Shown piece by piece: positions 1-64,000 of a DNA stretch of 64,000 nucleotides. The notes beneath the pieces were generated by a model. It saw nothing but the letters and a program-made list of their open reading frames with translations. It made no database searches and had not been told where the DNA came from. The DNA is from Tenacibaculum caenipelagi (lineage in GTDB: Bacteria; Bacteroidota; Bacteroidia; Flavobacteriales; Flavobacteriaceae). Position numbers and translations under genes: made by a program. The stretch is from positions 186,001-250,000 of the forward strand of contig NZ_SNYH01000003.1 of NCBI RefSeq assembly GCF_004363005.1, written 5' to 3'. Numbering within the stretch: position 1 is the stretch's first letter; every line of letters begins with the position of its first letter.

Positions 1-223
1 TTGTGATTGCGTAACTCAGTCCTAAGTTTTGAAGTTTTAACACAAGTAGCTCCTCATTAATTTTATTTTCTGAAGCTAGTTTTTCTTTTAGATCAGTAAC
101 TTGTTTTAACCAGTCATTATATTTGTATGCAATTGAAAAACCGTATTTCTTAAAATCTTTATTGTTTTTAAATTCTTCTAGTTTATTAAACAATGTTTCT
201 ACTTTCTGTATTGTTTGTTTCAT
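1..223 (-). CDS. Partial phage protein, C-terminus beyond the window
   Basis: An open minus-strand frame starts at ATG 223 and runs off the left edge without a stop, so at least 74 residues are present. The start reads MKQTIQKVETLFNKLEEF and the rest is rich in K, E and L (DWLKQVTDLKEKLASENK), which suggests a helical, probably coiled-coil protein. The product is not recognised. It lies downstream of the prophage early genes on the same strand and should belong to the same element. Confidence 0.5.
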   Translation of the reverse strand, partial: MKQTIQKVETLFNKLEEFKNNKDFKKYGFSIAYKYNDWLKQVTDLKEKLASENKINEELLVLKLQNLGLSYAIT

Positions 224-254
224 GTTCAAATTTAATATTTCTTATATTTGTTTT

Positions 255-410
255 ATGCTATTATTTGTAGATCCAGAAAAAGTTAAAATCCCCTTGGGTG
301 AATTGAATGTTAGTTTACAGGATTTAATTCTACTATTTGTGTTTTTTATGTTATGGTGTGTTGGGTTGATCTTAAACGAACATATCAGAAGAAAAAAGAA
401 TGATTTTTAA
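255..410 (+). CDS. Possible small single-pass membrane protein
   Basis: A plus-strand frame of 51 codons begins at ATG 255 (MLLFVDPEKVKIPLGEL) and has a hydrophobic stretch (LILLFVFFMLWCVGLIL) followed by a basic tail (RRKKNDF). It fills the gap between two minus-strand genes and its stop overlaps the end of the ASCH gene by four bases. A TAnnTTTG-like sequence (243-250) lies just upstream but without a good -33 partner. It may be real or a chance frame; its orientation against all neighbours lowers confidence. Confidence 0.3.
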   Translation: MLLFVDPEKVKIPLGELNVSLQDLILLFVFFMLWCVGLILNEHIRRKKNDF

Positions 411-853
411 AAATTGTTTTTAGGGAAATCCCATAAAGATAACTTGCCTTTTACATTAAGGATTGGTTCCTTATATGAAACAGGATTTGCAAGAACCCAA
501 TTATAAATTATTTTGGTGTCTCTATTAGTATGGAATTCATTTCCAACAATTACTCCATTAGTTTTTTCTGCCCAAATAGATTCGTGATTAATTACACAAT
601 CTATAATATCAACCTCACCAATGATTGCTCCAAAAGGCATATAATCTACTTTTTGTGGCATTTCTTTAACTTTAGAAGTGATGTACCATGCTTGCTCTTC
701 TGTTAAAATATTTGGTAAGTTTCCTGCTTTTTTTAAAGAGCTATGAATATAAATACGACCTCTGAAACTTGTTTTCCATGTCCTGTTCTCTATGTCTTTG
801 ATTCCATTAGCTATTAATGACGCCCAAGGTTGCTTTATTGACAATGCTTTCAT
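407..853 (-). CDS. ASCH domain protein
   Basis: The 148-residue product begins MKALSIKQPWASLIANGIK and continues with ENRTW and RGRIYIHSS. That is the typical opening of ASCH domains, a PUA-like beta-barrel fold thought to bind RNA or modified nucleotides. The C-terminal half (GAIIGEVDIIDCV and PILNVKGKLSLWDF) also fits the family, whose signature is K-P-W near the start and G-x-L-x-L-W near the end. ASCH proteins are common accessory genes in phages. A second PUA-like protein (DUF3850) is encoded at 4585 in this prophage. The fold assignment is firm, the role is not known. Confidence 0.88.
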   Translation of the reverse strand: MKALSIKQPWASLIANGIKDIENRTWKTSFRGRIYIHSSLKKAGNLPNILTEEQAWYITSKVKEMPQKVDYMPFGAIIGEVDIIDCVINHESIWAEKTNGVIVGNEFHTNRDTKIIYNWVLANPVSYKEPILNVKGKLSLWDFPKNNF

Positions 854-912
854 TTTATAATACTCTTTAGTTTAAATATCGGGATGATGTTATGTTTTTT
901 TATATTAATGCA

Positions 913-1137
913 TTAACACGGATAACCTTCATGTAATTCTTTACTTTCATCAGTATAAAAAAACTCATCAAACATTTCACACTCTTCATTATCACATTTG
1001 TAAATATCTCCCATTTTTTTGTAGTTACTTGCAGGGTAATATATTCCGTTTCCTGCTGTACCATAAAAACTTTCAGGTCTTCCAGTATAATAATAATCAT
1101 GATAATGTAATTCTTGTTCACAATGTGGACATTCCAT
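913..1137 (-). CDS. Small zinc-ribbon phage protein
   Basis: This 74-residue protein starts at ATG 1137 with MECPHCEQELHYHDYYYTG. A longer frame from TTG 1164 is possible but less likely. It holds a C-x2-C pair near the N-terminus (CPHC) and another pair in the middle (CDNEEC), which would make a zinc ribbon. Many such short zinc-binding proteins occur in phage accessory regions; no specific function can be given. It lies in the short leftward group (407-1562) read away from the 1567-1673 operator array. Confidence 0.65.
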   Translation of the reverse strand: MECPHCEQELHYHDYYYTGRPESFYGTAGNGIYYPASNYKKMGDIYKCDNEECEMFDEFFYTDESKELHEGYPC

Positions 1138-1172
1138 AGTTGTAAAATTATGATTGAAAATCAATCGTTTGT

Positions 1173-1562
1173 TTAATTATAATCTTTTAGCTTAATTTTT
1201 TTTATATACTCCTTGCTTGTTTTATGAATAAATTCTTCCAATGCTTCTTCATTTAGTCCTGATAAATCTATTGAATGAAGTGATAAAACACATAATAAAT
1301 TTCTCTGTAACCTTTTCAAAAGGTTTAATTCTTCAGTTGTATAGATATCAGTGATTTTTTTAAAAGATTGTGTATGCTTATCATGATACTCTCTTTTTCC
1401 ATCATCATTGATAATATAATATCCACTAATAATATCATTTGTGTACTTTCTTACTTTTACAACTTCATAAGTATTTCCAATTGTGATTTTCTTTTTACTC
1501 GATTTGTGTTTATATACACACTCTATACGTTCCCCTACTTCTATTTGTCTGATTTGAGTCAT
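1173..1562 (-). CDS. Hypothetical phage protein, first gene left of the operator array
   Basis: The protein has 129 residues and starts MTQIRQIEVGERIECVYKH. The N-terminal half looks like a small beta-barrel (GNTYEVVKVRKYTNDIISGYYIINDDGK), the C-terminal half is helical and charged. No family is recognised. Its start codon is only five bases from the first of four regularly spaced operator-like sites (1567-1673), and it is divergent from the XRE regulator at 1685, so it is probably the regulated target. Confidence 0.65.
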   Translation of the reverse strand: MTQIRQIEVGERIECVYKHKSSKKKITIGNTYEVVKVRKYTNDIISGYYIINDDGKREYHDKHTQSFKKITDIYTTEELNLLKRLQRNLLCVLSLHSIDLSGLNEEALEEFIHKTSKEYIKKIKLKDYN

Positions 1563-1566
1563 TTTA

Positions 1567-1673
1567 AAAGTTTTACTTTGAATTACCCTTCAAATTTAAA
1601 GTTTATTTTTGAGTTGATAAAATATTTTTAAAGTTTATTTTTGAAATATTTGTATTTTTAAAAGTTTTACTTT
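1567..1673. promoter_or_regulatory. Four-site operator array in a divergent promoter
   Basis: Four related sites begin with AAAGT at 1567, 1598, 1630 and 1661, that is at steps of 31, 32 and 31 bp, about three helical turns each. The two outer sites are the perfect inverted repeat AAAGT-TTT-ACTTT; the two inner sites read AAAGTTTATTTTTGA. On the minus strand a TAAATTTG -7 element (1598-1591) overlaps the second site. The array fills the gap between the divergent genes at 1562 (-) and 1685 (+), so binding by the XRE protein is the likely control of both. Confidence 0.65.
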
Positions 1674-1684
1674 AATTTCACTTT

Positions 1685-1936
1685 GTGAAACTACGATTAA
1701 AAGAAGTCGCTAAGACAAAAAATGTATCTATGGGTGAGATAGCTAAATATCTAGAAGTTACTCCTACCCAAGTATCTTACTACAATAAAGGGACTAACCA
1801 GATTCCTTTAGATAAACTTCAAAAAGCTGCTGATTTTCTTAATTGTGACTTATTAGAACTAATCGAACCGTCTTCTCCAAATTTTGCTCATTTTTATAAT
1901 TCAAATGGTGAATGGTGGGGAATTAGAAAAGAATAA
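1685..1936 (+). CDS. XRE-family (Cro/CI-like) transcriptional regulator
   Basis: The product has 83 residues and starts at GTG 1685, MKLRLKEVAKTKNVSMGEIA. A helix-turn-helix of the Cro/CI type covers about residues 4-60 (MGEIAKYLEVTPTQVSYYNKG, then IPLDKLQKAADFLNCDLLEL). The C-terminal tail is too short for a dimerisation or protease domain, so it is Cro-sized. It is the only solid plus-strand gene inside the leftward phage gene array, it is divergent from the 1562 gene across the operator array, and its end abuts the convergent gene at 1937. It probably regulates itself and the genes to its left. Confidence 0.85.
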   Translation: MKLRLKEVAKTKNVSMGEIAKYLEVTPTQVSYYNKGTNQIPLDKLQKAADFLNCDLLELIEPSSPNFAHFYNSNGEWWGIRKE

Positions 1937-2164
1937 TTACTCTTTGTTTAAAATTAAATCCAGCATCATCATCTCTCTAAAAGAAAATGTTTTTGGAATT
2001 GATTTGTCAATATACATATTGAAACTAACCAATTTATTGTTTTGCTCTAAATATGTAAACTCTACTATAATAATTCCTTTCTTATAAATACGAGTGTACC
2101 ATTTATCGTATTCGTACTCTTTATCAAATTCAAAACCCGCTTTTTTTATATCTTTTTCATTCAT
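1937..2164 (-). CDS. Hypothetical phage protein
   Basis: A 75-residue acidic/basic protein (MNEKDIKKAGFEFDKEYEY) whose middle looks like antiparallel beta strands (WYTRIYKKGIIIVEFTYLEQNNKLVSFNMYI). No family is recognised. Its stop touches the stop of the convergent XRE gene, so transcription of the leftward operon would run into the end of that gene. Confidence 0.6.
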   Translation of the reverse strand: MNEKDIKKAGFEFDKEYEYDKWYTRIYKKGIIIVEFTYLEQNNKLVSFNMYIDKSIPKTFSFREMMMLDLILNKE

Positions 2165-2184
2165 GGATATTGTAATCTTTTAAT

Positions 2185-2283
2185 TTATCTATATCTGTTT
2201 TTGTATTTTCCTCTTGGTGTTTTGTAATCTCCTAAATCGTCAATTTTTTTGACTATAAAATAAGCTAATAAGATTGTTATCAT
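2185..2283 (-). CDS. Micro-protein, 32 residues, hydrophobic N-terminus
   Basis: A 33-codon frame starts at ATG 2283, only four bases after the stop of the GIY-YIG gene. The peptide has a hydrophobic start (MITILLAYFIVKK) and a basic tail (GKYKNRYR). The tight coupling and the hydrophobic-basic layout resemble the micro-protein at 3104-3202, just upstream of the GIY-YIG gene. The frame is too short to be sure that it is translated. Confidence 0.4.
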   Translation of the reverse strand: MITILLAYFIVKKIDDLGDYKTPRGKYKNRYR

Positions 2284-2287
2284 GAAT

Positions 2288-3100
2288 TTATCTGTTTTCT
2301 ATTAACACAAATATATCTATTTGATTAATGTTATTATTTAAAACTTCTTTATTGCTAATTACTGAGTTGAATCCATTCTTTATACTATTAAACTTTAGCA
2401 TGTATTCTGATTCTACCTTATTAACCTGACTATCTTCTATGTTACTCGGTAATTCTTCCAATACTTCAAAAGTCCAATCACTCAACTTTGTTTCTCTTAA
2501 ATACAATCCAAAAGGACTATAACTTTTCGTTAAGTGATTCCACCATCTAAAAAAAGGTGCATTTCTTGTTTTACCTACATAACATTTGTCTGTTGCTTTC
2601 TCTGTGCATTTATAGATATAAATAGGACTTTCTTTAGTTATGTAGTATTCATCATCTGGAAACTCAACGTTATTCCACTTTTCCTTTTTGAAATTTTCAT
2701 AACATACATCGTCATCACTTGAACAAAACATAACATCTGACCCTAAAAGCCTTTCATCTATCCTTGGTTTTGATACATATTTATTCTCATGTACTTGTCC
2801 GCATTGTGAACATTTCCATTCTCCTTCTTCAATTAATATTTTTTCATATTCATAAAGGGGGAAAATAACTACATAGAAAAACTGTGCTTCATCTTTAGTT
2901 TCACGTTGATAAACTTTATCTTTAGGGAAAAACTGAGGATATTTACTCAATAATATTTCTTTAACCTCATTCTTATCTTTTGCTTCAATAAGTGGTTCCC
3001 TGATTATAGTAACAGAATCAAAAGGATTAGTCCACCCATATTTATCTTCTATTACAGCTAAAGATTTTACTACCCTTATAAATGCTTTAAAAAATCCCAT
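2288..3100 (-). CDS. GIY-YIG nuclease domain protein with N-terminal zinc ribbon
   Basis: The 270-residue protein has two recognisable parts. Around residues 95-130 is a cysteine cluster (CSQCGQVH, later CSSDDDVC) that looks like a zinc ribbon. At about residues 160-235 is a GIY-YIG domain: PIYIYKCTEKATDKCYVGKT supplies the YIY...CYVGKT core, followed by an arginine/histidine helix (RWWNHL) and a distal glutamate. GIY-YIG enzymes are metal-dependent DNA nucleases, in phages often homing or degradation nucleases. The gene starts three bases after the CAGTAG element at 3104. Confidence 0.8.
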   Translation of the reverse strand: MGFFKAFIRVVKSLAVIEDKYGWTNPFDSVTIIREPLIEAKDKNEVKEILLSKYPQFFPKDKVYQRETKDEAQFFYVVIFPLYEYEKILIEEGEWKCSQCGQVHENKYVSKPRIDERLLGSDVMFCSSDDDVCYENFKKEKWNNVEFPDDEYYITKESPIYIYKCTEKATDKCYVGKTRNAPFFRWWNHLTKSYSPFGLYLRETKLSDWTFEVLEELPSNIEDSQVNKVESEYMLKFNSIKNGFNSVISNKEVLNNNINQIDIFVLIENR

Positions 3101-3103
3101 TAT

Positions 3104-3202
3104 CTACTGTTTTTTAAAATAGTCTCTAATAATCGCCCCAACGAAAAAGTATAGGGCGATTATTATTGGTATACCTACCAATAATAAAATTGTTGCTTTC
3201 AT
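3104..3202 (-). CDS. Micro-protein, 32 residues, single transmembrane helix
   Basis: The frame starts at ATG 3202, sharing bases with the stop of the upstream lipoprotein gene (TAATG), and ends at the TAG of the CAGTAG element. The peptide is almost entirely hydrophobic (ATILLLVGIPIIIALYFFVG) with a short basic end (RDYFKKQ). Overlap on one side, the shared element on the other and the clean membrane helix support it as a real gene. Holin-like or superinfection-exclusion roles are possible but not shown. Confidence 0.55.
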   Translation of the reverse strand: MKATILLLVGIPIIIALYFFVGAIIRDYFKKQ

Positions 3203-3609
3203 TATTTTGACCTTGCTTCTAAAAGAGGTAAACCAGCTTCAGTAGGAACGTATATCTTATCTCCCTGACTATTTCTTATAGCATCAATTTTCAAGTACTC
3301 TAAATATTCTTTATTTCCTTTCATTGATTCTCCAATTATTCTATTTGCTTCAGCTACACCTTTTGCTCTCTCAATTTCTGCCTGCGCTTCTGCTTTAGCT
3401 ATTTTTACTTTAGCTTCTGCTTCTAACGTTGCGCTTTCATTTTTTGCTTTTGCTTCTTCAATCATTGCTTTTTTACTAGATTCAGCCTCTAATAAAATTG
3501 CTTTTCCGTTATTTTCAGAATCTAACAAATGTTGTTCTCTGCTAAATTCATAACAAGATGTAAATGTTAATGATAATACGATTAGCGTTAAAATGTTAAT
3601 TTTTTTCAT
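3202..3609 (-). CDS. Phage lipoprotein resembling the tail of SPFH/prohibitin proteins
   Basis: Translation probably starts at ATG 3609 (MKKINILTLIVLSLTFTSC); a longer frame from 3642 would add eleven residues before the signal. LTFTSC is a lipobox, so the product is an outer- or inner-membrane lipoprotein of 135 residues. The middle is an A/E/K-rich coiled coil and the end (YLKIDAIRNSQGDKIYVPT, EAGLPLLEA) closely resembles the C-terminal part of band-7/prohibitin (SPFH) proteins. The SPFH core domain itself is absent. It may interact with host SPFH complexes such as HflKC; this is inference. Confidence 0.65.
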   Translation of the reverse strand: MKKINILTLIVLSLTFTSCYEFSREQHLLDSENNGKAILLEAESSKKAMIEEAKAKNESATLEAEAKVKIAKAEAQAEIERAKGVAEANRIIGESMKGNKEYLEYLKIDAIRNSQGDKIYVPTEAGLPLLEARSK

Positions 3610-3666
3610 TTTGATTGTTTTTAAAGTTTTTAGCGATTTCATTATTAGTAGGTATCGCTATTTAAC

Positions 3667-4449
3667 CTACAGATTTAATGAATACGTTACCTTTTTTGGT
3701 TTTACGTAATTCGTGATTAATATTTCTTGTCTTCTGTTTTTTAAATTTCTTCTTTCCTCGAGATAGATTACATTCATTTTGTAATCGGAAGCAAAATCTA
3801 AAACAGGTTCAGTTGCAAATTCAGACATTGCAGAATTAATACCTGAAGTATCCATTATTTTAAAACAGTCCTCAGTATCATTAACAGTCCATTTATTTAC
3901 CTTGTAAGTATGTTCTGTACCTAAGTAAACAGGATCTAGATAACACAAACAATCACTTTTAGGTGTTACTTTGTCATTAAATGAAATTTTTCCTAATACC
4001 TCACGAAAATCAACGTTTGTAATTTTTGCGTTTTTAAGCATTTGAAAAGTTGGTTCAATACGATCAATTAAATTTCTTTTACAATGACCTATTCCAAGTC
4101 TTATAGTATCTCCTTTCCCCATGTAAGTAAAATTAGATAGCAATAAAAATCTAACTGCTTTTCTAACTGGATCTGTTTCTTCATTTTTTAGGTAGTACTT
4201 GATCAAACTTTCCGAAACTGGCAATAATTCCAATTGCTTTTTTAATTCTTCTTTTTGATCAAGCATTACCAAGTACAAATTTGTTACGTCTGAATCAGCA
4301 TCATTAAGTATTGAAAACTTAGGAGTAGGCAAATAAAAATAACTACCACCTGCGCCAAAGAATAACTCAATTCTCATTCTATGAGGTAAAAAATTCGCAT
4401 GAAGCTGTTTTGCTAATTTGCGTTTATTTCCTAGTCTTGTTAATACCAC
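3667..4449 (-). CDS. DNA adenine methyltransferase, D12 class
   Basis: The 260-residue protein starts at GTG 4449 (MVLTRLGNKRKLAKQL). The S-adenosylmethionine-binding motif is ELFFGAGGSYFYL (about residue 28) and NDADSDVTNLY follows as in D12-class (Dam-like) N6-adenine methyltransferases. The catalytic motif, normally DPPY, reads YLDPVYLGT here, so the second proline is replaced by valine. The gene ends in CTGTAG, the dispersed element of this region. Such enzymes protect phage DNA from restriction; whether the DPVY form is active cannot be judged from the sequence. Confidence 0.75.
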   Translation of the reverse strand: MVLTRLGNKRKLAKQLHANFLPHRMRIELFFGAGGSYFYLPTPKFSILNDADSDVTNLYLVMLDQKEELKKQLELLPVSESLIKYYLKNEETDPVRKAVRFLLLSNFTYMGKGDTIRLGIGHCKRNLIDRIEPTFQMLKNAKITNVDFREVLGKISFNDKVTPKSDCLCYLDPVYLGTEHTYKVNKWTVNDTEDCFKIMDTSGINSAMSEFATEPVLDFASDYKMNVIYLEERRNLKNRRQEILITNYVKPKKVTYSLNL

Positions 4450-4566
4450 TTTATCTACTGTTTTAAAAAAATCGGTACAAAAAGCATTGGCGCGAAACTT
4501 CCCGATAAATGTTTACTTATATTGCTTTCCACCCATCCGAAAGGGACCTTGTGCGCAATTTCTTTT

Positions 4567-4582
4567 GTAGCTCAATAGCTAC
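4567..4582. repeat. 16-nt hairpin GTAGCTCAATAGCTAC, orphan copy
   Basis: The inverted repeat GTAGCT-CAAT-AGCTAC is identical, loop included, to the copy at 6787-6802. It stands directly downstream of the DUF3850 stop, and 27 nt further there is no start codon, unlike the other two copies. The stretch 4450-4566 after it holds no convincing gene, only two frames of 7 and 10 codons. Confidence 0.7.
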
Positions 4583-4584
4583 AA

Positions 4585-4836
4585 TTACTTTATAATTTCT
4601 ATACTCATTGCTACATAGTCTTTCTCTAGACCATAATTACCTCCTTGTAGTATGTGAGTAACTTTTACGTTACATTCTTTACCTGTGTATTGTTCTGTAT
4701 ATGGACACCACTCTTCTAAACACAAAGTATCGCCATCTTTGTAATCTCTATCGTTTTTGCGTAACTCTACTTTTTTAAATCCATTCTCAACTTGATAAAA
4801 ATGAATTGGTAATATTTTAAGATTGTGTATTTTCAT
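4585..4836 (-). CDS. DUF3850 (PUA/ASCH-like) protein
   Basis: The 83-residue product fits DUF3850: MKIHNLKILPIHFYQVENG followed by KKVELRKNDRDYKDGDTLCL, then YTGKECNVKVTHILQGGNYGL and a final DYVAMSIEII. The family is a small PUA/ASCH-like barrel, frequent in phages, with presumed RNA-binding or nucleotide-sensing role. The start at 4836 is preceded by the extended junction element (CAGTAG, hairpin, then ACGCAAAAACGCAAA-like A-rich leader), the same arrangement as in front of the 6427-6771 gene. Confidence 0.85.
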   Translation of the reverse strand: MKIHNLKILPIHFYQVENGFKKVELRKNDRDYKDGDTLCLEEWCPYTEQYTGKECNVKVTHILQGGNYGLEKDYVAMSIEIIK

Positions 4837-4851
4837 CTTTTGCGTTTTTGC

Positions 4852-4867
4852 GTAGCTAGATTGCTAC
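4852..4867. repeat. 16-nt hairpin in extended junction element
   Basis: GTAGC-TAGATT-GCTAC forms a 5-bp stem overlapping the CAGTAG element (4864-4869). The leader between it and ATG 4836 contains CAAAAACGCAAA on the minus strand, the same string as in the leader at 6772-6786. The distance from TAG to ATG is 27 nt in both leaders. Confidence 0.7.
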
Positions 4868-5013
4868 TGTATTTCTGTTTTTATCCTTTCTCTCAATGAT
4901 GATGCTATATGCTTTTCATCAACGGTTTCATAAACCATTCTCAAAAGAGACTTTAATTGTCCTTCTTTATAGGCTTGATTTGTCGTTTTTTCAATTATGC
5001 TTTCTAATCCCAT
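4864..5013 (-). CDS. Small phage protein, 49 residues
   Basis: This gene is missed by usual length cut-offs. It starts at ATG 5013, three bases after CTGTAG (5017-5022), and ends in the CAG-TAG of the next element. The product (MGLESIIEKTTNQAYKEGQ, then LRMVYETVDEKHIASSL) is a helical acidic/basic protein. The sequence resembles ordinary coding sequence and both junctions carry the dispersed element, which is why I consider it real. Function unknown. Confidence 0.65.
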   Translation of the reverse strand: MGLESIIEKTTNQAYKEGQLKSLLRMVYETVDEKHIASSLRERIKTEIQ

Positions 5014-5016
5014 TAT

Positions 5017-5157
5017 CTACAGTTTTATAATCTTAGCTAACTTCTGAACCTCCTCATTTTCATCTTTCCATTTTAAATTCCATCCAAGAGGAAAATTCTT
5101 GTTTAAAAATGCTCTAGCTTTTTTTAGCTTCATTTGTTTTTCTGTTAATTTTTTCAT
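5017..5157 (-). CDS. Small phage protein, 46 residues
   Basis: The frame from ATG 5157 (MKKLTEKQMKLKKARAFLNK) ends with CTG-TAG at 5017. An in-frame ATG at 5187 would add MSRSARIFKD; it lies next to a perfect 14-bp palindrome GAGCAGATCTGCTC (5172-5185). The peptide is strongly basic at the start and has an aromatic middle (FPLGWNLKWKDE). Function unknown; the element at both ends supports it. Confidence 0.6.
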   Translation of the reverse strand: MKKLTEKQMKLKKARAFLNKNFPLGWNLKWKDENEEVQKLAKIIKL

Positions 5158-5237
5158 GTCTTTAAAAATGCGAGCAGATCTGCTCATGTTTTTTGTGCGC
5201 TTATAATTTGTACTGGATCTAGTCCATATTTTAAAAG

Positions 5238-5504
5238 CTACTGTTTAAAGTTCATTGTTCCCATCATAAAATCAACATAGGAGTCTATCTGATCTTGATC
5301 GTTATGATATTGATGTTCCTGAGCCATTTCAATTGCTGTTCTCATTTCCCATTCATTGGTTGGATATGGAGAATAAAAATTGTGTACCCATTCTCCTTCC
5401 TTAGCTAATTCACAAGCGACGTCTTCTTTTGAAGCTTTTTCAAAATCAGAATCAGTTAAATGTGTATTCTCTATTAAATATGCTTTTGCCTCATCTGTTG
5501 TCAT
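5238..5504 (-). CDS. Hypothetical phage protein
   Basis: The likely start is ATG 5504 (MTTDEAKAYLIENTHLTDSD), five bases after the CAGTAG element at 5510; a frame extended to 5543 would overlap the upstream gene and ignore the element. The 88-residue acidic product contains EWVHNFYSPYPTNEWEMRTA and a tyrosine/aspartate-rich end. It ends AAA-CAG-TAG. No family recognised. Confidence 0.65.
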   Translation of the reverse strand: MTTDEAKAYLIENTHLTDSDFEKASKEDVACELAKEGEWVHNFYSPYPTNEWEMRTAIEMAQEHQYHNDQDQIDSYVDFMMGTMNFKQ

Positions 5505-5515
5505 GATTTCTACTG

Positions 5516-5776
5516 TTAATTTATTCGTTGAAAAACATGCCATACAGATTGTTCTATAAAAGCAGTTCCTAAATATTTCCTATTGAAATTATCAATTGGA
5601 TTACCTGTGCTAAAAACCTCTAATTCAATTTGTTCAGTTTTCGCTTCTGGATCAACTAAAGCCCAAATAAAAATTTCGTAAAACTGGCTATCAACTTTTA
5701 AAATTTCATAGCCTTTTGGTAATTCTAAAAATTGAAAGTCTTTTATATGTAGCTTGTATTTATATATTCTTTTCAC
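5516..5776 (-). CDS. Hypothetical phage protein
   Basis: An 86-residue protein starting at GTG 5776 (MKRIYKYKLHIKDFQFLELP). The pattern of beta strands (YEILKVDSQFYEIFIWALVD and EQIELEVFSTGNPI), then YLGTAFIEQSVWHVFQ, matches a type of short phage protein seen in Bacteroidetes phages (inference by look only). The start follows CAGTAG by five bases (AAAAC). Confidence 0.6.
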   Translation of the reverse strand: MKRIYKYKLHIKDFQFLELPKGYEILKVDSQFYEIFIWALVDPEAKTEQIELEVFSTGNPIDNFNRKYLGTAFIEQSVWHVFQRIN

Positions 5777-5788
5777 GTTTTCTACTGT

Positions 5789-5977
5789 TTAATTAATATA
5801 TCCTGTTTCGAATTCATTTTGCAACAATGAACACACACGTCTTAATTCGTTCTCAATTGCTTCATGTTTAATCACATCTAAAGTCATATTTTGTTCTCTA
5901 CAAAAAATTACTCTTTGATGATGGAAATCTTCACGTTTACGAATTTCCTTGATTACTTTTATTGCTTTACCGCTCAT
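5789..5977 (-). CDS. Hypothetical phage protein, helical
   Basis: A 62-residue protein from ATG 5977 (MSGKAIKVIKEIRKREDFHH); GTG 5983 is possible but overlaps the CTGTAG element, which precedes ATG 5977 by five bases. The product is basic at the start and acidic/helical at the end (HEAIENELRRVCSLLQNEFE). Function unknown. Confidence 0.55.
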   Translation of the reverse strand: MSGKAIKVIKEIRKREDFHHQRVIFCREQNMTLDVIKHEAIENELRRVCSLLQNEFETGYIN

Positions 5978-5989
5978 TTTCACTACAGA

Positions 5990-6187
5990 TTAAATGTTAT
6001 CTTCTCCTAACACAAGACAATCTTCAAAAGCGAATGGTTCGCCTTCATGTCCTTCAGAAAATTTCACATTTCTAACTTCCATTTCTTCTAATGGCTTGAA
6101 TTGAAATTCTCCATCAGTGTCTTCAATTAAAACTTCCATATGCTCTGGATAGCTTTCTAATTTCATTTTTAATTCTTTTACTGTCAT
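5990..6187 (-). CDS. Hypothetical phage protein
   Basis: The 65-residue acidic protein begins MTVKELKMKLESYPEHMEVL and continues IEDTDGEFQFKPLEEM. The opening (TVKEL...L..YP....V) is a common pattern in small phage proteins of unknown function. Start codon 6187 follows CAGTAG (6193) by five bases, AAATC, the same spacer as at 5504. Confidence 0.65.
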   Translation of the reverse strand: MTVKELKMKLESYPEHMEVLIEDTDGEFQFKPLEEMEVRNVKFSEGHEGEPFAFEDCLVLGEDNI

Positions 6188-6201
6188 GATTTCTACTGTT
6201 T

Positions 6202-6420
6202 TTAACCTCTTGTTATTTCTCCTGATTTCTGTTTGAAATCATCTGGTATTACGGTAGAAAAGTTATATCCATCACCGCATTCAATATCTTCAGAATAATC
6301 ACCAATTAATATACATGGGTAACTTCTTATTACTCTGTTAATCCTACCTTCGTATTCATTCCCAAAAAAGTCAAGTGCTTTACTCAATTCACTTTTACTA
6401 TTCAATAATATTTTTTCCAT
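6202..6420 (-). CDS. Hypothetical phage protein
   Basis: A 72-residue protein (MEKILLNSKSELSKALDFFG) without recognised family. It is acidic, with a middle of alternating hydrophobic residues (RVIRSYPCILIGDYSEDI). The start follows a TAGTAG variant of the dispersed element by three bases, and the TAA stop is followed by AAACAGTAG for the next gene. Confidence 0.6.
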   Translation of the reverse strand: MEKILLNSKSELSKALDFFGNEYEGRINRVIRSYPCILIGDYSEDIECGDGYNFSTVIPDDFKQKSGEITRG

Positions 6421-6426
6421 TATCTA

Positions 6427-6771
6427 CTATTTAATTAGTCTTTGTTTTTTTACATATTCAAGTCTTTCTTGAAATGTAGTTTTAGGAAGAATGACAGATT
6501 CATCTTTGCTTGTTTCAGTTAGTAAATGGTATTCTTCATTTATATATTCACTAAACATTCCATCACAAACACCTTCACTTCCTGCGTCCTCAAACATTTT
6601 TAATTCCCTAGCAATGTCTTGGCAAGATGTATGAGCTTTCCAAGTATAAATTGTTCCTTCGTACACATTTGTTTGTGATTCGTAAACCTCTCCTTTTGGG
6701 ATTACACCCCAACAAAAATTGCATCGGTGCTCTTTTCTAGCTTTAGGCTTTGAACTGTTTAATGTTTCCAT
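6427..6771 (-). CDS. Zinc-finger-like phage protein
   Basis: The likely start is ATG 6771 (METLNSSKPKARKEHRCNFC), giving 114 residues. The pattern HRCNFCWGVIPKGEVY...WKAHTSC is a C-x2-C...H-x2-C zinc site with a glycine turn, as in small phage proteins related to HNH or treble-clef folds. No catalytic residues are evident. The leader has the extended junction element: CTGTAG at 6799, the hairpin 6787-6802 and an A-rich stretch, 27 nt in all before ATG. Confidence 0.65.
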   Translation of the reverse strand: METLNSSKPKARKEHRCNFCWGVIPKGEVYESQTNVYEGTIYTWKAHTSCQDIARELKMFEDAGSEGVCDGMFSEYINEEYHLLTETSKDESVILPKTTFQERLEYVKKQRLIK

Positions 6772-6786
6772 AGTTTGCGTTTTTGT

Positions 6787-6802
6787 GTAGCTCAATAGCT
6801 AC
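6787..6802. repeat. 16-nt hairpin in extended junction element
   Basis: GTAGCT-CAAT-AGCTAC, identical to 4567-4582. It overlaps CTGTAG (6799-6804), so the stop codon of the 6799-6933 gene lies in its stem. If it folds in RNA, it would sit between the stop of one gene and the start of the next. Confidence 0.75.
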
Positions 6803-6933
6803 AGTTTAAATTCATTAATTTTCTCTCTCAGTTCTTCAAATGTTTCTTTTGTTAAATATTTTTTTGTACTATTTATCACAATCATCACTGGATAGGTCTT
6901 ACCGTATTTTGTTATATGTTTTAGATATATCAT
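6799..6933 (-). CDS. Small phage protein, 44 residues
   Basis: ATG 6933 begins MIYLKHITKYGKTYPVMIVI and the frame ends AAA-CTG-TAG at 6799. The peptide has two strand-like segments and a charged helix (TKETFEELREKINEF), so it looks like a folded mini-protein. It starts four bases after the GTGTAG end of the methyltransferase gene. Function unknown. Confidence 0.65.
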   Translation of the reverse strand: MIYLKHITKYGKTYPVMIVINSTKKYLTKETFEELREKINEFKL

Positions 6934-6937
6934 TTAA

Positions 6938-7432
6938 CTACACTTTTAATGAACAGTACATTTTGCCGAGACCGTTCTTTTCGGCATTTTTTAAAGCTTG
7001 AATAGCTTTAGATCCTATTGCAAATAATGTGGTACCATTTGCAGGTTGATTCCCTAACTCACCACTTGGTTTGATAAAGCTTATTCTTGATTTAGTGAAT
7101 AAGTGAGCGTCTGAATTATCAGCAATTAATTGCCACCATGAAGCAGAAGTTCTATCTGGAAATAAAGCAATTCCATTTCCGTGATGGATAAATTTATTTA
7201 TCCAAGCTGTTTTTGTTTTTCTATCTCCGAAAGGTGGATTCATCCAAACAAAACCAATCCAACCGGTATTTAAACCATCATTTTTATTAGTGAAAAATCT
7301 TGTTGCAGGAACATTACAAAAACTTCTATCTTCTGGACTCGCTACATCTAAATCAAATTTGACATCTAGCGCATCAAAAATAAATTTTGCCGTGTACCAC
7401 TCGTTAGATTTTCCTTGTGCTTCGTGTGACAT
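6938..7432 (-). CDS. Phage-type DNA N-6-adenine methyltransferase (Dam)
   Basis: The 164-residue protein is a short phage adenine methyltransferase. It has NEWYTAKFIFDALDVKFDLD near the start, the catalytic NPPF (FVWMNPPFGDRKT, about residue 64), and a conserved C-terminal part (FPDRTSASWWQ, LFTKSRISFIKP, NGTTLFAIG). These enzymes methylate adenine in phage DNA, usually against host restriction. It is the second methyltransferase of this prophage, besides the D12 enzyme at 3667. Start 7432 follows CAGTAG by six bases. Confidence 0.9.
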   Translation of the reverse strand: MSHEAQGKSNEWYTAKFIFDALDVKFDLDVASPEDRSFCNVPATRFFTNKNDGLNTGWIGFVWMNPPFGDRKTKTAWINKFIHHGNGIALFPDRTSASWWQLIADNSDAHLFTKSRISFIKPSGELGNQPANGTTLFAIGSKAIQALKNAEKNGLGKMYCSLKV

Positions 7433-7444
7433 CTTTAACTACTG

Positions 7445-7543
7445 TTAATTTGTTTCACTGTTAAGCCATTCTATACATTCTGAACACAAGTACACAGAAT
7501 TATTATTATCTCCACAAGCAGCACAATTATTTCCTTTATTCAT
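7445..7543 (-). CDS. Micro-protein with two C-x2-C pairs
   Basis: This 32-residue frame (MNKGNNCAACGDNNNSVYLC then SECIEWLNSETN) has the pattern C-x2-C-x9-C-x2-C, which is enough for a zinc knuckle. It starts one base after CAGTAG (7545) and its TAA stop is followed directly by CAGTAG for the methyltransferase gene. Strict cysteine spacing and both junction elements support translation. Confidence 0.65.
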   Translation of the reverse strand: MNKGNNCAACGDNNNSVYLCSECIEWLNSETN

Positions 7544-7551
7544 ACTACTGT

Positions 7552-7824
7552 TTAATTGTATAGTACACCCATTCCTGAACAAACAGGACAACCACCACCT
7601 TGGCAGTTATAACATGGGTAACTTTCTTGTTGTTTTACTTCTTTACATAATTCATGTCCGAAAAGGCGCATAGCATCCCTTTGGTTAAATTCATCTGCGT
7701 TTAATCTGCGTGCGCAATTTTCGCAGTAATGTTTTCTGCTTCCGTAGTTGTACCAATTTGCTTTTTTTCCTGTGGTGCAACTACTCATGTTGCATGTTCC
7801 GTTTAATTCGCCTTTATCACTCAT
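7552..7824 (-). CDS. Cysteine-rich zinc-binding phage protein
   Basis: A 90-residue protein with two cysteine clusters. Residues about 30-40 hold HYCENCARRLN; the C-terminus holds YPCYNCQGGGCPVCSGMG, a DnaJ-like CxxCxGxG-type zinc site. The end resembles the zinc-binding tails of phage regulators. The start at 7824 follows CTGTAG (7826) by one base. Function unknown. Confidence 0.65.
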   Translation of the reverse strand: MSDKGELNGTCNMSSCTTGKKANWYNYGSRKHYCENCARRLNADEFNQRDAMRLFGHELCKEVKQQESYPCYNCQGGGCPVCSGMGVLYN

Positions 7825-7837
7825 ACTACAGTTTTTT

Positions 7838-7857
7838 AAATGCCCCGAAGGGCATTT
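7838..7857. repeat. Perfect hairpin with UUCG loop
   Basis: AAATGCCC and GGGCATTT form a perfect 8-bp stem around a four-base loop that reads TTCG on the minus strand, a C(UUCG)G tetraloop, one of the most stable RNA loops. It stands 21 bases downstream of the GG-leader peptide gene. No run of T follows on the minus strand, so it may protect or process mRNA or act as a weak terminator. Confidence 0.6.
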
Positions 7858-7878
7858 TGTTAACTTCTAGTTTTGATA

Positions 7879-8106
7879 TTAGCACATGCTTTGAGCTTCT
7901 ATATTTCCACTTAAATATGTTTTATAATACACACCACCACTCCACTCTTCGTGATAATACCCTCCATCATCCGACTTGACAGCCCAATGAACCCCTTGAA
8001 ATACTCCTGAACACACAGTAGAACCCGATTCATATCTCCCTCCTTTAACTTGTTGTTGTTCAGAAATACTTAATGGTTTTCCTAATTCTAAAATTGATTT
8101 TTTCAT
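7879..8106 (-). CDS. Double-glycine-leader bacteriocin-like peptide precursor
   Basis: The 75-residue product has a leader of the ComC/bacteriocin type: MKKSILELGKPLSISEQQQ followed by VKGG. This is the usual form of leaders cut after GG by C39-peptidase ABC transporters in Bacteroidetes (conserved L, E-Q-x-x-V/I, GG). The core of 52 residues is rich in G, Y, S and W, with two cysteines (STVCSG and the C-terminal SMC). No transporter or modification enzyme is nearby. It lies in the phage accessory array but lacks the junction element before its start and has its own 113-bp upstream region. Confidence 0.8.
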   Translation of the reverse strand: MKKSILELGKPLSISEQQQVKGGRYESGSTVCSGVFQGVHWAVKSDDGGYYHEEWSGGVYYKTYLSGNIEAQSMC

Positions 8107-8141
8107 GATTAAATGATTTTAAAAATTTGCCTACTCTATTA

Positions 8142-8173
8142 GCTTTTCGGCTTCCGCTTTTCGGTTGAAAAGC
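8142..8173. repeat. Short direct repeats and hairpin upstream of the GG peptide
   Basis: GCTTTTCGG occurs at 8142-8150 and 8156-8164, 14 bp apart. The second copy pairs with GAAAAGC (8167-8173) around the loop GGTT. They lie in the 113-bp gap in front of the GG-peptide gene, the largest gap in this part of the operon. A regulatory role is possible. Confidence 0.5.
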
Positions 8174-8219
8174 TTGTGAAGTATTATCTTTGGAGTCCTA
8201 CGTCGAAAGTTTTGGTGCT

Positions 8220-8411
8220 TCACCTAGCTTTTGTTTTAGCTCTCGCTTCGGCGGGAGCTTGTTTTATATACTGTATTTGATTCTTTAATAATTCTAAATA
8301 TTTTGCTCTTGCTTTATGAATTACTATTACCATTTGAGATTTGGTTAACCCTAATTCAACCATTTCATCAATCCATCTTTGAGCCATTTCTTCTTCTTTT
8401 TGGTTTGCCAT
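8220..8411 (-). CDS. Hypothetical phage protein, helical
   Basis: ATG 8411 (MANQKEEEMAQRWIDEMVEL) follows the CAGTAG element by two bases and gives 63 residues; the in-frame ATG 8432 would overlap the previous gene. The protein is one long charged helix region ending in an alanine/lysine-rich tail (APAEARAKTKAR). Function unknown. Confidence 0.6.
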   Translation of the reverse strand: MANQKEEEMAQRWIDEMVELGLTKSQMVIVIHKARAKYLELLKNQIQYIKQAPAEARAKTKAR

Positions 8412-8413
8412 AA

Positions 8414-8737
8414 CTACTGTTTTGGTGAACACTTAATTGCATACACTAAATCAAAAGACGCTAACTCAAGAGCATGAATATGAACCTCTGGTGCATCACC
8501 AATACCGCCTGAATTATCTGGATAAGGTATATGAATGAAAAAATCATTTTCATCTAAATCCATATTTGGAAGAGTAAATACATATCCAGTATCAGTATTC
8601 TCTTTATCTTTCCATTGAATTTCTACTTTTCCGCCTGCATCTACTCGACCAATTATTTTTTTATTCAATAATTCAAAATTGTCATATTCAAGTGCATTGG
8701 TTCTTTGGTGAATTAATTCTTGTATTGTTGTTAACAT
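8414..8737 (-). CDS. Hypothetical phage protein
   Basis: The 107-residue acidic protein (MLTTIQELIHQRTNALEYDN) has a middle of beta strands (IIGRVDAGGKVEIQWKD) and a late HIHALELASFDLVYAIK. No family recognised. It ends AAA-CAG-TAG, the junction element of the next gene. Its own start has only a distant TAGTAG copy (8773), 35 bases upstream. Confidence 0.65.
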   Translation of the reverse strand: MLTTIQELIHQRTNALEYDNFELLNKKIIGRVDAGGKVEIQWKDKENTDTGYVFTLPNMDLDENDFFIHIPYPDNSGGIGDAPEVHIHALELASFDLVYAIKCSPKQ

Positions 8738-8775
8738 GGTTATTTTATTTAAAGTTGTTAATATTAGTTTTACTA

Positions 8776-8856
8776 CTATTTAAAAACACAACGAGTTACT
8801 GATACTCCGTTTATTGCTCTTGAGTTCTGAGGCGTACGTAATATTCGCCCTTTCAC
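8776..8856 (-). CDS. Possible 26-residue frame ending in a TAGTAG junction
   Basis: A frame from GTG 8856 (MKGRILRTPQNSRAINGVSV) ends AAA-TAG-TAG at 8776, like other junctions here. The same stretch is framed by the 10-bp inverted repeat 8787-8796/8855-8864, so it could as well be structured RNA. Neither reading is secure. Confidence 0.3.
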   Translation of the reverse strand: MKGRILRTPQNSRAINGVSVTRCVFK

Positions 8857-8864
8857 TCGTTGTG
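8787..8864. repeat. 10-bp perfect inverted repeat, 58-nt spacer
   Basis: CACAACGAGT (8787-8796) and ACTCGTTGTG (8855-8864) are perfect complements. On the minus strand the distal arm is followed by five T. The stem could close a long structured element between the genes at 8737 and 8874. Confidence 0.55.
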
Positions 8865-8873
8865 CTTGGTTTT

Positions 8874-9056
8874 TTAATTGGTTATGCTTCTTAAGACCAT
8901 TGCTTTCCCTTCTTTTATCCAGACTTTTCCTTCATTTATTTGAATTTTCTCTAGATTCCTTGCGTCTAATAATGCTTTTTCTCCCTGTTCTTTTAGATAT
9001 GCTTGAGTGTATTCCTTAGTAGATTTACCTCCATCAAATTTTTTCTTTCTTGCCAT
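8874..9056 (-). CDS. Hypothetical basic phage protein
   Basis: A 60-residue basic protein (MARKKKFDGGKSTKEYTQAY) with a helical middle (LKEQGEKALLDARNLEKIQI). The start overlaps the end of the upstream frame (9034-9174) by 23 bases in another reading frame. Function unknown. Confidence 0.55.
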   Translation of the reverse strand: MARKKKFDGGKSTKEYTQAYLKEQGEKALLDARNLEKIQINEGKVWIKEGKAMVLRSITN

Positions 9057-9174
9057 AACTTTTATGTTTTTCTAAACCTATTAATTGCTTTAGTTCTGAA
9101 TTTATGTAGCCTATCCATTGATCAACACTACTAGTTTTTCTTTTTGGAAATACTACTGTTTGTATTCGTATCAT
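9034..9174 (-). CDS. Small phage protein, 46 residues
   Basis: The frame starts at ATG 9174 (MIRIQTVVFPKRKTSSVDQW) and contains IGYINSELKQLIGLEKHK, which reads like genuine coding sequence. It overlaps the next gene by 23 bases. A CAGTAG copy (9153-9158) lies inside its first codons but no start codon follows it there. Function unknown. Confidence 0.45.
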   Translation of the reverse strand: MIRIQTVVFPKRKTSSVDQWIGYINSELKQLIGLEKHKSYGKKEKI

Positions 9175-9227
9175 AATTACCTAGTATTGGTTTGTAATAA
9201 TTTGAAATAGTTTTTTATAATATGATT

Positions 9228-9926
9228 TTACTTTTCGTGCCTCAAGCTTTCTCCTTTCCAAACTAATATGTTGCACATTTCAGGTATCCTATCAGCTATT
9301 CTAGAACCATATCGTTCTAATATGTTTGACATCGATAAATTTGTTGTAATGATGGTTAAAGATTTCCCTTTGTGTCTTTCAAATAATACTTCCTCCATTA
9401 ACTCGTAAGAGTTAAAAGCCTTTTTTTCAGCACCTAAATCATCAAAATTTATTTTTCCTTTATAAAAACTTTTAATATTGAAATCAAGATGATCTTTCTT
9501 GGAAGACAACATATACCCGCTAACCATACTAATACAACTTACTGTTCTAAAATGCATTCTAGCGTATCTGTGTTTTTTTATCAGCTCTCTGCCTGCTTTA
9601 GACAATATTTCAAAGAGTTTACTTTTTCCTACTCCTATTTCACCAGAAATAAATAACCCCTTGACTAATGAAGGTTTGTTTTTTATAATTCCATTTTTAT
9701 CAAAGTTTTCATCCCCAGCAAAGTATCTTAGTATTGTAAAAACTATTTCCCTATTGAAATCGTTAATCTTAAAAGCGCATTTAGATTCTTTGCAATAATC
9801 TTCTGGTTTGGTCTCTAATATTTCATTGGAAGCTTTTTTAAACTCATTCCATAAAATATTTTTATCTATCGATACAATCTCTTTATCCACTCCAACCACT
9901 TCTTGAATGATGCATTTTTTATTCAT
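9228..9926 (-). CDS. DnaC-like AAA+ helicase loader
   Basis: The 232-residue protein has the features of DnaC/DnaI-type ATPases. The Walker A motif is GLFISGEIGVGKSKLFEIL (about residues 91-109), the Walker B is INFDDLGAEKK, sensor 1 is LTIITTNLS, and the box around the arginine finger is LERYGSRIADRIPEM. Such proteins load the replicative helicase at phage or chromosomal origins. The gene overlaps the start of the upstream initiator gene by eight bases, as lambda O and P lie together. Confidence 0.88.
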   Translation of the reverse strand: MNKKCIIQEVVGVDKEIVSIDKNILWNEFKKASNEILETKPEDYCKESKCAFKINDFNREIVFTILRYFAGDENFDKNGIIKNKPSLVKGLFISGEIGVGKSKLFEILSKAGRELIKKHRYARMHFRTVSCISMVSGYMLSSKKDHLDFNIKSFYKGKINFDDLGAEKKAFNSYELMEEVLFERHKGKSLTIITTNLSMSNILERYGSRIADRIPEMCNILVWKGESLRHEK

Positions 9927-10668
9927 ATTCCTTCATTTTTTCTATAAGTGACTCTCTGTTCAAAGTTTCGACAGTACTCTGTTTAGTTTCTGACTCTAGT
10001 TTTATTTTTTTATCTACCCAATCTGTTTCGTCCCAACTTGATTGGTACCCCCACCATCCATGTATCTTTTCTTTTGTGTGTTTTTTGTAATCGAAGTATG
10101 CAAGTGTTTGTTTTTTAAAATTTTCAAATTCATTTTTGTTTTTTAAACTTCTTAGAAAACCATGAACTTTTATTTTTTGAGATTCTGTAGTTTGTGAAAA
10201 ATAATTACAAATCAATTTTTCAAAATCACACATCTCACTTGTTTGTTTGTTTATTGGTTTATTGGTTATATGGTTTATTGGTTTATTTATACTAACAGTG
10301 CCTTGTAATGTGCTTTGGCTTTGCTTTATACTTTGGATTGATGTTGCTTTGTCTAGTGCTTTGGTTGTTGCTTTGGTATTATTTACAATAGCAACTATAT
10401 TACTAGTATGTTGGTTTTTTGATTCTTCAATCATATCTATGAACCCCCAATTAACTAGATCAGTCAATCCCTTTTTATAAGTTTTCCAGTTTTTTACTCC
10501 AATAGCCTCCATTACCATGTGTGATGGAAGACCAAATTTTTCTTTCCATCCAAGCCTATTACATTGCTCAATTGCGAAAAAGTATATAGCAGTATGAATA
10601 GGTCTTATTAATTCTGGGTTTTCAAATGAGAAATCAAACCATTGCCTACTTAATTCATAACTATTCAT
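9919..10668 (-). CDS. Phage replication initiator (lambda O-like position)
   Basis: The 249-residue protein starts MNSYELSRQWFDFSFENPEL. Residues 1-90 look like a winged-helix region seen in phage replication proteins (HTAIYFFAIEQCNRLGWKEKFGLP, then a helix pair VMEAIGVKNWKTYKKGLTDLVNWGFI). The middle (about 95-145) is low-complexity, rich in N, T, K, S and Q, and is encoded by short DNA repeats. The end (GWWGYQSSWDETDW) resembles the tail of DnaD-type initiators. With the following DnaC-like loader it forms an O/P-like pair. The exact family is not certain. Confidence 0.7.
   Translation of the reverse strand: MNSYELSRQWFDFSFENPELIRPIHTAIYFFAIEQCNRLGWKEKFGLPSHMVMEAIGVKNWKTYKKGLTDLVNWGFIDMIEESKNQHTSNIVAIVNNTKATTKALDKATSIQSIKQSQSTLQGTVSINKPINHITNKPINKQTSEMCDFEKLICNYFSQTTESQKIKVHGFLRSLKNKNEFENFKKQTLAYFDYKKHTKEKIHGWWGYQSSWDETDWVDKKIKLESETKQSTVETLNRESLIEKMKEYE
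10249..10375. repeat. Iteron-like repeats inside the initiator gene, candidate phage origin
   Basis: Two clusters of short direct repeats lie within the initiator gene (plus-strand coordinates). GTTTATTGG/T starts at 10249, 10257, 10273 and 10281, all at multiples of 8 bp. TGCTTTG starts at 10311, 10345, 10357 and 10369, the last three at exact 12-bp steps, with degenerate copies at 10322 and 10329. In lambda the origin iterons lie inside gene O; the same layout is inferred here. The repeats also explain the low-complexity middle of the protein. Confidence 0.55.
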
Positions 10669-10864
10669 AATCTTCTATTCTATCGGGGTAATTAATTTTG
10701 TTTTCAACTGCCATTTCAATTAGCTTTATAGTTGTTTTTAATGGCGTAACAACTTCTTTTTGAATTTTCTTATAATCCTCCTTATTGTAACTCTTTATGC
10801 ATAGTAATTGAGCATCCTCCGCCTCTCTAAGTGTTGTTTTCAATAAGTTTATAGGATAATTCAT
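10661..10864 (-). CDS. Hypothetical phage protein
   Basis: A 67-residue helical protein (MNYPINLLKTTLREAEDAQL) whose stop overlaps the initiator start by eight bases and whose start overlaps the stop of the upstream gene by four bases (ATGA). The tight overlaps show translational coupling with the replication genes. Function unknown. Confidence 0.65.
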   Translation of the reverse strand: MNYPINLLKTTLREAEDAQLLCIKSYNKEDYKKIQKEVVTPLKTTIKLIEMAVENKINYPDRIEDYE

Positions 10865-11097
10865 ATTCTTTCTATAGTCTTTGCTATAAGATTATTAAAA
10901 GTGTTTGTTTTACTTTCCTGGGCGTTTGATATGAACTCTACAGAAAGTTTGTCTCCTTCCTTTAAATACTTCCCTATCTCTTTTAGTTTTCCTCTTAACT
11001 CAACCCACATTGAGTTGCTTCCTTCTTGAATTTTAACTTTCTGCTTTGGCGGCTTACTTTCATACTTTACCTGAATAACAACTCCCTGTACTTTCAT
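10861..11097 (-). CDS. Possible OB-fold, single-strand-binding-like phage protein
   Basis: The 78-residue protein (MKVQGVVIQVKYESKPPKQK) has the strand order expected of a small OB fold: VVIQV, KQKVKIQEGSNSMWVELRG, then DKLSVEFIS and a helical end. Position between recombination and replication genes fits a DNA-binding role. The assignment rests on pattern only. Its ATG overlaps the stop of the upstream small gene (TAATG). Confidence 0.5.
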   Translation of the reverse strand: MKVQGVVIQVKYESKPPKQKVKIQEGSNSMWVELRGKLKEIGKYLKEGDKLSVEFISNAQESKTNTFNNLIAKTIERI

Positions 11098-11267
11098 TAT
11101 TTTATTACCATTTGTATTTTAAACTTGTATAGGTTTCTTAACTTTTTTAGAGCAAAGCTTTTTTCTGCAATAAGAGCATCTTCATTAGTAGCATAAATAC
11201 CTACTATCTTCTCTTGTTGATCTACATAAGAAGCAAACTCTTTTACTTTCTCTATGTATTCTTCCAT
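11097..11267 (-). CDS. Small phage protein, 56 residues, behind a G9 tract
   Basis: The frame starts at ATG 11267 (MEEYIEKVKEFASYVDQQEK) and ends with TAATG overlapping the next start. It is helical with a central beta-like segment (IVGIYATNEDALIAEK). A run of nine G lies five bases before the ATG (11273-11281). An upstream ATG at 11295 is out of frame by one base, so loss of one G would fuse it to this gene. Confidence 0.6.
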   Translation of the reverse strand: MEEYIEKVKEFASYVDQQEKIVGIYATNEDALIAEKSFALKKLRNLYKFKIQMVIK

Positions 11268-11272
11268 TTTTA

Positions 11273-11281
11273 CCCCCCCCC
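11273..11281 (-). repeat. Homopolymer G9 (minus strand) before a start codon
   Basis: Nine C in a row on the plus strand in an otherwise AT-rich region. Tracts of this length can slip during replication. It sits where a ribosome-binding site would be for the 11097-11267 gene, so length changes would alter both spacing and the frame of the upstream ATG at 11295. Confidence 0.8.
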
Positions 11282-11299
11282 GTTTTTGAAGTCATGATA

Positions 11300-11719
11300 T
11301 TATTTATTTAAAGTGTTTATATCAACCGCTAATCCTTTTTCTATTAGTCCGAATACGTCGAAGTGCCACTCAAATACTCTTTGAATACTTGTATATGATA
11401 ACATTGTTAATGGATTAAAATCGTTTCTTAATATTTGTGACCTCTCATTTTCATTAAACGTTTCATACAAATCAATCCACCCATGTTCAGTTAAAAAACG
11501 TTTTTTCAAGTATGATAGTGGTCTTAAAGCTAATTCTAAAGCGCAATCATTACAGTCTGCGTCTAAATAAAAATCATACCCTTGTGTAGTTGTCAGTAAA
11601 ACATCTGGATTCACATGAAGTGAATCTATAGTGTCAATAATTTTTGTAATTTCATCAGTAATAACGCATTTTACTTGATGTTCTAAATAAGGTGTAATAT
11701 GCTTTGATTCTAATTTCAT
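11300..11719 (-). CDS. Hypothetical phage protein
   Basis: A 139-residue protein (MKLESKHITPYLEHQVKCVI). It holds a compact middle (GYDFYLDADCNDCALELALR) and a late SYTSIQRVFEWHFDVFGLIE. Proteins of this look occur beside NinG-like genes in flavobacterial prophages, but no function is known to me. It overlaps the NinG stop/start region by four bases (11716-11719). Confidence 0.65.
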   Translation of the reverse strand: MKLESKHITPYLEHQVKCVITDEITKIIDTIDSLHVNPDVLLTTTQGYDFYLDADCNDCALELALRPLSYLKKRFLTEHGWIDLYETFNENERSQILRNDFNPLTMLSYTSIQRVFEWHFDVFGLIEKGLAVDINTLNK

Positions 11720-12321
11720 AATTCTTTAAGTTTTTGGTTATAATAGTTGCGTATTCTTTTTAATTCTTCTCGATCCCATTTATGGTTTATCTGCTTATCT
11801 AAAGCTGCTATTTCGTTTAGATTTTCAAAACGTTCTTTACCTATTCTATTAGGAAGCCGTACCCTGTATTCACTTTCGTTTCCTTTTCTCCTTATGTTGC
11901 ATTGAACACATTGACCGTGAATATTATCTTCGTTGAATTTTATACTTGAGAATAATTCTGCTTTATAAAAGTGTCCTGCTTGATGATCTTTGTGATAAGG
12001 TTCACCACAGCTTATACATGGCTTTCCTATATCTCTTAATCTTATGTACTTATGACAAACATCCCTTACCGATTTCAACAATGAAGCAAGTCCATTTCTT
12101 TGCTTTTTTTCTTCCTTTACTGCTTCTAATTCTCTTCTTTCTTTTGTTGCTTTTAGTTCGGCTTTTGCTAATTTTATCTTTCCATTTTCAGATGTTAAGA
12201 GCCAATTAGCATAACAACACATTTTTCCTAAACCGTAAACCCTGTACTTAGTGATTTTACCACATCCATATCCTTTTGCTTGTCCTGTTCCTTTACAGGG
12301 CTTTGGTTTTGGTTCTATCAT
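11716..12321 (-). CDS. ninG: NinG/Rap recombination protein
   Basis: The 201-residue product matches the NinG (Rap) family of lambda. After a basic N-terminus and a long E/K-rich coiled helix come IRLRDIGKPCISCGEPYHKD, AGHFYKAELF, and NIHGQCVQCNIRRKGNESEY, the family's cysteine and histidine core. In lambda this protein is a Holliday-junction/branched-DNA endonuclease acting with the Red system. Its place just downstream of RecT and the exonuclease fits that role. Length is as expected. Confidence 0.9.
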   Translation of the reverse strand: MIEPKPKPCKGTGQAKGYGCGKITKYRVYGLGKMCCYANWLLTSENGKIKLAKAELKATKERRELEAVKEEKKQRNGLASLLKSVRDVCHKYIRLRDIGKPCISCGEPYHKDHQAGHFYKAELFSSIKFNEDNIHGQCVQCNIRRKGNESEYRVRLPNRIGKERFENLNEIAALDKQINHKWDREELKRIRNYYNQKLKEL

Positions 12322-12324
12322 TAT

Positions 12325-13272
12325 TTAAGCGACACTTTTAGTTGACTTTAATTCGATTAACTTCTTTTGATTCTCGGGTATAGAAAGAAGAACTTCATTC
12401 ATGTAGTCTCTAGCTAAATCAATCATTTCCTTTAATTGTCTATTTCTAATTTCACAGTAATTATGTTGAAATACTTTTACTCTCATTTCTTCAGGAATTT
12501 CAATAAAAACACCTTCAAACCACTCTAATTCTACAAATGAGTTGTTTTCACAAAAACTTTCTAATCCTTTTAAAGTAAAAATGTGATTACAAACTGTTTC
12601 AACAATCAATTCTTTACTTTGTTCGTTTCTAACATTACCTTCTTGATCTAAAACATTGTGCTTCCAGTCCAATCTCTTTATTTCATCATTAACAAGCTTA
12701 TTTGGTGTATCTACTAAAACATATACAAGCTCACTCTCTTTAAGATCCCATAAGTCCATATAACAATCTAATTGCCATATGTAGCCTTTGTTATTGATTT
12801 TAGTGTCCATTAATGGGAAAGTCTCGTAAGACCATGAAGATTTTATGTCTCTTATTTTTCCTTGTGAATTATCACATTCGCCTGAAAAATATTTATTGGT
12901 TCTTCTTTCTTTGTTTTTTAGTAGAAGTTTGTCTAAAACATTTGAATAAGTTGTAATTGATTTATCCTCCTGGACAAGACCTTTATCAAGGTATTTTGCT
13001 TGAATTTTTGAACTTCTTTTAGTTAACTCTTCAAAGACTAATTTTTCTAAATACTTTTTTGCTGCATCAGTTAAAGTGCATTTAGCATCCTTTCTTTCTA
13101 ATAATCCTCCTAATGTTTTAACTTGATTTAAAGTCAAAGGTTTTCCATCGCCTTCGTGTCTAATTTTTAGTTCATTTAATGTCTTTTCTTGATTTGCAGT
13201 TAATGGTTTAGGAACTCCCCCCATGATATTAACTACTGCGTGCGGTCTAAATAGATAATTATCGAAGTTCAT
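12325..13272 (-). CDS. PD-(D/E)XK recombination exonuclease, RecT partner
   Basis: The 315-residue protein contains the nuclease core GKIRDIKSSWSYETFPL (motif D-x-K, about residues 135-150) followed by GYIWQLDCYMDLWDL, typical of lambda-exonuclease/RecB-like PD-(D/E)XK enzymes. The N-terminal third is charged and helical (PLTANQEKTLNELKI repeated in a related form PLTLNQVKTLGGLLE). It lies four bases after the RecT stop, so the two form the annealase-exonuclease pair of this prophage. Confidence 0.8.
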   Translation of the reverse strand: MNFDNYLFRPHAVVNIMGGVPKPLTANQEKTLNELKIRHEGDGKPLTLNQVKTLGGLLERKDAKCTLTDAAKKYLEKLVFEELTKRSSKIQAKYLDKGLVQEDKSITTYSNVLDKLLLKNKERRTNKYFSGECDNSQGKIRDIKSSWSYETFPLMDTKINNKGYIWQLDCYMDLWDLKESELVYVLVDTPNKLVNDEIKRLDWKHNVLDQEGNVRNEQSKELIVETVCNHIFTLKGLESFCENNSFVELEWFEGVFIEIPEEMRVKVFQHNYCEIRNRQLKEMIDLARDYMNEVLLSIPENQKKLIELKSTKSVA

Positions 13273-13276
13273 AACT

Positions 13277-14131
13277 CTATGCTTTTGTTTCTTGATTAAA
13301 TACTATTTGATTTTCAGCTTCTGTTATCTCATCAGAAAAAAGCTTTAATTGCTCTTCGTCTAATGAGTTTTTAATTTCTTGAAGTTCTTCGATTGTTTCT
13401 GCTTTTTGAATGAAACTTGAAATGCGCTTGTCCTCTTCATTTACCACCTCTACATCTATTGTTTGAGAATCTAAATCTTGAATATCCCCATCAGAGATTT
13501 CTGATCCAGTAATTGTACTATATAACCATGCCCTTGCTTTTCTTGTAGCTTTACCAATTATAGCATCAGTTCCCATGAATTTATTAACCTTAATAGGTAT
13601 TTCAATTTGTCTTTCTCTTTTTGTAGAATTATTTATTGACCAAAAAACATTCATAACAATAGCTGCACTTGTATTCTCTTTGTTTACCCTTGGTAAAGAG
13701 GGGACTATCTCATAAGACAACCCTTTGTAGTTTGATAATAAATAACCTAACCCTTGTTTTGTAGGATATGTGTTTCCAGCAATAATGTTGAACTGATTTC
13801 CATAAGGCTGTAGACCCATTAAAACTGCTTCTATTAAACAATTTTTTACTATCGCTTCTGAGTACCCTCCATTATTGTCTTTATCTGTTTTGAAACCAAG
13901 TACATTTCCTTGAAGCTGCATGATAGGTTTCATGTATTCAGGTGTAAGTAATTGTTTAAGTTCTGCAGTTGCATTAGCTATCATATAAGCTCTTTCAAAA
14001 CCTTTAAGATTTTCTTGCCCTAATACTGAAACAACACTATTATTTAGTTGTTTTGCAATTTTAAGTTGTGTGTTTTTTTCCATTTCCGATTGTTTTATGT
14101 CCGTTGAAGGGTTTGAAGTTATCGCCCCCAT
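13277..14131 (-). CDS. recT: RecT family single-strand annealing protein
   Basis: The 284-residue protein has the RecT core: AVLMGLQPYGNQFNIIAGN, then YPTKQGLGYLLSNYKG, and KVNKFMGTDAIIGKATRKARAWLY. The family binds single-stranded DNA and anneals it during phage recombination. The C-terminal 70 residues are acidic and less conserved (DVEVVNEEDKR). The partner exonuclease follows at once. A 9-bp inverted repeat (14085-14093/14132-14140) brackets the start codon. Confidence 0.9.
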   Translation of the reverse strand: MGAITSNPSTDIKQSEMEKNTQLKIAKQLNNSVVSVLGQENLKGFERAYMIANATAELKQLLTPEYMKPIMQLQGNVLGFKTDKDNNGGYSEAIVKNCLIEAVLMGLQPYGNQFNIIAGNTYPTKQGLGYLLSNYKGLSYEIVPSLPRVNKENTSAAIVMNVFWSINNSTKRERQIEIPIKVNKFMGTDAIIGKATRKARAWLYSTITGSEISDGDIQDLDSQTIDVEVVNEEDKRISSFIQKAETIEELQEIKNSLDEEQLKLFSDEITEAENQIVFNQETKA

Positions 14132-14140
14132 ACAATCGGA
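14085..14140. repeat. 9-bp inverted repeat around the recT start
   Basis: TCCGATTGT (14085-14093) and ACAATCGGA (14132-14140) are perfect complements. In the minus-strand mRNA the upstream arm ends directly before the ATG at 14131, so a stem would put the start codon at the stem-loop junction. It could set the level of RecT translation. Confidence 0.5.
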
Positions 14141-14219
14141 CTGTTAATATTATTTGTGTTTTATTTATTGTAAAAGAAGCATCCGTAAAACTCCTGTTAT
14201 TGTTTTAGGACGAATTATC

Positions 14220-14417
14220 TTACCTTGGTACTGCAAAGCCTATTACAACTCTTTTTCCTGATTCATTATCAGTGTAGGATTCATAGGTGTAGCTTCCAAT
14301 ATCTTTAGCATGGTTTTCTGCCTCATTCCTTACTTCTACACTCATACCAATAAAAAGCTTTGTTAATCCCTTTTCTATTCGTTTAGTAATCTCTACTCTT
14401 TCTTTTGTGTAATACAT
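14220..14417 (-). CDS. Hypothetical phage protein
   Basis: A 65-residue protein (MYYTKERVEITKRIEKGLTK) with helices at the start and a short beta end (SGKRVVIGFAVPR). No family recognised. It lies between RecT and the hairpin at 14467-14506. Confidence 0.55.
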   Translation of the reverse strand: MYYTKERVEITKRIEKGLTKLFIGMSVEVRNEAENHAKDIGSYTYESYTDNESGKRVVIGFAVPR

Positions 14418-14453
14418 GTGTTAGTTAATTTTGATTAGTTATTCTTTTATTAA

Positions 14454-14522
14454 TTGGTTGGTTATACCTTCCTCCTACAGATTCCCCCAAAGCTTTCAGA
14501 GGAAGGCAATCAACTAACCAAA
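14454..14522. repeat. Long imperfect stem-loop between early genes
   Basis: CCTTCCTC (14467-14474) and GAGGAAGG (14499-14506) are perfect arms, and the match extends outward with small bulges (TTGGTT... on one side and ...AACCAA on the other). The loop carries TCTGTAG on the minus strand, the same hexamer as the dispersed junction element. It overlaps the end of the 14510-14752 gene. Confidence 0.55.
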
Positions 14523-14752
14523 CTTTCATTATTCAAAGTGATGTAATACCCGTTATTTGTTTTTATAGATATTTCACCTTTTCTTAGTAACTCGTTAACT
14601 ATTTTAATATCCTCATAGTGGTACAAATATTTCTTCCCGACCTTAAAAAAGTTAACTAGCTTTAATTCTCTTAAAGACTGCATTATTTGTCCATTGTATG
14701 AGATACCTATCTCATCACAAAAAGCTTTACCTGTTACATTTAATGGATTCAT
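14510..14752 (-). CDS. Small DNA-binding-like phage protein
   Basis: An 80-residue protein with a likely helix-turn-helix: AFCDEIGISYNGQIMQSLRE followed by KVGKKYLYHYEDIKIVNELL, the arrangement of excisionase/MerR-like winged helices (recognition helix then a wing with K-Y-L-Y-x-x-x-D-I). It could be a regulator or an excisionase; no integrase is present in the window to support the latter. Confidence 0.5.
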   Translation of the reverse strand: MNPLNVTGKAFCDEIGISYNGQIMQSLRELKLVNFFKVGKKYLYHYEDIKIVNELLRKGEISIKTNNGYYITLNNESLVS

Positions 14753-14784
14753 AATTTGTTCTTTATTATTGTCTTGTTTAAAGA

Positions 14785-14809
14785 AGGAAGGGAGTAGCCA
14801 ACCCTTCCT
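14785..14809. repeat. Hairpin GGAAGGG/CCCTTCC between early genes
   Basis: GGAAGGG (14786-14792) and CCCTTCC (14802-14808) with one extra pair form an 8-bp stem with a nine-base loop. On the minus strand the stem starts GAGGAAGGG, sharing GAGGAAGG with the hairpin at 14499-14506 on the plus strand. No T run follows; processing or attenuation are possible. Confidence 0.55.
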
Positions 14810-14851
14810 CAGTGTGTGTTCCTTTTAAATAAGGTTGCTACTTTTTTATTT

Positions 14852-15076
14852 TTAATTTTCTTGTGGCACTCCGTTTTGCTTCTGAATGTACTTTTGCATG
14901 AAATCAATCGTACTCCCTAGCTCTTCATCTGGCACTCCGTAATTACTGGCTTTAGAAAACCAATGGTTTTTCATAGTATTTACTTTTCTTCCGTTCTTTT
15001 CTGATAACTTGATCATGAAGTCAGATTTATCTTCAATCTGTCTTAATAAATACTCTATGTTATTTCCTTCTGTCAT
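14852..15076 (-). CDS. Hypothetical phage protein
   Basis: A 74-residue helical protein (MTEGNNIEYLLRQIEDKSDF, ending in FMQKYIQKQNGVPQEN) of unknown function. The start overlaps the stop of the upstream gene (TAATG), so the two are translated together. Confidence 0.6.
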   Translation of the reverse strand: MTEGNNIEYLLRQIEDKSDFMIKLSEKNGRKVNTMKNHWFSKASNYGVPDEELGSTIDFMQKYIQKQNGVPQEN

Positions 15077-15363
15077 TATGCTACTGCTGTTAAATTTGCT
15101 TTTAGTAATTTTATTTCTAATTGATTTTCTATTAAGGATAAGCCACTTCTTAACCCAGATATGTAGCTTTCTGTATCGTTATAATAGTGCGTGCTAGAAT
15201 TAGCAACAGAATACATCCATACACCCATATCCTTATAGGACTCATACACTTCTACTAGCAACCTTCGCTCGTTATTAACTATAGATTTTTTTGTAGTTAC
15301 CACAATTTTGTAGCGGTTACCATTTGTTAAATACCCAGTAAAATTGTTTGCTATGATTTTCAT
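15076..15363 (-). CDS. Hypothetical phage protein
   Basis: The 95-residue protein begins MKIIANNFTGYLTNGNRYKI and has several strands (VVTTKKSIVNNERRLLVEVY) and a C-terminal helix. Second gene of the leftward early operon, two bases after the first. Function unknown. Confidence 0.6.
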   Translation of the reverse strand: MKIIANNFTGYLTNGNRYKIVVTTKKSIVNNERRLLVEVYESYKDMGVWMYSVANSSTHYYNDTESYISGLRSGLSLIENQLEIKLLKANLTAVA

Positions 15364-15365
15364 AA

Positions 15366-15683
15366 TTAAAGGTTTTGGAATTCTAAGTTGTTAGTTATTT
15401 GATTGATAAACTCATCTTCTAAACTCACCTCTCCATTGTGTGAATTAATAACAACATTGATACTTGAAACACAATCAAATTTGAAATCTCCGCCTCTCCA
15501 TTCAACTAAAACCTCCCCACTTATTACTACATAAAAGTTTTGCGTTTCAAAATTTATTGAGAAATCAACTGTAGAATAAACATCTCCATCATACTCTGGA
15601 TAATCTGTTTTAATTGGAAACAAAGCATTCAACACCTCTTGCTTTTTTGTTAATGTTATACTATCTAATACAATTGTTTCCAT
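15366..15683 (-). CDS. Hypothetical protein, first gene of the early operon
   Basis: A 105-residue acidic protein (METIVLDSITLTKKQEVLNA) with many strands (TVDFSINFETQNFYVVISGE) and no recognised family. As the first gene behind the repressor-controlled promoter it is the position where many phages carry an anti-repressor or Cro-like gene, but no DNA-binding motif is visible. Its leader is a (CAA)20 repeat in mRNA. Confidence 0.65.
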   Translation of the reverse strand: METIVLDSITLTKKQEVLNALFPIKTDYPEYDGDVYSTVDFSINFETQNFYVVISGEVLVEWRGGDFKFDCVSSINVVINSHNGEVSLEDEFINQITNNLEFQNL

Positions 15684-15696
15684 ATTTTGTATATCT

Positions 15697-15756
<60 letters not shown>

Positions 15757-15759
15757 ATA

Positions 15760-15814
15760 CAAACATACGATACATATTTCGTATATACAATATTTATTTC
15801 GTATTTTTACGAAA
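15760..15814. promoter_or_regulatory. Early-operon promoter with two repressor operators
   Basis: On the minus strand TTG (15790-15788), a 20-bp spacer and TATGTTTG (15767-15760) match the Bacteroidetes promoter consensus. Inverted repeat 1, ATACGA-N8-TCGTAT (15765-15784), lies exactly between the two boxes. Inverted repeat 2, TTTCGTA-N4-TACGAAA (15797-15814), lies toward the repressor gene. Their centres are 31 bp apart, the same step as in the array at 1567. The second site contains TATTTTTA, a possible -7 box for the repressor itself. Confidence 0.7.
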
Positions 15815-15829
15815 AATAATTGCTTTTTT

Positions 15830-16192
15830 ATGGAAATACATAATAGGATTGAACAAATAATGAACTCTAAAGGCTTAAATTACAGATCTTTAGGGATTTT
15901 GATTGGATATTCTGACTCGCAAACAAGAAACGTTGTGTTAGGGAAATCTATACCAAAAGTTGACTTTATACAAAGTTTACTTCGTGTTTTCCCTGAAATT
16001 GATGTTAAATGGCTTATAACTGGCGAAGAATCAAATTTTAATCAAAAAGAAATAGCTCCTAATAATATAGAAGCTATAGCTATAAGCGTATTTGATAATT
16101 GGGATATATTTATGAAAGACAGATTGTTTAAAGCTAACTTCGAAAGTAAAGCTGCTTCTTGGGCTTTAAATATTAAGAAAGAGCATAGTTAA
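15830..16192 (+). CDS. CI-like XRE repressor
   Basis: The 120-residue protein (MEIHNRIEQIMNSKGLNYRS) has a helix-turn-helix at about residues 4-60 (SLGILIGYSDSQTRNVVLGK, then DFIQSLLRVFPEIDVKWLITG); the ending WLITGE is typical for phage XRE repressors of Bacteroidetes. A C-terminal part of about 50 residues may serve dimerisation; there is no LexA-type peptidase motif. It is divergent from the early operon across two palindromic operators, so it is the likely lysogeny repressor. Its last 20 bases overlap the convergent gene at 16173. Confidence 0.82.
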   Translation: MEIHNRIEQIMNSKGLNYRSLGILIGYSDSQTRNVVLGKSIPKVDFIQSLLRVFPEIDVKWLITGEESNFNQKEIAPNNIEAIAISVFDNWDIFMKDRLFKANFESKAASWALNIKKEHS

Positions 16193-16379
16193 CAGGTATA
16201 TGTCTTAAGTACATACCTTCGACCTGTTCTTGTGTCATAGAACATAATTCTTTAGTTAATTTTTCTTTTTCCTTCTCTGCTTTTTCTTCTAATTGTTCAA
16301 TAAGATTTCTTTTTGAATCTTTAATTCTATCAGAAATTAAATCAGAGTTATTAAACTTATCTTTGTAATTATTACTCAT
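16173..16379 (-). CDS. Hypothetical protein of the lysogeny region
   Basis: A 68-residue, highly charged helical protein (MSNNYKDKFNNSDLISDRIK, then a K/E-rich coil). It overlaps the membrane-protein gene upstream by eight bases and converges on the repressor gene. The three genes 16173-17131 seem to form one unit expressed toward the repressor. Function unknown. Confidence 0.55.
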   Translation of the reverse strand: MSNNYKDKFNNSDLISDRIKDSKRNLIEQLEEKAEKEKEKLTKELCSMTQEQVEGMYLRHIPVNYALS

Positions 16380-16935
16380 TGTCTAAAGCGTTTTTAAGTA
16401 AGTTTAATGATTTTTCTTTATACATAAGTTTCTTTTCCTCTTTTATCATATCCTCATCTTCTAAATCTCCTAAAACAAAATCAAACAATTTTTTAATTAA
16501 AGTTTTAAGTTTGTCTTCAGAATATAATAGTGCTTTCTGTATAAGGATAAGAACTCTTCCTGATAATATTGATAAAAATATCATGCTAGACCAATAATAA
16601 TAAGGAGGGAAATCAGGTGTGCCCCATAATTCTTTTTTGGGAACCAAAATATGAATAACAAAAAAACATGCTACGAATAATACCATGAATGATATTAATC
16701 TAAACACGTTTTTGTATTCATTACTTATCTTTTGGCTAGAAAAATATAACAGCAACCCTGCGGATAATAAACATATTCTATTTCCAATTGCGTAAAGAAA
16801 AGAAGACATGTATGTGTACCCAAACCACCCTTCAGTATCATTTATTCCGTAGAATATATGCAAAAAAGGAGCTAAACAGCCAATTAAACATAATATGGTT
16901 AAATATACACTACTCTTGGTCGTCAGGAACGCCAT
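16372..16935 (-). CDS. Integral membrane protein, prophage lysogeny region
   Basis: The start is likely ATG 16935 (MAFLTTKSSVYLTILCLIGC), just inside the end of the lipoprotein gene, giving 187 residues. About four hydrophobic segments are visible (LTILCLIGCLAPFLHIF, MSSFLYAIGNRICLLSAGLL, ISFMVLFVACFFVIHIL, MIFLSILSGRVLILIQKAL), followed by a charged cytoplasmic tail (EDEDMIKEEKKLMYKEK). No family recognised. In a lysogeny region such genes often give immunity against other phages; that is inference. Confidence 0.6.
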   Translation of the reverse strand: MAFLTTKSSVYLTILCLIGCLAPFLHIFYGINDTEGWFGYTYMSSFLYAIGNRICLLSAGLLLYFSSQKISNEYKNVFRLISFMVLFVACFFVIHILVPKKELWGTPDFPPYYYWSSMIFLSILSGRVLILIQKALLYSEDKLKTLIKKLFDFVLGDLEDEDMIKEEKKLMYKEKSLNLLKNALDNE

Positions 16936-17131
16936 TGCAGTTTCTATCGTTTGGCGGGCACTCTTTTTCAGGGTCGATAAGTTTAGCAATTTCTTCAGTT
17001 TGGATAGAAGATAAAACTTGTTGTAATTCTTGTGTTTCTGTTTCATTTGGTAAGTTTTCTTCAGTATTATCTGTACAACTTGATAACATAACCATTCCGA
17101 ATAACGCGATTAATAAAAATACTTTTTTCAT
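16910..17131 (-). CDS. Small lipoprotein, prophage lysogeny region
   Basis: A 73-residue precursor with a lipoprotein signal (MKKVFLLIALFGMVMLSSC, lipobox LSSC). The mature part is acidic and ends CPPNDRNCNGVPDDQE, which resembles one calcium-binding thrombospondin-3-like loop with a cysteine pair. It overlaps the membrane-protein gene. Small surface lipoproteins of prophages can block receptors; whether this one does is unknown. It could also be a host gene beside the prophage. Confidence 0.65.
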   Translation of the reverse strand: MKKVFLLIALFGMVMLSSCTDNTEENLPNETETQELQQVLSSIQTEEIAKLIDPEKECPPNDRNCNGVPDDQE

Positions 17132-17460
17132 TTTACTTAAATTTTCAGATTAATATTCAAGTAAAAATAAGCATCTATCAACTATCATTCAGTTAGTTGC
17201 ATCATTTGTTTTGATAAGTTTTTAACAATTAATATTTAAGGAAAAAAACTAAATAGTTTTTTCACAATTTTTTTTTATTTAAAGAAAACACCATACAAAC
17301 ATAATTTATTTTTTGAATTTGTAGTGATGAAATGTTAAAATTTTGATTTTTTAACATTTATATCAGGGTTTTCCCTATATGATTCTAAAGTTGACTAAGG
17401 GAAAACCCTGAGTTTTATTTAACATTTCTTTAACATTTTAAATGTTTTACGGATTACCTT
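17132..17460. other. Non-coding stretch at the right end of the prophage
   Basis: About 330 AT-rich bases without a credible gene. The only structure seen is the 14-bp inverted repeat at 17363-17411. No tRNA, integrase or recognisable attachment site is visible, so the junction of prophage and chromosome cannot be fixed; somewhere between 17.1 and 18.4 kb is the best guess. Confidence 0.5.
17363..17411. repeat. 14-bp perfect inverted repeat, strong intergenic hairpin
   Basis: TCAGGGTTTTCCCT (17363-17376) and AGGGAAAACCCTGA (17398-17411) are perfect complements around a 21-base loop. Neither side has a proper T run for a terminator. It may be a MITE- or REP-like repeat, or a binding site for a recombinase. 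Confidence 0.75.
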
Positions 17461-17490
17461 TTTGAAATTAGTTTTTTTTAAATAGGTTTA
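17461..17490 (+). promoter_or_regulatory. Promoter of the DUF4468 gene
   Basis: TTTG (17461-17464), an 18-bp spacer and TAGGTTTA (17483-17490) match the Bacteroidetes consensus TTTG-N19-TAnnTTTG in all but the last base. The gene start at 17519 follows after 28 bases. Confidence 0.6.
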
Positions 17491-17518
17491 CAATATTATA
17501 AACCAAATTAACCAAACT

Positions 17519-18145
17519 ATGAAAAAAATACTGCAACTTATATTTTTATTTACTTCCCTAGTTTCTTCAGCTCAATTAGTAATTGACGATATAGGTTATA
17601 AACCAATATATACTTCTGTAAATGAAATAGACCTAAAAAAAGAGGAAATTAAGTTAAACACAGAAACTTGGTTGGTTGAAAAATTTAAAAACACTAACAA
17701 TGGTATTAAACTGAATAATGATGAAAAGATTATTGGAAAGGGTTCGTTTGAAGGGTTGTTAATCAACGGTATCGGAGGTAAAGGAAGTTGTTCTATCAAT
17801 TATATTATGAACATTGAATTCAAGGATCAAAAGTATAGATTAAAAATACATTCCTTTTCTTTTGATTCGCAAGAATATGGTTTGTTTGCTCTACAATTGT
17901 TTAAATATTCCACAAAAGATTTAGAAAGTTTTAAAGAGTCTATTTTAACTTATAGTGAAACAGAATCAGGATCTTTAAAAAAAAGGCTTATCAAAATGTC
18001 AGAAAACCCAAAAAAACTATTGAAGTTCTATGAATACACTAAAACAAGAGATGATTTTATGTTAGATCAAATAAAAGCTGAATGCGAACAATTAAATGCC
18101 TCTCTGAAAACTAATTTAATAAAACTACAAAAAGAAGAATGGTAG
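17519..18145 (+). CDS. Exported DUF4468-like protein
   Basis: The 208-residue precursor has a signal peptide (MKKILQLIFLFTSLVSSAQ, cut after SAQ). The region about 35-130 (TETWLVEKFKNTNNGIKLNN, EKIIGKGSF, CSINYIMNIEFKDQKYRLKI) fits DUF4468, a TBP-like fold found in Bacteroidetes periplasmic proteins. The remaining part is helical (LKAECEQLNASLK-like). It has its own promoter and no operon partners. Function unknown. It may be the first host gene right of the prophage. Confidence 0.7.
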   Translation: MKKILQLIFLFTSLVSSAQLVIDDIGYKPIYTSVNEIDLKKEEIKLNTETWLVEKFKNTNNGIKLNNDEKIIGKGSFEGLLINGIGGKGSCSINYIMNIEFKDQKYRLKIHSFSFDSQEYGLFALQLFKYSTKDLESFKESILTYSETESGSLKKRLIKMSENPKKLLKFYEYTKTRDDFMLDQIKAECEQLNASLKTNLIKLQKEEW

Positions 18146-18217
18146 GATATAGTTTTAGATAAAAAAGCACTTATTTTTGAACTAATATTGAACAAATAAT
18201 ATATTAATCAATAAATA

Positions 18218-18394
18218 AAACCCAGTATATATAAGGATTCAAAAATATACGATGACGTTAATAACGTATATCATTCAATGGAAGAATAACAAATAGATAA
18301 AGAAGAAAACTACAACGCCGAACAATTTGGCATGAGTTCATCAGACTATAAAAAAGCTTTTAATACTAAAGCTTTTTTAAATGTTGACAGGTAA
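18218..18394 (+). pseudogene. Gene remnant with an in-frame stop
   Basis: One plus-strand frame reads like protein over 58 codons, but has a TAA at 18287-18289 and no start: KPSIYKDSKIYDDVNNVYHS-MEE-stop-QIDKEENYNAEQFGMSS, then DYKKAFNTKAFLNVDR. Codon use and composition match coding sequence. It is probably the tail of a gene lost when the prophage or another element inserted. The family could not be identified. Confidence 0.4.
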
Positions 18395-18399
18395 AATCC

Positions 18400-19530
18400 T
18401 TATAAACCTACTAAATCCAACGTCTTTTTACGTTGGATTTTTTTTGTTTCAGTTTCTATAAATTTATCCACGAAATAAATTTCTTTTGGAATTTCGTATT
18501 TAGAGAGTTTTTTTAGACTTTTCACTTCAGTTTTTAAAGACTTCTCGACTGCGCTCGAAGTAACACCTTCAACAATCAACACCAACTTCTCTCCTAGTCC
18601 TTTATCAGGAATACCTATAACAAAAAAACGGTTAGTAATAATTTTAGAGAGTTTTTCTTCTATTTTCTCTGGATGTAATTTAACTCCTCCTGAATTGATT
18701 ACATTATCGTAACGCCCTAACCATTCAAATTCGGTTTCAGAAACCAAATGAACTACATCATTTGTGACAATTCTTTCTGTTGATACTTTTGGCGCATCAA
18801 TCACTAAACAATTTCGACTGTCTTGAGAGAGTTGTATGTTAGGCAATGCCTTATAACATTCGTCATTACGAACAAATTTCATTTGTGAAGTAATCTCTTT
18901 ATCGACAGATTCCTTCATCATCCCTCCTCGCAATGACGTATAATTATTCAACTTTTTAACAGCAATATGTGTAATTGTTTCTGTCATTCCATAGGTAGCA
19001 AAAACTTGAGTAGGTAAATTCTGAATTTCATCTATCAAGTCGTTAGACACTACGCCGCCTCCAACAATCAGTTTTTTAACCTTATGCAAATCTTCTAACG
19101 AGTTTTGCAACTGTAAAGGTACCATTGCAGAAAAATCATAGACTTCTTTATCTGTTCCTTCTAATGGATTGGAAACAGCTTCTACTATATCTAGTCTCCA
19201 CCCCAATGTTAATGCACGGACTAACATCATTTTCCCTGCAATGTAATCGGTAGACAAACAAAGTAAAGCTTTAGTATTTTCTTTTAAATCGAAGAAAGCT
19301 CCTGTTGCCTTAGCAGAATTTACCATATGCTTTTTTTTTAGCGGAATTGGTTTAGGTTTTCCTGTAGAACCAGAAGTTTGCACTACCACAAAATCATCTG
19401 CATTAAACCAATCTGACAAAAAGGAAAAGACAGAACTACTAGTTGTTTTAGAAAAACTCAACAGTTCTTCTTCCGAAGTAAAAGAAACTCCGTTTAGTTG
19501 AAAATTTTTATGAAAAGTGAGATTTTTCAA
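18400..19530 (-). CDS. menE: o-Succinylbenzoate-CoA ligase
   Basis: The 376-residue protein activates o-succinylbenzoate with ATP and CoA in menaquinone synthesis. Seen are the P-loop VVQTSGSTGKPKPIPLKKKH, the A5 motif ATYGMTETITH, the GRYDNVINSGGVKLHPEKIE hinge, and the C-terminal lysine region KKIQRKKTLDLV. Between KKLNN and YKALPNI it carries about 28 extra residues (TSLRGGMMKESVDKEITSQM, then KFVRNDEC) encoded by the palindromic repeat at 18861-18938. A second short repeat lies near the C-terminus (18541-18560). menC and menA lie nearby on the same strand. Confidence 0.92.
   Translation of the reverse strand: MKNLTFHKNFQLNGVSFTSEEELLSFSKTTSSSVFSFLSDWFNADDFVVVQTSGSTGKPKPIPLKKKHMVNSAKATGAFFDLKENTKALLCLSTDYIAGKMMLVRALTLGWRLDIVEAVSNPLEGTDKEVYDFSAMVPLQLQNSLEDLHKVKKLIVGGGVVSNDLIDEIQNLPTQVFATYGMTETITHIAVKKLNNYTSLRGGMMKESVDKEITSQMKFVRNDECYKALPNIQLSQDSRNCLVIDAPKVSTERIVTNDVVHLVSETEFEWLGRYDNVINSGGVKLHPEKIEEKLSKIITNRFFVIGIPDKGLGEKLVLIVEGVTSSAVEKSLKTEVKSLKKLSKYEIPKEIYFVDKFIETETKKIQRKKTLDLVGL
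18541..18560. repeat. Short interspersed repeat inside menE
   Basis: CTTCTCGACTGCGCTCGAAG resembles a widespread bacterial intergenic repeat (TCGACTGCGCTCGAAGTGA type). It is GC-rich compared with its surroundings and lies in frame, encoding SSAVEKS near the C-terminal domain of MenE. Confidence 0.55.
18861..18938. repeat. Palindromic interspersed repeat inserted in frame in menE
   Basis: The 78-bp element has 11-bp ends CGTCATTACGA (18861-18871) and TCGCAATGACG (18928-18938), complementary except at one base. On the minus strand it starts CGTCATTGCGAGGAGGGA and continues GAAGGAATCTGTCG, the well-known 'CGTCATTGCGAGGA...GAAGCAATCTG' dispersed repeat of many bacterial genomes. It is usually intergenic; here it is read through and adds 26 codons to menE without a stop or frameshift. 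Confidence 0.75.
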
Positions 19531-19553
19531 TATAGCAAAATGATGTTTTATAG

Positions 19554-20498
19554 TTACTCTTCAGTAATTACTGGTTTTTCAATCCGCCCCAATAACTTTT
19601 CTTTCCAGTTTTTCCACCCATATTTTCTTGAAAACAATATCAACATCAACGGATATAATACCAATACTGGTAAAAACATCTCAACACCGACAGAAGGATC
19701 TGAAGTATCTACAAACAAAGCATCTGTTTGAAAAACAGTCCAATCAGTAGTTACTAAAAAAGCTGCCACTATATTGTTAATAGCATGCAACCCTAAAACT
19801 AACTCAGTACCTTCATCCATTAACGTTGTAATTCCAAAGAAAAAACCTGTTCCTATATAGAAAACCATAGAAACATACCCTAATTTCTCTACCTCTGGGT
19901 TTGCACCATGCAACAAACCAAATGCCACGGAAGTAATAATAAGTGGCATCCATCTATTTTTAAACCAAGTTCCTAAGCCTTGCATAAAATACCCTCTAAA
20001 CAATAATTCTTCAAAACTTGTTTGTATAGGTAAAAACAAGAATGATACAATTACCAACGTAAAAAACGGAATAGGTTTAAAATTCCATGTGTAATTTTCT
20101 GGAGAGAAAAAAATATCAGAAGCTACAATAGAAATAGACACCAATCCCCAAACTATGAACCCAAACCAAAAACGTTTCCAGTCTATTTTTTTTCTACTGG
20201 TTACAACTGTTTTTACAGCTCTCTTATGTATGTATTTTACCCCAAGTAATAAAGAAATCAACCCAAAAGCAAACATGATAACCATCAGAAATAGAAATAA
20301 ATTTTTATCAATTCCTAAAGTCATAAAACTATTCTCAGCTGCTCTTGAAAACTCAGCCATATTTTCTGAATACAAAACTGCAGTTACTGCTAACGGTATC
20401 GCGCCTATAAACTGCCATCCAAATAGAACTATAAAAATAACTACCAAGTATAAATACCACTGATTTTGCCCTTTATATGCTTGTTGTATAAAATTCAT
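19554..20498 (-). CDS. CPBP-family intramembrane metalloprotease
   Basis: The 314-residue protein has about eight hydrophobic segments and the CPBP (CAAX-like, Abi) motifs: SFEELLFRGYFMQGLG (EExxxR, motif 1), FGLLHGANPE (motif 2, histidine), and LGLHAINNIVAAF (motif 3, H-x3-N). These residues form the zinc site within the membrane. The family processes prenylated or other membrane proteins; its substrate in Bacteroidetes is unknown. It lies between menE and menC, 2 bp from menC, so it is co-transcribed with menaquinone genes. Confidence 0.88.
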   Translation of the reverse strand: MNFIQQAYKGQNQWYLYLVVIFIVLFGWQFIGAIPLAVTAVLYSENMAEFSRAAENSFMTLGIDKNLFLFLMVIMFAFGLISLLLGVKYIHKRAVKTVVTSRKKIDWKRFWFGFIVWGLVSISIVASDIFFSPENYTWNFKPIPFFTLVIVSFLFLPIQTSFEELLFRGYFMQGLGTWFKNRWMPLIITSVAFGLLHGANPEVEKLGYVSMVFYIGTGFFFGITTLMDEGTELVLGLHAINNIVAAFLVTTDWTVFQTDALFVDTSDPSVGVEMFLPVLVLYPLMLILFSRKYGWKNWKEKLLGRIEKPVITEE

Positions 20499-20500
20499 TG

Positions 20501-21538
20501 TTAAATATTAAAATACCAGGTTTTATTCTTGTTGTAACCTAAACTTCCATTCGAAACTTCTAACGGACTCTTAAAATTATTTGTAAATAAACTTCCCGTT
20601 CCTAACCCTTGAGGTAGTGGATTGTTTAGTGTGTACGTCCATTGTGCAATTGCATTCAATCCAATATTACTCTCTAAAGCTGAAGTTATCCAGTTTCCAG
20701 CTTGGTTATTAGACGCAATTTGAATCCATTCGTTACTTCCTTGAAAACCTCCTACCAAACTTGGTTTTAAAATAATGTATTGTGGTTGAATTGTAGCGAT
20801 ACATTTTTCTTTTTCTTCGGAAGAGAATATGCCAATTAATTCTTCGTCTAGAGCAATAGCTAATGGAGTTTTTTCACACAAACTTGCCATTTCTTGCCAC
20901 TGTCCTTGCTTTATAGGTTGCTCTATAGAATGTAAGTCTAACTCAGATAATCGTTGTAATTTTTCTAAAGCATTCTTTGGTAAAAATGCTCCGTTAGCAT
21001 CAACTCGAAGCTCTATTTCTTTAGCTGAAAATTCTTTTCGTATTGATTTTAATAATTCTATTTCTGTATCAAAATCAATCGCCCCAATCTTCATTTTTAT
21101 CGTGGTAAAACCTTGTTGCAGCTTATCTTTTATCTGCTGTTGCATAAAGGCTTTATCTCCCATCCAAATCAATCCATTGATTGAAATTTGCTGTTTTCCT
21201 TTGGTAAATTCTGAAGGAAATAATTCAAAAGGATTTTCATTTTCTAATGATAAAAAGGCTTGTTCTAACCCGAACTGAATTGATGGAAACTCAATAAGCT
21301 CTGGCAATAGTTTTTCTAAACCAAGAGTTATATTTTGACAAACCCACTGAAGTTTTTCTTCGTAACCCGGTCTGTCATCAGCACTTAACCCTCTGAATAA
21401 ACCACATTCTCCAAAGCCTTGTTTTCCTTCTTTTTCCAAAATTAAAAACCATGTTTCTTTAGTTCTTAAAATTCCTCGTGAAGTACCACTAGCTTGTTTA
21501 AAATTTAAAAAGTATTTATGGTAGGTTGCTTTTATCAA
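20501..21538 (-). CDS. menC: o-Succinylbenzoate synthase
   Basis: The 345-residue protein is of the enolase superfamily. The catalytic lysines are in TTIKMKIGAIDFD (about residue 147), metal ligands in LRVDANGAF and HSIEQPIKQGQW, followed by LALDEELIG and the second lysine in YIILKPSLVGGF. It makes o-succinylbenzoate by dehydration of SHCHC, one step before MenE. The sequence ITSALESNIGLNAIAQWTY matches the usual C-terminal part. Confidence 0.92.
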   Translation of the reverse strand: MIKATYHKYFLNFKQASGTSRGILRTKETWFLILEKEGKQGFGECGLFRGLSADDRPGYEEKLQWVCQNITLGLEKLLPELIEFPSIQFGLEQAFLSLENENPFELFPSEFTKGKQQISINGLIWMGDKAFMQQQIKDKLQQGFTTIKMKIGAIDFDTEIELLKSIRKEFSAKEIELRVDANGAFLPKNALEKLQRLSELDLHSIEQPIKQGQWQEMASLCEKTPLAIALDEELIGIFSSEEKEKCIATIQPQYIILKPSLVGGFQGSNEWIQIASNNQAGNWITSALESNIGLNAIAQWTYTLNNPLPQGLGTGSLFTNNFKSPLEVSNGSLGYNKNKTWYFNI

Positions 21539-21549
21539 TCTTTGTTTTT

Positions 21550-22068
21550 TTAGTTATGAGCTTCAGAAGCTTTTTTAAACTGTTCTAAATATTGTTGACT
21601 TATCCTTCTTGGTTTTCTTTTAAAATATGGCAACAAACAACTCATTATATACGATTCACTAGTACTTGTAGTCGTTTGTATTATTTTGGTACTATTACCT
21701 TCTGAAGAAAACACATAGTCATCTGTTTTTAGTATACTTTCAGCATCAAAATGAAATGTAATTCTTTTATTAGGATTATATGCTAGCACTTTTTCTGTCA
21801 TAGTAACTAATCTTCCTTGGTTTTCAACAACAACTTTATAAGTACTTCCTACTTTTTCAGGTTTCTCTTCAAGTGTCTCAATAGACTTCATTTCTGGCAT
21901 CCATTGCTTCATCAATTCAACATTTTGAAAATCAGCAAAAACCTCATTTACAGGTTTATTAATTTGTACTTCGTTAGTATATATTACTTCTTGTATTACT
22001 AATCCTGTTAAAAAAAACGTAAGGATTAGAGCAGTTATAATTCCTAAAATTATTTTAATGGTTTTCAT
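21550..22068 (-). CDS. SRPBCC-family (polyketide cyclase-like) protein
   Basis: A 172-residue protein with one N-terminal membrane helix (IILGIITALILTFFLTGLV) and a START/SRPBCC domain (VQINKPVNEVFADFQNVELM, KQWMPEMKSIE, RITFHFDAESILKTDDYVFS). The family binds hydrophobic ligands. The membrane anchor and the position beside menaquinone genes suggest a lipid or quinone context, which is inference. The end is basic (FKRKPRRISQQYLEQFKKAS). Confidence 0.8.
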   Translation of the reverse strand: MKTIKIILGIITALILTFFLTGLVIQEVIYTNEVQINKPVNEVFADFQNVELMKQWMPEMKSIETLEEKPEKVGSTYKVVVENQGRLVTMTEKVLAYNPNKRITFHFDAESILKTDDYVFSSEGNSTKIIQTTTSTSESYIMSCLLPYFKRKPRRISQQYLEQFKKASEAHN

Positions 22069-22094
22069 GCTATATCAACCTATAAGGTGTAAAA

Positions 22095-22772
22095 TTAAAT
22101 TGTTATCGTTTGCCCAATCTCTAATATTAGTAGTTCTTTTTTAGCTTGAGCAAATTTTTCTTTAGCTTCTTCAATATCAATTTCTATTGGTGGAAATGTA
22201 TTGAAATGACAGCCTATTATCTTATCGCAAATTACTAAATCACTAGCTATAATAGCATCATCTACTCCCATGGTAAAATTGTCTCCTAAAGGAAAAATGG
22301 ATGCTGTTAAATTCGTAGTCATCGGAATTAATTGCATATCCATTGTTACTGCAGTATCACCTGAAACATATAGTGCTTTTTCACCCGCTTTGATTACAAA
22401 TCCTCCTGGTTGTCCTCCGTATGTACCATCTGCAAAAGAAGAGGTATGAATAGCATTTACATATTTAGCAGAAAAGGTATCATTGGTATAAGTACCTCCA
22501 TGATTCATAGCGTGCCCTTTCAACCCTTTAGTCATATAATATGATACAATTTCGTAATTTGAAATAATTGTTGCATTAGTTCTTTCCGCAATACGTTCCA
22601 CATCTAATACATGATCTCGATGCGCATGCGTAAGTAAAATATAATCTGCTTGGATTACATCTATATTAATGTGAGATGCTTGAGGATTTTCTGAGATAAA
22701 AGGGTCTACTAACACGTACGTTCCACTAATTTCAACACCAAAACATGCGTGACCATAAAAAGTAATTTTCAT
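22095..22772 (-). CDS. Metal-dependent hydrolase, UPF0173 (metallo-beta-lactamase fold)
   Basis: The 225-residue protein has the UPF0173 opening MKITFYGHACFGVEISGTYV, the zinc motif LTHAHRDHVLDVERIAE (HxHxDH; the first two residues of the motif are HAH), a GDTAVTMDMQL aspartate motif, and a late GCHFNTFPPIE histidine. Family members hydrolyse so far undefined substrates. It is four bases from the DUF4349 gene upstream on the same strand. Confidence 0.88.
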   Translation of the reverse strand: MKITFYGHACFGVEISGTYVLVDPFISENPQASHINIDVIQADYILLTHAHRDHVLDVERIAERTNATIISNYEIVSYYMTKGLKGHAMNHGGTYTNDTFSAKYVNAIHTSSFADGTYGGQPGGFVIKAGEKALYVSGDTAVTMDMQLIPMTTNLTASIFPLGDNFTMGVDDAIIASDLVICDKIIGCHFNTFPPIEIDIEEAKEKFAQAKKELLILEIGQTITI

Positions 22773-22776
22773 GTAT

Positions 22777-23595
22777 TTATTCTTTTCGCTTAATTCGTTT
22801 TCTTATGAAAACAATTAATAAAACTATTAAAAGTATAAATGGCCAAATATTTACCAAACCTATAAAAAACCATTTAACATTATTTATTCCATTAGTAAAA
22901 GCATCTGCTATACGTCTTCCAAATGTTTTTGAATAAGCTTTACTTACTTCTTCTTTATAAAATCGAATTGTTAAGGTTGAAAAAGATACTTGATTTTGTA
23001 AGTACTTCAAACGTCCTTCCATAGATTCAATTTCAGACCTTACATTCGTTAACTCTCGTTCAACTTCTAAAATTTCTTTTACTGAACTTGCTTTTTTTAG
23101 TATTTCACTATACCGTTGCTCTAGTTCTTTTTTTACTTTTAAACGTGCTTGTACATCCAGAAATTGCTCTGTTACATCATTTACAGAAATATTCTTATTA
23201 TCAAATCTTTCTACTTTTGATGAAATTTCATTTAAAAAAGGATCAAAGTTTTCAGAAGGAATTCGAACAGTTAAATTAGACGTTATATTTTGGGAAGACT
23301 TGTACTCGTTATCAGCAGAAATATATCCGTTATATTTCTTTACTGCTTGCTCTATATGATTTCTTGTTTCTAATAAATCATCTGTTTCAAAAGAAATATC
23401 GCCTGTTTTAATAAGCTTTCTTTCAATTGTTACTTCTTTGTTGTCTGTTATATTTTCTGATGATTCTATAACTTCTTCAACAACGTCAAAATTTTTTGAA
23501 TTTTTGAGACTTGCATAAGAGTTGGTGTTTTCTCCTTTGTTATTACAACTAATTAGTAATAGAACTGTCCCGAAAAAAAATGAAATAATTCTCAT
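22777..23595 (-). CDS. DUF4349 lipoprotein
   Basis: The 272-residue precursor has a lipobox (IISFFFGTVLLLISCNNKG). The periplasmic part contains KLIKTGDISFETDDLLETRN, VRIPSENFDPFLNEI, ISVNDVTEQFLDVQARLKVK, a coiled-coil (EILEVERELTNVRSEIESME) and VSFSTLTIRFYKEE, all typical of DUF4349. A C-terminal membrane helix (WPFILLIVLLIVFIRKRIKR) spans the inner membrane. Function unknown. Confidence 0.88.
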   Translation of the reverse strand: MRIISFFFGTVLLLISCNNKGENTNSYASLKNSKNFDVVEEVIESSENITDNKEVTIERKLIKTGDISFETDDLLETRNHIEQAVKKYNGYISADNEYKSSQNITSNLTVRIPSENFDPFLNEISSKVERFDNKNISVNDVTEQFLDVQARLKVKKELEQRYSEILKKASSVKEILEVERELTNVRSEIESMEGRLKYLQNQVSFSTLTIRFYKEEVSKAYSKTFGRRIADAFTNGINNVKWFFIGLVNIWPFILLIVLLIVFIRKRIKRKE

Positions 23596-23617
23596 AGTGT
23601 TAAATTTTATCGGGAAG

Positions 23618-24568
23618 TTACAAAATTTGACCTAATCCGAATAAAATTGAAAAAAGAAAGGTGCTTAAGGCTACTTTTTTCAACTCTCCATCCAACAATA
23701 CTTCTTCCTTATTTTTATATACGAAAAGTAAGTGCTTTACCAAAGGAAGATAAGCGATTACGAATAAAAACTGGCTTGGTGATTGGTATTTAATTACTAC
23801 ATACAATAGTGCAAATACAAAAGATGCGCTAATTAAAAAATAATGGTACAATTTTGCTGATTCTGCACCCATTTTTACAACCAACGTATTTTTACCTGAC
23901 TTCGCATCATTCTCTCTATCACGCATATTATTTAAGTTTAGTACCGCTGTACTAAGCAGTCCAACTGTGATTGCTGGGAAAAAAATGACGAAATTTAACT
24001 GTTTTGTATATAAAAAATAAGTTCCTACTACTGAAAGCAAACCAAAAAACAAGAAAACAAAAACATCTCCAAATCCACTATAACCATAGGCTGATTTACC
24101 TACCGTATATTTTATAGCTGCTACAATAGAGGCTATTCCTAATCCAAAGAAAATAACAGAATATAAAAAGTTGTCTTTTCCAAAAGATATATATATAAGT
24201 AATAAAGCAATCATAAATGTAATTGCTCCCGTTACTATCATTGCTTTTTTCATTTGTATCGGGGTAATAGCTCCCGAAGCTACCATACGTGCTTCTCCTT
24301 CTCTTTGATTATCTGTACCTTTTACTCCATCTCCATAATCATTTGCAAAATTAGACAATACTTGAAAACCGATAGTGGTTAAGATTGCTAGCCAAAATAT
24401 TGAAGACTCTAAAACATTACCTTTTCCAACACTAATAGTTGTGTTAAAAAGTTCAGAAGAAACCTTAAAAAAAGACTCGTTTAATCCTAAAAATGCCCCG
24501 ACAATAATACCTGAAACAGACAATGGTAAGGTACGTAAGCGCGCTGCTTTTATGTAGTTTTTAATCAT
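23618..24568 (-). CDS. menA: 1,4-Dihydroxy-2-naphthoate polyprenyltransferase
   Basis: The true start is probably ATG 24568 (MIKNYIKAARLRTLPLSVSG), giving 316 residues. The in-frame ATG 24607 would add SFPRKRESY, which comes only from the palindromic repeat at 24583. UbiA-family features are NFANDYGDGVKGTDNQREGE (the DxxxD Mg-diphosphate site) and NLNNMRDRENDAKSGKNTLV (second site), with about nine membrane helices. It attaches the polyprenyl tail to DHNA in menaquinone synthesis, completing the men genes here. Confidence 0.92.
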   Translation of the reverse strand: MIKNYIKAARLRTLPLSVSGIIVGAFLGLNESFFKVSSELFNTTISVGKGNVLESSIFWLAILTTIGFQVLSNFANDYGDGVKGTDNQREGEARMVASGAITPIQMKKAMIVTGAITFMIALLLIYISFGKDNFLYSVIFFGLGIASIVAAIKYTVGKSAYGYSGFGDVFVFLFFGLLSVVGTYFLYTKQLNFVIFFPAITVGLLSTAVLNLNNMRDRENDAKSGKNTLVVKMGAESAKLYHYFLISASFVFALLYVVIKYQSPSQFLFVIAYLPLVKHLLFVYKNKEEVLLDGELKKVALSTFLFSILFGLGQIL

Positions 24569-24582
24569 TCTTAAAAAATAAG

Positions 24583-24602
24583 ATTCCCGCTTTCGCGGGA
24601 AT
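24583..24602. repeat. REP-like palindrome ATTCCCGC-TTTC-GCGGGAAT
   Basis: A perfect 8-bp inverted repeat, part of the widespread bacterial sequence 'GTCATTCCCGCGAAAGCGGGAATC'. It is GC-rich in an AT-rich context, between menA and the Fe-S protein gene upstream. A related palindrome lies at 32797-32814. Confidence 0.8.
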
Positions 24603-24625
24603 GACAATATTGATACTTTTTGTTA

Positions 24626-25405
24626 TTATAAATTATTTGCTTCTGCAATTAATTCTGCAATATCTTTTACTTCAATTTGTGCTTCTTTTTCTTTGAATTT
24701 TACACCATCAGTCATCATCGTATTACAATACGGACAACCAGTAGCAATAATTTGAGGGTTGGTTTCTAATGCATCTTCAGTTCTTAACACATTGATATCC
24801 TTATCTCCTTTTTCTGGCTCTTTAAACATTTGCGCTCCACCTGCTCCACAACACAACGCTGTTGATTTATGACGCTTCATCTCTGTCATTTTTACTCCCA
24901 AACGACGAATTAAATCACGTGGACTCTCATAAACTTCATTAGCACGTCCTAAATAACATGGATCGTGATAAGTTAAACGTTTACCTTTTAAGTTCTCATC
25001 TTCTACAGTTAAACGCCCTTCTTTTATTAATTTACTAATATACTGTGTATGGTGGTATACTTTATAATTCCCTCCTAACTCAGGATATTCATTTTTTAAG
25101 GTATTGAATGAGTGCGGGTCACAAGTAACAATCGTTTTTACTTCGTAAGCGTTTAAAACCTCTATATTAGTCATTGCTTGCATCTGAAATAAAAACTCGT
25201 TTCCGGCACGTTTTGCAGCATCACCCGTTGAACTTTCTTCAGTACCTAATACGGCAAAATCTACCTTAGCTTGTTGTAATATTTTTACAAATGCTCTTGT
25301 TATTTTTTTTGCTCTATCATCATAACTTCCTGCAGCTCCTACCCAAAACAACACTTCTGGTTGTTTTCCTTGAGCCATCATTTCTGCCATTGTTGGTACG
25401 TTCAT
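24626..25405 (-). CDS. (Fe-S)-binding oxidoreductase with two CCG domains
   Basis: The 259-residue protein has two cysteine-rich CCG domains: TCDPHSFNTLKNEYPELG with HDPCYLGRANEVYESPRDLI, and LCCGAGGAQMF with TGCPYCNTMMTDG. These bind unusual iron-sulphur clusters in heterodisulphide reductase B and GlpC/LutA-like proteins. The partner (Fe-S) membrane protein follows upstream at 25500, on the same strand, as in other Bacteroidetes. Together they should form a membrane electron-transfer complex with unknown substrate. Confidence 0.85.
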   Translation of the reverse strand: MNVPTMAEMMAQGKQPEVLFWVGAAGSYDDRAKKITRAFVKILQQAKVDFAVLGTEESSTGDAAKRAGNEFLFQMQAMTNIEVLNAYEVKTIVTCDPHSFNTLKNEYPELGGNYKVYHHTQYISKLIKEGRLTVEDENLKGKRLTYHDPCYLGRANEVYESPRDLIRRLGVKMTEMKRHKSTALCCGAGGAQMFKEPEKGDKDINVLRTEDALETNPQIIATGCPYCNTMMTDGVKFKEKEAQIEVKDIAELIAEANNL

Positions 25406-25499
25406 AATTCTTTATCGTTTAATTGTTGAACTGTTTTTGTATAAAACCTCTAACTTCTGAGGTTATGTTTTTAATTTTTGAAAATCGAATAATTAACAA

Positions 25500-26819
25500 C
25501 TATTCTTCGTCTTTCCAGTTTAATCTATCCATTTGACTATACTGCCATGGTGCTCCGTTGTTTTCAATATTGGTCATCATCATATTCAACTCTTGTGGAG
25601 CAGCAGATTCTTCCATTACTAAATAACGACGCATATCCATAATAATAGATAACGGATCAATACTTACAGGACACTCTTGTACACACGCGTTACAACTTGT
25701 GCATGCCCATAATTCTTCTGGAGTAATGTAATCATTTAATAACTGCTTACCATCATCTACAAACTCTCCTCCATTGGCATCTATATTTTTCCCTACTTCT
25801 TCTATACGATCACGTGTTTTCATCATAATAGCACGTGGAGACAATTCTTTTCCTGTAAGGTTGGCAGGACATGCCGATGTACAACGTCCACATTCTGTAC
25901 AAGTGTACGCATTCATTAATTGTACCCAGTTTAAATCGGTAACATCTGAGGCTCCAAATTTCTCTGGTTCTCCTTCCTCTGCTCCTTCTTCTGGCATAGC
26001 ATACGGATCAGCATCTGGATCCATCATCATTTTTACTTCTTTGGTTACTGCTGCTAAATTATTGAACTGCCCTTTTGGGTTTAGATTTGCAAAAAACGTA
26101 TTTGGAAACGCTAACAAAATGTGTAAGTGTTTTGAATAGTATAGGTAGTTTAAGAAAACTAAAATACCTACTATATGTAGCCACCAAGCTGTTTTTTCTA
26201 TTACGTGTAAAGCTTCTGGAGAAAATCCTTCAAACCAAGGTGCTATAATTTGAGAAATAACATTCCCTACTCCTGCCTCTTGAAAATGTATATCTGTAGC
26301 GTTCATTACTAAAAATAAAGACATCAATACCATTTCAAAATACAAAATGATGTTACCATCGTTCCTTGGCCAACCTTTCATTTCTTTGTTCCAAAAACGT
26401 TTTACCTTTTCAATGTTTCTACGGAACCAAAAAACAGTTACCGCTACTAACACTAAAAACGCTAATATTTCAAAACTACCAATTAAAAAGCCGTATAAAG
26501 CATCTCCTATAATTGGTTGAAAAACACGATGTGTACCGAACAACCCATCAATAACAATTTCTAATAATTCTATATTAATTAAAATGAAACCTACATACAC
26601 TATAATATGTAAAATTCCTGAAATTGGACGACGCACCATTTTGTATTGTCCTAAAGCTATTTTAGCCATGTTTTTCCAACGCTCAGGTTTTCTGTCATTT
26701 CTATCAATATCTTTTCCTAATTTAATGTTTCGTATCAATTTACGAACATTCATTACAAAATACCCGATACCTGCAATTAAAATAAGTGCAAAAAAGATGT
26801 TTGGTACGTATTTCTCCAT
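25500..26819 (-). CDS. Membrane (Fe-S)-binding oxidoreductase subunit
   Basis: The 439-residue protein has an N-terminal membrane part of about five helices (for example ISGILHIIVYVGFILINIEL and LIGSFEILAFLVLVAVTVFW), probably a NarI/HdrE-like haem b domain, and a C-terminal ferredoxin part with two 4Fe-4S motifs: CTECGRCTSACPANLTG (about 298) and CTSCNACVQECPVSIDP. It precedes the CCG protein, and the two match the D/E and B parts of heterodisulphide-reductase-like complexes. The electron donor and acceptor cannot be told from sequence; menaquinone is a reasonable guess. Confidence 0.85.
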   Translation of the reverse strand: MEKYVPNIFFALILIAGIGYFVMNVRKLIRNIKLGKDIDRNDRKPERWKNMAKIALGQYKMVRRPISGILHIIVYVGFILINIELLEIVIDGLFGTHRVFQPIIGDALYGFLIGSFEILAFLVLVAVTVFWFRRNIEKVKRFWNKEMKGWPRNDGNIILYFEMVLMSLFLVMNATDIHFQEAGVGNVISQIIAPWFEGFSPEALHVIEKTAWWLHIVGILVFLNYLYYSKHLHILLAFPNTFFANLNPKGQFNNLAAVTKEVKMMMDPDADPYAMPEEGAEEGEPEKFGASDVTDLNWVQLMNAYTCTECGRCTSACPANLTGKELSPRAIMMKTRDRIEEVGKNIDANGGEFVDDGKQLLNDYITPEELWACTSCNACVQECPVSIDPLSIIMDMRRYLVMEESAAPQELNMMMTNIENNGAPWQYSQMDRLNWKDEE

Positions 26820-26861
26820 CGTTCTTTAATTATTAAGTTTTGTTAGATTTATAAATATAAG

Positions 26862-27830
26862 TTACTTATTACTTACATTTTTGGTGTTATTTTCTTCGTT
26901 ATATGCTTTTGCTTTTTTACCGAATAATGAAAAATGTACAAATCGTTTAGGATTTAATTTAAACTCTCTCAACAACTCTTCCAATTCTTTTGAAGCATTT
27001 GTTAGGTTCGTATACATTTTTTCATCTGTCATTAGCTTTCCTAATGTTCCTTTTCCTGATTTCATATCAGCTAACAAACTATTTAGGTTTGTTAATGTAG
27101 TTTCTAATTTCTTAGCTGATTCTCCTAAATTTGCTTTGGCTAAATCATCTGACACTTTTGAAAAGTTATCTGTGATATTTTTAGCATTTTGTAAAGTAGA
27201 ATCTAAATTTGTTTTATTATCAGCCAATAAAGAATTTACCGAAGATAATGTTTTACGAACATCTGAGATAGTTCCTTCTAACCCTAATATACTTCTGTTT
27301 AAACTTTTACGAGAGTTTTCGTCTAAAACCTGATTCAAACCAATTAATAAAGAATCGGCTCCAACCAAAACATTTTCAAGTTTTGCTTGAATTGGGTTTA
27401 ATTTTTCACCTACAGAAGAAAAAATATCAGACTCTACTTCTCCTTTTAAATAGTCACCCGACTTAGCTATCTCACCATCATATTTAGGTACAATCGCTAA
27501 ATTTTGGCCTCCCATTAAACTTGCAGAATAAATCTTTGCAATACTGTTTTTAGAAAATTTAAAATCTGTCTCTAACGAAATTTTCACTACCAATTTTCCT
27601 TTCTTAGCAGCATCTTGATTAAAGTAGATTTCATCGACTCTTCCTACCTTAAGACCATTTATTGTAACTAAACTAGCCTCATTAAGACCATTTATATTGC
27701 CATATTCAACAAAAAAATGTCTTTGATTAGCACTAAATAAATCTTGTCCTTTTAAGAAATTATACCCCCAAATAAATAGCGCAATAACAACTACAGCAAC
27801 AATTCCTGTTTTAAGTTCTTTAGACATCAT
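26862..27830 (-). CDS. MlaD/MCE-domain membrane protein
   Basis: The 322-residue protein has one N-terminal helix (TGIVAVVVIALFIWGYNFLK) and an MCE domain (VEYGNINGLNEASLVTINGL, KVGRVDEIYF, IAKIYSASLMGGQNLAIVP). Behind it is a long helical region with many N, L and S residues (SSVNSLLADNKTNLDSTLQN) as in MlaD-like and PqiB-like proteins. MCE proteins form rings that carry lipids across the periplasm. The amidase and LptD genes lie next, so the whole block serves the cell envelope. Confidence 0.88.
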   Translation of the reverse strand: MMSKELKTGIVAVVVIALFIWGYNFLKGQDLFSANQRHFFVEYGNINGLNEASLVTINGLKVGRVDEIYFNQDAAKKGKLVVKISLETDFKFSKNSIAKIYSASLMGGQNLAIVPKYDGEIAKSGDYLKGEVESDIFSSVGEKLNPIQAKLENVLVGADSLLIGLNQVLDENSRKSLNRSILGLEGTISDVRKTLSSVNSLLADNKTNLDSTLQNAKNITDNFSKVSDDLAKANLGESAKKLETTLTNLNSLLADMKSGKGTLGKLMTDEKMYTNLTNASKELEELLREFKLNPKRFVHFSLFGKKAKAYNEENNTKNVSNK

Positions 27831-27893
27831 AGTATATTTATACGAGCGAAAATAATAATAATTTTGCGAGTATATATATAGAATACCTCTAAA

Positions 27894-29126
27894 TTAATGG
27901 TTTTTCAAAGCTTCTTTAATTGAAATTCTTTCCCCATTTTTAAAAGCAACCACCCAAGCGTCTTTATACCCTTTACTTTTTGCTGTTGCTAAAACTTTTT
28001 TAATTTCAGAAAAATTTGAAGAATTCCCATAATAATACTTATAGTAATCATCTAAAAATAAAGACTCTACATTTTGTAATCCTTTAAAACTATTGGTAGG
28101 TAGTTTTTTTCTTGAAGCTGCTATTTGCACTTTAAACTCTACTTCAGATGAAGTTTTCTTTGGAGTTGGCTCTACCTCCTTCTTTAAAGTTTCTTCTTTT
28201 TGAGGCTTTGACTCTACTACCTCTTTTTTAACAACCTGTTTCGCTATTTCTTGTTTTGTATCAACTGGTGTAGAAGTTTTCTTTGCTGCTTTCGAGTTTT
28301 CAGCTACAATTGTTCCTTGACTTTGAATAGTATTTAGTTTTAAACTTGTTATATATTTTTTTATCGCATTGGCTATAGCTTTAGCCATTTTTAACTGCCC
28401 TGATCTCGTGTTTAAAAATTTCCCTTCTGCTTTGTTCGTTAAAAAACCTAATTCGACCAAAACACTTGGCATTACCGTTTCACGCAATACTAAAAAGTTA
28501 TCTTGCTTTACCTTTCTATTATTTCTCTTTAAAGCCACAAAGTTATTCTGTATTAAACCAGCAATAGCTAAGCTATAATCTAAATTTTCCTCTTGTAGAA
28601 CAGACAAACCAATTAATGATTCTGGAGAATTTGGGTCGTAATCGTAGTTTTGTTTGTAATTATCCTCTAATAAAATTACCGAGTTTTCTCTTTTGGCTAT
28701 TTCAAAGTTTTTATCATTTCCTCTTAACCCTAAAACAAAAGTACTGGCTCCATGTGGATCTGGTCTTGTGAAAGCATCACAGTGAATAGAAACAAATAAA
28801 TCTGCTTTTTTGGTATTCGCAATTTTAGCACGGTTATGCAACTCAACAAAAACATCTTTTTTACGAGTATACATTACTTCTATATCTTTTGATGTTGATA
28901 GTTCTTTTCCTACATCTAATGCTACGCGTAATGCTATATTTTTCTCTCTATACCCATTTCCTATATTACCAGAGTCTTTTCCTCCATGACCAGCATCTAG
29001 TACAACAGTATATTTTTTTTGCGCTAAAGCTGATGATATACAGCCTAATAAAATAGCACAGGAGGTTAATATAATTAGAGAAAATTTTGAGATATTATAT
29101 TTACGGAAATTTAAGAATTGCATCAA
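27894..29126 (-). CDS. N-acetylmuramoyl-L-alanine amidase
   Basis: The 410-residue precursor has a signal sequence (SLIILTSCAILLGCISSALA) and an Amidase_3 domain: TVVLDAGHGGKDSGNIGNGY (Zn histidine), REKNIALRVALDV, DLFVSIHCDAFTRP (second histidine) and MPSVLVELGFLTNKAEG (catalytic glutamate). After a linker rich in K, T and E comes an SPOR-like C-terminal region (EVEFKVQIAASRKKLPTNSF). It splits peptidoglycan at the amide bond between muramic acid and alanine, in cell separation. It is divergent from lptD. Confidence 0.92.
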   Translation of the reverse strand: MMQFLNFRKYNISKFSLIILTSCAILLGCISSALAQKKYTVVLDAGHGGKDSGNIGNGYREKNIALRVALDVGKELSTSKDIEVMYTRKKDVFVELHNRAKIANTKKADLFVSIHCDAFTRPDPHGASTFVLGLRGNDKNFEIAKRENSVILLEDNYKQNYDYDPNSPESLIGLSVLQEENLDYSLAIAGLIQNNFVALKRNNRKVKQDNFLVLRETVMPSVLVELGFLTNKAEGKFLNTRSGQLKMAKAIANAIKKYITSLKLNTIQSQGTIVAENSKAAKKTSTPVDTKQEIAKQVVKKEVVESKPQKEETLKKEVEPTPKKTSSEVEFKVQIAASRKKLPTNSFKGLQNVESLFLDDYYKYYYGNSSNFSEIKKVLATAKSKGYKDAWVVAFKNGERISIKEALKNH

Positions 29127-29145
29127 TAAAATTTAACTATTTTTG
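29118..29145 (+). promoter_or_regulatory. Possible promoter of lptD
   Basis: TTG (29118-29120), a 17-bp spacer and TATTTTTG (29138-29145), a perfect TAnnTTTG box. The spacer is shorter than the usual 19 and the -33 box lies in the first codons of the divergent amidase gene, so the assignment is only fair. Confidence 0.4.
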
Positions 29146-29217
29146 GATTTTAAAATATAGGCTCTCAAATAGCAAGCCAAAGTTTTTAAATATAACACAA
29201 AAATAGTATTAATAATA

Positions 29218-31920
29218 TTGCGAGCAAATCCAACTTACATACTTTTAGCTTTCTATCTTTTTTGTTATCAATTAAGTTCTGCACAAGATTTTGGTAAAAC
29301 AGGTATCACCCCTCAAAAGCCTAGTAAAGACTCTATTTTTAATAGCTCAAAAGACTCCATTATAGGGTTAAAAAACAATACTCTTTTAGATAAAAAAAGA
29401 GATACTATTGTAAACGATTCTATCAAACCCAAAGAAGTAATTGACGGAATTATTACTCATAATGCGGAAGACTACACTATACAAGATGCTAAAAACAAAA
29501 CGATCACCTTATATAATAAAGCTCATGTAACCTATACCGATATTGATTTAAAAGCTGGAATTATTATTCTAGATTATAAAAATAACATGGTATATGCTAA
29601 GGGAATTAAAGATAGTACAGGCTACCACCAAAGACCTGAATTTAAACAAGGAGGTCAAGAATCTGAACAAGATTCCATTTTGTTTAATTTTAAAACAAAG
29701 AAAGCTTTAGTTTATGGTGTAAAAACTGTTCAAAGTGGTATTATAACCTACGGAGAGAAAACAAAACGAGTAAACGATTCTACCATTTATATGCGCAGAT
29801 TACGTTTTACTACTTCTCAGAAAAAAATTCCCGATTACTATATCCAAACAAACAAAGCTAAGTTAGTGCCTGGTAAGAAAATTATTGTGGGAGGAAGTAA
29901 CTTAGTGTTAGCCGATGTACCAACACCTGTGTACTTGCCTTTTGCTTACTTTCCTTTAACAGATAAAAGAACCTCTGGTTTTATTATTCCTTCATGGGGA
30001 GAAAGTAACAACCAAGGTTTTTTCCTACAAAATGGTGGTTATTATTTTGCCTTAAGTGATTATTTTGATTTAACAGTTTTAGGTGATTTATACACCAATG
30101 GAAGTTGGGGATTAAACTCTGCTTCTAACTACTATGTTCGTTATAAGTTTAGTGGAAACTTTAGCGTTCGCTTTGAAAATATTATCCAAGGAATTCGTGG
30201 TTTGAGTGATTATAGTAAATCCACTAATTTTAATATTCGTTGGAGCCATAGTCAAGATGCTAAATCGAGTCCTAACTCTCGCTTTTCAGCTTCTGTTAAC
30301 TTGGGAAGTAGTAAATACTATCGTCAATCGTTAAATGAATATAATAGCTCACAATTTTTAAACAATACTCTGAGCTCTTCCATTTCATATTATAAAAAAT
30401 TTGTAGGTACTCCATTCAATATGAATGTAACTGCAACGCATTCTCAAAACACCAATACTGAATCAATTACTATGACACTTCCGTCTTTACAGTTAAATAT
30501 GGATCGTATTTACCCTTTTGCAAGTAAAGGTGTTAAAAAGAATCCTATCCAAAAAATGGGATTGAACTATAGTATGCAAGGGCAGTACCAAATCAACACG
30601 ACTGATGATGAGTTCTTCACTTCAGAAATGTTTAAAACAGCAAAAAAAGGTGTGCAACACAACTTGAGTACTAATACTAGTATGAAAGCTTTTAAGTATT
30701 TTACTTTGTCGCCAAGTGTTAACTACAAAGATGTTTGGTATTTGGATAAAATAAACAAGCGATATGACCCAACAATAACTAATAAAGATGGTAATTTAGG
30801 TGATGTTGTTAATGATACTATTAGTGGCTTTACTCGCTTTAATGAATATAGTTTTGGCGTTTCATTATCTACAAATATTTATGGAACTTTTAACTTTAAA
30901 AAAGGTAGGTTAAAAGCTATTCGTCATACTATAAGACCTTCTATTTCTTATGGGTACCGTCCTAATTTTGCTGATGATTACAACCTACAAGTACAACAAA
31001 GTTCTGACCCAAATGACTTGTTAACCTACTCTCCTTTTGAAGGTGGAATTTATGGAACACCAGGAAGCGGAGTTTCAAACTCAATAGGAATCACTGTTAA
31101 CAATGTTTTAGAAGCCAAAGTAGCCCCAAAAGACTCAGATAGTGATGAAGAAGATAAAAAAATAACCATTCTAAACAACTTAAACTTTAGCACTAGTTAT
31201 AATATTGCTGCTGATAGTTTACGTTGGAGCCCTGTTAGAGCAAATGCTGGAACGAGACTTTTTAAAGACAAGTTAGCTTTAAACATGAATGCTACTTTAG
31301 ACCCTTACCAAGTGAATAATAAAGGACAAAGAATAGATGAATTTAACTCCAATATTTTTAGACTTACCAATCTTGGTGTGACTGCTAATTATTCTATTTC
31401 TAGTAAAGATTTTGAAAAAGATAGTGATAACAAAAAAGAGAAAGAAAATAAAAATGGTAATGGTGCTCAAGACACACCAGATGTATTCGGTGAAAATATA
31501 GGAGCTACAAATGAATTTTCTAATACTCCTAATAATAAACAAAACAAGAAAAACGAAACAAAAGAAACTGAGTTATATAAAGCAAAAATACCTTGGACAC
31601 TTAACTTAGCCTATAGCATGAGTTATACCAACAATGGTTTAACAAGTCAAATAGGGAATAATACATTGATGTTTAGTGGTGATGTTGAATTATCTCCTAA
31701 ATGGAAGGTTGGTTTTTCATCAGGTTATGACATAAAAGACAACGCTTTCACCTATACTCGCTTAAGTTTTTCAAGAGACTTAGATAGCTGGAGATTTAAC
31801 TTTAATTGGACTCCATTCGGAGTGAACTCTTCGTACAGCTTCTTTATCGGAGTTAAATCTTCAGTATTAAGCGATTTAAAATGGGATAAGAACAAACCAC
31901 CAGATAGAGTACTTTTTTAG
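29218..31920 (+). CDS. lptD: LPS-assembly protein LptD (OstA)
   Basis: The 900-residue protein starts at TTG 29218 with a signal peptide (TYILLAFYLFCYQLSSAQ). Residues about 65-200 form the OstA/LptA-like periplasmic jellyroll (YTIQDAKNKTITLYNKAHVT, VYAKGIKDSTGYHQRPEFKQ). The rest is a beta barrel with the LptD landmark FPLTDKRTSGFIIPSWGESN and alternating aromatic strands to the end. It inserts lipopolysaccharide into the outer leaflet with LptE. An acidic, N-rich insertion lies near residue 730-790 (SDNKKEKENKNGNGAQD). Confidence 0.9.
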   Translation: MRANPTYILLAFYLFCYQLSSAQDFGKTGITPQKPSKDSIFNSSKDSIIGLKNNTLLDKKRDTIVNDSIKPKEVIDGIITHNAEDYTIQDAKNKTITLYNKAHVTYTDIDLKAGIIILDYKNNMVYAKGIKDSTGYHQRPEFKQGGQESEQDSILFNFKTKKALVYGVKTVQSGIITYGEKTKRVNDSTIYMRRLRFTTSQKKIPDYYIQTNKAKLVPGKKIIVGGSNLVLADVPTPVYLPFAYFPLTDKRTSGFIIPSWGESNNQGFFLQNGGYYFALSDYFDLTVLGDLYTNGSWGLNSASNYYVRYKFSGNFSVRFENIIQGIRGLSDYSKSTNFNIRWSHSQDAKSSPNSRFSASVNLGSSKYYRQSLNEYNSSQFLNNTLSSSISYYKKFVGTPFNMNVTATHSQNTNTESITMTLPSLQLNMDRIYPFASKGVKKNPIQKMGLNYSMQGQYQINTTDDEFFTSEMFKTAKKGVQHNLSTNTSMKAFKYFTLSPSVNYKDVWYLDKINKRYDPTITNKDGNLGDVVNDTISGFTRFNEYSFGVSLSTNIYGTFNFKKGRLKAIRHTIRPSISYGYRPNFADDYNLQVQQSSDPNDLLTYSPFEGGIYGTPGSGVSNSIGITVNNVLEAKVAPKDSDSDEEDKKITILNNLNFSTSYNIAADSLRWSPVRANAGTRLFKDKLALNMNATLDPYQVNNKGQRIDEFNSNIFRLTNLGVTANYSISSKDFEKDSDNKKEKENKNGNGAQDTPDVFGENIGATNEFSNTPNNKQNKKNETKETELYKAKIPWTLNLAYSMSYTNNGLTSQIGNNTLMFSGDVELSPKWKVGFSSGYDIKDNAFTYTRLSFSRDLDSWRFNFNWTPFGVNSSYSFFIGVKSSVLSDLKWDKNKPPDRVLF

Positions 31921-31971
31921 GAATTAAGAAAATCGTTTTATTACACCTTAGACTTTAAAACTTAAACAAAA

Positions 31972-32352
31972 ATGAAAAAAATAATCACAACAGATAAAGC
32001 TCCTGCTCCAATAGGTCCATATAACCAAGCTGTACTTAGTGGAAACACTTTATACACTTCGGGGCAAATAGCTATTAACCCAGCTACTGGAGAATTAGTT
32101 TTAGATTCTATTGAAGCGGAAACCAAACAAGTAATGCAGAACATGAAAGAAGTGTTAGCCGCTGCTGATATGACTTTTGAAAACGTGGTAAAAACTTCTA
32201 TTTTCATTTCAGACATGCATAATTTTTCAAAAATAAATGCTGTTTATGCTGAATATTTTGATGAAGCTACAGCTCCTGCTCGTGAAACAGTAGAGGTTGC
32301 GAACTTACCCAAGTTTGTAAATGTTGAAATAAGTATGATTGCTGTTAAGTAA
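31972..32352 (+). CDS. ridA: RidA family enamine/imine deaminase
   Basis: The 126-residue protein reads as a typical RidA (YjgF/UK114): KAPAPIGPYNQAVLSGNTLY, TSGQIAINPATGEL, then a late ETVEVANLPKFVNVEISMIA with PARETVEV containing the conserved arginine. It removes reactive 2-aminoacrylate formed by PLP enzymes. It is 51 bp downstream of lptD and ends before the bidirectional terminator at 32381. Confidence 0.93.
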   Translation: MKKIITTDKAPAPIGPYNQAVLSGNTLYTSGQIAINPATGELVLDSIEAETKQVMQNMKEVLAAADMTFENVVKTSIFISDMHNFSKINAVYAEYFDEATAPARETVEVANLPKFVNVEISMIAVK

Positions 32353-32380
32353 ACCTAATTCTTAATAGTTAATATAAATA

Positions 32381-32408
32381 AAAAAGCTACTTTTAAAAGT
32401 AGCTTTTT
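32381..32408. terminator. Bidirectional terminator between ridA and mgsA
   Basis: A perfect 28-bp palindrome: AAAAAGCTACTTTT followed by its complement. A and T runs on both sides make it work in both directions for the convergent genes ridA (+) and mgsA (-). Confidence 0.85.
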
Positions 32409-32411
32409 TAT

Positions 32412-32774
32412 TTATATCGCTTTGATTAACAATTCTGCTGTTGCAGGATTCGTAGCTAACGGCACATCGTGTACATCACACAAACGCATCAACATAGAAA
32501 TATCTGGTTCGTGTGGATGCTTTGCTAATGGATCTCTAAAAAACAACACCATTTGACATTTTCCTTCTGCTACTCTACCTGCAATTTGCGCATCACCTCC
32601 AATAGGACCTGATAAAAATTTTGTTACTTCAAAACCTGCTTTCTCTGCTTTCTCTCCTGTAGTTCCAGTTGAAATTAATTTTATACGCTTTTGATGCAAT
32701 ACTGCTTTGTGTTCGTTCAAAAATTGAACCATTTCTGCTTTCATTCCATCATGTGCTATAATTGCTATTTCCAT
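32412..32774 (-). CDS. mgsA: Methylglyoxal synthase
   Basis: The 120-residue protein begins MEIAIIAHDGMKAEMVQFLN and has STGTTGEKAEK (phosphate loop), SGPIGGDAQIAGRVAEGK and FFRDPLAKHPHEPDI with the conserved aspartate-histidine pair. It turns dihydroxyacetone phosphate into methylglyoxal and phosphate, a bypass of lower glycolysis. It is last in an mgsA-gapA-pfkA block on one strand, which would balance triose phosphate. Confidence 0.94.
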   Translation of the reverse strand: MEIAIIAHDGMKAEMVQFLNEHKAVLHQKRIKLISTGTTGEKAEKAGFEVTKFLSGPIGGDAQIAGRVAEGKCQMVLFFRDPLAKHPHEPDISMLMRLCDVHDVPLATNPATAELLIKAI

Positions 32775-32796
32775 AAAGTAGTATTTAAAAAAGTAC

Positions 32797-32814
32797 TCCC
32801 GCCAAAAAGCGGGA
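32797..32814. repeat. REP-like palindrome CCCGC/GCGGG
   Basis: TCCCGC-CAAAAA-GCGGGA between mgsA and gapA, related to the repeat at 24583 (both read TCCCGC...GCGGGAAT). It stands between two genes on the same strand and could be transcribed. Confidence 0.6.
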
Positions 32815-32842
32815 ATACAATATTACAAAATATTTTATGCTT

Positions 32843-33835
<993 letters not shown>

Positions 33836-33864
33836 TTAATTAAAAATTTTGTTTTCATATCTAA

Positions 33865-34848
33865 TTAAGTCGTCATTATATCTGATACTCTTAATAATTC
33901 AGTATCAATATTATGTTGACCCTTGACAGCTTTTTCTAAATCTGTTGCAATTACTTTATTATCTTTTAAACCAACCATAAGGTTTGTTTTTCCATCAAGT
34001 AGTAACTCTATGGCACTTACCCCTAATCTACTAGCTAGAACCCTATCAAAACAGGTTGGTGAACCTCCTCGCTGCATATGTCCTAACACAGAAACTCTTA
34101 CTTCATATTCAGGTAAATTCTTTTCAACATAATCAGCTAATTCAAATACATTTTTTCCTGTTTTATCTCCTTCGGAAACAACTACTATACTTGATGATTT
34201 CCCTGATCTTCTACTTTTTCTTAAAGATTCTAACAATCTTTCTAGCCCTAAATCTTCTTCTGGAATTAAAATCTCCTCCGCTCCTGCTCCAACGCCAGCA
34301 TTTAAAGCTATAAAACCAGCATCTCTACCCATTACTTCTACAAAGAAAAGACGGTTATGAGATGAAGCTGTATCTCTAATTTTATCTATCGCATTAACCG
34401 CAGTATTCAATGCTGTATCATAACCTATAGTATGACTGGTTCCTGAAATATCATTATCTATAGTTCCTGGAATACCTATAACAGGGTAGTTATACTCTTT
34501 ATTGAAAATTACTCCTCCCGTAAAAGATCCATCTCCTCCAATTACAACCAAAGCCTCTACATCGTGTTTTTGCAAACTTTCACGTGCCTTTTGTCTTCCT
34601 TCTTTGGTTCTAAATTCTTTGGATCGTGCCGATTTTAAAATTGTTCCTCCTTTTTGAATGATATTATTCACACTTCGTGCAGTTAAAGGAACTAAGTCTC
34701 CTTCTATCAATCCTTGATATCCTCTATAAATTCCCATGCACTCTATTCCATAATAAGCACATGTTCTTACAACCGATCTAATTGCAGCATTCATCCCTGG
34801 GGCATCACCCCCAGAAGTCATAACAGCTATTTTTTTTATTTTTCTCAT
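33865..34848 (-). CDS. pfkA: 6-Phosphofructokinase
   Basis: The likely start is ATG 34848 (MRKIKKIAVMTSGGDAPGMN), 327 residues; an earlier in-frame ATG at 34872 adds eight unneeded residues. The ATP site is TSGGDAPGMNAAIR with GIYRGYQGLIEGDL, GGDGSFTGG follows, and the fructose-6-phosphate site is GIPGTIDNDISGTSHTIGYD; VEVMGRDAGFIAL and LGHMQRGGSPTCFDR are also conserved. It is an ATP-dependent PFK of the bacterial allosteric type. gapA and mgsA follow on the same strand. Confidence 0.95.
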   Translation of the reverse strand: MRKIKKIAVMTSGGDAPGMNAAIRSVVRTCAYYGIECMGIYRGYQGLIEGDLVPLTARSVNNIIQKGGTILKSARSKEFRTKEGRQKARESLQKHDVEALVVIGGDGSFTGGVIFNKEYNYPVIGIPGTIDNDISGTSHTIGYDTALNTAVNAIDKIRDTASSHNRLFFVEVMGRDAGFIALNAGVGAGAEEILIPEEDLGLERLLESLRKSRRSGKSSSIVVVSEGDKTGKNVFELADYVEKNLPEYEVRVSVLGHMQRGGSPTCFDRVLASRLGVSAIELLLDGKTNLMVGLKDNKVIATDLEKAVKGQHNIDTELLRVSDIMTT

Positions 34849-34977
34849 AAAACGAACATCAAATTTACTCAATTTTAGTCATTTTAAAGCACAAAACAAA
34901 AAATTCATTTTCGCATTTAATTCAAATTTAACGTTTCATTTTATTTAGTTACTTTTAGCCAATAAATTATACAAACT

Positions 34978-36705
34978 ATGCTATTAACTCCTCTTGATTA
35001 CGTTATCATTTTTGGATTTTTCGTTCTTTCTTTACTTATTGGTCTTTGGGCTTCAAAATCAGCAGGAAAAAACAGTGCTGAATTCTTTTTATCAGGAAGA
35101 AACATGCCTTGGTGGTTATTAGGGGTTTCTATGGTTGCTACAACATTTGCTGCCGATACACCTGGTTTAGTAACAGAATTAGTTCGTAAAAATGGAGTGT
35201 CAGGAAACTGGGTTTGGTGGGCAATGTTACTTACTGGGATGCTCACCGTCTTTTTTTATGCTAAACTTTGGCGAAAATCGGGAATTACAACCGATTTAGA
35301 GTTTTATGAATTGCGTTATTCAGGAAAAATGGCTAGTTTTTTAAGAGGTTTTAGAGCTATTTATTTAGGTGTTATTTTTAATGTAATTACTATGGCAGGT
35401 GTATGTTTAGCTGGAGCCAAAATTGCCAATATTTTACTAGGAATTTCTCAAAGTGAAATGTTATTATACTCCTCTATTATAGTAGTTATTTACTCTTCTT
35501 TAGGAGGATTAAAAGGTGTTTTACTTACAGATTTTGTTCAGTTTTTAATAGCAATGATTGGTTCTGTTTGGGCTACTATTTATATTGTTAATTTGCCAGA
35601 AATCGATGGTTTATCTAATTTATTAAGCCATCCAAATGTAAGTGCTAAATTAACCATGCTTCCTGACTTTTCTAATAAAGAAGCTTTAATCACTCTATTT
35701 ATTATCCCATTTGCTGTACAATGGTGGAGCACTTGGTACCCTGGTGCTGAACCTGGAGGAGGCGGTTATATAGCTCAACGTATGCTGGCTGCTAAAGATG
35801 AAAAAAACGCTACTTGGGCCACCTTATTTTTCAATTTTGCTCATTACGCTTTACGTCCTTGGCCATGGATTGTAGTCGGTTTAGCTTCTTTAATTATTTT
35901 TCCTAGTCTAGATAGTATCAATCAAACATTTCCTAGTTTAGCTACTGAGATGCAAGGACATGATGTAGCCTATGCTGCTATGATGACCTATTTACCTGCT
36001 GGTTTATTAGGAATTGTGTTGACTTCTTTAATTGCTGCTTTTATGAGTACTATTTCTACCCAATTAAACTGGGGAAGTTCTTACGTAGTGAATGATTTTT
36101 ATAGTCGTTTTATTAATAAAAATGCTTCTGAAAAACAAAAGGTTATTGTTGGTAGGATATCAACTGTAGTTTTAATGTTCTTTGCTGCAATATTTTCATT
36201 TTATCTGCAATCGGCTAAAGGTGTTTTTGATTTGCTTTTACAAATTGGCGCAGGAACTGGTTTATTATTTATTTTACGTTGGTTTTGGAGTAAAATAAAT
36301 CCTTATAGTGAAATTGCTGCCATGGCTATTTCGTTTATTATCGCTGTATTCTTTTTTATTAATGGTAAACTTGAATCCCCTATTGTTGAAATTGCTGGTT
36401 ACTGGCAGTTAATTACAGGTGTTTTTGTTACTACTATTGGATGGGTTACCGTAACTCTTTTAACACAACCTACCGATGCTAATACTTTAGAAAAATTTAA
36501 TAATCTAATTTTTGAAGGAGAGAACAAATTTAAAAATGTTGGTTTTAAAATTGTAGGATTTGTAACAGGTACTATTGGAGTGTACAGCTTTTTATTTGCT
36601 ACAGGAAACTGGATTTACGGAAAAACCACCTTAGCAATAATACTTACCGTTACAACAGTTATTTGCATCTTAGTTTTAAGACGAATTTGGAAATTTATTT
36701 CATAA
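34978..36705 (+). CDS. Sodium:solute symporter family transporter
   Basis: The 575-residue protein has 13-15 hydrophobic segments and SSS-family features: an N-terminal LDYVIIFGFFVLSLLIGLWA, SAGKNSAEFFLSGRNMPWWL (the usual 'S..dFFLagR..pWw' motif), and SSLGGLKGVLLTDFVQFLIA (TM5-6 region). It has an N-out helix arrangement like that of SGLT relatives. The substrate is not clear; sugars or related compounds are possible. A moderate -7 box (TACTTTTA, 34950-34957) lies upstream. Confidence 0.88.
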   Translation: MLLTPLDYVIIFGFFVLSLLIGLWASKSAGKNSAEFFLSGRNMPWWLLGVSMVATTFAADTPGLVTELVRKNGVSGNWVWWAMLLTGMLTVFFYAKLWRKSGITTDLEFYELRYSGKMASFLRGFRAIYLGVIFNVITMAGVCLAGAKIANILLGISQSEMLLYSSIIVVIYSSLGGLKGVLLTDFVQFLIAMIGSVWATIYIVNLPEIDGLSNLLSHPNVSAKLTMLPDFSNKEALITLFIIPFAVQWWSTWYPGAEPGGGGYIAQRMLAAKDEKNATWATLFFNFAHYALRPWPWIVVGLASLIIFPSLDSINQTFPSLATEMQGHDVAYAAMMTYLPAGLLGIVLTSLIAAFMSTISTQLNWGSSYVVNDFYSRFINKNASEKQKVIVGRISTVVLMFFAAIFSFYLQSAKGVFDLLLQIGAGTGLLFILRWFWSKINPYSEIAAMAISFIIAVFFFINGKLESPIVEIAGYWQLITGVFVTTIGWVTVTLLTQPTDANTLEKFNNLIFEGENKFKNVGFKIVGFVTGTIGVYSFLFATGNWIYGKTTLAIILTVTTVICILVLRRIWKFIS

Positions 36706-36743
36706 AAAAGCAACAGTAATTCTACTTACTGTATTGCCTTTTT
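36705..36743. terminator. Bidirectional terminator between symporter and TPR gene
   Basis: GCAACAGTAA (36710-36719) pairs with TTACTGTATTGC (36726-36737) with one bulge; an A run precedes and a T run follows. The stop codon of the TPR gene lies in the distal arm. Confidence 0.6.
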
Positions 36744-38096
36744 ATATTTTGAAATAATATTTTGTACTCTTTTATTCTCAAATACTGAAGGATACAATTC
36801 TTTAATAATCGTGTGATATTCAAAATCAATAGCTAGTGCATTTTTCAAATGTGTTAAGCTATATTCTTCTTTACCTAAAATCAGAAACAATCCGCAAAGT
36901 CTATATTCAATCTCTGCAAATTCTTTGTATATCTTTTTTGCTTGAATAAGTATTTTTAAAGCTTCGTTAAACTCTCCTAAAAACAATAAAATATCAGCCA
37001 ATGCTACATAGATTTCTATTTCCTTATCTCCTAATTTCAAACAAGTATAAAAAGCGCTTACTGCCTCTTCATAAAAATTAAGTTTTAAGTTGATATCTCC
37101 GTAGCGTCTCCAATACAATGCATTCCCTTCATCAATTTGAATTGCTTTGTTAATATAAAACAAAGCTTTTTGATAATTCTCTTGATTGTAACAGGCGTTC
37201 GTTAATAAAATCCAACCTCTATCTAAAAGCGGATCTTCATGAACTGCTTTCTTATAAAAATTAATTGCTGTATGAAGATTGTCTAACTTTTCGTAACATT
37301 CTCCAATCCTCACATAAGCATACGCCGTAGGATCGTCTAACTCTAAAGTAACTAAGTAATTCTCTATAGCTTCTTCATAACGTTTTAGTTCTTCTAAGAC
37401 TTTTGCCTTTTCTAAATACCCACCAATAAAACTATCGTCAATTAACACAGCATAATCAAAAGCAGTAAGAGATTCTTTAAACATTCCTAACTCGAAATAT
37501 TGTTTCCCTAACTGATGCCATGCAACTTCGCAATATGGATTTTTATCTAAGTAAGCATTTAAAAATTGAATTGCTTCTTCATGGTTTTCTTCCATATCAA
37601 AGCAATAAACAATATTGTATAGAGAAGAATAATCTTCGTAATCTACCTCAATACATTTAGCAAAGTTTAATCGTGCATTCTCAAAATCATCTAAATACAA
37701 GTACTCCATTCCAATCATTGACCATATATCAGAAGGATCTTCGATATACTGTAATGATTCTTTTAAGATTGAAATAGCTTCGGTATGTTTTTTCTTTTTA
37801 GATAAAATAATGGCTTTTTGTATAAACACTTCATCGTTATGAGGCTCAACAGCTTCTATGTTCGATAGCATTTTAATCGCTTCATGCAATTCATCTTCAA
37901 AAATTAAGATTTCTACTTTCATTAATTTTAGTTGAATTGATGAGGGATGTTGCTCTAAACCTAACTGAACAGCTTTTTTAGCTAAAGAGTGTTTACCTAT
38001 ATTTAAATAATGTTCTATGATTGTTTCAAACTCAACGGCGTCAAAAAAATATACTTCATTGGTTTTCAACATCGATTCAAATTTTGACAGTGACAT
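36726..38096 (-). CDS. Tetratricopeptide repeat protein
   Basis: The 456-residue protein consists of about twelve TPR units from residue 20 to the end. Clear copies are PHNDEVFIQKAIILSKKKKH, DPSDIWSMIGMEYLYLDDFE, CEVAWHQLGKQYFELGMFKE and DEGNALYWRRYGDINLKLNF, each with the W/L..G.....Y...A..A pattern. There is no signal peptide, so it should act in the cytoplasm as a scaffold. Acidic composition and genome context give no partner. Confidence 0.88.
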   Translation of the reverse strand: MSLSKFESMLKTNEVYFFDAVEFETIIEHYLNIGKHSLAKKAVQLGLEQHPSSIQLKLMKVEILIFEDELHEAIKMLSNIEAVEPHNDEVFIQKAIILSKKKKHTEAISILKESLQYIEDPSDIWSMIGMEYLYLDDFENARLNFAKCIEVDYEDYSSLYNIVYCFDMEENHEEAIQFLNAYLDKNPYCEVAWHQLGKQYFELGMFKESLTAFDYAVLIDDSFIGGYLEKAKVLEELKRYEEAIENYLVTLELDDPTAYAYVRIGECYEKLDNLHTAINFYKKAVHEDPLLDRGWILLTNACYNQENYQKALFYINKAIQIDEGNALYWRRYGDINLKLNFYEEAVSAFYTCLKLGDKEIEIYVALADILLFLGEFNEALKILIQAKKIYKEFAEIEYRLCGLFLILGKEEYSLTHLKNALAIDFEYHTIIKELYPSVFENKRVQNIISKYKKAIQ

Positions 38097-38307
38097 AGGC
38101 TAACAGATTTGAATTTACATAAAGTTACAACAAGAACAGTGCCTATTTACCTTTTGCTATAATTGTTTTCAACAATTTAATTAACAATATAAACTATGCT
38201 AGCATATTTATTTTTAGCATTTAAAAGAAACGATAGATAATTTTTCTATATTTGAAAGAACTAAAAAATTCAATTGAATTTAACATCTAATTTTCAAACA
38301 AAATATC

Positions 38308-38649
38308 ATGAGTAAATTTGACGAAAAAGTAGCCCTTTACAAAAAATTTATGGACGATAGAGATATTCGTTCAAATACTGAATTATTAACGGCTGTAACC
38401 AAAGGTTTAGGTCCTTCTATTTATAAAAATGATGCTGAAACTGTATCTGGCAGCGATGCTAAAGAATTAGAAACAGTAAAGAAAAACTTTTTAATAAAAA
38501 AATTAGGATTAGCTGATAGCCCTGCTTTAGATAAAGCCATTGAAGAAGTTATGGAAAGAATTGGAAAATCTGAAAGAAATAAGTACCGTGCAGTTGTATA
38601 CTTCATGTTAGTTAAGAAATTTAACAAAGAATCTGTATACGGAATGTAA
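38308..38649 (+). CDS. DUF2853 protein
   Basis: The 113-residue protein (MSKFDEKVALYKKFMDDRDI) belongs to DUF2853: KGLGPSIYKNDAETVSGSDA, ELETVKKNFLIKKLGL, VMERIGKSERNKYRAVVYFM. All members known to me are small, cytosolic and of unknown function. A perfect -7 box (TATATTTG, 38247-38254) lies 54 bp upstream and a clear terminator follows at 38673, so it is a monocistronic gene. Confidence 0.88.
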   Translation: MSKFDEKVALYKKFMDDRDIRSNTELLTAVTKGLGPSIYKNDAETVSGSDAKELETVKKNFLIKKLGLADSPALDKAIEEVMERIGKSERNKYRAVVYFMLVKKFNKESVYGM

Positions 38650-38672
38650 GAACGTATATCTTTATAAAAATT

Positions 38673-38709
38673 AAATCCTGTATTTACATTTGAATACAGG
38701 ATTTTTTTA
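38673..38709 (+). terminator. Terminator of the DUF2853 gene
   Basis: AAATCCTGTATT (38673-38684) and AATACAGGATTT (38692-38703) form a perfect stem, followed by a run of T. It precedes the serine deaminase gene. Confidence 0.85.
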
Positions 38710-38738
38710 TTTTAGCCATCAACAAACAACGTATATAT

Positions 38739-40163
38739 ATGTCGCAATTCATTAGTGTTTTTGATATGCTTAAAATTGGAGTGGGACCTTCTAGTTCTCA
38801 CACTTTAGGCCCATGGAGAGCTGCTCAACAATGGATACAAAAATTAAAAGACACCAATGAGTTTCTTTTAATAGAAGAAATAAAAGTTGACCTGTATGGT
38901 TCTCTTTCTTTAACAGGAAAAGGACATGCGACAGATTTAGCTGTTTTATTAGGATTAAGTGGTGCTGACCCAGAGTATGTTCCTATTGAAAGTATCGACG
39001 TAATTATTAGTGATATTCAAAATAAAGAACAACTATTTTTCAACAATGAAAAAAATATTCCATTCTTTAAAGACTCAGTAAAATTTAACAGAGAGTTTCT
39101 TCCTTTTCATGCTAACGGAATGACTTTTAGAGGCTATGCTCAAGGTGTAGAGATTTCTACAGAAACCTACTACTCTATCGGTGGTGGTTTTATTATTCAA
39201 GAGGATGACAATCTTGCTGAAGATATTGAAATTAACAAACAAAACTTTCCTTTTCCTATAAACAGGGCTACAGAACTAGAAGCTTATTGTGAAAAAAAAG
39301 GATTAAACATTTCTGATATTGTATACCAAAATGAATTAGTTATCAATTCTGCTGAAGATATTGATAAAGAATTGCATCGTATATGGAACACTATGTTAGA
39401 ATGCATGTATATTGGCTGTCATACACAAGGTATATTACCTGGAGGATTAAACGTAAAACGACGTGCTTTTGAAACACATACAAAACTGATAAAAGATGCT
39501 GAATATACCAATCAAGAAGAATGGATTACTGCAATTAGAAGTACAGAAGTTAAATTCCGAGAAATTTTAAAATGGGTAAGTTGTTTGGCCCTATCGGTAA
39601 ATGAAGTAAATGCTGCATTAGGTAGAGTAGTTACCGCTCCAACTAATGGAAGCGCAGGAGTTATTCCTGCTGTTTTAATGTACTACCTTGTTATTGAAAA
39701 CCATGAAGCAGGTTTTGAGGAAGTAAAAAAATTCTTACTTGTTGCTGGAGAAATTGGTAGTATTTTCAAGAAAAACGCCACTATTTCTGCTGCTATGGGT
39801 GGTTGTCAAGCAGAAATAGGGGTTTCATCTGCTATGGCTGCTGCTGCATTGACTGAATTATTAGGAGGTACTCCTTCTCAATGTTTGGTCGCTGCTGAAA
39901 TTGCTATGGAACATCATCTAGGATTGACTTGTGACCCTATTGGTGGTTTGGTACAAATTCCTTGTATTGAACGAAACGCCATGGGTGCCATCAAAGCAAT
40001 TAATGCTGCCGAATTGGCCTTAGAAACAAATCCAAAAGAATCTAAAGTTCCGTTAGATAAAGTAATTGACACCATGTGGGAAACAGCTAAAGACATGAAC
40101 CGAAACTATAAAGAAACTTCTGAAGGTGGTTTGGCTATTACAGTACGTTTAGCTGATTGTTAG
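38739..40163 (+). CDS. sdaA: L-serine ammonia-lyase, iron-sulphur type
   Basis: The 474-residue protein is a one-chain L-serine dehydratase with beta and alpha parts fused: SVFDMLKIGVGPSSSHTLGP and GKGHATDLAVLLGLSG in the N-terminal half, APTNGSAGVIPAVLMYYLV, MGGCQAEIGVSSAMAAAALT and LGLTCDPIGGLVQIPCIERN in the C-terminal half. The cysteines in GGCQAE, LTCDP and PCIER hold the 4Fe-4S cluster. It deaminates serine to pyruvate. Confidence 0.94.
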   Translation: MSQFISVFDMLKIGVGPSSSHTLGPWRAAQQWIQKLKDTNEFLLIEEIKVDLYGSLSLTGKGHATDLAVLLGLSGADPEYVPIESIDVIISDIQNKEQLFFNNEKNIPFFKDSVKFNREFLPFHANGMTFRGYAQGVEISTETYYSIGGGFIIQEDDNLAEDIEINKQNFPFPINRATELEAYCEKKGLNISDIVYQNELVINSAEDIDKELHRIWNTMLECMYIGCHTQGILPGGLNVKRRAFETHTKLIKDAEYTNQEEWITAIRSTEVKFREILKWVSCLALSVNEVNAALGRVVTAPTNGSAGVIPAVLMYYLVIENHEAGFEEVKKFLLVAGEIGSIFKKNATISAAMGGCQAEIGVSSAMAAAALTELLGGTPSQCLVAAEIAMEHHLGLTCDPIGGLVQIPCIERNAMGAIKAINAAELALETNPKESKVPLDKVIDTMWETAKDMNRNYKETSEGGLAITVRLADC

Positions 40164-40166
40164 TTT

Positions 40167-40805
40167 TTATTTTATTTCGACTGGCTTTCCTAAAAATTTA
40201 GGTTTTATATTAAAGAGAATATCAACAAATACTTTTACTCTCGCAAGGTATTCTCTTAGTTGAACTTTTATCGCTTTTTTACCAGAAACTCCTTTCGCGT
40301 TAAAACCTATGGCTTTAATGTAATAGTGATTAGCTAAATACAATGCTCTTTCATTATGAAATTGTTGAGAAATAATGGTTACAGAAGTTTGTCCGAAAAT
40401 TTCTTTAACTCTTACAACTGAATCCAATGTTCTAAAACCAGCATAATCTAAAAAGATTTTGTCTTCAGGAACTCCAGCCGTAATTAAATCTTTTTTAAAA
40501 TCGGTAGGTTCATCATAACCTTTTGAGCCATTGTCACCACTTACTACGATAAAATCAATCCTTTTGGCTTTATACAATTCTACTGCTGCATCTAACCTAA
40601 ATTGATAGTATAAGTTTACCCTTCCGTCAGAAAGATATTTAACTGTTCCTAATAACAATCCTACTTTATTCTTAGGGATATTTTCTATATTATAAAACAA
40701 CTTTCCTTCTGCATTATTAATTATTACTTTGTTAGAAACATAAATAGAAGTAATAATTAGCAAACAACTTATAAGAAAAAGAACAGCAACTTTTTTTCTC
40801 TTCAT
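40167..40805 (-). CDS. SanA/YdcF-like DUF218 protein
   Basis: The 212-residue protein has an N-terminal membrane helix (VAVLFLISCLLIITSIYVSN) and a DUF218 domain: VGLLLGTVKYLSDGRVNLYY, DFIVVSGDNGSKGYDEPTDF, LDYAGFRTLDSVVRVKEIFG and IISQQFHNERALYLANHYYI. In E. coli SanA is involved in envelope barrier function (vancomycin exclusion at high temperature). Its stop lies one base from the sdaA stop region on the other strand; YaaA is upstream in the same transcript. Confidence 0.88.
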   Translation of the reverse strand: MKRKKVAVLFLISCLLIITSIYVSNKVIINNAEGKLFYNIENIPKNKVGLLLGTVKYLSDGRVNLYYQFRLDAAVELYKAKRIDFIVVSGDNGSKGYDEPTDFKKDLITAGVPEDKIFLDYAGFRTLDSVVRVKEIFGQTSVTIISQQFHNERALYLANHYYIKAIGFNAKGVSGKKAIKVQLREYLARVKVFVDILFNIKPKFLGKPVEIK

Positions 40806-41564
40806 TTATCTTGTAAATACTAACTCTGTTTCAGTAGACATTTCTTCAGAAAAACCGTAACCTTCCATATTAAAACCTTTTAACTCTTCTAAAGTCTCAA
40901 TATTATGATCAATAATATAACGCACCATTAATCCACGTGCCTTTTTAGCAAAAGTCATAATAGTTTTGTACTGTCCGTTTTTAAAATCTTTAAAAACCGG
41001 AGTTATCATAGGTACTTTCAAGGCTTTTTTAGGAAGCGCTTTAAAATATTCTGAACTTGCTAAGTTGATTAACAATTCATTATCAGCTAATTCTTCATTC
41101 AACGACTCGGCTAACGTTGTATCCCAAAACTTATATAAATTTTCTTTTCTTCCTACCTTTAATCTAGTTCCCATTTCTAAACGATATGGCTGAATCAAAT
41201 CTAACGGTTTTAATAACCCGTATAAACCAGATAAAATTCTCAGTTTTTCTTGTAAAGCAGGAATTTTATCCTCAGAAAGAGACGTTACGTCAATTCCTCT
41301 GTACACTTCTCCTGTAAAAGCAAATACCGCTTGTTTTGCGTTATCTAATGTAAAAGAAGGTTGCCACTCTTGATTCCTATCGTAATTTAAACTTGCTAAA
41401 TCATCAGAAATCTTCATCAACTCCCCTATTTTTTTTCTAGAAAGCGTTTTTAACTTCTTATTCAACTTTTCTGATTGTTCTAAAAATCTTGGTTGTGTAT
41501 ATGCATCTGTCGTTGCTTTATTATCAAAGTCTAACGATTTGGCAGGTGAAATAATAATCTTCAT
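40806..41564 (-). CDS. yaaA: Peroxide stress protein YaaA
   Basis: The 252-residue protein fits the UPF0246/YaaA family from end to end: MKIIISPAKSLDFDNKATTD, AVFAFTGEVYRGIDV, LRILSGLYGLLKPLDLIQPY, RLEMGTRL, LINLASSEYFKAL and FAKKARGLMVRYIIDH. In E. coli YaaA lowers free iron under peroxide stress and binds DNA. The stop directly abuts the SanA-like start. Confidence 0.93.
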   Translation of the reverse strand: MKIIISPAKSLDFDNKATTDAYTQPRFLEQSEKLNKKLKTLSRKKIGELMKISDDLASLNYDRNQEWQPSFTLDNAKQAVFAFTGEVYRGIDVTSLSEDKIPALQEKLRILSGLYGLLKPLDLIQPYRLEMGTRLKVGRKENLYKFWDTTLAESLNEELADNELLINLASSEYFKALPKKALKVPMITPVFKDFKNGQYKTIMTFAKKARGLMVRYIIDHNIETLEELKGFNMEGYGFSEEMSTETELVFTR

Positions 41565-41658
41565 TCAATAAATATTTATGGTAAAAATAAGAAGCTATTT
41601 TAAAATCATCAATTACTTTGAGTAATTAATCTTGATTATGGTATTGATAAACTTAATA

Positions 41659-42441
41659 CTATATTTTTAATCCGTCGTAAGCTAAAAAAACATTTTTAGG
41701 CAGCTCTTTTTCCACCTCATCATGCAACCCTAACAATTCGCTTATGTGTGTTAAGTAAGCTTTTTTAGGCTGAATATCTTTAATAAAACTCAACGCTTCT
41801 TCTAAGTTGAAATGTGTGCTATGCGGCTCTTTTCGCAACCCCGTTACAATTAAAACATCTAAGTTTTTCAGTTTTTCTTTTTCTTCGTTTGAAATGGTTT
41901 TAATGTCAGTTACATAAGCAATGTCGTTAAATCGATATCCTAAGATTGGCAAATTGCCATGCATTACTTCAATTGGTGTAACCTCTACTCCATTTAAATC
42001 AAAATTATTTTGATGAGAAATAATTGTTGGTGCTACATTGGGTGCACTTGGGTATCTATTTTCTGTTGCAAAAATATAATCGTACCGTTTTTTTAAAACA
42101 TTCAATACTCTTTCTGTCAAATAAATTGGCACTGATCCCATTTGAAAACAATACGGACGAATTTCATCTAAACCCGCAATATGATCGGCATGTTCGTGTG
42201 TGAATAATATTCCGTTAATTGATGCTACTTCTTCACGCATCATTTGCTGTCGAAAATCAGGACCACAATCAATTACATAATTAGTATCATTCCAAGAAAT
42301 TAAAATGGAAGAACGTAATCGTTTGTCTTTGGGGTTTTTAGATAAAGCTACTGGGTGTTTGCTTGCAATCATTGGAACACCTGTCGAGGTTCCAGTTCCT
42401 AAAAAGGTTACTTTTAATTGTTTTTTTTTCTTCATTTTCAC
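41659..42441 (-). CDS. MBL-fold metallohydrolase, PhnP-like
   Basis: The 260-residue protein starts with a basic segment and VTFLGTGTSTGVPMIASKHP, followed by the zinc motif LFTHEHADHIAGLDEIRPYC (HxHxDH), later VMHGNLPILGYRF and AYVTDIKTIS, and YLTHISELLGLHDEVE. This is the lineage of PhnP and RNase Z-like phosphodiesterases; a cyclic nucleotide-phosphodiester substrate is likely but not proven. The final motif is YDGLKI. Confidence 0.88.
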   Translation of the reverse strand: MKMKKKKQLKVTFLGTGTSTGVPMIASKHPVALSKNPKDKRLRSSILISWNDTNYVIDCGPDFRQQMMREEVASINGILFTHEHADHIAGLDEIRPYCFQMGSVPIYLTERVLNVLKKRYDYIFATENRYPSAPNVAPTIISHQNNFDLNGVEVTPIEVMHGNLPILGYRFNDIAYVTDIKTISNEEKEKLKNLDVLIVTGLRKEPHSTHFNLEEALSFIKDIQPKKAYLTHISELLGLHDEVEKELPKNVFLAYDGLKI

Positions 42442-42460
42442 TACAAAAATACAACAAAAA

Positions 42461-42492
42461 TTGTCTGGTGGCTCCTATTTTCAGTACATTTG
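42461..42492 (+). promoter_or_regulatory. Promoter of the 42517 gene
   Basis: TTG (42461-42463), a 21-bp spacer and TACATTTG (42485-42492), a perfect TAnnTTTG box that is also part of the palindrome GTACATTTGTAC. The start codon is 25 bp downstream. Confidence 0.55.
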
Positions 42493-42516
42493 TACTACGT
42501 AACAAAAAATAACAAA

Positions 42517-43959
42517 ATGGCAATTACGTTAAAAGGAGATCAAAAAATAAACACAGTACCTACAACCAAAACTAAAGCGTTAAAAATAAACTTAAATGCC
42601 CATATATACGGGACGTTTGCCGAAATTGGAGCTGGACAAGAAACTGTTCGTAATTTTTTTAGAGCTGGTGGAGCATCTGGTACTATTGCAAAAGCAATGA
42701 GTGCATATGACAAAGATTTTTCTGATGCCATTTATGGAATTGAGAAAGACAATCGCTATGTTACAGAGCCTCGATTAAAGAAAATGTTGAAACATGAAAT
42801 GGACTTAATCGAAGAGCGTTTAGATCGTCAAAAACATCCTGATAAATTATTTTTTAGTTATGCTAATACCGTGGCCACTATTAACTTTACCAAAAAGTTC
42901 AAAGGTCATGGTTGGGTTGGAATTCGTTTTCAATTAGACCCATTAGAAGATTATAACGAAATTGTTTTACATCTTCGTTTTAAAGAAACTGATGCTCGTC
43001 AACAACAAGAAACTCTAGGTATTTTAGGGGTTAATTTGATATATGGTGCTTATTATTTAAATGATAACCCTAAAGAATTGCTTAAATCTTTTTACGATAA
43101 TATAGATAAAGATCGTTTAGAGATAGATATGATTAACTTCTCTGGTCCTCGTTTTATGTATGTTGATAACCGTTTAATGAGTTTACAACTGGTAAAAAAC
43201 GGTATGACCAATGCTGTAATGTTTGGTCCAGATGGAAACAATATGTTACCAGCACAAGTACTGTACAAAAAAAATATTTTAGCGCTTCGTGGTAGTTACA
43301 GACCTGTAACAAAAGTAAACATGGATATGTTTGAGCGTTCAAAACAATTATTTTTTAGCGAAAACAAAGTAGATCCTGATAAGACCAAAATTCTTTTTGA
43401 AATTACTCTAAGCAACCTTCGAGCTGAAGGAGAAATTAATGAACGTGATTTCTTAGACAGAGCTGAACTCTTATGTTCTTTAGGGTTAAATGTAATGATT
43501 ACCAATTACCAAGAGTATTTTAAATTAGTAGAATACTTTAGTGAGTTTACTAAAGAAAGAATGGGGCTGGCTATGGGAGTATATAATCTTATTCAAATAT
43601 TTGACGAAAAATATTACCGTGACTTAAGTGGTGGTATTTTAGAAGCCTTTGGTAAATTATTTTATAGAGACTTAAAAGTGTACATGTATCCATACAAAGA
43701 TGAGGAAACAGGAGAGTTTATAACTAGTGAAAACTTGAAAGTACACCCAAGAATGAAAGAATTATACAAGTTCTTTAAAAACAACGGTAGACTTATCGAT
43801 ATTAAAGATTTTAATCATGATATTTTACATATTTTCTCTAGAAAAGTATTAAAAATGATTAAAAACGGTGAAGAAGGTTGGGAAAAAATGCTTCCTAAAG
43901 GAGTTTCTGAAATTATTAAAGAAAAACGTTTGTTTGGTTGTACAAAAAAACTGAAATAA
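42517..43959 (+). CDS. Conserved protein of unknown function, 480 residues
   Basis: The start is ATG 42517 (MAITLKGDQKINTVPTTKTK); an in-frame ATG 99 bases upstream would place the promoter inside the gene. The protein begins with AHIYGTFAEIGAGQETVRNF, FRAGGASGTIAKAMSAYDKD, continues with KLFFSYANTVATINFTKKFK and GWVGIRFQLDPLEDYNEIVL, and has MINFSGPRFMYVDNRLMS and NVMITNYQEYFKLVEYFSEF later. It has no signal peptide or membrane segment and should be cytosolic. I recognise it as a protein widely conserved in Flavobacteria, sometimes misnamed TonB-dependent receptor, but do not know its function. Confidence 0.8.
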   Translation: MAITLKGDQKINTVPTTKTKALKINLNAHIYGTFAEIGAGQETVRNFFRAGGASGTIAKAMSAYDKDFSDAIYGIEKDNRYVTEPRLKKMLKHEMDLIEERLDRQKHPDKLFFSYANTVATINFTKKFKGHGWVGIRFQLDPLEDYNEIVLHLRFKETDARQQQETLGILGVNLIYGAYYLNDNPKELLKSFYDNIDKDRLEIDMINFSGPRFMYVDNRLMSLQLVKNGMTNAVMFGPDGNNMLPAQVLYKKNILALRGSYRPVTKVNMDMFERSKQLFFSENKVDPDKTKILFEITLSNLRAEGEINERDFLDRAELLCSLGLNVMITNYQEYFKLVEYFSEFTKERMGLAMGVYNLIQIFDEKYYRDLSGGILEAFGKLFYRDLKVYMYPYKDEETGEFITSENLKVHPRMKELYKFFKNNGRLIDIKDFNHDILHIFSRKVLKMIKNGEEGWEKMLPKGVSEIIKEKRLFGCTKKLK

Positions 43960-44024
43960 CATATTTTTTTCTCTTTTTAAACCTTTTACTATCTTTAAAG
44001 TCTAACAACTAAATAACTTTTTAG

Positions 44025-44570
44025 TTGACTGACGAAATTACACTTATAGATAAATTACAGCAACCTCAAACTAAAGAGGTAGCTTTTAAACATTTGGTAT
44101 CGCATTATAAAGAGCGATTGTATTGGCATATCAGAAAAATTGTGATTTCTCATGATGATGCAGATGATGTTTTACAAAATACTTTCATAAAAATCTTTAA
44201 GAGTATAGATCATTTTAAAGGAGATAGTAAACTATATTCATGGATGTATAGAATAGCTACAAATGAATCAATTACATTCATTAATAAAAGAGCTAAAGAA
44301 AGAAACATTGATATTTCTGATTATCAACAGGTGTTAATTTCAAACATCGATAGTGACGAATGGTTTTCTGGAGATGAAATTCAAGTGATTTTACAAAAAG
44401 CCATTGCTACTTTACCTCAAAAGCAACAGTTAGTATTTAATATGAAGTATTTTGATGAAATGAAATACGAAGCCATTTCAGAAATTCTTGGAACCTCAGT
44501 TGGAGCATTGAAAGCATCCTATCATATTGCTACTAAAAAAATTGAACAATTTATAAAAAACTATAATTAA
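44025..44570 (+). CDS. ECF sigma-70 factor
   Basis: The 181-residue protein starts at TTG 44025 (MTDEITLIDKLQQPQTKEVA). Region 2 is about residues 30-95 (KERLYWHIRKIVISHDDADD, VLQNTFIKIFKSIDHFKGDS, LYSWMYRIATNESITFINKR) and region 4 about 120-175 (LPQKQQLVFNMKYFDEMKYE, AISEILGTSVGALKASYHIA). It is followed by a membrane protein and a periplasmic protein that overlap or nearly touch, the usual sigma/anti-sigma/sensor order in Bacteroidetes. Confidence 0.93.
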   Translation: MTDEITLIDKLQQPQTKEVAFKHLVSHYKERLYWHIRKIVISHDDADDVLQNTFIKIFKSIDHFKGDSKLYSWMYRIATNESITFINKRAKERNIDISDYQQVLISNIDSDEWFSGDEIQVILQKAIATLPQKQQLVFNMKYFDEMKYEAISEILGTSVGALKASYHIATKKIEQFIKNYN

Positions 44571-44603
44571 ACCTTTTAGATAAAATAAAGTCTTATTAAA
44601 GTA

Positions 44604-45137
44604 ATGGATAAAAAGTTAAAACATACTATAGATTATTTAAACCAAAAGGTGGATAAAAAAACGGGGTTTTCGACCCCTGAAGATTATTTTGATAAAGTTC
44701 AGGAAGACATTTCTACCTCTTTATTCATTAATAATCTACCCAAAGAGAAACCATTTTCTACGCCTAATGATTATTTCTCTACTATTGAAATGAATATTTT
44801 TTCAAAATTAGAACTAGAAAAGAACAAGAAAGTAAAAATAATCTCATTCCGTAAAAGAATATTACAATATATTCCTGCAACAGCTGCTGCAACTATATTA
44901 CTTTTTATTGGAATTAACTACTTCAATACTCAAAAAATAACCTTTGAAGACATTACCATTAACGATATTGAGTCTTGGTATGAAAATGGCTATGGAAATA
45001 CTAATGTTGATGAATTAGCTACAGCTTTGAATACTTCTGATTTTGAAGATGACATATTATCAACTATAAGCGATGAAAGCTTAGAGGATTATTTATATAC
45101 AATTGATAACAATATATTAATAAATGAAAATGAATAG
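44604..45137 (+). CDS. Anti-sigma-like single-pass membrane protein
   Basis: A 177-residue protein. The N-terminal cytoplasmic part carries a motif twice: KKTGFSTPEDYFDKVQEDI and EKPFSTPNDYFSTIEMNIF, spaced about 32 residues. A membrane helix follows (YIPATAAATILLFIGINYF) and then an acidic periplasmic part (FEDITINDIESWYENGYG). Position right after the sigma factor and the layout indicate an anti-sigma factor, though the classical zinc motif is missing. The end overlaps the next gene by 14 bases. Confidence 0.75.
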   Translation: MDKKLKHTIDYLNQKVDKKTGFSTPEDYFDKVQEDISTSLFINNLPKEKPFSTPNDYFSTIEMNIFSKLELEKNKKVKIISFRKRILQYIPATAAATILLFIGINYFNTQKITFEDITINDIESWYENGYGNTNVDELATALNTSDFEDDILSTISDESLEDYLYTIDNNILINENE

Positions 45138-45600
45138 AATAAAAAGAAATATACTTTTAACCTTCTTTTTATGCTTAAGCACCTTTTTTGCTCAAGCACA
45201 GACAAGAAAAGGAGGTTCTGAAAAAATTAGAGCTTTTAAAATAGCTTTTTTAACTGAAAAGCTAAATTTAACAGAACAAGAAGCTGAAAAATTTTGGCCT
45301 TTATATAATGTGTATGATAAAAAAATGATGCGTTTACACAAAAAAGAGCGACATGGTATAAAGAAAAACATTATGGACAGTGGCGGCCTTGATAGTTTAT
45401 CAGAAAAAGAATCAAAAGAGATTTATAACAAGATTAGGTCAGTTACAAAACAGCAATACGAAACAAAAGATGATTTTTACTCTAAACTAACCAAGATTCT
45501 GTCTTATAAAAAAATTCTACGGCTTGAAATTGCGGAACACGAATTTAACCGCAAGCTTATAGGAAAACTCAAAGGCAGAAATAAAAAGTATCATAAGTAA
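45124..45600 (+). CDS. Periplasmic helical protein, sensor-like partner of the sigma factor
   Basis: A 158-residue precursor (MNRIKRNILLTFFLCLSTFF, with AQA cleavage; the first ATG 45124 adds MK). The mature part is helical and charged, with FLTEKLNLTEQEAEKFWPLY, NVYDKKMMRLHKKER and LSYKKILRLEIAEHEFNRKL. This LTEQEA..FWP.Y pattern is usual for proteins next to ECF sigma genes in Bacteroidetes and recalls Spy/CpxP-like stress sensors. It overlaps the anti-sigma gene, so they are co-translated. Confidence 0.75.
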   Translation: MKMNRIKRNILLTFFLCLSTFFAQAQTRKGGSEKIRAFKIAFLTEKLNLTEQEAEKFWPLYNVYDKKMMRLHKKERHGIKKNIMDSGGLDSLSEKESKEIYNKIRSVTKQQYETKDDFYSKLTKILSYKKILRLEIAEHEFNRKLIGKLKGRNKKYHK

Positions 45601-45630
45601 AAAAGGAAGCGATTATCGCTTCCTTTTTTA
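45600..45630. terminator. Bidirectional terminator after the sigma-factor unit
   Basis: AAAAGGAAGCGAT and ATCGCTTCCTTTT form an almost perfect stem with a single T at the centre, flanked by A and T runs, between convergent genes. Confidence 0.85.
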
Positions 45631-45825
45631 CTTATCTACTAATGCTAAACAAACATATAAATCTGGTTTGTTTGCTGTAAATTGTCTTAGCCAAATTGTT
45701 AGTTCGTCTATTTCATAGGGTAGTAACCTACTTAAAGCTTTTTCAAGCTCTCTACAAAACAAATCGGCGTTAAAACTAACTTTTTGAAGTACAGTTTTAG
45801 TGTACTCGTACATAGCTCTTGCCAT
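45628..45825 (-). CDS. Small conserved protein
   Basis: A 65-residue protein (MARAMYEYTKTVLQKVSFNA) with helices and a middle LLPYEIDELTIWLRQFTANK. Family unknown to me. Its stop region lies in the terminator at 45600. Single-gene unit with no partner in the same direction. Confidence 0.65.
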   Translation of the reverse strand: MARAMYEYTKTVLQKVSFNADLFCRELEKALSRLLPYEIDELTIWLRQFTANKPDLYVCLALVDK

Positions 45826-45905
45826 ATCTTTATTGGGGTTATCTGTTAATTATTACAGAACGTAATTTACAAAAATTTATTCCATCTTCTATGTTAAATT
45901 TTATC

Positions 45906-45943
45906 AAAAAAAAAATCGAGACTTTATTAAGCCTCGATTTTAA
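45906..45943 (-). terminator. Terminator of the 45963 gene
   Basis: AAAATCGAG and CTCGATTTT form a stem with a 12-base loop that can pair partly itself; on the minus strand the stem is followed by a run of nine T. Confidence 0.7.
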
Positions 45944-45962
45944 ACAGATTTTAAAAAACTGT

Positions 45963-46229
45963 TTATAAGCTATTTACCTTCTCTATTAAAGCATTTGCTC
46001 TTGACTCTAATTCAGCACTAACTGACTTGAAATGAGCTTTTTTATTTTCAACATTTTTTGCATTTACTTTTGCTATTAAATCATCAAAAGTTACAATAAC
46101 CTCATCAACAATAGCACCTGCTTTTTCTTTATTAGCTTCAGGGTTTAATTCTGTTGCTATTTGACAGATACTAATAATGTCTCCTAATGTATAGTTGATA
46201 TCTTTCTTTAAATTTTTTACGCTTGACAT
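45963..46229 (-). CDS. Small helical conserved protein
   Basis: An 88-residue protein (MSSVKNLKKDINYTLGDIIS) rich in A, E, K and V, with ATELNPEANKEKAGAIVDEV and a helical end. The opening KNLKKDINYTLGDII is seen in short conserved Flavobacteriaceae proteins; function unknown. It is 22 bases from the CAT-like gene, same strand, but has its own terminator. Confidence 0.65.
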   Translation of the reverse strand: MSSVKNLKKDINYTLGDIISICQIATELNPEANKEKAGAIVDEVIVTFDDLIAKVNAKNVENKKAHFKSVSAELESRANALIEKVNSL

Positions 46230-46251
46230 AATTATAAATTTTGATGCAAAA

Positions 46252-46878
46252 TTAATCGATTTTATCTAATTCTTGTTGATATTTCTCAAAAAACTGTCCA
46301 ACATGATATCCATCAACTAAAGCATGATTTACATTCATTGCTACAGGCATTAACATTTTATTATTTTCATGGCTTATTTTACCAAAAGATAATTGAGGTA
46401 CACTATCATTTTTATTTCCTGAAAACGGTTCTTTATGCCCTGAAAAATTAATCCAAGGAATTGCTGAACAATGTATACATCCTAAGGAATACACTTGCGG
46501 AAACAAATCATTCGAACTTAAAATCCGTTCTTTTTCCTTTAGAAAATTAAAATTGAATTCTTCAAAACTTTCAGAATAAGCTATATACGAAAATCCAAAA
46601 GTATTATCAGGTCTGGCAATAGTTGCTGAAGCATTGATTACTTCATAAACAACAACCTTGTTATCTTCTAATCTATATTTTAAATTCTCAACAGCATTGA
46701 TAGCTTTCATACAAGCATGCAAATATCGAACAAAAAAGGAATGTTTTTCTTCTTTTGCTGATTGATAAGTTTTTGATACCTCTACATTAGCTACCAACCC
46801 AAATGTTGGGTCAGCAAGAGTTCTAAAATGTTCAAAAAGTTGTTTTCTATTCCAGCTCTCAATATCTAAATACTTCAT
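46252..46878 (-). CDS. CAT-like acetyltransferase
   Basis: The 208-residue protein has the fold of chloramphenicol O-acetyltransferases: WNRKQLFEHFRTLADPTFGL, FFVRYLHACMKAINAVENLK, FGFSYIAYSESFEEF, and the catalytic MNVNHALVDGYHVGQFFEKY, where NHALVDG stands for HHxxxDG. In Bacteroidetes chromosomal copies like this are common; whether chloramphenicol is the real acceptor is not known. One base separates it from the HAD gene. Confidence 0.85.
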   Translation of the reverse strand: MKYLDIESWNRKQLFEHFRTLADPTFGLVANVEVSKTYQSAKEEKHSFFVRYLHACMKAINAVENLKYRLEDNKVVVYEVINASATIARPDNTFGFSYIAYSESFEEFNFNFLKEKERILSSNDLFPQVYSLGCIHCSAIPWINFSGHKEPFSGNKNDSVPQLSFGKISHENNKMLMPVAMNVNHALVDGYHVGQFFEKYQQELDKID

Positions 46879-47565
46879 TTATAAAAAACTTAATATATCA
46901 GTAATATTAGATACTGTTTTGTAGGCATCTGATTTTTGTTCATCACTCACCTCTTCATGCGCCCATGTAGTATGAAAAGGCACATGAATAGCGGTTGCTC
47001 CTATTTCTAACAACGGCAACACATCTGATTTTAACGAATTTCCTATCATTAAAAATTCTGACGGTTTTATATCTAGGCGTTTTACTAATTTTTTATAATC
47101 TGTTTTTTTCTTTTCACTCATCACTTCAGTATGATGAAAATACTTTAAAATCTCTGATTTTGCTAACTTACGTTCTTGATCTAACAGATCTCCTTTAGTA
47201 GCTACAATCAATTTATATTTTCCATGCAACTGCTGCAACACCTCTTCTACTCCATCTAATAATTCAATAGGTTTTTCTAACATATTTTTTCCTATCTCTA
47301 GAATTTCTTCCATCGTTCTTGGAGCAATTTTGTAGTTAGAAATTTCTAAAGCACATTCAACCATCGACAACATAAAACCCTTTACTCCATATCCATAAAT
47401 TTTAAGGTTCTCTATTTCCTTTTTAAATAACTCTTGATGGATTTTGTTCTCTGTTTCATAATCTGATAACAATTTTGCAAATTCATTTTCAGCTTCACGA
47501 AAATAAGTTTCGTTTACCCAAAGTGTGTCGTCTGCATCAAAAGATATTACTTTAATGTTATTCAT
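46879..47565 (-). CDS. HAD-superfamily hydrolase
   Basis: The 228-residue protein starts [20 protein letters not shown], holding the nucleophile DADDT. Motif II is KLIVATKGD, motif [17 protein letters not shown] and motif [22 protein letters not shown]. The cap domain lies between about residues 20 and 90. A phosphatase for small metabolites is likely. It overlaps the kdsB stop by eight bases, so it is co-transcribed; KDO 8-phosphate phosphatase (KdsC) is a different HAD type and is not claimed. Confidence 0.85.
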
Positions 47566-48292
47566 TTGTTAATTGTTTTATGGCTTTTTCTAAGTCTTCA
47601 GGAGTATCAATACCAATACTTTCTACCGAAGTTTCTATCATTTTAATTTTTTTTCCCACCTCTAAATAGCGAATACATTCTATTTTTTCAGCCGCTTCAA
47701 TTGGTGTCATTGGTGTATGATAAAAATCGATTAATGCATTTTTTCTAAAAGCATACACTCCTTTGTGTTTGTAATAATCTACATTCACTTCTTTATCTCT
47801 ATGATACGGAATCACACTTCTTGAAAAGTAAATAGCAAAATCGTTAGTATCAGTAATTACCTTTACATTGTTTGGGTTTTGAATATCTTCTTCATCTGTC
47901 ATTTTAACTTTCAGAGAGGCTAAATCAATCTCCTTTTTATCATCTCCTTTAAAAACATCAATCAGTTTTGATAGGGAAACAGTATCAATAAATGGTTCGT
48001 CTCCCTGTACGTTTACCACAATATCAACATCAAGGTTTTCTACGGCTTCTGCTATTCTATCAGAGCCACATTCGTGTTCTTTTTTACTCATTAACACTTT
48101 ACCTTCTACAGCTTCAATAGTATTATAAATTACCTCAGAATCGGTAACCACATATACTTCATCAAACAAATCGACTTGTAATGCTGCTTCATAGGTTCTT
48201 ACAATTACTGGTTTTCCACCTAAATCTTTCATCAATTTTCCTGGAAAACGTGACGCGCTATAACGCGCGGGAATCATTGCTATTATCTTCAT
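47558..48292 (-). CDS. kdsB: 3-Deoxy-manno-octulosonate cytidylyltransferase
   Basis: The start is likely ATG 48292 ([20 protein letters not shown]), giving 244 residues; the in-frame ATG 48334 only adds a hydrophobic stretch that is not conserved. The nucleotide site is [15 protein letters not shown], followed by [28 protein letters not shown] and [11 protein letters not shown]. It makes CMP-KDO for lipopolysaccharide core. A perfect -7 box (minus TATCTTTG, 48321-48314) lies upstream. Confidence 0.94.
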
Positions 48293-48334
48293 AAACGATA
48301 TAAAACTATGTATCAAAGATACATATTTATACAA

Positions 48335-48435
48335 CTACAATAAAAGTTTACAAACACTGGATTGACAAAACTTTAACATTAATTAATTCTATGTTTTACA
48401 CAATTTTTAAAAAGTTTCACTACTTTTGAGACATA
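48335..48435. other. Non-coding upstream part of the kdsB/leader intergenic region
   Basis: About 100 AT-rich bases between the divergent kdsB and the leader transcript. They hold only the -7 box for the rightward transcript (TACTTTTG, 48421-48428). No gene is seen. Confidence 0.5.
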
Positions 48436-48570
48436 ATGAAGGCGCTTTTACGCACATATACGTTTATTTTTAACACGATCAATTCGATTTCGTGTACAGC
48501 CGGCATGCATAAACAGTATGTATATATGACACAAAGCACCCACAACAACAGATATAAACATCGATTTTAA
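48436..48570 (+). CDS. Possible leader peptide, 44 residues
   Basis: ATG 48436 opens a frame of 44 codons (MKALLRTYTFIFNTINSISC, then AGMHKQYVYMTQSTHNNRYK). The start would be at the very 5' end of the predicted transcript. The peptide looks unlike a membrane or secreted protein. It has no run of one amino acid, so a classical amino-acid attenuator is not obvious; it may be chance. Confidence 0.3.
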   Translation: MKALLRTYTFIFNTINSISCTAGMHKQYVYMTQSTHNNRYKHRF

Positions 48571-48596
48571 TAAAATCAATTTTACTATAAACTTAC

Positions 48597-48629
48597 AAAG
48601 GTGCTTTTTACAAAAAGCACCTTTTTTTA
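48597..48629 (+). terminator. Strong terminator, also the possible attenuator stem
   Basis: AAAGGTGCTTTTT, a loop of two or three bases and AAAAAGCACCTTT, followed by a T run. It lies 29 bases before the next small gene, not behind a gene, which is why attenuation is considered. Confidence 0.85.
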
Positions 48630-48657
48630 TTTATTAATATTTTAAATTTTAATCATT

Positions 48658-48771
48658 ATGAACACTTTTAAGTATCGAAATTCAATTAGAAAACACGTAG
48701 CCTCAACTGTAATGTACTCAGTACAAAACCCATTTTACAGAGATCCAGAATTACTAATACTTAACCCGTAA
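48658..48771 (+). CDS. Small protein, 37 residues
   Basis: ATG 48658 begins MNTFKYRNSIRKHVASTVMY and continues SVQNPFYRDPELLILNP. It ends five bases before the next gene and has the same A-rich leader. The amphipathic sequence looks genuine, and tight spacing suggests one unit with the 48777 gene. Family unknown. Confidence 0.5.
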   Translation: MNTFKYRNSIRKHVASTVMYSVQNPFYRDPELLILNP

Positions 48772-48776
48772 CTATC

Positions 48777-49127
48777 ATGAAATCATTAAACACTACACAA
48801 AACATAAAAAATCAATTTATTGTTAGCAAAAAACAAGTTAGCAAAAACAAGGTACTAAAGACATCTATCTTATACGACAAGATTGAGTCTAGCGTACAGT
48901 CTTCACTTAACTTATATAAGAACTCATCTGATCTAAGTTTTAAAAGCATTGAATTTGATCTTCTAGAAAATGCTTATTTAAATGATAAACTTATCATTAA
49001 AAACAATATTAAAAAATTGAGCACTACAGAAGTTGTTTTAAACATTACTGTTTCGAAAAAAGAAGAGAAAAAACAAGATATTATTTGTACAGCTGTATTT
49101 GGCTACAGCTTAGAAAAAGCTTCTTAA
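48777..49127 (+). CDS. Unknown protein with a possible hot-dog fold
   Basis: A 116-residue basic protein (MKSLNTTQNIKNQFIVSKKQ). The part from about residue 30 (SVQSSLNLYKNSSDLSFKSI, ENAYLNDKLIIKNNIKKLST, TEVVLNITVSKKEEKKQDII, CTAVFGYSLEKAS) has the strand pattern of acyl-CoA thioesterase-like hot-dog proteins: D-x-L-x-I, V-x-L-x-I-x-V, then A-x-F-x-Y. That is an inference from pattern. It ends before the bidirectional terminator at 49187. Confidence 0.6.
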   Translation: MKSLNTTQNIKNQFIVSKKQVSKNKVLKTSILYDKIESSVQSSLNLYKNSSDLSFKSIEFDLLENAYLNDKLIIKNNIKKLSTTEVVLNITVSKKEEKKQDIICTAVFGYSLEKAS

Positions 49128-49186
49128 TTATTCTTATGATTGACTCAACAATCAATCATGCAATTTTAAGTTAGTTTAGTTTGTTT

Positions 49187-49218
49187 ATAAGCTTAAGAGA
49201 GTACTCTCTTAAGCTTAT
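49187..49218. terminator. Perfect 32-bp palindrome, bidirectional terminator
   Basis: Each half reads ATAAGCTTAAGAGAGT or its complement, with no loop sequence apart from the centre. It separates the convergent genes at 49127 (+) and manA (-). The manA stop codon (49215-49217) lies inside the distal arm. Confidence 0.85.
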
Positions 49219-50186
49219 TTTATGAATATCTCTAGTAATTCAGATGAACCTGTTGATAAAACTATTACATCATTAATACAGGCAGGTACTAGAATGGTTT
49301 CTCCCATTTTTATAACTTCTTGCTGGTCTTTGTAGGTAAAAGTTACTTCACCTTTTACACACATATAAATCACAAAACTTTCTTTTGAAGACAAATCGAC
49401 TTTTACTTCTCCTCTTACAGGAAAAATATTGGTTGTAAAATACGGGCATGAAACCACCTCTTTTGAAATATTCTCTTCTTTTAAATATGAAGTTTTATAT
49501 GAGTCTTTTGCAGAAAAATCGATAACTTCCAATGCCTTTTCTGTATGTAACTCTCTGTAATTCCCATCAACATCTTTTCTATCCCAATCATAAATTCGAT
49601 AGGTTATATCAGAAGTTTGCTGAATTTCGGCAATTAACAAACCTGCACCAATAGCGTGCACTCTTCCAGGTGGAACAAAATACACGTCACCTCTTTTTAC
49701 CTCATCAAAATTTAAAATTTCTGGTAAGGTTTTGTCGGCTAAATGTTGAAGGTATTCCTTTTTATTAGAATTATTTTTAAATCCTATAATAATATTAGCG
49801 TCTTTATCTGCCTGAACGACGTACCACATTTCTGTTTTACCAAAAGACTCCTGAATTTCTGCTGAATCGTCATCTGGATGCACTTGAATGCTCAACACCT
49901 CCTTGGCATCTATAAACTTTATTAATAAAGGAAATTCATCTCCAAAGGTTTCATATACATAATTCCCAACTAAATCTTGCTTACACTCTTTTAAAAGATT
50001 TCGTAAGGTTGTTCCTCGTAATACTCCATTACTAACAATAGATTCGTCACCATCAACATCAGAAATCTCCCAGCTTTCTCCTATATTAGTATTATCGGAA
50101 TTTTTATGTAGTAATTGGTTTAGTTTTTCCCCTCCCCATATTTTTTGTTTTAAAATTGGGGTAAATCGTAGTAGTTGGTCAATCAT
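49215..50186 (-). CDS. manA: Mannose-6-phosphate isomerase, class I
   Basis: The 323-residue protein has the short class I form: FTPILKQKIWGGEKL, EFPLLIKFIDAKEVLSIQVH (metal ligands QVHPDD follow), FGKTEMWYVVQADKDANI, YFVPPGRVHAIGAGLLIAEI and SDITYRIYDWDR. It interconverts mannose and fructose 6-phosphates for surface polysaccharides. A C-terminal cupin (EVIKMGETILVPACINDVIV) follows as usual. QueD and Idi genes are directly upstream in the same transcript, 3 and 1 bp apart. Confidence 0.93.
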   Translation of the reverse strand: MIDQLLRFTPILKQKIWGGEKLNQLLHKNSDNTNIGESWEISDVDGDESIVSNGVLRGTTLRNLLKECKQDLVGNYVYETFGDEFPLLIKFIDAKEVLSIQVHPDDDSAEIQESFGKTEMWYVVQADKDANIIIGFKNNSNKKEYLQHLADKTLPEILNFDEVKRGDVYFVPPGRVHAIGAGLLIAEIQQTSDITYRIYDWDRKDVDGNYRELHTEKALEVIDFSAKDSYKTSYLKEENISKEVVSCPYFTTNIFPVRGEVKVDLSSKESFVIYMCVKGEVTFTYKDQQEVIKMGETILVPACINDVIVLSTGSSELLEIFIK

Positions 50187-50189
50187 AAA

Positions 50190-50603
50190 TTAAGCTCCTC
50201 TATAGGTTACGTAGTTTCTAGGGGTTTCATATAAAGTAACTTCTAAATCTAGGTTTTCAGGAATACTCGCACGTAACTTATTATAAATCACTACTGATAT
50301 ATTTTCTACTGTAGGGTTTAAATTCTTAAACTCTTCAACCTCAATATTTAAGTTTTTGTGATCTAAAACATTTTCTACTTTTAACTGTATTAAATCTTTT
50401 AGCTTTCCTAAATCGTATACATAACCTGTTTCTTCATTAACTTCTCCTGTTAATGAAACTATTAGCTCATAATTGTGCCCATGGTAGTTTGGGTTACTAC
50501 ACTTACCAAAAACTTCAAAGTTTTTCTCATCAGACCAATTAGAATTAAATAAACGATGTGCTGCATTAAAATGCGCTTTTCTATGTACGGTTACTTTAGG
50601 CAT
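50190..50603 (-). CDS. queD: 6-Carboxytetrahydropterin synthase family protein
   Basis: The 137-residue protein has the zinc-binding motifs of the PTPS/QueD family: VHRKAHFNAAHRLFNSNW (first histidine), CSNPNYHGHNYELIVSLTG (H-x-H), and VYDLGKLKDLIQLKVENVLD with LDHKNLN; the catalytic cysteine is in GKCSNPNYHGHN. ENISVVIYNKLRA and TLYETPRNYVTY complete it. It makes 6-carboxytetrahydropterin for queuosine, or pyruvoyl-tetrahydropterin, so the symbol is tentative. Confidence 0.88.
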   Translation of the reverse strand: MPKVTVHRKAHFNAAHRLFNSNWSDEKNFEVFGKCSNPNYHGHNYELIVSLTGEVNEETGYVYDLGKLKDLIQLKVENVLDHKNLNIEVEEFKNLNPTVENISVVIYNKLRASIPENLDLEVTLYETPRNYVTYRGA

Positions 50604-50604
50604 A

Positions 50605-51126
50605 TTAAATAAACTTTGCTATTTTTTTGTATGATTCTCTAAAAATAATTTTAAACCACGCTGTGTATTTTTCAGGATGATTTTCTATATCATTTTTCAC
50701 CGACTCTAAAGGCATCCACTTGTATGATGCTACTTCTTCTGGGTTTATATTAGGTTCGTCGTTAAATCGCCCAATCATTACATGGTCTAACTCATGTTCA
50801 GTTAAACCATTATCAAATGGTGCTTTATAAATGAAAGAAAACACCTCTTCTAACTCACATGAAAAACCCATTTCTTCTTGTAATCTACGCTTTCCTGCTT
50901 CAATATTAGATTCTCCGTCTCGTTGATGTGAACAACAAGTGTTGGTCCATAACAAAGGTGAATGGTACTTCTCAGCAGCACGTTGTTGTAACATCAATTC
51001 ATTTTTATCATTAAAAACAAATACAGAAAATGCTCTATGTAATAGTGCTTTTTCGTGTGCTTCAATTTTTTCCATCAACCCTATCGGATTGTCTTTCTCG
51101 TCAACTAAAATTACGTGTTCCTTCAT
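50605..51126 (-). CDS. idi: Isopentenyl-diphosphate delta-isomerase, type 1
   Basis: The 173-residue protein is a Nudix-fold IPP isomerase: LLHRAFSVFVFNDKNELMLQ, QRAAEKYHSPLLWTNTCCSH (catalytic cysteine region), and EAGKRRLQEEMGFSCELEEV (Nudix-like box). It interconverts isopentenyl and dimethylallyl diphosphates for isoprenoids, such as the menaquinone tail made by the men genes here. One base separates it from queD. Confidence 0.94.
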   Translation of the reverse strand: MKEHVILVDEKDNPIGLMEKIEAHEKALLHRAFSVFVFNDKNELMLQQRAAEKYHSPLLWTNTCCSHQRDGESNIEAGKRRLQEEMGFSCELEEVFSFIYKAPFDNGLTEHELDHVMIGRFNDEPNINPEEVASYKWMPLESVKNDIENHPEKYTAWFKIIFRESYKKIAKFI

Positions 51127-51184
51127 TTTAAAAATATACGAAAAGCAAACTTACGAAATTGATATCAGTCCAACAATTAAACCC

Positions 51185-51215
51185 TTTGAACAGTTCGCTT
51201 TAAAATGTATCTTTG
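51185..51215 (+). promoter_or_regulatory. Promoter of prfC, perfect Bacteroidetes consensus
   Basis: TTTG (51185-51188), exactly 19 bp, and TATCTTTG (51208-51215) match TTTG-N19-TAnnTTTG in every position. Transcription should start around 51221, 13 bases before the start codon. This is the best promoter in the window and supports the phylum. Confidence 0.85.
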
Positions 51216-51233
51216 CAACCTTAAAATTTATAG

Positions 51234-52820
51234 ATGAGTTTTTTAGAAGAAATACAGAAGAGACGTACATTCGGAATTATATCACACCCTGATGCAGGTA
51301 AAACTACCTTAACTGAAAAATTATTACTTTTTGGTGGAGCTATTCAAGAAGCAGGAGCTGTTAAAAACAATAAAATAAAAAAAGGGGCAACTTCCGATTT
51401 TATGGAAATTGAACGCCAACGTGGTATCTCGGTTGCTACCTCTGTATTAGCTTTCATTTATAAAGATCGTAAAATCAATATTCTTGATACCCCTGGTCAC
51501 AAAGATTTTGCTGAAGATACTTTTAGAACCTTGACCGCTGTAGATAGTGTTATCGTAGTGATTGATGTTGCAAAAGGAGTCGAGGAACAAACCGAAAAAC
51601 TAGTAGAGGTTTGTCGCATGCGAAAAATCCCAATGATTGTGTTCATTAATAAGTTAGACCGTGAAGGTAAAGATGCTTTTGATTTATTAGATGAAGTTGA
51701 ACAAAAATTAGGACTAAAAGTTACTCCTTTAAGTTTTCCTATTGGAATGGGTTACGATTTTAAAGGAATCTATAACATTTGGGGAAAGAAATTAAACATC
51801 TTTTCTGGAGATAACAAACAAACCATTTCTGAAGGTGTTGAATTTGATGATGTAAACAATCCTGAATTAGATAATATTGTTGGAGAAAATGCTGCAAACA
51901 CACTTCGTGAAGAGCTAGAATTAGTGAGTGAAGTATATCCTGATTTTGATCAAGAAGCATATATTAAAGGAGATTTACAACCAGTATTCTTCGGTTCTGC
52001 TTTGAACAATTTTGGAGTAAAAGAATTATTAGATTGCTTTATTGATATTGCTCCAAATCCACAACCAAAACAAGCAGAAGAACGCTTGGTAGATTCTAAA
52101 GAGGATAAATTAACTGGATTTGTATTTAAAATACACGCAAATATGGATCCGAAGCACCGTGACCGTTTAGCTTTTGTTAAAATTGTGTCGGGTACATTTA
52201 AAAGAAATACCCCTTATCTACACGTTCGTAACGGAAAAAAAGTAAAATTTTCGAGTCCGAATGCCTTTTTTGCTGAGAAAAAAGAAATTGTAGAAGAATC
52301 TTTTCCTGGTGATATTGTAGGATTACATGATACTGGTAGCTTTAAAATTGGAGATACCTTAACTGAAGGAGAACAATTGAACTTTAAAGGAATTCCAAGT
52401 TTTTCTCCAGAACATTTCCGTTATGTGAACAATGCTGATCCTATGAAAGCTAAACAATTATACAAAGGTTTAGATCAATTGATGGATGAAGGAGTTGCAC
52501 AATTATTCACATTAGATATGAACGGTCGAAAAATTATTGGTACTGTAGGAGCATTACAGTACGAAGTAATTCAATATCGTTTAGAACACGAATACGGTGC
52601 AAAATGTACTTACGAAAACATACAAGTACATAAAGCTTGTTGGGTAGAACCTGAAGATCCTAAAAATGAAGAATTCAAAGAATTTAAGCGTGTAAAACAA
52701 CGTTATTTAGCGAAAGATAAACAAGGTCATTTAGTATTTTTAGCCGATTCTCCGTTCACAATTCAAATGACTCAAAGTAAATACCCTACCGTAAAATTAC
52801 ATTTCACTAGTGAATTCTAA
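51234..52820 (+). CDS. prfC: Peptide chain release factor 3
   Basis: The 528-residue GTPase begins FLEEIQKRRTFGIISHPDAG with the P-loop HPDAGKTTLTEK, then ERQRGISVATSVLAFIYKDR (G2), NILDTPGHKDFAEDTFRTLT (G3) and MIVFINKLDREGKDAFDLLD (G4). The later domains contain TGFVFKIHANMDPKHRDRLA and VGALQYEVIQYRLEHEYGAK, both RF3-specific. It releases RF1 and RF2 from ribosomes after termination. The stop overlaps the start of the outer-membrane protein gene by eleven bases. Confidence 0.95.
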   Translation: MSFLEEIQKRRTFGIISHPDAGKTTLTEKLLLFGGAIQEAGAVKNNKIKKGATSDFMEIERQRGISVATSVLAFIYKDRKINILDTPGHKDFAEDTFRTLTAVDSVIVVIDVAKGVEEQTEKLVEVCRMRKIPMIVFINKLDREGKDAFDLLDEVEQKLGLKVTPLSFPIGMGYDFKGIYNIWGKKLNIFSGDNKQTISEGVEFDDVNNPELDNIVGENAANTLREELELVSEVYPDFDQEAYIKGDLQPVFFGSALNNFGVKELLDCFIDIAPNPQPKQAEERLVDSKEDKLTGFVFKIHANMDPKHRDRLAFVKIVSGTFKRNTPYLHVRNGKKVKFSSPNAFFAEKKEIVEESFPGDIVGLHDTGSFKIGDTLTEGEQLNFKGIPSFSPEHFRYVNNADPMKAKQLYKGLDQLMDEGVAQLFTLDMNGRKIIGTVGALQYEVIQYRLEHEYGAKCTYENIQVHKACWVEPEDPKNEEFKEFKRVKQRYLAKDKQGHLVFLADSPFTIQMTQSKYPTVKLHFTSEF

Positions 52821-54363
52821 AAAACGCTATATAGCCTCTTTTCTCTTTTTTCTTTTCTCTTCTCTAACTTACAGTCAGGAGAATTTATCAAGTTTACAAG
52901 GAAAAGAGTTACATAATAAAGTACGCTTGAATTTTATTCCTGTTGAAATGCCTACGGATAAATTTCCAGACATAAAACCAACAATGGGATTAGCGGGTTT
53001 ACATTACCAAATTCCTATCAATAGTTGGCTATATGGTGGTGCTGGATTTCACTTTGCTGTTACAGGAGATCAAGGAGGCTTATTTACATTAGGAGCTGAA
53101 CTAGGAATCAATCATCAGTTATATAAAAACATCTATTTAGATGCTAACTTTCATTTTGGTGGTGGTGGCGGGTATCGTTATTTGGTAAATGATGGAGGTT
53201 TTATCAACCCAAATATCGGATTACAATACAAGAAAAACGATTATTCCTTCGGAATACAATACAGTCACATTAATTTTTTATCAGGAGGAATTAAAAGTAA
53301 CTCGGTTTCTTTCTTTGTAGAAATTCCTAGTATTTTACGTTTTACTGATTATGATAAAGCACATCAAAAATTTGTAGCTGACAATCTTTCTCCCGATAAT
53401 TTTTGGAGTAAACCAACAGTTAAAAATGCACAGCAAGTCCGTTTTGACTTTTTTAAACCTATCGGAAATTCAAAAAAAGATAATGGTGATAACTTAACAG
53501 AAACCTTATCTGTTGTTGGGTTTGAATATCAGAAATATTTAAACGAAAACACCTTCTTATTTGCACATACCGATGCTATTTATAAAGGATTACGTGCTGG
53601 TTTTATGGATTTATTTGTAGGTGTGGGTTATCATCCATATCAATCAAAATACATCAATATTTTTGGAAAACTAGGTGTTGGTGCAGCCGGTGGTCGTGTG
53701 GCTCCTGAAGGTGGGTTAATGATGTATCCATCCGCAGGAATCGATTTAAAACTGTTTAAAAATATTGCTATTAGTGGTCATGGTGGCTATTATCGAGCAA
53801 TTGCTGGTGATTTAGAAGCTTATACTTTCGGATTTGGGTTAAAATATTTCGGATTAAATGGAGGAACTTCTTCCGAAGAAAACACAACATACTACGCTCA
53901 AGGATTACGAGTAGAAGTTCAAAATCAAAGTTATTTTAATGTCGCTAAAACTGATGATGTTTATGATGCAACCAAAATTGATTTACAATTAATCGGGTTA
54001 AAAGTAAACTACGATTTAAACAGATGGCTATATGTAGCAGGAGAAGCAGGTTTTGCATATGATGGACGTTCGGGTGGTTATGCTCATGGCTTAGTAGGTG
54101 GTGGTGTTTACAGTCCTCGTTTTTTTAACAAAAGAATGCGTGGATTTATAGAAATTATGGTTGGTGCTGGTGGTGGGGCTGGTGTAGATACTGATGAAGG
54201 AATTATTATTCGTCCAACTCTTGGAATAAATTACGATGCGACTCATCAAGTTTCAGTAATTGCTTCTGGTGGTCGATACTATTCACCTTTCGGTAACGTC
54301 AATTCAAACAATATTAACATAGGTTTAAGCTTTAACCTTTCAACTTTATTAGTAAAAAACTAA
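52810..54363 (+). CDS. Outer-membrane beta-barrel protein of unknown function
   Basis: The 517-residue precursor starts at GTG 52810 with a signal peptide (YIASFLFFLFSSLTYSQ). The remainder is glycine- and aromatic-rich with alternating strands (WLYGGAGFHFAVTGDQGGLF, YLDANFHFGGGGGYRYLVND, YINIFGKLGVGAAGGRVAPE) and two similar halves, each with a G-G-G-Y or A-G-G-G strand and a GLMMYPSAGIDLKLF-like turn. It probably forms a barrel; the function is unknown. It overlaps the end of prfC, so it is co-transcribed. Confidence 0.75.
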   Translation: MNSKKRYIASFLFFLFSSLTYSQENLSSLQGKELHNKVRLNFIPVEMPTDKFPDIKPTMGLAGLHYQIPINSWLYGGAGFHFAVTGDQGGLFTLGAELGINHQLYKNIYLDANFHFGGGGGYRYLVNDGGFINPNIGLQYKKNDYSFGIQYSHINFLSGGIKSNSVSFFVEIPSILRFTDYDKAHQKFVADNLSPDNFWSKPTVKNAQQVRFDFFKPIGNSKKDNGDNLTETLSVVGFEYQKYLNENTFLFAHTDAIYKGLRAGFMDLFVGVGYHPYQSKYINIFGKLGVGAAGGRVAPEGGLMMYPSAGIDLKLFKNIAISGHGGYYRAIAGDLEAYTFGFGLKYFGLNGGTSSEENTTYYAQGLRVEVQNQSYFNVAKTDDVYDATKIDLQLIGLKVNYDLNRWLYVAGEAGFAYDGRSGGYAHGLVGGGVYSPRFFNKRMRGFIEIMVGAGGGAGVDTDEGIIIRPTLGINYDATHQVSVIASGGRYYSPFGNVNSNNINIGLSFNLSTLLVKN

Positions 54364-54457
54364 CTTTGTCATTATAAAGAATGAAATGATGTAGCAATCT
54401 CAATAAAAAGATTCCTTTATTTTATTCTGAATGACACATAATATAAATAAGAGAAAA

Positions 54458-55387
54458 ATGGATAACGGAATTTATGCAAAGTTCACCACTCCAAAGGGTG
54501 ATATTTTAGTAAACTTAGAATATGAAAAAACTCCTGGAACTGTAGGTAACTTTGTTGCTTTGGCAGAAGGAAATTTAGAAAACTCAGCAAAACCACAAGG
54601 AACTCCTTATTATAACGGATTAAAGTTTCACCGTGTAATTGCTGATTTTATGATTCAAGGTGGCTGCCCTCAAGGAACGGGAACAGGAAATCCTGGTTAT
54701 AAATTTGATGATGAAATTCACCCTGAATTAAAGCACGACGCTCCAGGAAAATTATCAATGGCAAATGCAGGACCTGGAACTAACGGTTCTCAATTTTTCA
54801 TTACACATGTTGCTACTCCTTGGTTAGACGGTAAGCATACAGTTTTTGGGAGTGTTGTTGAAGGACAAAATGTTGTTGATGCTGTTGAGCAAGACGATAT
54901 AATGAATGTAGAAATCATTCGTTTAGGTGAAGCTGCAGAAGCTTTTAATGCTGTAGAAGCATTCAGAACTTTTGAAGGAGCTCGTGAAAAACGTGAAGCA
55001 GAAGCTAAAGCACGTCAAAAAGAATTATTAGATCAAGTAGCTGCTGGATACGATGAGACTCCAAGTGGATTACGTTATAAAATCTTACAAAATGGAGACG
55101 GAAAACAAGCTATTAAAGGAGCAATGGTTTCTGTACACTACAAAGGTCAATTATTAGATGGTACTGTTTTTGACTCTTCTTACAAACGCAAGCAACCTAT
55201 CGATTTCGCTATCGGTGTTGGGCAAGTAATTGCTGGTTGGGATGAAGGTATTCAATTATTGAAAGTGGGAGACAAAGCTCGTTTAGTGATTCCTTCTAAC
55301 TTGGCTTACGGAGAAAGAGGTGCTGGCGGTGTAATTCCTCCTGATGCTACCTTAATTTTTGATGTAGAATTAGTGAGTGTAAAATAA
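54458..55387 (+). CDS. Dual-domain peptidyl-prolyl isomerase (cyclophilin + FKBP)
   Basis: The likely start is ATG 54458 ([20 protein letters not shown], 309 residues); ATG 54431 adds nine residues. Residues 1-160 are a cyclophilin: [20 protein letters not shown] (the FHR catalytic arginine), [40 protein letters not shown]. Residues about 215-309 are an [44 protein letters not shown] and [20 protein letters not shown]. Such cyclophilin-FKBP fusions (CFBP) are known from Bacteroidetes. There is no signal peptide, so it should be cytosolic. Confidence 0.93.
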
Positions 55388-55410
55388 TTAAGTTTTACCA
55401 CATATTATAT

Positions 55411-55443
55411 AAAGGCTTTCGATAAATCGAAAGCCTTTTTTTA
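55411..55443 (+). terminator. Terminator of the dual isomerase gene
   Basis: AAAGGCTTTCGA, loop TAAA, TCGAAAGCCTTT (perfect 12-bp stem) followed by a T run. Confidence 0.9.
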
Positions 55444-55578
55444 TTACAATAACAGTAATTAATATTAAATTAAAATTCATAACGTTAGACACAACATTCT
55501 TTAACAGACTTATGATATTAAGCTAACTACTAAGAACAACATTTATTTCATTTTTACGGTATCAAACAAACCATAACA

Positions 55579-56238
55579 ATGAAAACAACTTTACTATTAT
55601 TTTTTCTCTTTTTAGCTCAAATTAATTACGGACAAAACGTGTGTACTAGTCCTGAAGAAAACACTATAGATTTAAATGTAATTAGTTTAAAAAAATGTGA
55701 TGCAACAGCTGAAAAAACACAACCCCGAAAAAGAATTTCAACCACATTAACTGCTAGAAATAGAATTAAAAAAGTAAGGAAAACACCTCAAAAAAACCAA
55801 TCTTATCTAAGTGCCAATTCTAGTCTTTCTATTATTACAGATAATAACTTAACTATCGAAAATATATTAAAATCTCAAACCAAGGAGATCTTATTTTCTG
55901 TTGTAGAAATGGCTCCCTTATTTCCTAATTGTAAAAATATTTCAAATGAACAGGCTAAAAAGTGCTTTAAGGATAACATGCAACAACATTTTACTAAAAA
56001 CTTTTATCCTGAAGTGTTTTCAGAAGAAGGTATACAAGGTCGAATTTTAATTCAATTTACGATTGATGTCTATGGAAAACCAAAAAAAATTCAGGTAATT
56101 AGTTCTAAAACTAGTGATGTTATTACAAATGAAATTCACCGAATAATTAATAAACTTCCTCTTTTAAGCTCTGGTAAAGAAAAAGGAATACCTGTAGATG
56201 TTACTTATTCATTCCCTATAAGCTTAACGTTAAATTAA
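55579..56238 (+). CDS. TonB-C domain periplasmic protein, paralogue 1
   Basis: The 219-residue precursor has a signal peptide (TLLLFFLFLAQINYGQ) and an N-terminal motif with two cysteines (VCTSPEENTIDLNVISLKKC), a basic linker (RKRISTTLTARNRIKKVRK), and a C-terminal TonB_C domain (IQGRILIQFTIDVYGKPKKI, with a preceding LFPNCKNISNEQAKKC cysteine pair). It lacks the membrane anchor and proline linker of classical TonB. Two more members follow in tandem. It may be a TonB-like adaptor; the exact role is unknown. Confidence 0.8.
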   Translation: MKTTLLLFFLFLAQINYGQNVCTSPEENTIDLNVISLKKCDATAEKTQPRKRISTTLTARNRIKKVRKTPQKNQSYLSANSSLSIITDNNLTIENILKSQTKEILFSVVEMAPLFPNCKNISNEQAKKCFKDNMQQHFTKNFYPEVFSEEGIQGRILIQFTIDVYGKPKKIQVISSKTSDVITNEIHRIINKLPLLSSGKEKGIPVDVTYSFPISLTLN

Positions 56239-56309
56239 TATCAGATACATTTTAAAAAATACAGATATTTTTATTTTCGCACCTCCTAAATCCCTTTAAA
56301 TAAAATAAC

Positions 56310-56987
56310 ATGAGAACTCTCATTTTCATAATTACTGCTTTTTTTACAATATCAATCTCTTTTTCACAACAAAAATGTGAAAGTCCTAATGAAAACATTC
56401 AAGATATTAACAGTATTAGTATCACCAAATGTTCCATTAACGATGTAAAAGAATCTCTTGAAAGTGAAGAAGTTAAAGAAATTTCAGTACGAAAAAAAAG
56501 ACACAGAAAGCTTAGAAAAGTTAGTGCAATTTCGGCAACATCTAATCAGATAGATCAGATAGATAATGAAAAGGAATTAGTTGAAGAATTAAGTGTTAAA
56601 AATGATATTTTAATGTCATTAAACAAGGTTCCTTTCCATTTAGTAGAACAAATTCCTTTATTTGAAGAATGTAAAAAAACTCCTATACTTAAACAATCGA
56701 AATGCTTTGAACAACAAATGACGAAACATATCGTTAAGAACTTTGATTATCCTAAAAAAGCAATACAGAAAGGTATAGAAGGTAAAGTTTTAGTTCAATT
56801 CACTATTGATAAAGAAGGAAATATAATTGATATAAAGAAAAAAGGACCTCAAAACGGAGGACTTTTAGAAACTGAAGCTCATAGACTTATCTCTTCTCTT
56901 CCTAAATTTATACCTGGTACTCATAAAGGTAATTTAGTAAATGTAAAATATGCATTACCAATCATATTTAAAGCTCCGAAAAGATAA
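56310..56987 (+). CDS. TonB-C domain periplasmic protein, paralogue 2
   Basis: The 225-residue precursor (TLIFIITAFFTISISFSQ signal) repeats the plan of paralogue 1: CESPNENIQDINSISITKC, a basic linker (VRKKRHRKLRKVSA), VEQIPLFEECKKTPILKQSK with its cysteine pair, and IEGKVLVQFTIDKEGNIIDI with FIPGTHKGNLVNVKYALP in the TonB_C domain. The pattern C-x2-P-x-E-x-I-x-D-x-N-x-I is conserved in all three copies and seems to be specific to this group. Confidence 0.82.
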   Translation: MRTLIFIITAFFTISISFSQQKCESPNENIQDINSISITKCSINDVKESLESEEVKEISVRKKRHRKLRKVSAISATSNQIDQIDNEKELVEELSVKNDILMSLNKVPFHLVEQIPLFEECKKTPILKQSKCFEQQMTKHIVKNFDYPKKAIQKGIEGKVLVQFTIDKEGNIIDIKKKGPQNGGLLETEAHRLISSLPKFIPGTHKGNLVNVKYALPIIFKAPKR

Positions 56988-57055
56988 TTTTATTTTTATA
57001 AATTCTCTAAAATTTCAAATTAATAAACTTTAAAAGAACAGAAATTTAAAATAAA

Positions 57056-57086
57056 TTTGTTGCTCTATATATTTTTTTTATATTTA
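57056..57086 (+). promoter_or_regulatory. Promoter of the third TonB-C paralogue
   Basis: TTTG (57056-57059), exactly 19 bp, then TATATTTA (57079-57086), differing from TAnnTTTG only at the last base. The gene starts 64 bp further. Confidence 0.65.
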
Positions 57087-57150
57087 CGGCATTACTTAGC
57101 AAGTAATTAACAGCTTGTTAACTTTATAAAAACACTTAAATTAGAGCACA

Positions 57151-58278
57151 ATGATGAAAAATTTCCCCTCAGTAGTTGCAGCGATGCTACTTTCTTTAGC
57201 AGCTGTAGGACAGGAAGTATGTACCACTCCTGACGAGTCAATAGCAGATCCAAACAGTATCACTAAGTGTGCAATCCAAGATGTTGATGGCAGTGCCAAA
57301 AAACAATTATCAATTGAAGTATCTACAAGAAGACGTGTAGTTCGTAAAAATAAAGAAGCTGTTTCGGCTATTGGAGGTAATATCGATACTTCTCAAAAAG
57401 TGGCAGATATTAAGAAAAATTCTTTATTAGTTGGTAAACTTGAATTAGAAGATAATTCGGCTACTATTGAGAAAATTCCTTTCAATTTAGTAGAGGAAAT
57501 TCCATTATTTGAAAAGTGTAATAATGTTCCATTAATCAAGCAAGCTAAATGTTTTGAAAGTAACATGGCAAAACATATAATAAAAAACTTTAGATATCCT
57601 CAAGAAGCTATAGATGCTGGTGTTCAAGGGAGAGTTTTGGTTCAATTTACCATTAATGAGCAAGGAGATGTTGAAAGCATTTTAATGCGAGGTCCTAAGG
57701 GTGGAGAAGCTTTAGAAAAAGAAGCTAACAGAATTATTAAAGACTTACCAAAATTTATACCTGGTAAACATAATGGAAAAGCTGTTAAAGTAAAGTATGG
57801 TGTACCTATTACATTTAAAGCGCCTGGTGAAACAAACAATTCTACTAATAATACCGTTGCTAAACGCCCTAAAAAAGTTATAAGAAAGGCTCCAGTTGTT
57901 AAAGAAAAAGTTATCACTGATTTTGTTAAGTTTGCTGAAGTACATAGTATTCCACAATTTAAAACTTGTACTAAAGTTCCAGATATGCAAAAATTAACTT
58001 GTTTTAATGAAAGAATGGTAAGTCATATTCAAAGAAACTTTAACTATCCAGCTGCTGCAGCTGCTCAAAATATTGAAGGTAGAGTTTGGGTACGTTTTAT
58101 TATTGATAAAAATGGTAAGGTTACCAATATAAAAATGAAAGGTCCAGAGAATGGACAATTATTAGAGCTTGAAGCAAAGAAAATGGTATCTAATTTACCT
58201 ACCTTTGTTCCAGGAGAACATAATGGAAAAACAACTAACGTAGAGTATTATATTCCTGTTAACTTCAGGCTTCACTAA
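57151..58278 (+). CDS. TonB-C domain periplasmic protein, paralogue 3 with two TonB-C domains
   Basis: The 375-residue precursor has a signal (VVAAMLLSLAAVGQ) and the same cysteine motif (VCTTPDESIADPNSITKC). It has two TonB_C domains: the first about residues 105-225 (LVEEIPLFEKCNNVPLIKQA, VQGRVLVQFTINEQGDVESI, FIPGKHNGKAVKVKYGVP), the second about 255-375 (VHSIPQFKTCTKVPDMQKLT, IEGRVWVRFIIDKNGKVTNI, FVPGEHNGKTTNVEYYIP). A linker (RPKKVIRKAPVVKEKVITDF) joins them. It is the product of an internal duplication and has its own promoter and terminator. Confidence 0.85.
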   Translation: MMKNFPSVVAAMLLSLAAVGQEVCTTPDESIADPNSITKCAIQDVDGSAKKQLSIEVSTRRRVVRKNKEAVSAIGGNIDTSQKVADIKKNSLLVGKLELEDNSATIEKIPFNLVEEIPLFEKCNNVPLIKQAKCFESNMAKHIIKNFRYPQEAIDAGVQGRVLVQFTINEQGDVESILMRGPKGGEALEKEANRIIKDLPKFIPGKHNGKAVKVKYGVPITFKAPGETNNSTNNTVAKRPKKVIRKAPVVKEKVITDFVKFAEVHSIPQFKTCTKVPDMQKLTCFNERMVSHIQRNFNYPAAAAAQNIEGRVWVRFIIDKNGKVTNIKMKGPENGQLLELEAKKMVSNLPTFVPGEHNGKTTNVEYYIPVNFRLH

Positions 58279-58300
58279 GAATAAAAACAAAAGTGTTTTA

Positions 58301-58336
58301 AAAAGACTTCAATCCTTTGATTTGAAGTCTTTTTTA
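58301..58336 (+). terminator. Terminator after the third TonB-C paralogue
   Basis: AAAAGACTTCAA (58301-58312), loop, TTGAAGTCTTTT (58322-58333) with a T run, a perfect stem. Confidence 0.85.
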
Positions 58337-58418
58337 TACTCTTTATGTTATATAATACAAATAAAAAAGAGGAAGTTTAACCCCCCCCTCTCTAATTATA
58401 CTTTCTAAAACTGCTCTT

Positions 58419-59048
58419 TTATTTCTCTTCAGGAAATAAAATTTTCTTTAAAGCTTCTTTTTCTTTTCTAGCTTTCTCCTTTTGCTCTTGAATTTTCTTA
58501 TCTAATTCATTAAGCCTTTCGTTTGTTTTTCTTATTACTTCTTCTTTTTCTTTGGCTACTTCGTCAGTAATTTCTTTTTTCTCTTTAGCTTCTTTTATCC
58601 TTTCATTAGCCTTTTCTATTTTCTCTCTTCCTCTTCTTAAAACATCCTCGCTATCTTGTATACTTCTCTCCTGCTCTTCTATTTTTTCATGGACTTCATT
58701 CGATCTCATTTTACCAAACTCTCTACCACTCATTCCGCTTTTATCTCGACCATAAGCATTTCCTTTGCCTTTATATTCTTTCTTTTCTTTTTCTTCTTTA
58801 GCTTTGTCCTTACGCTTTTGATCTTTGGCTTCTTTTATTTTTTCATTCTTCTTCTCTTTCATCTCCTGTGCCTTTTCCTTTCCTTTATCTTTAGCGTCTT
58901 GCTCTACATCATCTTTAACTTTATGAGTCTTATCTTTTTGTTTGACTTCTACGCTTTTTTCTTTTCCCTTTTCTTGTGCCTCAACTTGCTGTACGCCAAT
59001 AAATGCTAAAAGCATAATAATTGACACTACGAATTTTATATTTTTCAT
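58419..59048 (-). CDS. Exported, highly charged coiled-coil protein
   Basis: The 209-residue precursor has a signal peptide (FVVSIIMLLAFIGVQQVEA). Nearly all the mature part is K and E (for example KGKEKAQEMKEKKNEKIKEA and EEQERSIQDSEDVLRRGREK), in two coiled-coil blocks around a glycine-rich centre (KGNAYGRDKSGMSGREFGKM). No family recognised. Composition bias makes similarity searches unreliable. The small lipoprotein gene at 59072 is 23 bases upstream on the same strand. Confidence 0.75.
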   Translation of the reverse strand: MKNIKFVVSIIMLLAFIGVQQVEAQEKGKEKSVEVKQKDKTHKVKDDVEQDAKDKGKEKAQEMKEKKNEKIKEAKDQKRKDKAKEEKEKKEYKGKGNAYGRDKSGMSGREFGKMRSNEVHEKIEEQERSIQDSEDVLRRGREKIEKANERIKEAKEKKEITDEVAKEKEEVIRKTNERLNELDKKIQEQKEKARKEKEALKKILFPEEK

Positions 59049-59071
59049 AATAAATGTGTTTTTATTTAGGT

Positions 59072-59275
59072 TTATATGCTATCTATTTTTTGTAACTCTT
59101 CTTCTAATTCTTTAGTTACTTCATCTAACTTTTCTATACCAGCCTTTACTTCACTTTCTATAGAATCGATTTTTTGAATGGCAGCTTCAATCTTTTTTTC
59201 TTCTTCTTTCTTTTTTTTGTCTGTACAAGACACCATAAAAAGAATTCCAAATGTTAAAATCAATAGTTTTTTCAT
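59072..59275 (-). CDS. Small coiled-coil lipoprotein
   Basis: A 67-residue precursor with a lipobox (LLILTFGILFMVSCTDKKKK). The mature part is a single K/E/I-rich coiled coil (KIEAAIQKIDSIESEVKAGI, EKLDEVTKELEEELQKIDSI). Size and form recall Lpp-like or spacer lipoproteins. It could tether the next gene's coiled-coil product; this is inference from position and composition. Confidence 0.7.
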   Translation of the reverse strand: MKKLLILTFGILFMVSCTDKKKKEEEKKIEAAIQKIDSIESEVKAGIEKLDEVTKELEEELQKIDSI

Positions 59276-59345
59276 AATTTAATTATTAGGGTTAATATTT
59301 ATTTAGACACTAAATTATACTAGCAGTCACTTTTTATATTTCATA

Positions 59346-59376
59346 AAAAAACCAGCAAGTATTTTGCTGGTTTTTA
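59346..59376 (-). terminator. Terminator after the OmpA-family gene
   Basis: AACCAGCAA and TTGCTGGTT form a stem with a five-base loop; T runs are on both sides. It follows the gene ending at 59392 on the minus strand. Confidence 0.8.
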
Positions 59377-59391
59377 ATTATTCTTTAAAAA

Positions 59392-60261
59392 TTATGGTGT
59401 TATTTTTTCTTCCTTAGCTAATAATCCGAAGAATTTATCTAGGTTAGGTAGTATCACAATTCTAGTTCTTCTATTTTTTGCTCTATTAGAAGCTGTATTG
59501 TTTTCTACTAACGGTACTGCACTACCTCTACCCGATGCAATTAACCTACTTGGATCAACTCCATATTTTTTCTCTAAAAGTCGAACAATTGATGTTGCTC
59601 TTTTTACACTCAAATCCCAGTTATCTTGTAAGATTCCAGAATTGTATGATCTTGAATCTGTATGCCCTTCAATCATTACATCCATACTTGGTTCAGAGTT
59701 GATAACATCAGCTAACTTTTTAATTAATTTGTGAGCATTACTCTTAACTCTGTAACTTGCTGTGTTGAATAACATTTTATCGGAAACTGAAATCATTACA
59801 ACAGTTTGATCAATATCAATGTTTACATCTTCATCATTTTCTAATTCTGATGTGTTAATTGATTTCTTAAGATTATAAGACACTGCAATGTTCATTGAAT
59901 CTTTTAATGTCTTCGCATTCGCTAACTCAGCAGGATCAACATTTTTAAGTGTCTCTCTCATTTTCTCTTTCATAGAGTTAGAAATAACAGCTGTATTACC
60001 AACCATATCTAACTTTACATTGTTTTCCTTTTGTAACGACTCGTTTACATTACTTAATGAATTAATCTTTTCGTTATAATCGTCAACTCTTTTTTCAATT
60101 TTAGCAAATTTAGCTTCTAATTGTTCTTTCTCTAACGTAGTCTTTTGTAAAGTTCCTCTTGTGTCATTGTACTTCTGTTCTAGTTCGACATACTTCTTTT
60201 TAGATACACAAGACGTCATTGTTAAAGCCAATAACGCCAGGGGGATAATTAGTTTTCTCAT
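59392..60261 (-). CDS. OmpA-family lipoprotein
   Basis: The 289-residue precursor has a lipobox (IIPLALLALTMTSCVSKKKY), a coiled coil (about residues 25-75, EKEQLEAKFAKIEKRVDDYN) and an OmpA C-terminal peptidoglycan-binding domain (about 160-285): MISVSDKMLFNTASYRVKSN, MIEGHTDSRSYNSGILQDNW, LSVKRATSIVRLLEKKYG and RNRRTRIVILPNLDKF with the conserved ASNRAKNRRTRI. It anchors the outer membrane to peptidoglycan. It follows the other OmpA-family gene but has its own terminator. Confidence 0.9.
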   Translation of the reverse strand: MRKLIIPLALLALTMTSCVSKKKYVELEQKYNDTRGTLQKTTLEKEQLEAKFAKIEKRVDDYNEKINSLSNVNESLQKENNVKLDMVGNTAVISNSMKEKMRETLKNVDPAELANAKTLKDSMNIAVSYNLKKSINTSELENDEDVNIDIDQTVVMISVSDKMLFNTASYRVKSNAHKLIKKLADVINSEPSMDVMIEGHTDSRSYNSGILQDNWDLSVKRATSIVRLLEKKYGVDPSRLIASGRGSAVPLVENNTASNRAKNRRTRIVILPNLDKFFGLLAKEEKITP

Positions 60262-60337
60262 AATTAATAATAATGATATAATAAGTTAATGTACCCTAAT
60301 AACTGATTTTTCTACATAATATTATACTTTAATCAAT

Positions 60338-60365
60338 AAAAAAGCTCCTTTTTTCAGGAGCTTTA
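60338..60365 (-). terminator. Terminator after the PD40/OmpA gene
   Basis: AAAGCTCCT and AGGAGCTTT form a stem around a T-rich loop; on the minus strand a T run follows. Confidence 0.8.
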
Positions 60366-60435
60366 GACATAATTACCTTGATTAAGGTAAACAATTATTT
60401 ATTTTTAGTTTTCTGTAGACTTTTTTAACTTCTTA

Positions 60436-62403
60436 TTATTGTTTCGCTTGTATTTCTCCTTTGCCTTTAATTATATAAAAATAAGAACGTCGATTTAATT
60501 GATATTCTTCTTCTGAACACTTTTTACCATCAACACAATTATTTAAAGGCTTATCTTCACCATAACCTATAGCACTTTCTATTCTATTAGCTGCAATTCC
60601 TCTCGATAAAATAAAATCCCTTGTAGATTTAGCTCTTTTATCTGATAATGTTCTATTATATTCTTTTGGTCCGCGACTATCAGTATGAGATTCAATTTTT
60701 ATTACTAATTCTGGATGATTGTTCATTACTGTTACAATATTTTCTAACTCATATTGTGCATCTTCTCTTATAACGGATTCGTCATAATCAAAATAAATTG
60801 GATTTATTACAATCTGATTTTCTATAATTAAAGGAGTTAGCTCTAAGTTTGTTGTTAGTTCAATATCTTTTTTACCTGTAGTTGATACAATATTTCTCCC
60901 TGGTTTATGATCTAATTTTGTAGCAATAGCTGTATACACTTCATTACAAGGCACATCATTAAAAATATAACGACCAAGCTTATCAGAAACAGTTTTGGCT
61001 ATTACTTCTTTTTCTTTACTTATCAATTTTACTGTAGCCCCTTCCACAGGAACATTAAGTTTATTATTTACAATGGTTCCTGTTATTATTTGTGTACAGA
61101 TTGATGTATCGGTATAAATATAAAAGCTGTATATATCATCATCTCCTTTTCCTTTGTCTCTATTAGACGAGAAAAAACCTCTTTTACCATTTTCACTAAT
61201 AAAAAATGAGAAATCATCTTTTTTACTATTAAAAGGGTTTCCTAAATTTTCTGGGGAAGAAAAAGTACCATCTTTTTCAATCTTTGATTGGAATATATCT
61301 AAAAGCCCGAAACCTAAATGTCCGTTAGATGAGAAGTACAATACATTATCACTTCCTACATAAGGAAAAACTTCTTTTTCTGAAGTATTAATTGTACTAC
61401 CTAAATTAATAGGAGTTCCGTATTCATTTTTACCTTTAATTTCAACTTTATAAATATCAGACTCTCCATAACCACCAGGCATATTAGACACAAAATACAA
61501 CGTTTTCTCATCTGGACTTAGTGCAGGGTGTCCTGTTACATATTCATCATTATTAAAAGGCAATTCTTCTATATTTCCCCATTTACCATTTATAAAACTT
61601 GCTTTGTAAATTTTTAGATTAGAGGTTCTTCTTTTACTTCTTCTTACTCTTTTAACATCAGAGTTGTTACTAGTAAAATACATAGTTCTCCCATCTCTTG
61701 TAAAAACTGGAGTTGATTCATGAAGCTCAGAAGTTATTGGTTCTTCAAACTTTTGACTATTTACTAATACCAATATTGTATCTTGTATACTTCCTTCTAA
61801 AGTTTGTATATCTTCTTCTGCCTTATAAATATTTAAAAATGGTTGATTATTCCATTTGTAAATCTTTTGCTTTCTTGAACCTGTTGGTGCAGATGACGTA
61901 AAATATGATTTTCCATTAAGTAAAAAACCTCCAAAGTCTGAATATGGCGTATTAATTGCTAAATTTCTAACACCAATTCTTTTACCATTAGAATTGTTTA
62001 ATAAATAATTTCCCTTTTTTAGTTCATTTTTTAAATTACTATTCTTGTTCTCTGTTAGTTTAAAAAATATTGAGTCTGATTTTTTATACTTTCCATTACT
62101 TCTTAAAACTTGAGCATATTTAAACAAGTATTTGTCTTCTAGTTCATTACTATAATTAGATATTAGCTTTTTTAACCAAATCTCTGCTTCTTCAGTCTCT
62201 GAATTGTTGTAATAAGATTCTGCTAGTCTACTCAATACATGCTTAGAACTATCTCCTTTAATTAAAACTAAATCTTTATATAATTTTGCCGACTGTATGT
62301 ATGAGAATTCTTCAAAATAACGATCTGCTACTTTTCTGCTTTGCCCAAAACTTGTTATTACCATCATTAATAATGATAGCAATAGTACTTTTTTAAAACT
62401 CAT
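60436..62403 (-). CDS. OmpA-family protein with PD40 propeller, type IX-secretion associated
   Basis: The 655-residue precursor has a signal (VLLLSLLMMVITSFGQ). Then come a TPR-like helical part (about 20-130), PD40 (WD40-like) repeats (about 215-425: TPVFTRDGRTMYFTSNNSDV, HPALSPDEKTLYFVSNMPGG, GSDNVLYFSSNGHLGFGLLD), a carboxypeptidase-regulatory-like domain (about 435-530, IVNNKLNVPVEGATVKLISK) and an OmpA domain (ESHTDSRGPKEYNRTLSDKR). This is the plan of proteins beside PorP/SprF genes. It is the likely periplasmic/outer-membrane partner of the PorP/SprF protein just upstream. Confidence 0.9.
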   Translation of the reverse strand: MSFKKVLLLSLLMMVITSFGQSRKVADRYFEEFSYIQSAKLYKDLVLIKGDSSKHVLSRLAESYYNNSETEEAEIWLKKLISNYSNELEDKYLFKYAQVLRSNGKYKKSDSIFFKLTENKNSNLKNELKKGNYLLNNSNGKRIGVRNLAINTPYSDFGGFLLNGKSYFTSSAPTGSRKQKIYKWNNQPFLNIYKAEEDIQTLEGSIQDTILVLVNSQKFEEPITSELHESTPVFTRDGRTMYFTSNNSDVKRVRRSKRRTSNLKIYKASFINGKWGNIEELPFNNDEYVTGHPALSPDEKTLYFVSNMPGGYGESDIYKVEIKGKNEYGTPINLGSTINTSEKEVFPYVGSDNVLYFSSNGHLGFGLLDIFQSKIEKDGTFSSPENLGNPFNSKKDDFSFFISENGKRGFFSSNRDKGKGDDDIYSFYIYTDTSICTQIITGTIVNNKLNVPVEGATVKLISKEKEVIAKTVSDKLGRYIFNDVPCNEVYTAIATKLDHKPGRNIVSTTGKKDIELTTNLELTPLIIENQIVINPIYFDYDESVIREDAQYELENIVTVMNNHPELVIKIESHTDSRGPKEYNRTLSDKRAKSTRDFILSRGIAANRIESAIGYGEDKPLNNCVDGKKCSEEEYQLNRRSYFYIIKGKGEIQAKQ

Positions 62404-62415
62404 GTAATTTTTCTT

Positions 62416-63345
62416 TTAAAAGAATCTTGGTGACCTATATCTTATATCTTGGTCTTTAAATATTTCATATCGTAACATAATTTCATGTGTACCTGAATTG
62501 GTTACGTTATAATTTGATGTTGTTAAATCATAAGAATATCCTATAAGTAAAGAATCACTTATTTGGAAACCTAAAAGGGCACTTACAGCATCATCCCACC
62601 TCCAAGCAGCTCCAACTCTAAACTTTTCATTGAATAATAAATTAGCTGAGACATCTAGAGACAAAGGAGCTCCAGAAACTGCTTTTAACAAAGCTGCTGG
62701 TTTAAATTTTATATCTTCAGTAAGATCAAAAACATAACCTGCTATTAAAAAGAAGTGCATTCTTTCTATAGCAACTTCTCCAGGAGTATTTGCATCATAA
62801 TGTTCCTTTCTTAATATATTGGGTACAGATAATCCTATATACCATTGTGGCTGATGATAATAAACACCTGCTCCTACAGTAGGCAAAAATCTATTATTAA
62901 TTGGTGTAAATGAAGAATCTCCAGGATCGTTCTGGGTTCCTTTTGTCCAATCAATATTCAATAACCTACCTCCTAAACGTAATCCAAAAGCTAAGTTACC
63001 TTCTTCACCAGTTGGAACACTATAAGAAACGTTGGCATCTAAATAAATTTCACTAGAAGGGCCTATTTGATCGTTCATTAAATTTACTCCTAAACCTAAA
63101 CCTGAATATCCTAAAAGAGTATCATACGATAAATTTTGTGTATTAGGAGCTCCTTCAAACCCTACCCATTGTGTTCTCCCTATTGCAGTAATAACTGTAT
63201 TTCCTCTTGACCCAGCATAAGCAGGGTTTACATTCATCGTATTATACATATACTGTGTGTATTGAGGATCTTGTTGTGCATAAGTATCTGTAATTACACA
63301 GATACTTATTACACATATTAAGATAAAACTTAAATATAATTTCAT
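62416..63345 (-). CDS. PorP/SprF family type IX secretion membrane protein
   Basis: The 309-residue precursor has a signal (YLSFILICVISICVITDTYA) and the PorP/SprF start QQDPQYTQYMYNTMNVNPAY followed by AGSRGNTVITAIGRTQWVGF. The rest is a beta barrel (GLGLGVNLMNDQIGPSSEIY, LAFGLRLGGRLLNIDWTKGT) and ends with IMLRYEIF. SprF of Flavobacterium johnsoniae is needed for secretion of the adhesin SprB. Here it lies directly downstream of a large adhesin with a type B sorting domain, the usual adhesin-SprF-OmpA order. Confidence 0.92.
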   Translation of the reverse strand: MKLYLSFILICVISICVITDTYAQQDPQYTQYMYNTMNVNPAYAGSRGNTVITAIGRTQWVGFEGAPNTQNLSYDTLLGYSGLGLGVNLMNDQIGPSSEIYLDANVSYSVPTGEEGNLAFGLRLGGRLLNIDWTKGTQNDPGDSSFTPINNRFLPTVGAGVYYHQPQWYIGLSVPNILRKEHYDANTPGEVAIERMHFFLIAGYVFDLTEDIKFKPAALLKAVSGAPLSLDVSANLLFNEKFRVGAAWRWDDAVSALLGFQISDSLLIGYSYDLTTSNYNVTNSGTHEIMLRYEIFKDQDIRYRSPRFF

Positions 63346-63393
63346 TTGATTATTTTTTTCTTCAACCTAATTTATTTCAATACAATTATTCTA

Positions 63394-64000
63394 TTATCTG
63401 TTAATATAAAGCCAACCTTTTCTTACTTTACTTCCATTTCCAAGGTCTAATATATAGAAGTAAGTACCAACAGGCAATTTCTCATTTACATTTATATTAA
63501 CTCTTCCTTCAGATAATCCTCTAAATACAATATTACTATTATTGTATCCTTTTGCTTTGTATACGGTATTACCCCATCTATTGAAAATTTCAATCGTGTT
63601 ATTTGGGAAATTCTCTATACAATCAATATGTAAATAACTATTCGTATCGTCTCCATTTGGACTCATAAGGTTATTTACTTTAACACAAGTATCTTCACTT
63701 ATTGCATCTCCAAAACCATCCAATCCATCAACACTATCAGCTATTCCGTCACCATCTGTATCCATCCCACTATCTCCAACTACTCCATTTCCTCCTTTAT
63801 TTGGATCTAATGCATCTGAATTATTATCGGCATTATCAGCAGTTCCAAAACCATCTAGTTTATCTATACTGTCAGCAATACCATCTCCATCTGTATCAAT
63901 ATGAGGATTATCTACTTGACCATCTCCATCTGTATCTGAATTATTTCCTTCAATAACATCATTGATGCCATCATCATCACTATCTAGGTCTTTATAATCT
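63394..64000 (-). CDS. C-terminus of a large gliding-motility/type IX-sorted adhesin
   Basis: The frame is open to the right edge, so at least 202 residues, and the N-terminus is outside the window. The upstream part repeats D-x-D-x-D-G loops (SDTDGDGQVDN, IDTDGDGIADSIDKLDGFG, MDTDGDGIADSVDGLDGFG), calcium-binding thrombospondin type 3-like repeats. The last about 90 residues form a gliding-motility C-terminal (type B) sorting domain: NLMSPNGDDTNSYLHIDCIE, FPNNTIEIFNRWGNTVYKAK, PVGTYFYILDLGNG, RKGWLYINR. Such domains send proteins through the type IX system to the surface. Confidence 0.92.
   Translation of the reverse strand, partial: DYKDLDSDDDGINDVIEGNNSDTDGDGQVDNPHIDTDGDGIADSIDKLDGFGTADNADNNSDALDPNKGGNGVVGDSGMDTDGDGIADSVDGLDGFGDAISEDTCVKVNNLMSPNGDDTNSYLHIDCIENFPNNTIEIFNRWGNTVYKAKGYNNSNIVFRGLSEGRVNINVNEKLPVGTYFYILDLGNGSKVRKGWLYINR

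Follow-up and report, generated by a model that had tools for sequence, protein, structure and literature searches.

A directional nine-letter sequence between the accessory genes of a flavobacterial prophage as a proposed junction for the exchange of single gene cassettes

Several systems have been described in which a short repeated sequence separates small genes. In integrons, single gene cassettes are arranged in arrays whose attC junctions all point in one direction; clusters of attC sites also occur in phages, with methyltransferases among the cargo (Qi et al. 2023, PMC9892861). attC sites carry an R' box, GTTRRRY, at the cassette junction, fold as single strands into an imperfect hairpin and are served by an IntI-type integrase. 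The PeSLs of T4-type phages, composites of an early promoter and a stem-loop, are reported to mediate shuffling of accessory genes between phages (Arbiol et al. 2010 and Comeau et al. 2014, as cited in PMC4503421). The start-associated sequences (SAS) of cluster K mycobacteriophages are short, asymmetric and mostly unidirectional, lie directly upstream of starts of genes of different families, include a subset with inverted repeats, and are reported without an exact copy in M. smegmatis (PMC3203893). REP/RAYT elements combine GTAG at the base of a palindrome with a RAYT transposase. Here we examined an element in a prophage of Tenacibaculum caenipelagi that shares features with each of the first three systems, and our literature searches, limited to open-access PMC, listed no paper describing it. 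The window analysed is a 64,000-nucleotide stretch (assembly GCF_004363005.1, contig NZ_SNYH01000003.1, positions 186,001 to 250,000), and coordinates below are those of the window unless stated otherwise.

An earlier note had drawn attention to a minus-strand sequence, AAAC(A/T)GTAG, repeated at most gene junctions of the accessory region, and this observation was confirmed. On the minus strand at 3001-9200, AAACWGTAG occurs 11 times against 0 on the plus strand, whereas 1000 dinucleotide shuffles gave a mean of 0.14 and a maximum of 2. The relaxed pattern WAWYWGTAG occurs 18 times against 1 (shuffle mean 0.96, largest 5), and the looser 6-mer YWGTAG, close to the one used in the note, 21 times against 6 (shuffle mean 5.1, largest 14). 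In the replication region, 9.2-15.7 kb, there are 0 exact and 1 relaxed minus-strand copies, the latter being AATCTGTAG at 14475-14483. A genome-wide count gave 158 matches on both strands against 60 for the reversed pattern, but was not used as evidence since codon usage can cause such an excess.

The array lies on the minus strand and its last element is AAACAGTAG at 3104-3112, before a GIY-YIG-like gene at 2288-3100 whose match is weak (E 0.0018, below the Pfam cut-off). The element at 3667-3675 is AATCTGTAG, and its TAG ends the D12-type methyltransferase ORF at 3667-4449. It is followed by AAACAGTAG at 4455-4463, the left flank of which is identical to that of site 123263 in the second prophage of this genome (hereafter P6, on contig C6 of the genome, G000) while the right flank differs. 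Between this site and the variant TAATTGTAG at 4579-4587 lies a 124-bp cassette (4459-4582), within which no minus-strand ORF of 30 aa or more was listed, and which is 100% identical to a cassette of the second prophage (G000:C6:123387-123263). The 4579-4587 variant has a left flank identical to that of P6 122978 and a right flank identical to that of P6 123387. A 285-bp DUF3850 cassette at 4583-4867 is 99.6% identical to G000:C6:123263-122978, and is bounded by the variant ATACAGTAG at 4864-4872, the right flank of which is identical to that of P6 123263. The elements AAACTGTAG at 5017-5025 and AAACAGTAG at 5238-5246 precede TAACAGTAG at 5510-5518, which shares its left flank with three P6 sites that are each followed by a different cassette. 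The adjoining 272-bp cassette (5514-5785), an 86-aa gene with a GTG start, is present three more times in the second prophage at 99-100% identity, and the element on its other side, AAACAGTAG at 5782-5790, shares its right flank with three P6 sites that have different left flanks.

The array continues with AATCTGTAG at 5983-5991, AAACAGTAG at 6193-6201, AAATAGTAG at 6424-6432 and AAACTGTAG at 6799-6807, the last being followed by the hairpin GTAGCTATTGAGCTAC. The variant AAAGTGTAG at 6938-6946 supplies the TAG that ends a Dam-like ORF at 6938-7432, and is followed by TAACAGTAG at 7439-7447, AAACAGTAG at 7545-7553 and AAACTGTAG at 7826-7834. A doubtful variant, ATAGAGTAG at 8131-8139, lies inside an Rfam DUF805b RNA match (8128-8160). 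The remaining copies are AAACAGTAG at 8414-8422, AAATAGTAG at 8773-8781, which lies 35 nt before the ATG of 8414-8737, and AAACAGTAG at 9153-9161, which lies inside a short ORF (9034-9174) and may be the upstream edge of the array or a chance occurrence. The note's account thus required correction at 9153-9161, at 8773-8781, and at 4579-4587, 6938-6946 and 8131-8139, which are variants. Four copies (6799, 4864, 4579 and 3667) are followed by hairpins of the form GTAGC-loop-GCTAC or GTAGGT...ACCTAC, as judged by eye.

The same element was found in otherwise different phages and in arrays in other Flavobacteriaceae genomes. Most IMG/VR pattern hits were single copies, and in order to exclude chance occurrences only loci with several copies in one direction were kept. 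One further record, L035, is the same sequence as the window (0 of 7500 differences) and was not counted. Polaribacter phage Leef_1 and Cellulophaga phi19:1, examined because of a shared ASCH-type cassette protein, show no clear array in the 12-kb stretches inspected, and two cassette proteins used as queries were rarely found elsewhere, in 5 of 397 and 1 of 397 family genomes.

The note had offered three readings of the element: a translation-initiation signal, a processing site, or a module for exchanging genes by recombination. We first considered the translational one. Of the 18 relaxed copies in the window array, 12 have an ATG or GTG opening an ORF of at least 30 aa within 16 nt, at a distance of 1-6 nt, as against 13% of random positions. 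Across the phage arrays, 54 of 81 elements lie within 16 nt of a start. Spacers between element and start recur in several phages: of 65 phage starts, T was found 9 times (five regions), ATA 8 times (five), TT 7 times (five) and AAATC 6 times (four), while AAAAC was found 4 times, but these are four copies of one cassette. The stop of the upstream gene is the TAG of GTAG in 36, and a TAA at or just before the core start in 28, of 66 phage sites with an upstream frame of at least 40 codons, and the inference made in the note that selection acts on the nucleic acid is right. An A at position -3 was seen in 47 of 65 phage starts, matching the A-3 effect in F. johnsoniae (PMC6847099). However, only 11 of 64 elements in the arrays that we class as chromosomal (in the case of M60 and B42, by layout) are near a start although the core recurs there too, and in these arrays ORFs of at least 60 aa mostly run opposite to the element (24 opposite, 12 same, compared with 4 and 53 in phage arrays). 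The longest Watson-Crick complement of five element variants in the 16S rRNA of this genome is 6 nt, and 16S pairing was rejected. The translational reading is hence supported only as a secondary property in phages, and the possibility that the element is a start-associated signal alone, with the exchanges incidental, is very unlikely given the switch of homology in the core described below. The parallel with the cluster K SAS drawn in the note holds for position only: the sequence is unrelated (GGGATAGGAGCCC), and this element forms arrays in host chromosomes (B24, B37, B38, C1 and M60).

We then asked whether gene gains and losses fall exactly between elements, as the note had proposed to check, and the outcome was positive. 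Among 201 sites from 15 regions, 22 site pairs share only the left 40-nt flank, 42 share only the right flank and none share both; a stricter cut on 191 sites gave 20, 42 and 0. Identity ends within 3 nt after GTAG in 20 of 22 left-only pairs and within 3 nt before the core in 42 of 42 right-only pairs, and 7 and 11 of these pairs, respectively, are between different genomes or records. When the test was shifted 60 nt upstream, inside cassettes, the picture reversed, with 0 left-only, 1 right-only and 21 both-sides pairs. Seven control motifs of like make-up gave 0-1 left-only, 0-11 right-only and 0-5 both-sides pairs, and the opposite strand gave 0/2/0 on 29 sites. The flanks fall into 15 left and 17 right families, every member of which has a different 40-nt partner. 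Core positions 0-3 agree in 22 of 22 left-homologous pairs and the W base in 20 of 22, whereas in right-homologous pairs W differs in 18 of 42 and C in 14 of 42; the first base after GTAG differs in 12 of 22 left-homologous pairs. The switch falls inside GTAG, although the invariance of GTAG is built in by the search pattern, and in V165/V399, two of the records, the W base does not follow the left flank (2 of 2 pairs). Against this reading, 8 of 22 left-only and 18 of 42 right-only pairs lie within one array, many right-only pairs in the Bizionia arrays share only a short terminator-like stretch (18/0/18 at shift +60 and 12/0/16 at +80), and V366 and V411 shared no flank with any other region.

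Whole cassettes were also compared, giving 17 matches at 69-100% identity. These include the 124-bp cassette without evident ORF, the three dispersed copies of the 272-bp cassette in P6, and a 632-bp cassette 99.8% identical between Bizionia sp. 1139 and Bizionia MAG-66. The two prophages of this genome carry the same 272-, 285- and 124-bp cassettes, 99-100% identical, in different order, although the DUF3850 and 124-bp cassettes are neighbours in both prophages, in swapped order. In contrast, four early ORFs shared by the two prophages keep their order.

One of the closest known systems is the integron, with which this system shares single cassettes, unidirectional junctions, phage and chromosomal copies, and methyltransferases among the cargo. 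Phage junctions, in which GTAG is followed by ATA, AAATC, T or TT, lack GTTRRRY by inspection; some chromosomal junctions read GTAGTTAAAT, compatible with G/TTRRRY, and only a subset of chromosomal cassettes reads GTTAAAT. Folding of the flanking 100 nt gave median z values between -1.76 and +0.33 in seven arrays, against -4.4 to -5.7 for four attC-like palindromes of locus L337 and -1.5 to -4.5 for seven weaker repeats of locus L343, although subsets do fold, the fractions with z below -2 being 0.46 for the B38 right flank, 0.33 for the V398 left flank and 0.22 for the left flank of the window prophage (PW). Integron-integrase models matched phage integrases only far below cut-off, and no IntI was found with these models. 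The junction also differs from attC in carrying the stop of the upstream gene and lying next to the start of the downstream gene in phages. A canonical integron array is thus a very unlikely explanation. Like the PeSLs, the element is a repeated intergenic sequence at which adjacent genes are shuffled, but it consists of a 9-bp core without a general hairpin and is found in several phage types and in chromosomes. The hairpin, a trait also of REP/RAYT elements, is present at a minority of sites only.

Candidate enzymes were sought next. A tyrosine recombinase (L292:6854-8221) lies 490 bp from the B24 array in Bizionia 1139 and belongs to a common family (99 of 397 family genomes at E 0.001), but its relative in MAG-66, 95.7% identical over 439 aa, lies 9 kb from that genome's array beside other palindromes. 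In addition, the Bizionia 1139 array follows 465 nt that are 91.8% identical to the phage gene region preceding the MAG-66 array, so the adjacency is probably accidental. No close relative of this recombinase was found in IMG/VR, and some members of its family lie near long palindromic attC-like repeats, which are a different thing. A serine resolvase near the V165 array (L352:3659-4306, identified by Pfam) was found in that one record only in a signature search of the loci assembled at that stage. The GIY-YIG-like gene at 2288-3100 has no relative in the other carriers compared. The window region 13277-14131 looked RecT-like by eye, but Pfam and PHROGs gave nothing and no annealing protein is claimed. 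Overall, no recombinase gene is shared by the six carriers compared (PW, P6, V397, V398, V399 and M2; blastp at E 1e-5, ORFs of at least 40 aa, V366 and V411 not included).

Taken together, these data partly support the interpretation given in the note, its gene-exchange reading strongly so. With moderate confidence, we propose that the element is a directional DNA junction (WWAACWGTAG, with the switch point inside GTAG) between single-gene cassettes that each carry one junction, and that cassettes are inserted, lost, duplicated and reordered one at a time by recombination within the junction, in phage accessory regions and in array-like loci of Flavobacteriaceae chromosomes. In this view the phage junction would also be built so that an exchange leaves expression intact, with TAG inside GTAG, or a TAA just before it, stopping the upstream gene and the next start usually following within 1-6 nt, mostly with A at -3. 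The switch of identity at the junction, the single cassette as the usual unit shared and the independence from gene orientation are shown by our comparisons; that the events represent cassette mobility by a sequence-specific recombinase, most likely a tyrosine or serine recombinase acting in trans, is an inference, and no such enzyme has been identified. The conserved core is short for a recombinase of either type and has no clear symmetric arms.

A possible but less likely alternative is short-homology recombination at a conserved expression junction, as has been proposed for phage boundary sequences, for which the PeSLs of T4-type phages may be compared. The element would then be kept because phage genes need its stop/start coupling, general or phage recombination would use its 9-12 identical bases, and only exchanges that keep genes whole would survive; the core plus A-rich flank could serve such a process. 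The stop/start anatomy, the proximity of phage elements to starts and the lack of a common recombinase among six carriers are in agreement with this reading, as are two left-only pairs (V399 9074/6770 and M60 2391/2977) that share 14 and 18 nt beyond GTAG, so that there the junction itself recurs. However, apart from these two short exceptions the units shared are single cassettes, whereas homologous exchange should often move blocks, and non-adjacent duplicates occur within one array (P6). The element is also conserved in array-like chromosomal loci with ORFs in the other orientation and beside terminator-like hairpins, and around a cassette without evident ORF. On balance we favour a dedicated enzyme.

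It is possible, though somewhat less likely than not, that Flavobacteriaceae and their phages share a previously undescribed gene-cassette mobility system, in which a dedicated recombinase would recognise a directional AAAC(A/T)GTAG core, exchange strands within GTAG and move single genes as circles between phages, prophages and chromosomal arrays, with a junction that preserves both the upstream stop and the downstream start. These results bear on the question of how phages assemble and swap their many small accessory genes, for which most mosaic joints are not known to carry a visible signal. Here the joint is short, conserved, directional and located to about four bases, so the process becomes testable by counting cassette movements, mutating single bases and screening for the enzyme. 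If a dedicated enzyme exists, this would be a second cassette-capture system beside integrons, used by viruses, and a marker with which cassette genes can be cut out of flavobacterial genomes by sequence alone.

In order to place the element in its genomic context, we first examined the left 17 kb of the window (positions 186001–250000 of contig C3 of a 3.27-Mb genome, referred to here as G000, from a host that is a member of the Flavobacteriaceae), which were found to belong to a prophage. An IMG/VR record of 42,335 bp holds the same sequence and, by its coordinates, would start near 160 kb of C3. Pfam searches identified an integrase at positions 14352–15542 of locus L031, and matches to a DnaC-like loader, an exonuclease and NinG were also obtained. 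On the minus strand at 3.0–9.2 kb, AAACWGTAG occurs 11 times, compared with 0 on the plus strand and a mean of 0.14 (maximum 2) in 1000 shuffles, while the relaxed form of the motif occurs 18 times, compared with 1 on the plus strand and a shuffle mean of 0.96 (maximum 5). The replication region has 0 exact copies and 1 relaxed copy. The earlier note, which had described this motif as recurring at most gene junctions of the accessory region but at no gene start noticed among the replication and recombination genes, was right in substance. A second composite leader, GTAGC-loop-GCTAC(G/A)CAAAAACGCAA (or a close variant) followed by ATG, recurs in front of several cassettes of both prophages of this genome (window positions 4864 and 6799; positions 12301, 12978 and 13263 of locus L334 on contig C6). 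In addition, an Rfam match to the DUF805b RNA (RF02914; 49.5 bits, gathering threshold 35.6) was found at 8128–8160 on the minus strand, upstream of ORF 7879–8106, which by eye resembles a double-glycine leader peptide, and a long run of CAA triplets lies at about 15695–15757 on the minus strand, just upstream of ORF 15366–15683.

We then set out to determine where else the element occurs. Pattern scans of IMG/VR gave mostly single hits, but several contigs carry one-directional clusters: V398 and V165 (two arrays of record 2890587071_000002), V399 (3300037589_000222), V397 (2547132518_000001), V366 (3300037245_001837) and V411 (3300039204_000031). The G000 genome itself has a second prophage-like element, named P6, with 11 copies at 120.8–123.8 kb of contig C6, and a 5-copy array between tRNA genes at 304.3–305.2 kb of contig C1. 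Arrays were also found on contigs C24, C37, C38 and C42 of Bizionia sp. 1139, and two in Bizionia MAG-66 (named M2 and M60), of which M2 lies with an endolysin match; assembly G363, listed as the same family, is a Bizionia assembly (CANMCF01 contigs 24, 37 and 38). An ORF for an IS110-family transposase (Pfam PF02371) lies within the Bizionia cassette array, at 5154–5822 on the minus strand of locus L254. P6, V398 and M2 share genes, for example the 602-aa and 588-aa families (loci G398 (L256), G402:C2 (L298) and G000:C6 (L333, L334)), and few of the eight proteins scanned matched a PHROG; they may be a virus type unlike the tailed phages, so the element may cross virus types. Ten ORFs sampled from the arrays that we classed as chromosomal had no PHROG match at E 0.001, and one carries a secretion sorting domain. 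The C24 array follows a remnant of a phage gene, so these arrays may descend from prophages.

To examine whether the element marks the seam between exchanged genes, we compared the 40 nt to the left and the 40 nt to the right of every site. Among 201 sites from 15 regions, 22 pairs match on the left only, 42 on the right only, and none on both sides; a stricter cut on 191 sites gave 20, 42 and 0, respectively. Identity continues past GTAG for at most 3 nt in 20 of the 22 left-only pairs, the other two (V399 9074/6770 and M60 2391/2977) sharing 14 and 18 nt more, and it continues before the core for at most 3 nt in all 42 right-only pairs. Of the left-only pairs, 8 lie within one array, 7 in different arrays of one genome and 7 in different genomes or records, the corresponding numbers for the right-only pairs being 18, 13 and 11. 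When the same test was applied 60 nt upstream, it gave 0 left-only, 1 right-only and 21 both-sided pairs, with 0, 0 and 20 at −80 and 0, 2 and 18 at −120, so that homology runs through inside cassettes. Downstream, it gave 18, 0 and 18 at +60, 12, 0 and 16 at +80 and 2, 0 and 14 at +120, because many right-hand matches in the Bizionia arrays are only a short terminator-like stretch. Seven control motifs of similar make-up gave at most 1 left-only, 11 right-only and 5 both-sided pairs, where we read the 11 as the hairpin of that terminator family, and the element on the other strand gave 0, 2 and 0. Grouping of the flanks yielded 15 left families (33 sites) and 17 right families (43 sites), and every member of every family has a different 40-nt partner.

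The position of the switch could be narrowed further. In left-homologous pairs, core positions 0–3 never differ (0 of 22), the W differs in 2 of 22 (both V165 against V399) and the first base after GTAG differs in 12 of 22, while in right-homologous pairs the W differs in 18 of 42 and the preceding C in 14 of 42. The identity of a cassette therefore changes within GTAG, although GTAG itself cannot vary in this test because the search pattern demands it.

The two prophages of G000 provided a natural experiment within one genome. The window prophage and P6 share a 272-bp cassette (once in the window and three times in P6), the 285-bp DUF3850 cassette and a 124-bp cassette without evident ORF, all 99–100% identical. 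The 272-bp copies have different neighbours throughout, whereas the DUF3850 and 124-bp cassettes are neighbours in both prophages but in swapped order and with different outer neighbours. By contrast, four early ORFs shared by the two prophages are in the same order, with 40–69% identity in the blastp hits listed, and no other ORF pair between the two was linked except DUF3850 in this comparison, which used ATG starts and so does not include the GTG gene. An assembly artefact cannot be excluded for the repeated 272-bp copies alone, but the same pattern appears between independent records (V165 and V399; Bizionia 1139 and MAG-66).

We next considered the relationship of the element to translation. 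In phage arrays, 54 of 81 elements have a start within 16 nt, compared with 11 of 64 in the arrays classed as chromosomal. ORFs of at least 60 aa run with the element in 53 of 57 cases in eight phage arrays but in 12 of 36 cases in five chromosomal arrays. Among 105 loosely defined phage sites, 65 have a start, with A at −3 in 47 of these, and A at −3 is reported as a positive determinant in F. johnsoniae (PMC6847099). Of the 66 sites with an upstream frame, the upstream gene stops at the TAG of GTAG in 36 and at a TAA at or just before the core start in 28. The junction is therefore compatible with expression of both neighbours, and an exchange inside GTAG would rebuild a TAG. The longest 16S complement of the element is 6 nt. 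Overall, the interpretation offered in the earlier note was partly supported.

With regard to mechanism, the location of the joints at the core and the single cassette as the usual unit are established by the sequence comparisons, whereas the insertion or excision of single cassettes by a sequence-specific enzyme is our inference from them. Homologous recombination between elements should also move blocks of neighbours, yet apart from the two short exceptions in V399 and M60 no junction between two particular cassettes recurs in the set. Against a dedicated enzyme, no recombinase was shared by the six carriers compared, and the core is small. We favour a dedicated enzyme with moderate confidence, and short-homology recombination under selection for intact stop/start joints remains a possible, though less likely, alternative. 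A tyrosine recombinase beside the C24 array first suggested an integron-like enzyme, but further comparison made that adjacency look accidental.

The element was also compared with known systems. It is not attC, as there is no R′ box at the phage junctions and no general fold; nor is it a T4 PeSL by structure, or the cluster K SAS by sequence or host distribution. Integrons in phages are already known (PMC9892861), and the phages in that study include Polaribacter phage P12002L with attC sites, one of the two tested being active with IntI1. Separately, long palindromic attC-like repeats were observed downstream of some members of a ~450-aa tyrosine recombinase family found in 99 of 397 Flavobacteriaceae genomes (loci L337, L332 and L343 of genomes G040, G193 and G236, and G402:C2 near 94 kb), which may be a separate integron-like system. 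Taken together, the element is real and non-random, and it is the junction of a gene-cassette shuffling process in flavobacterial phages and chromosomes, which works like an integron array without meeting the integron criteria of an R′ box at the phage junctions and a general attC fold.
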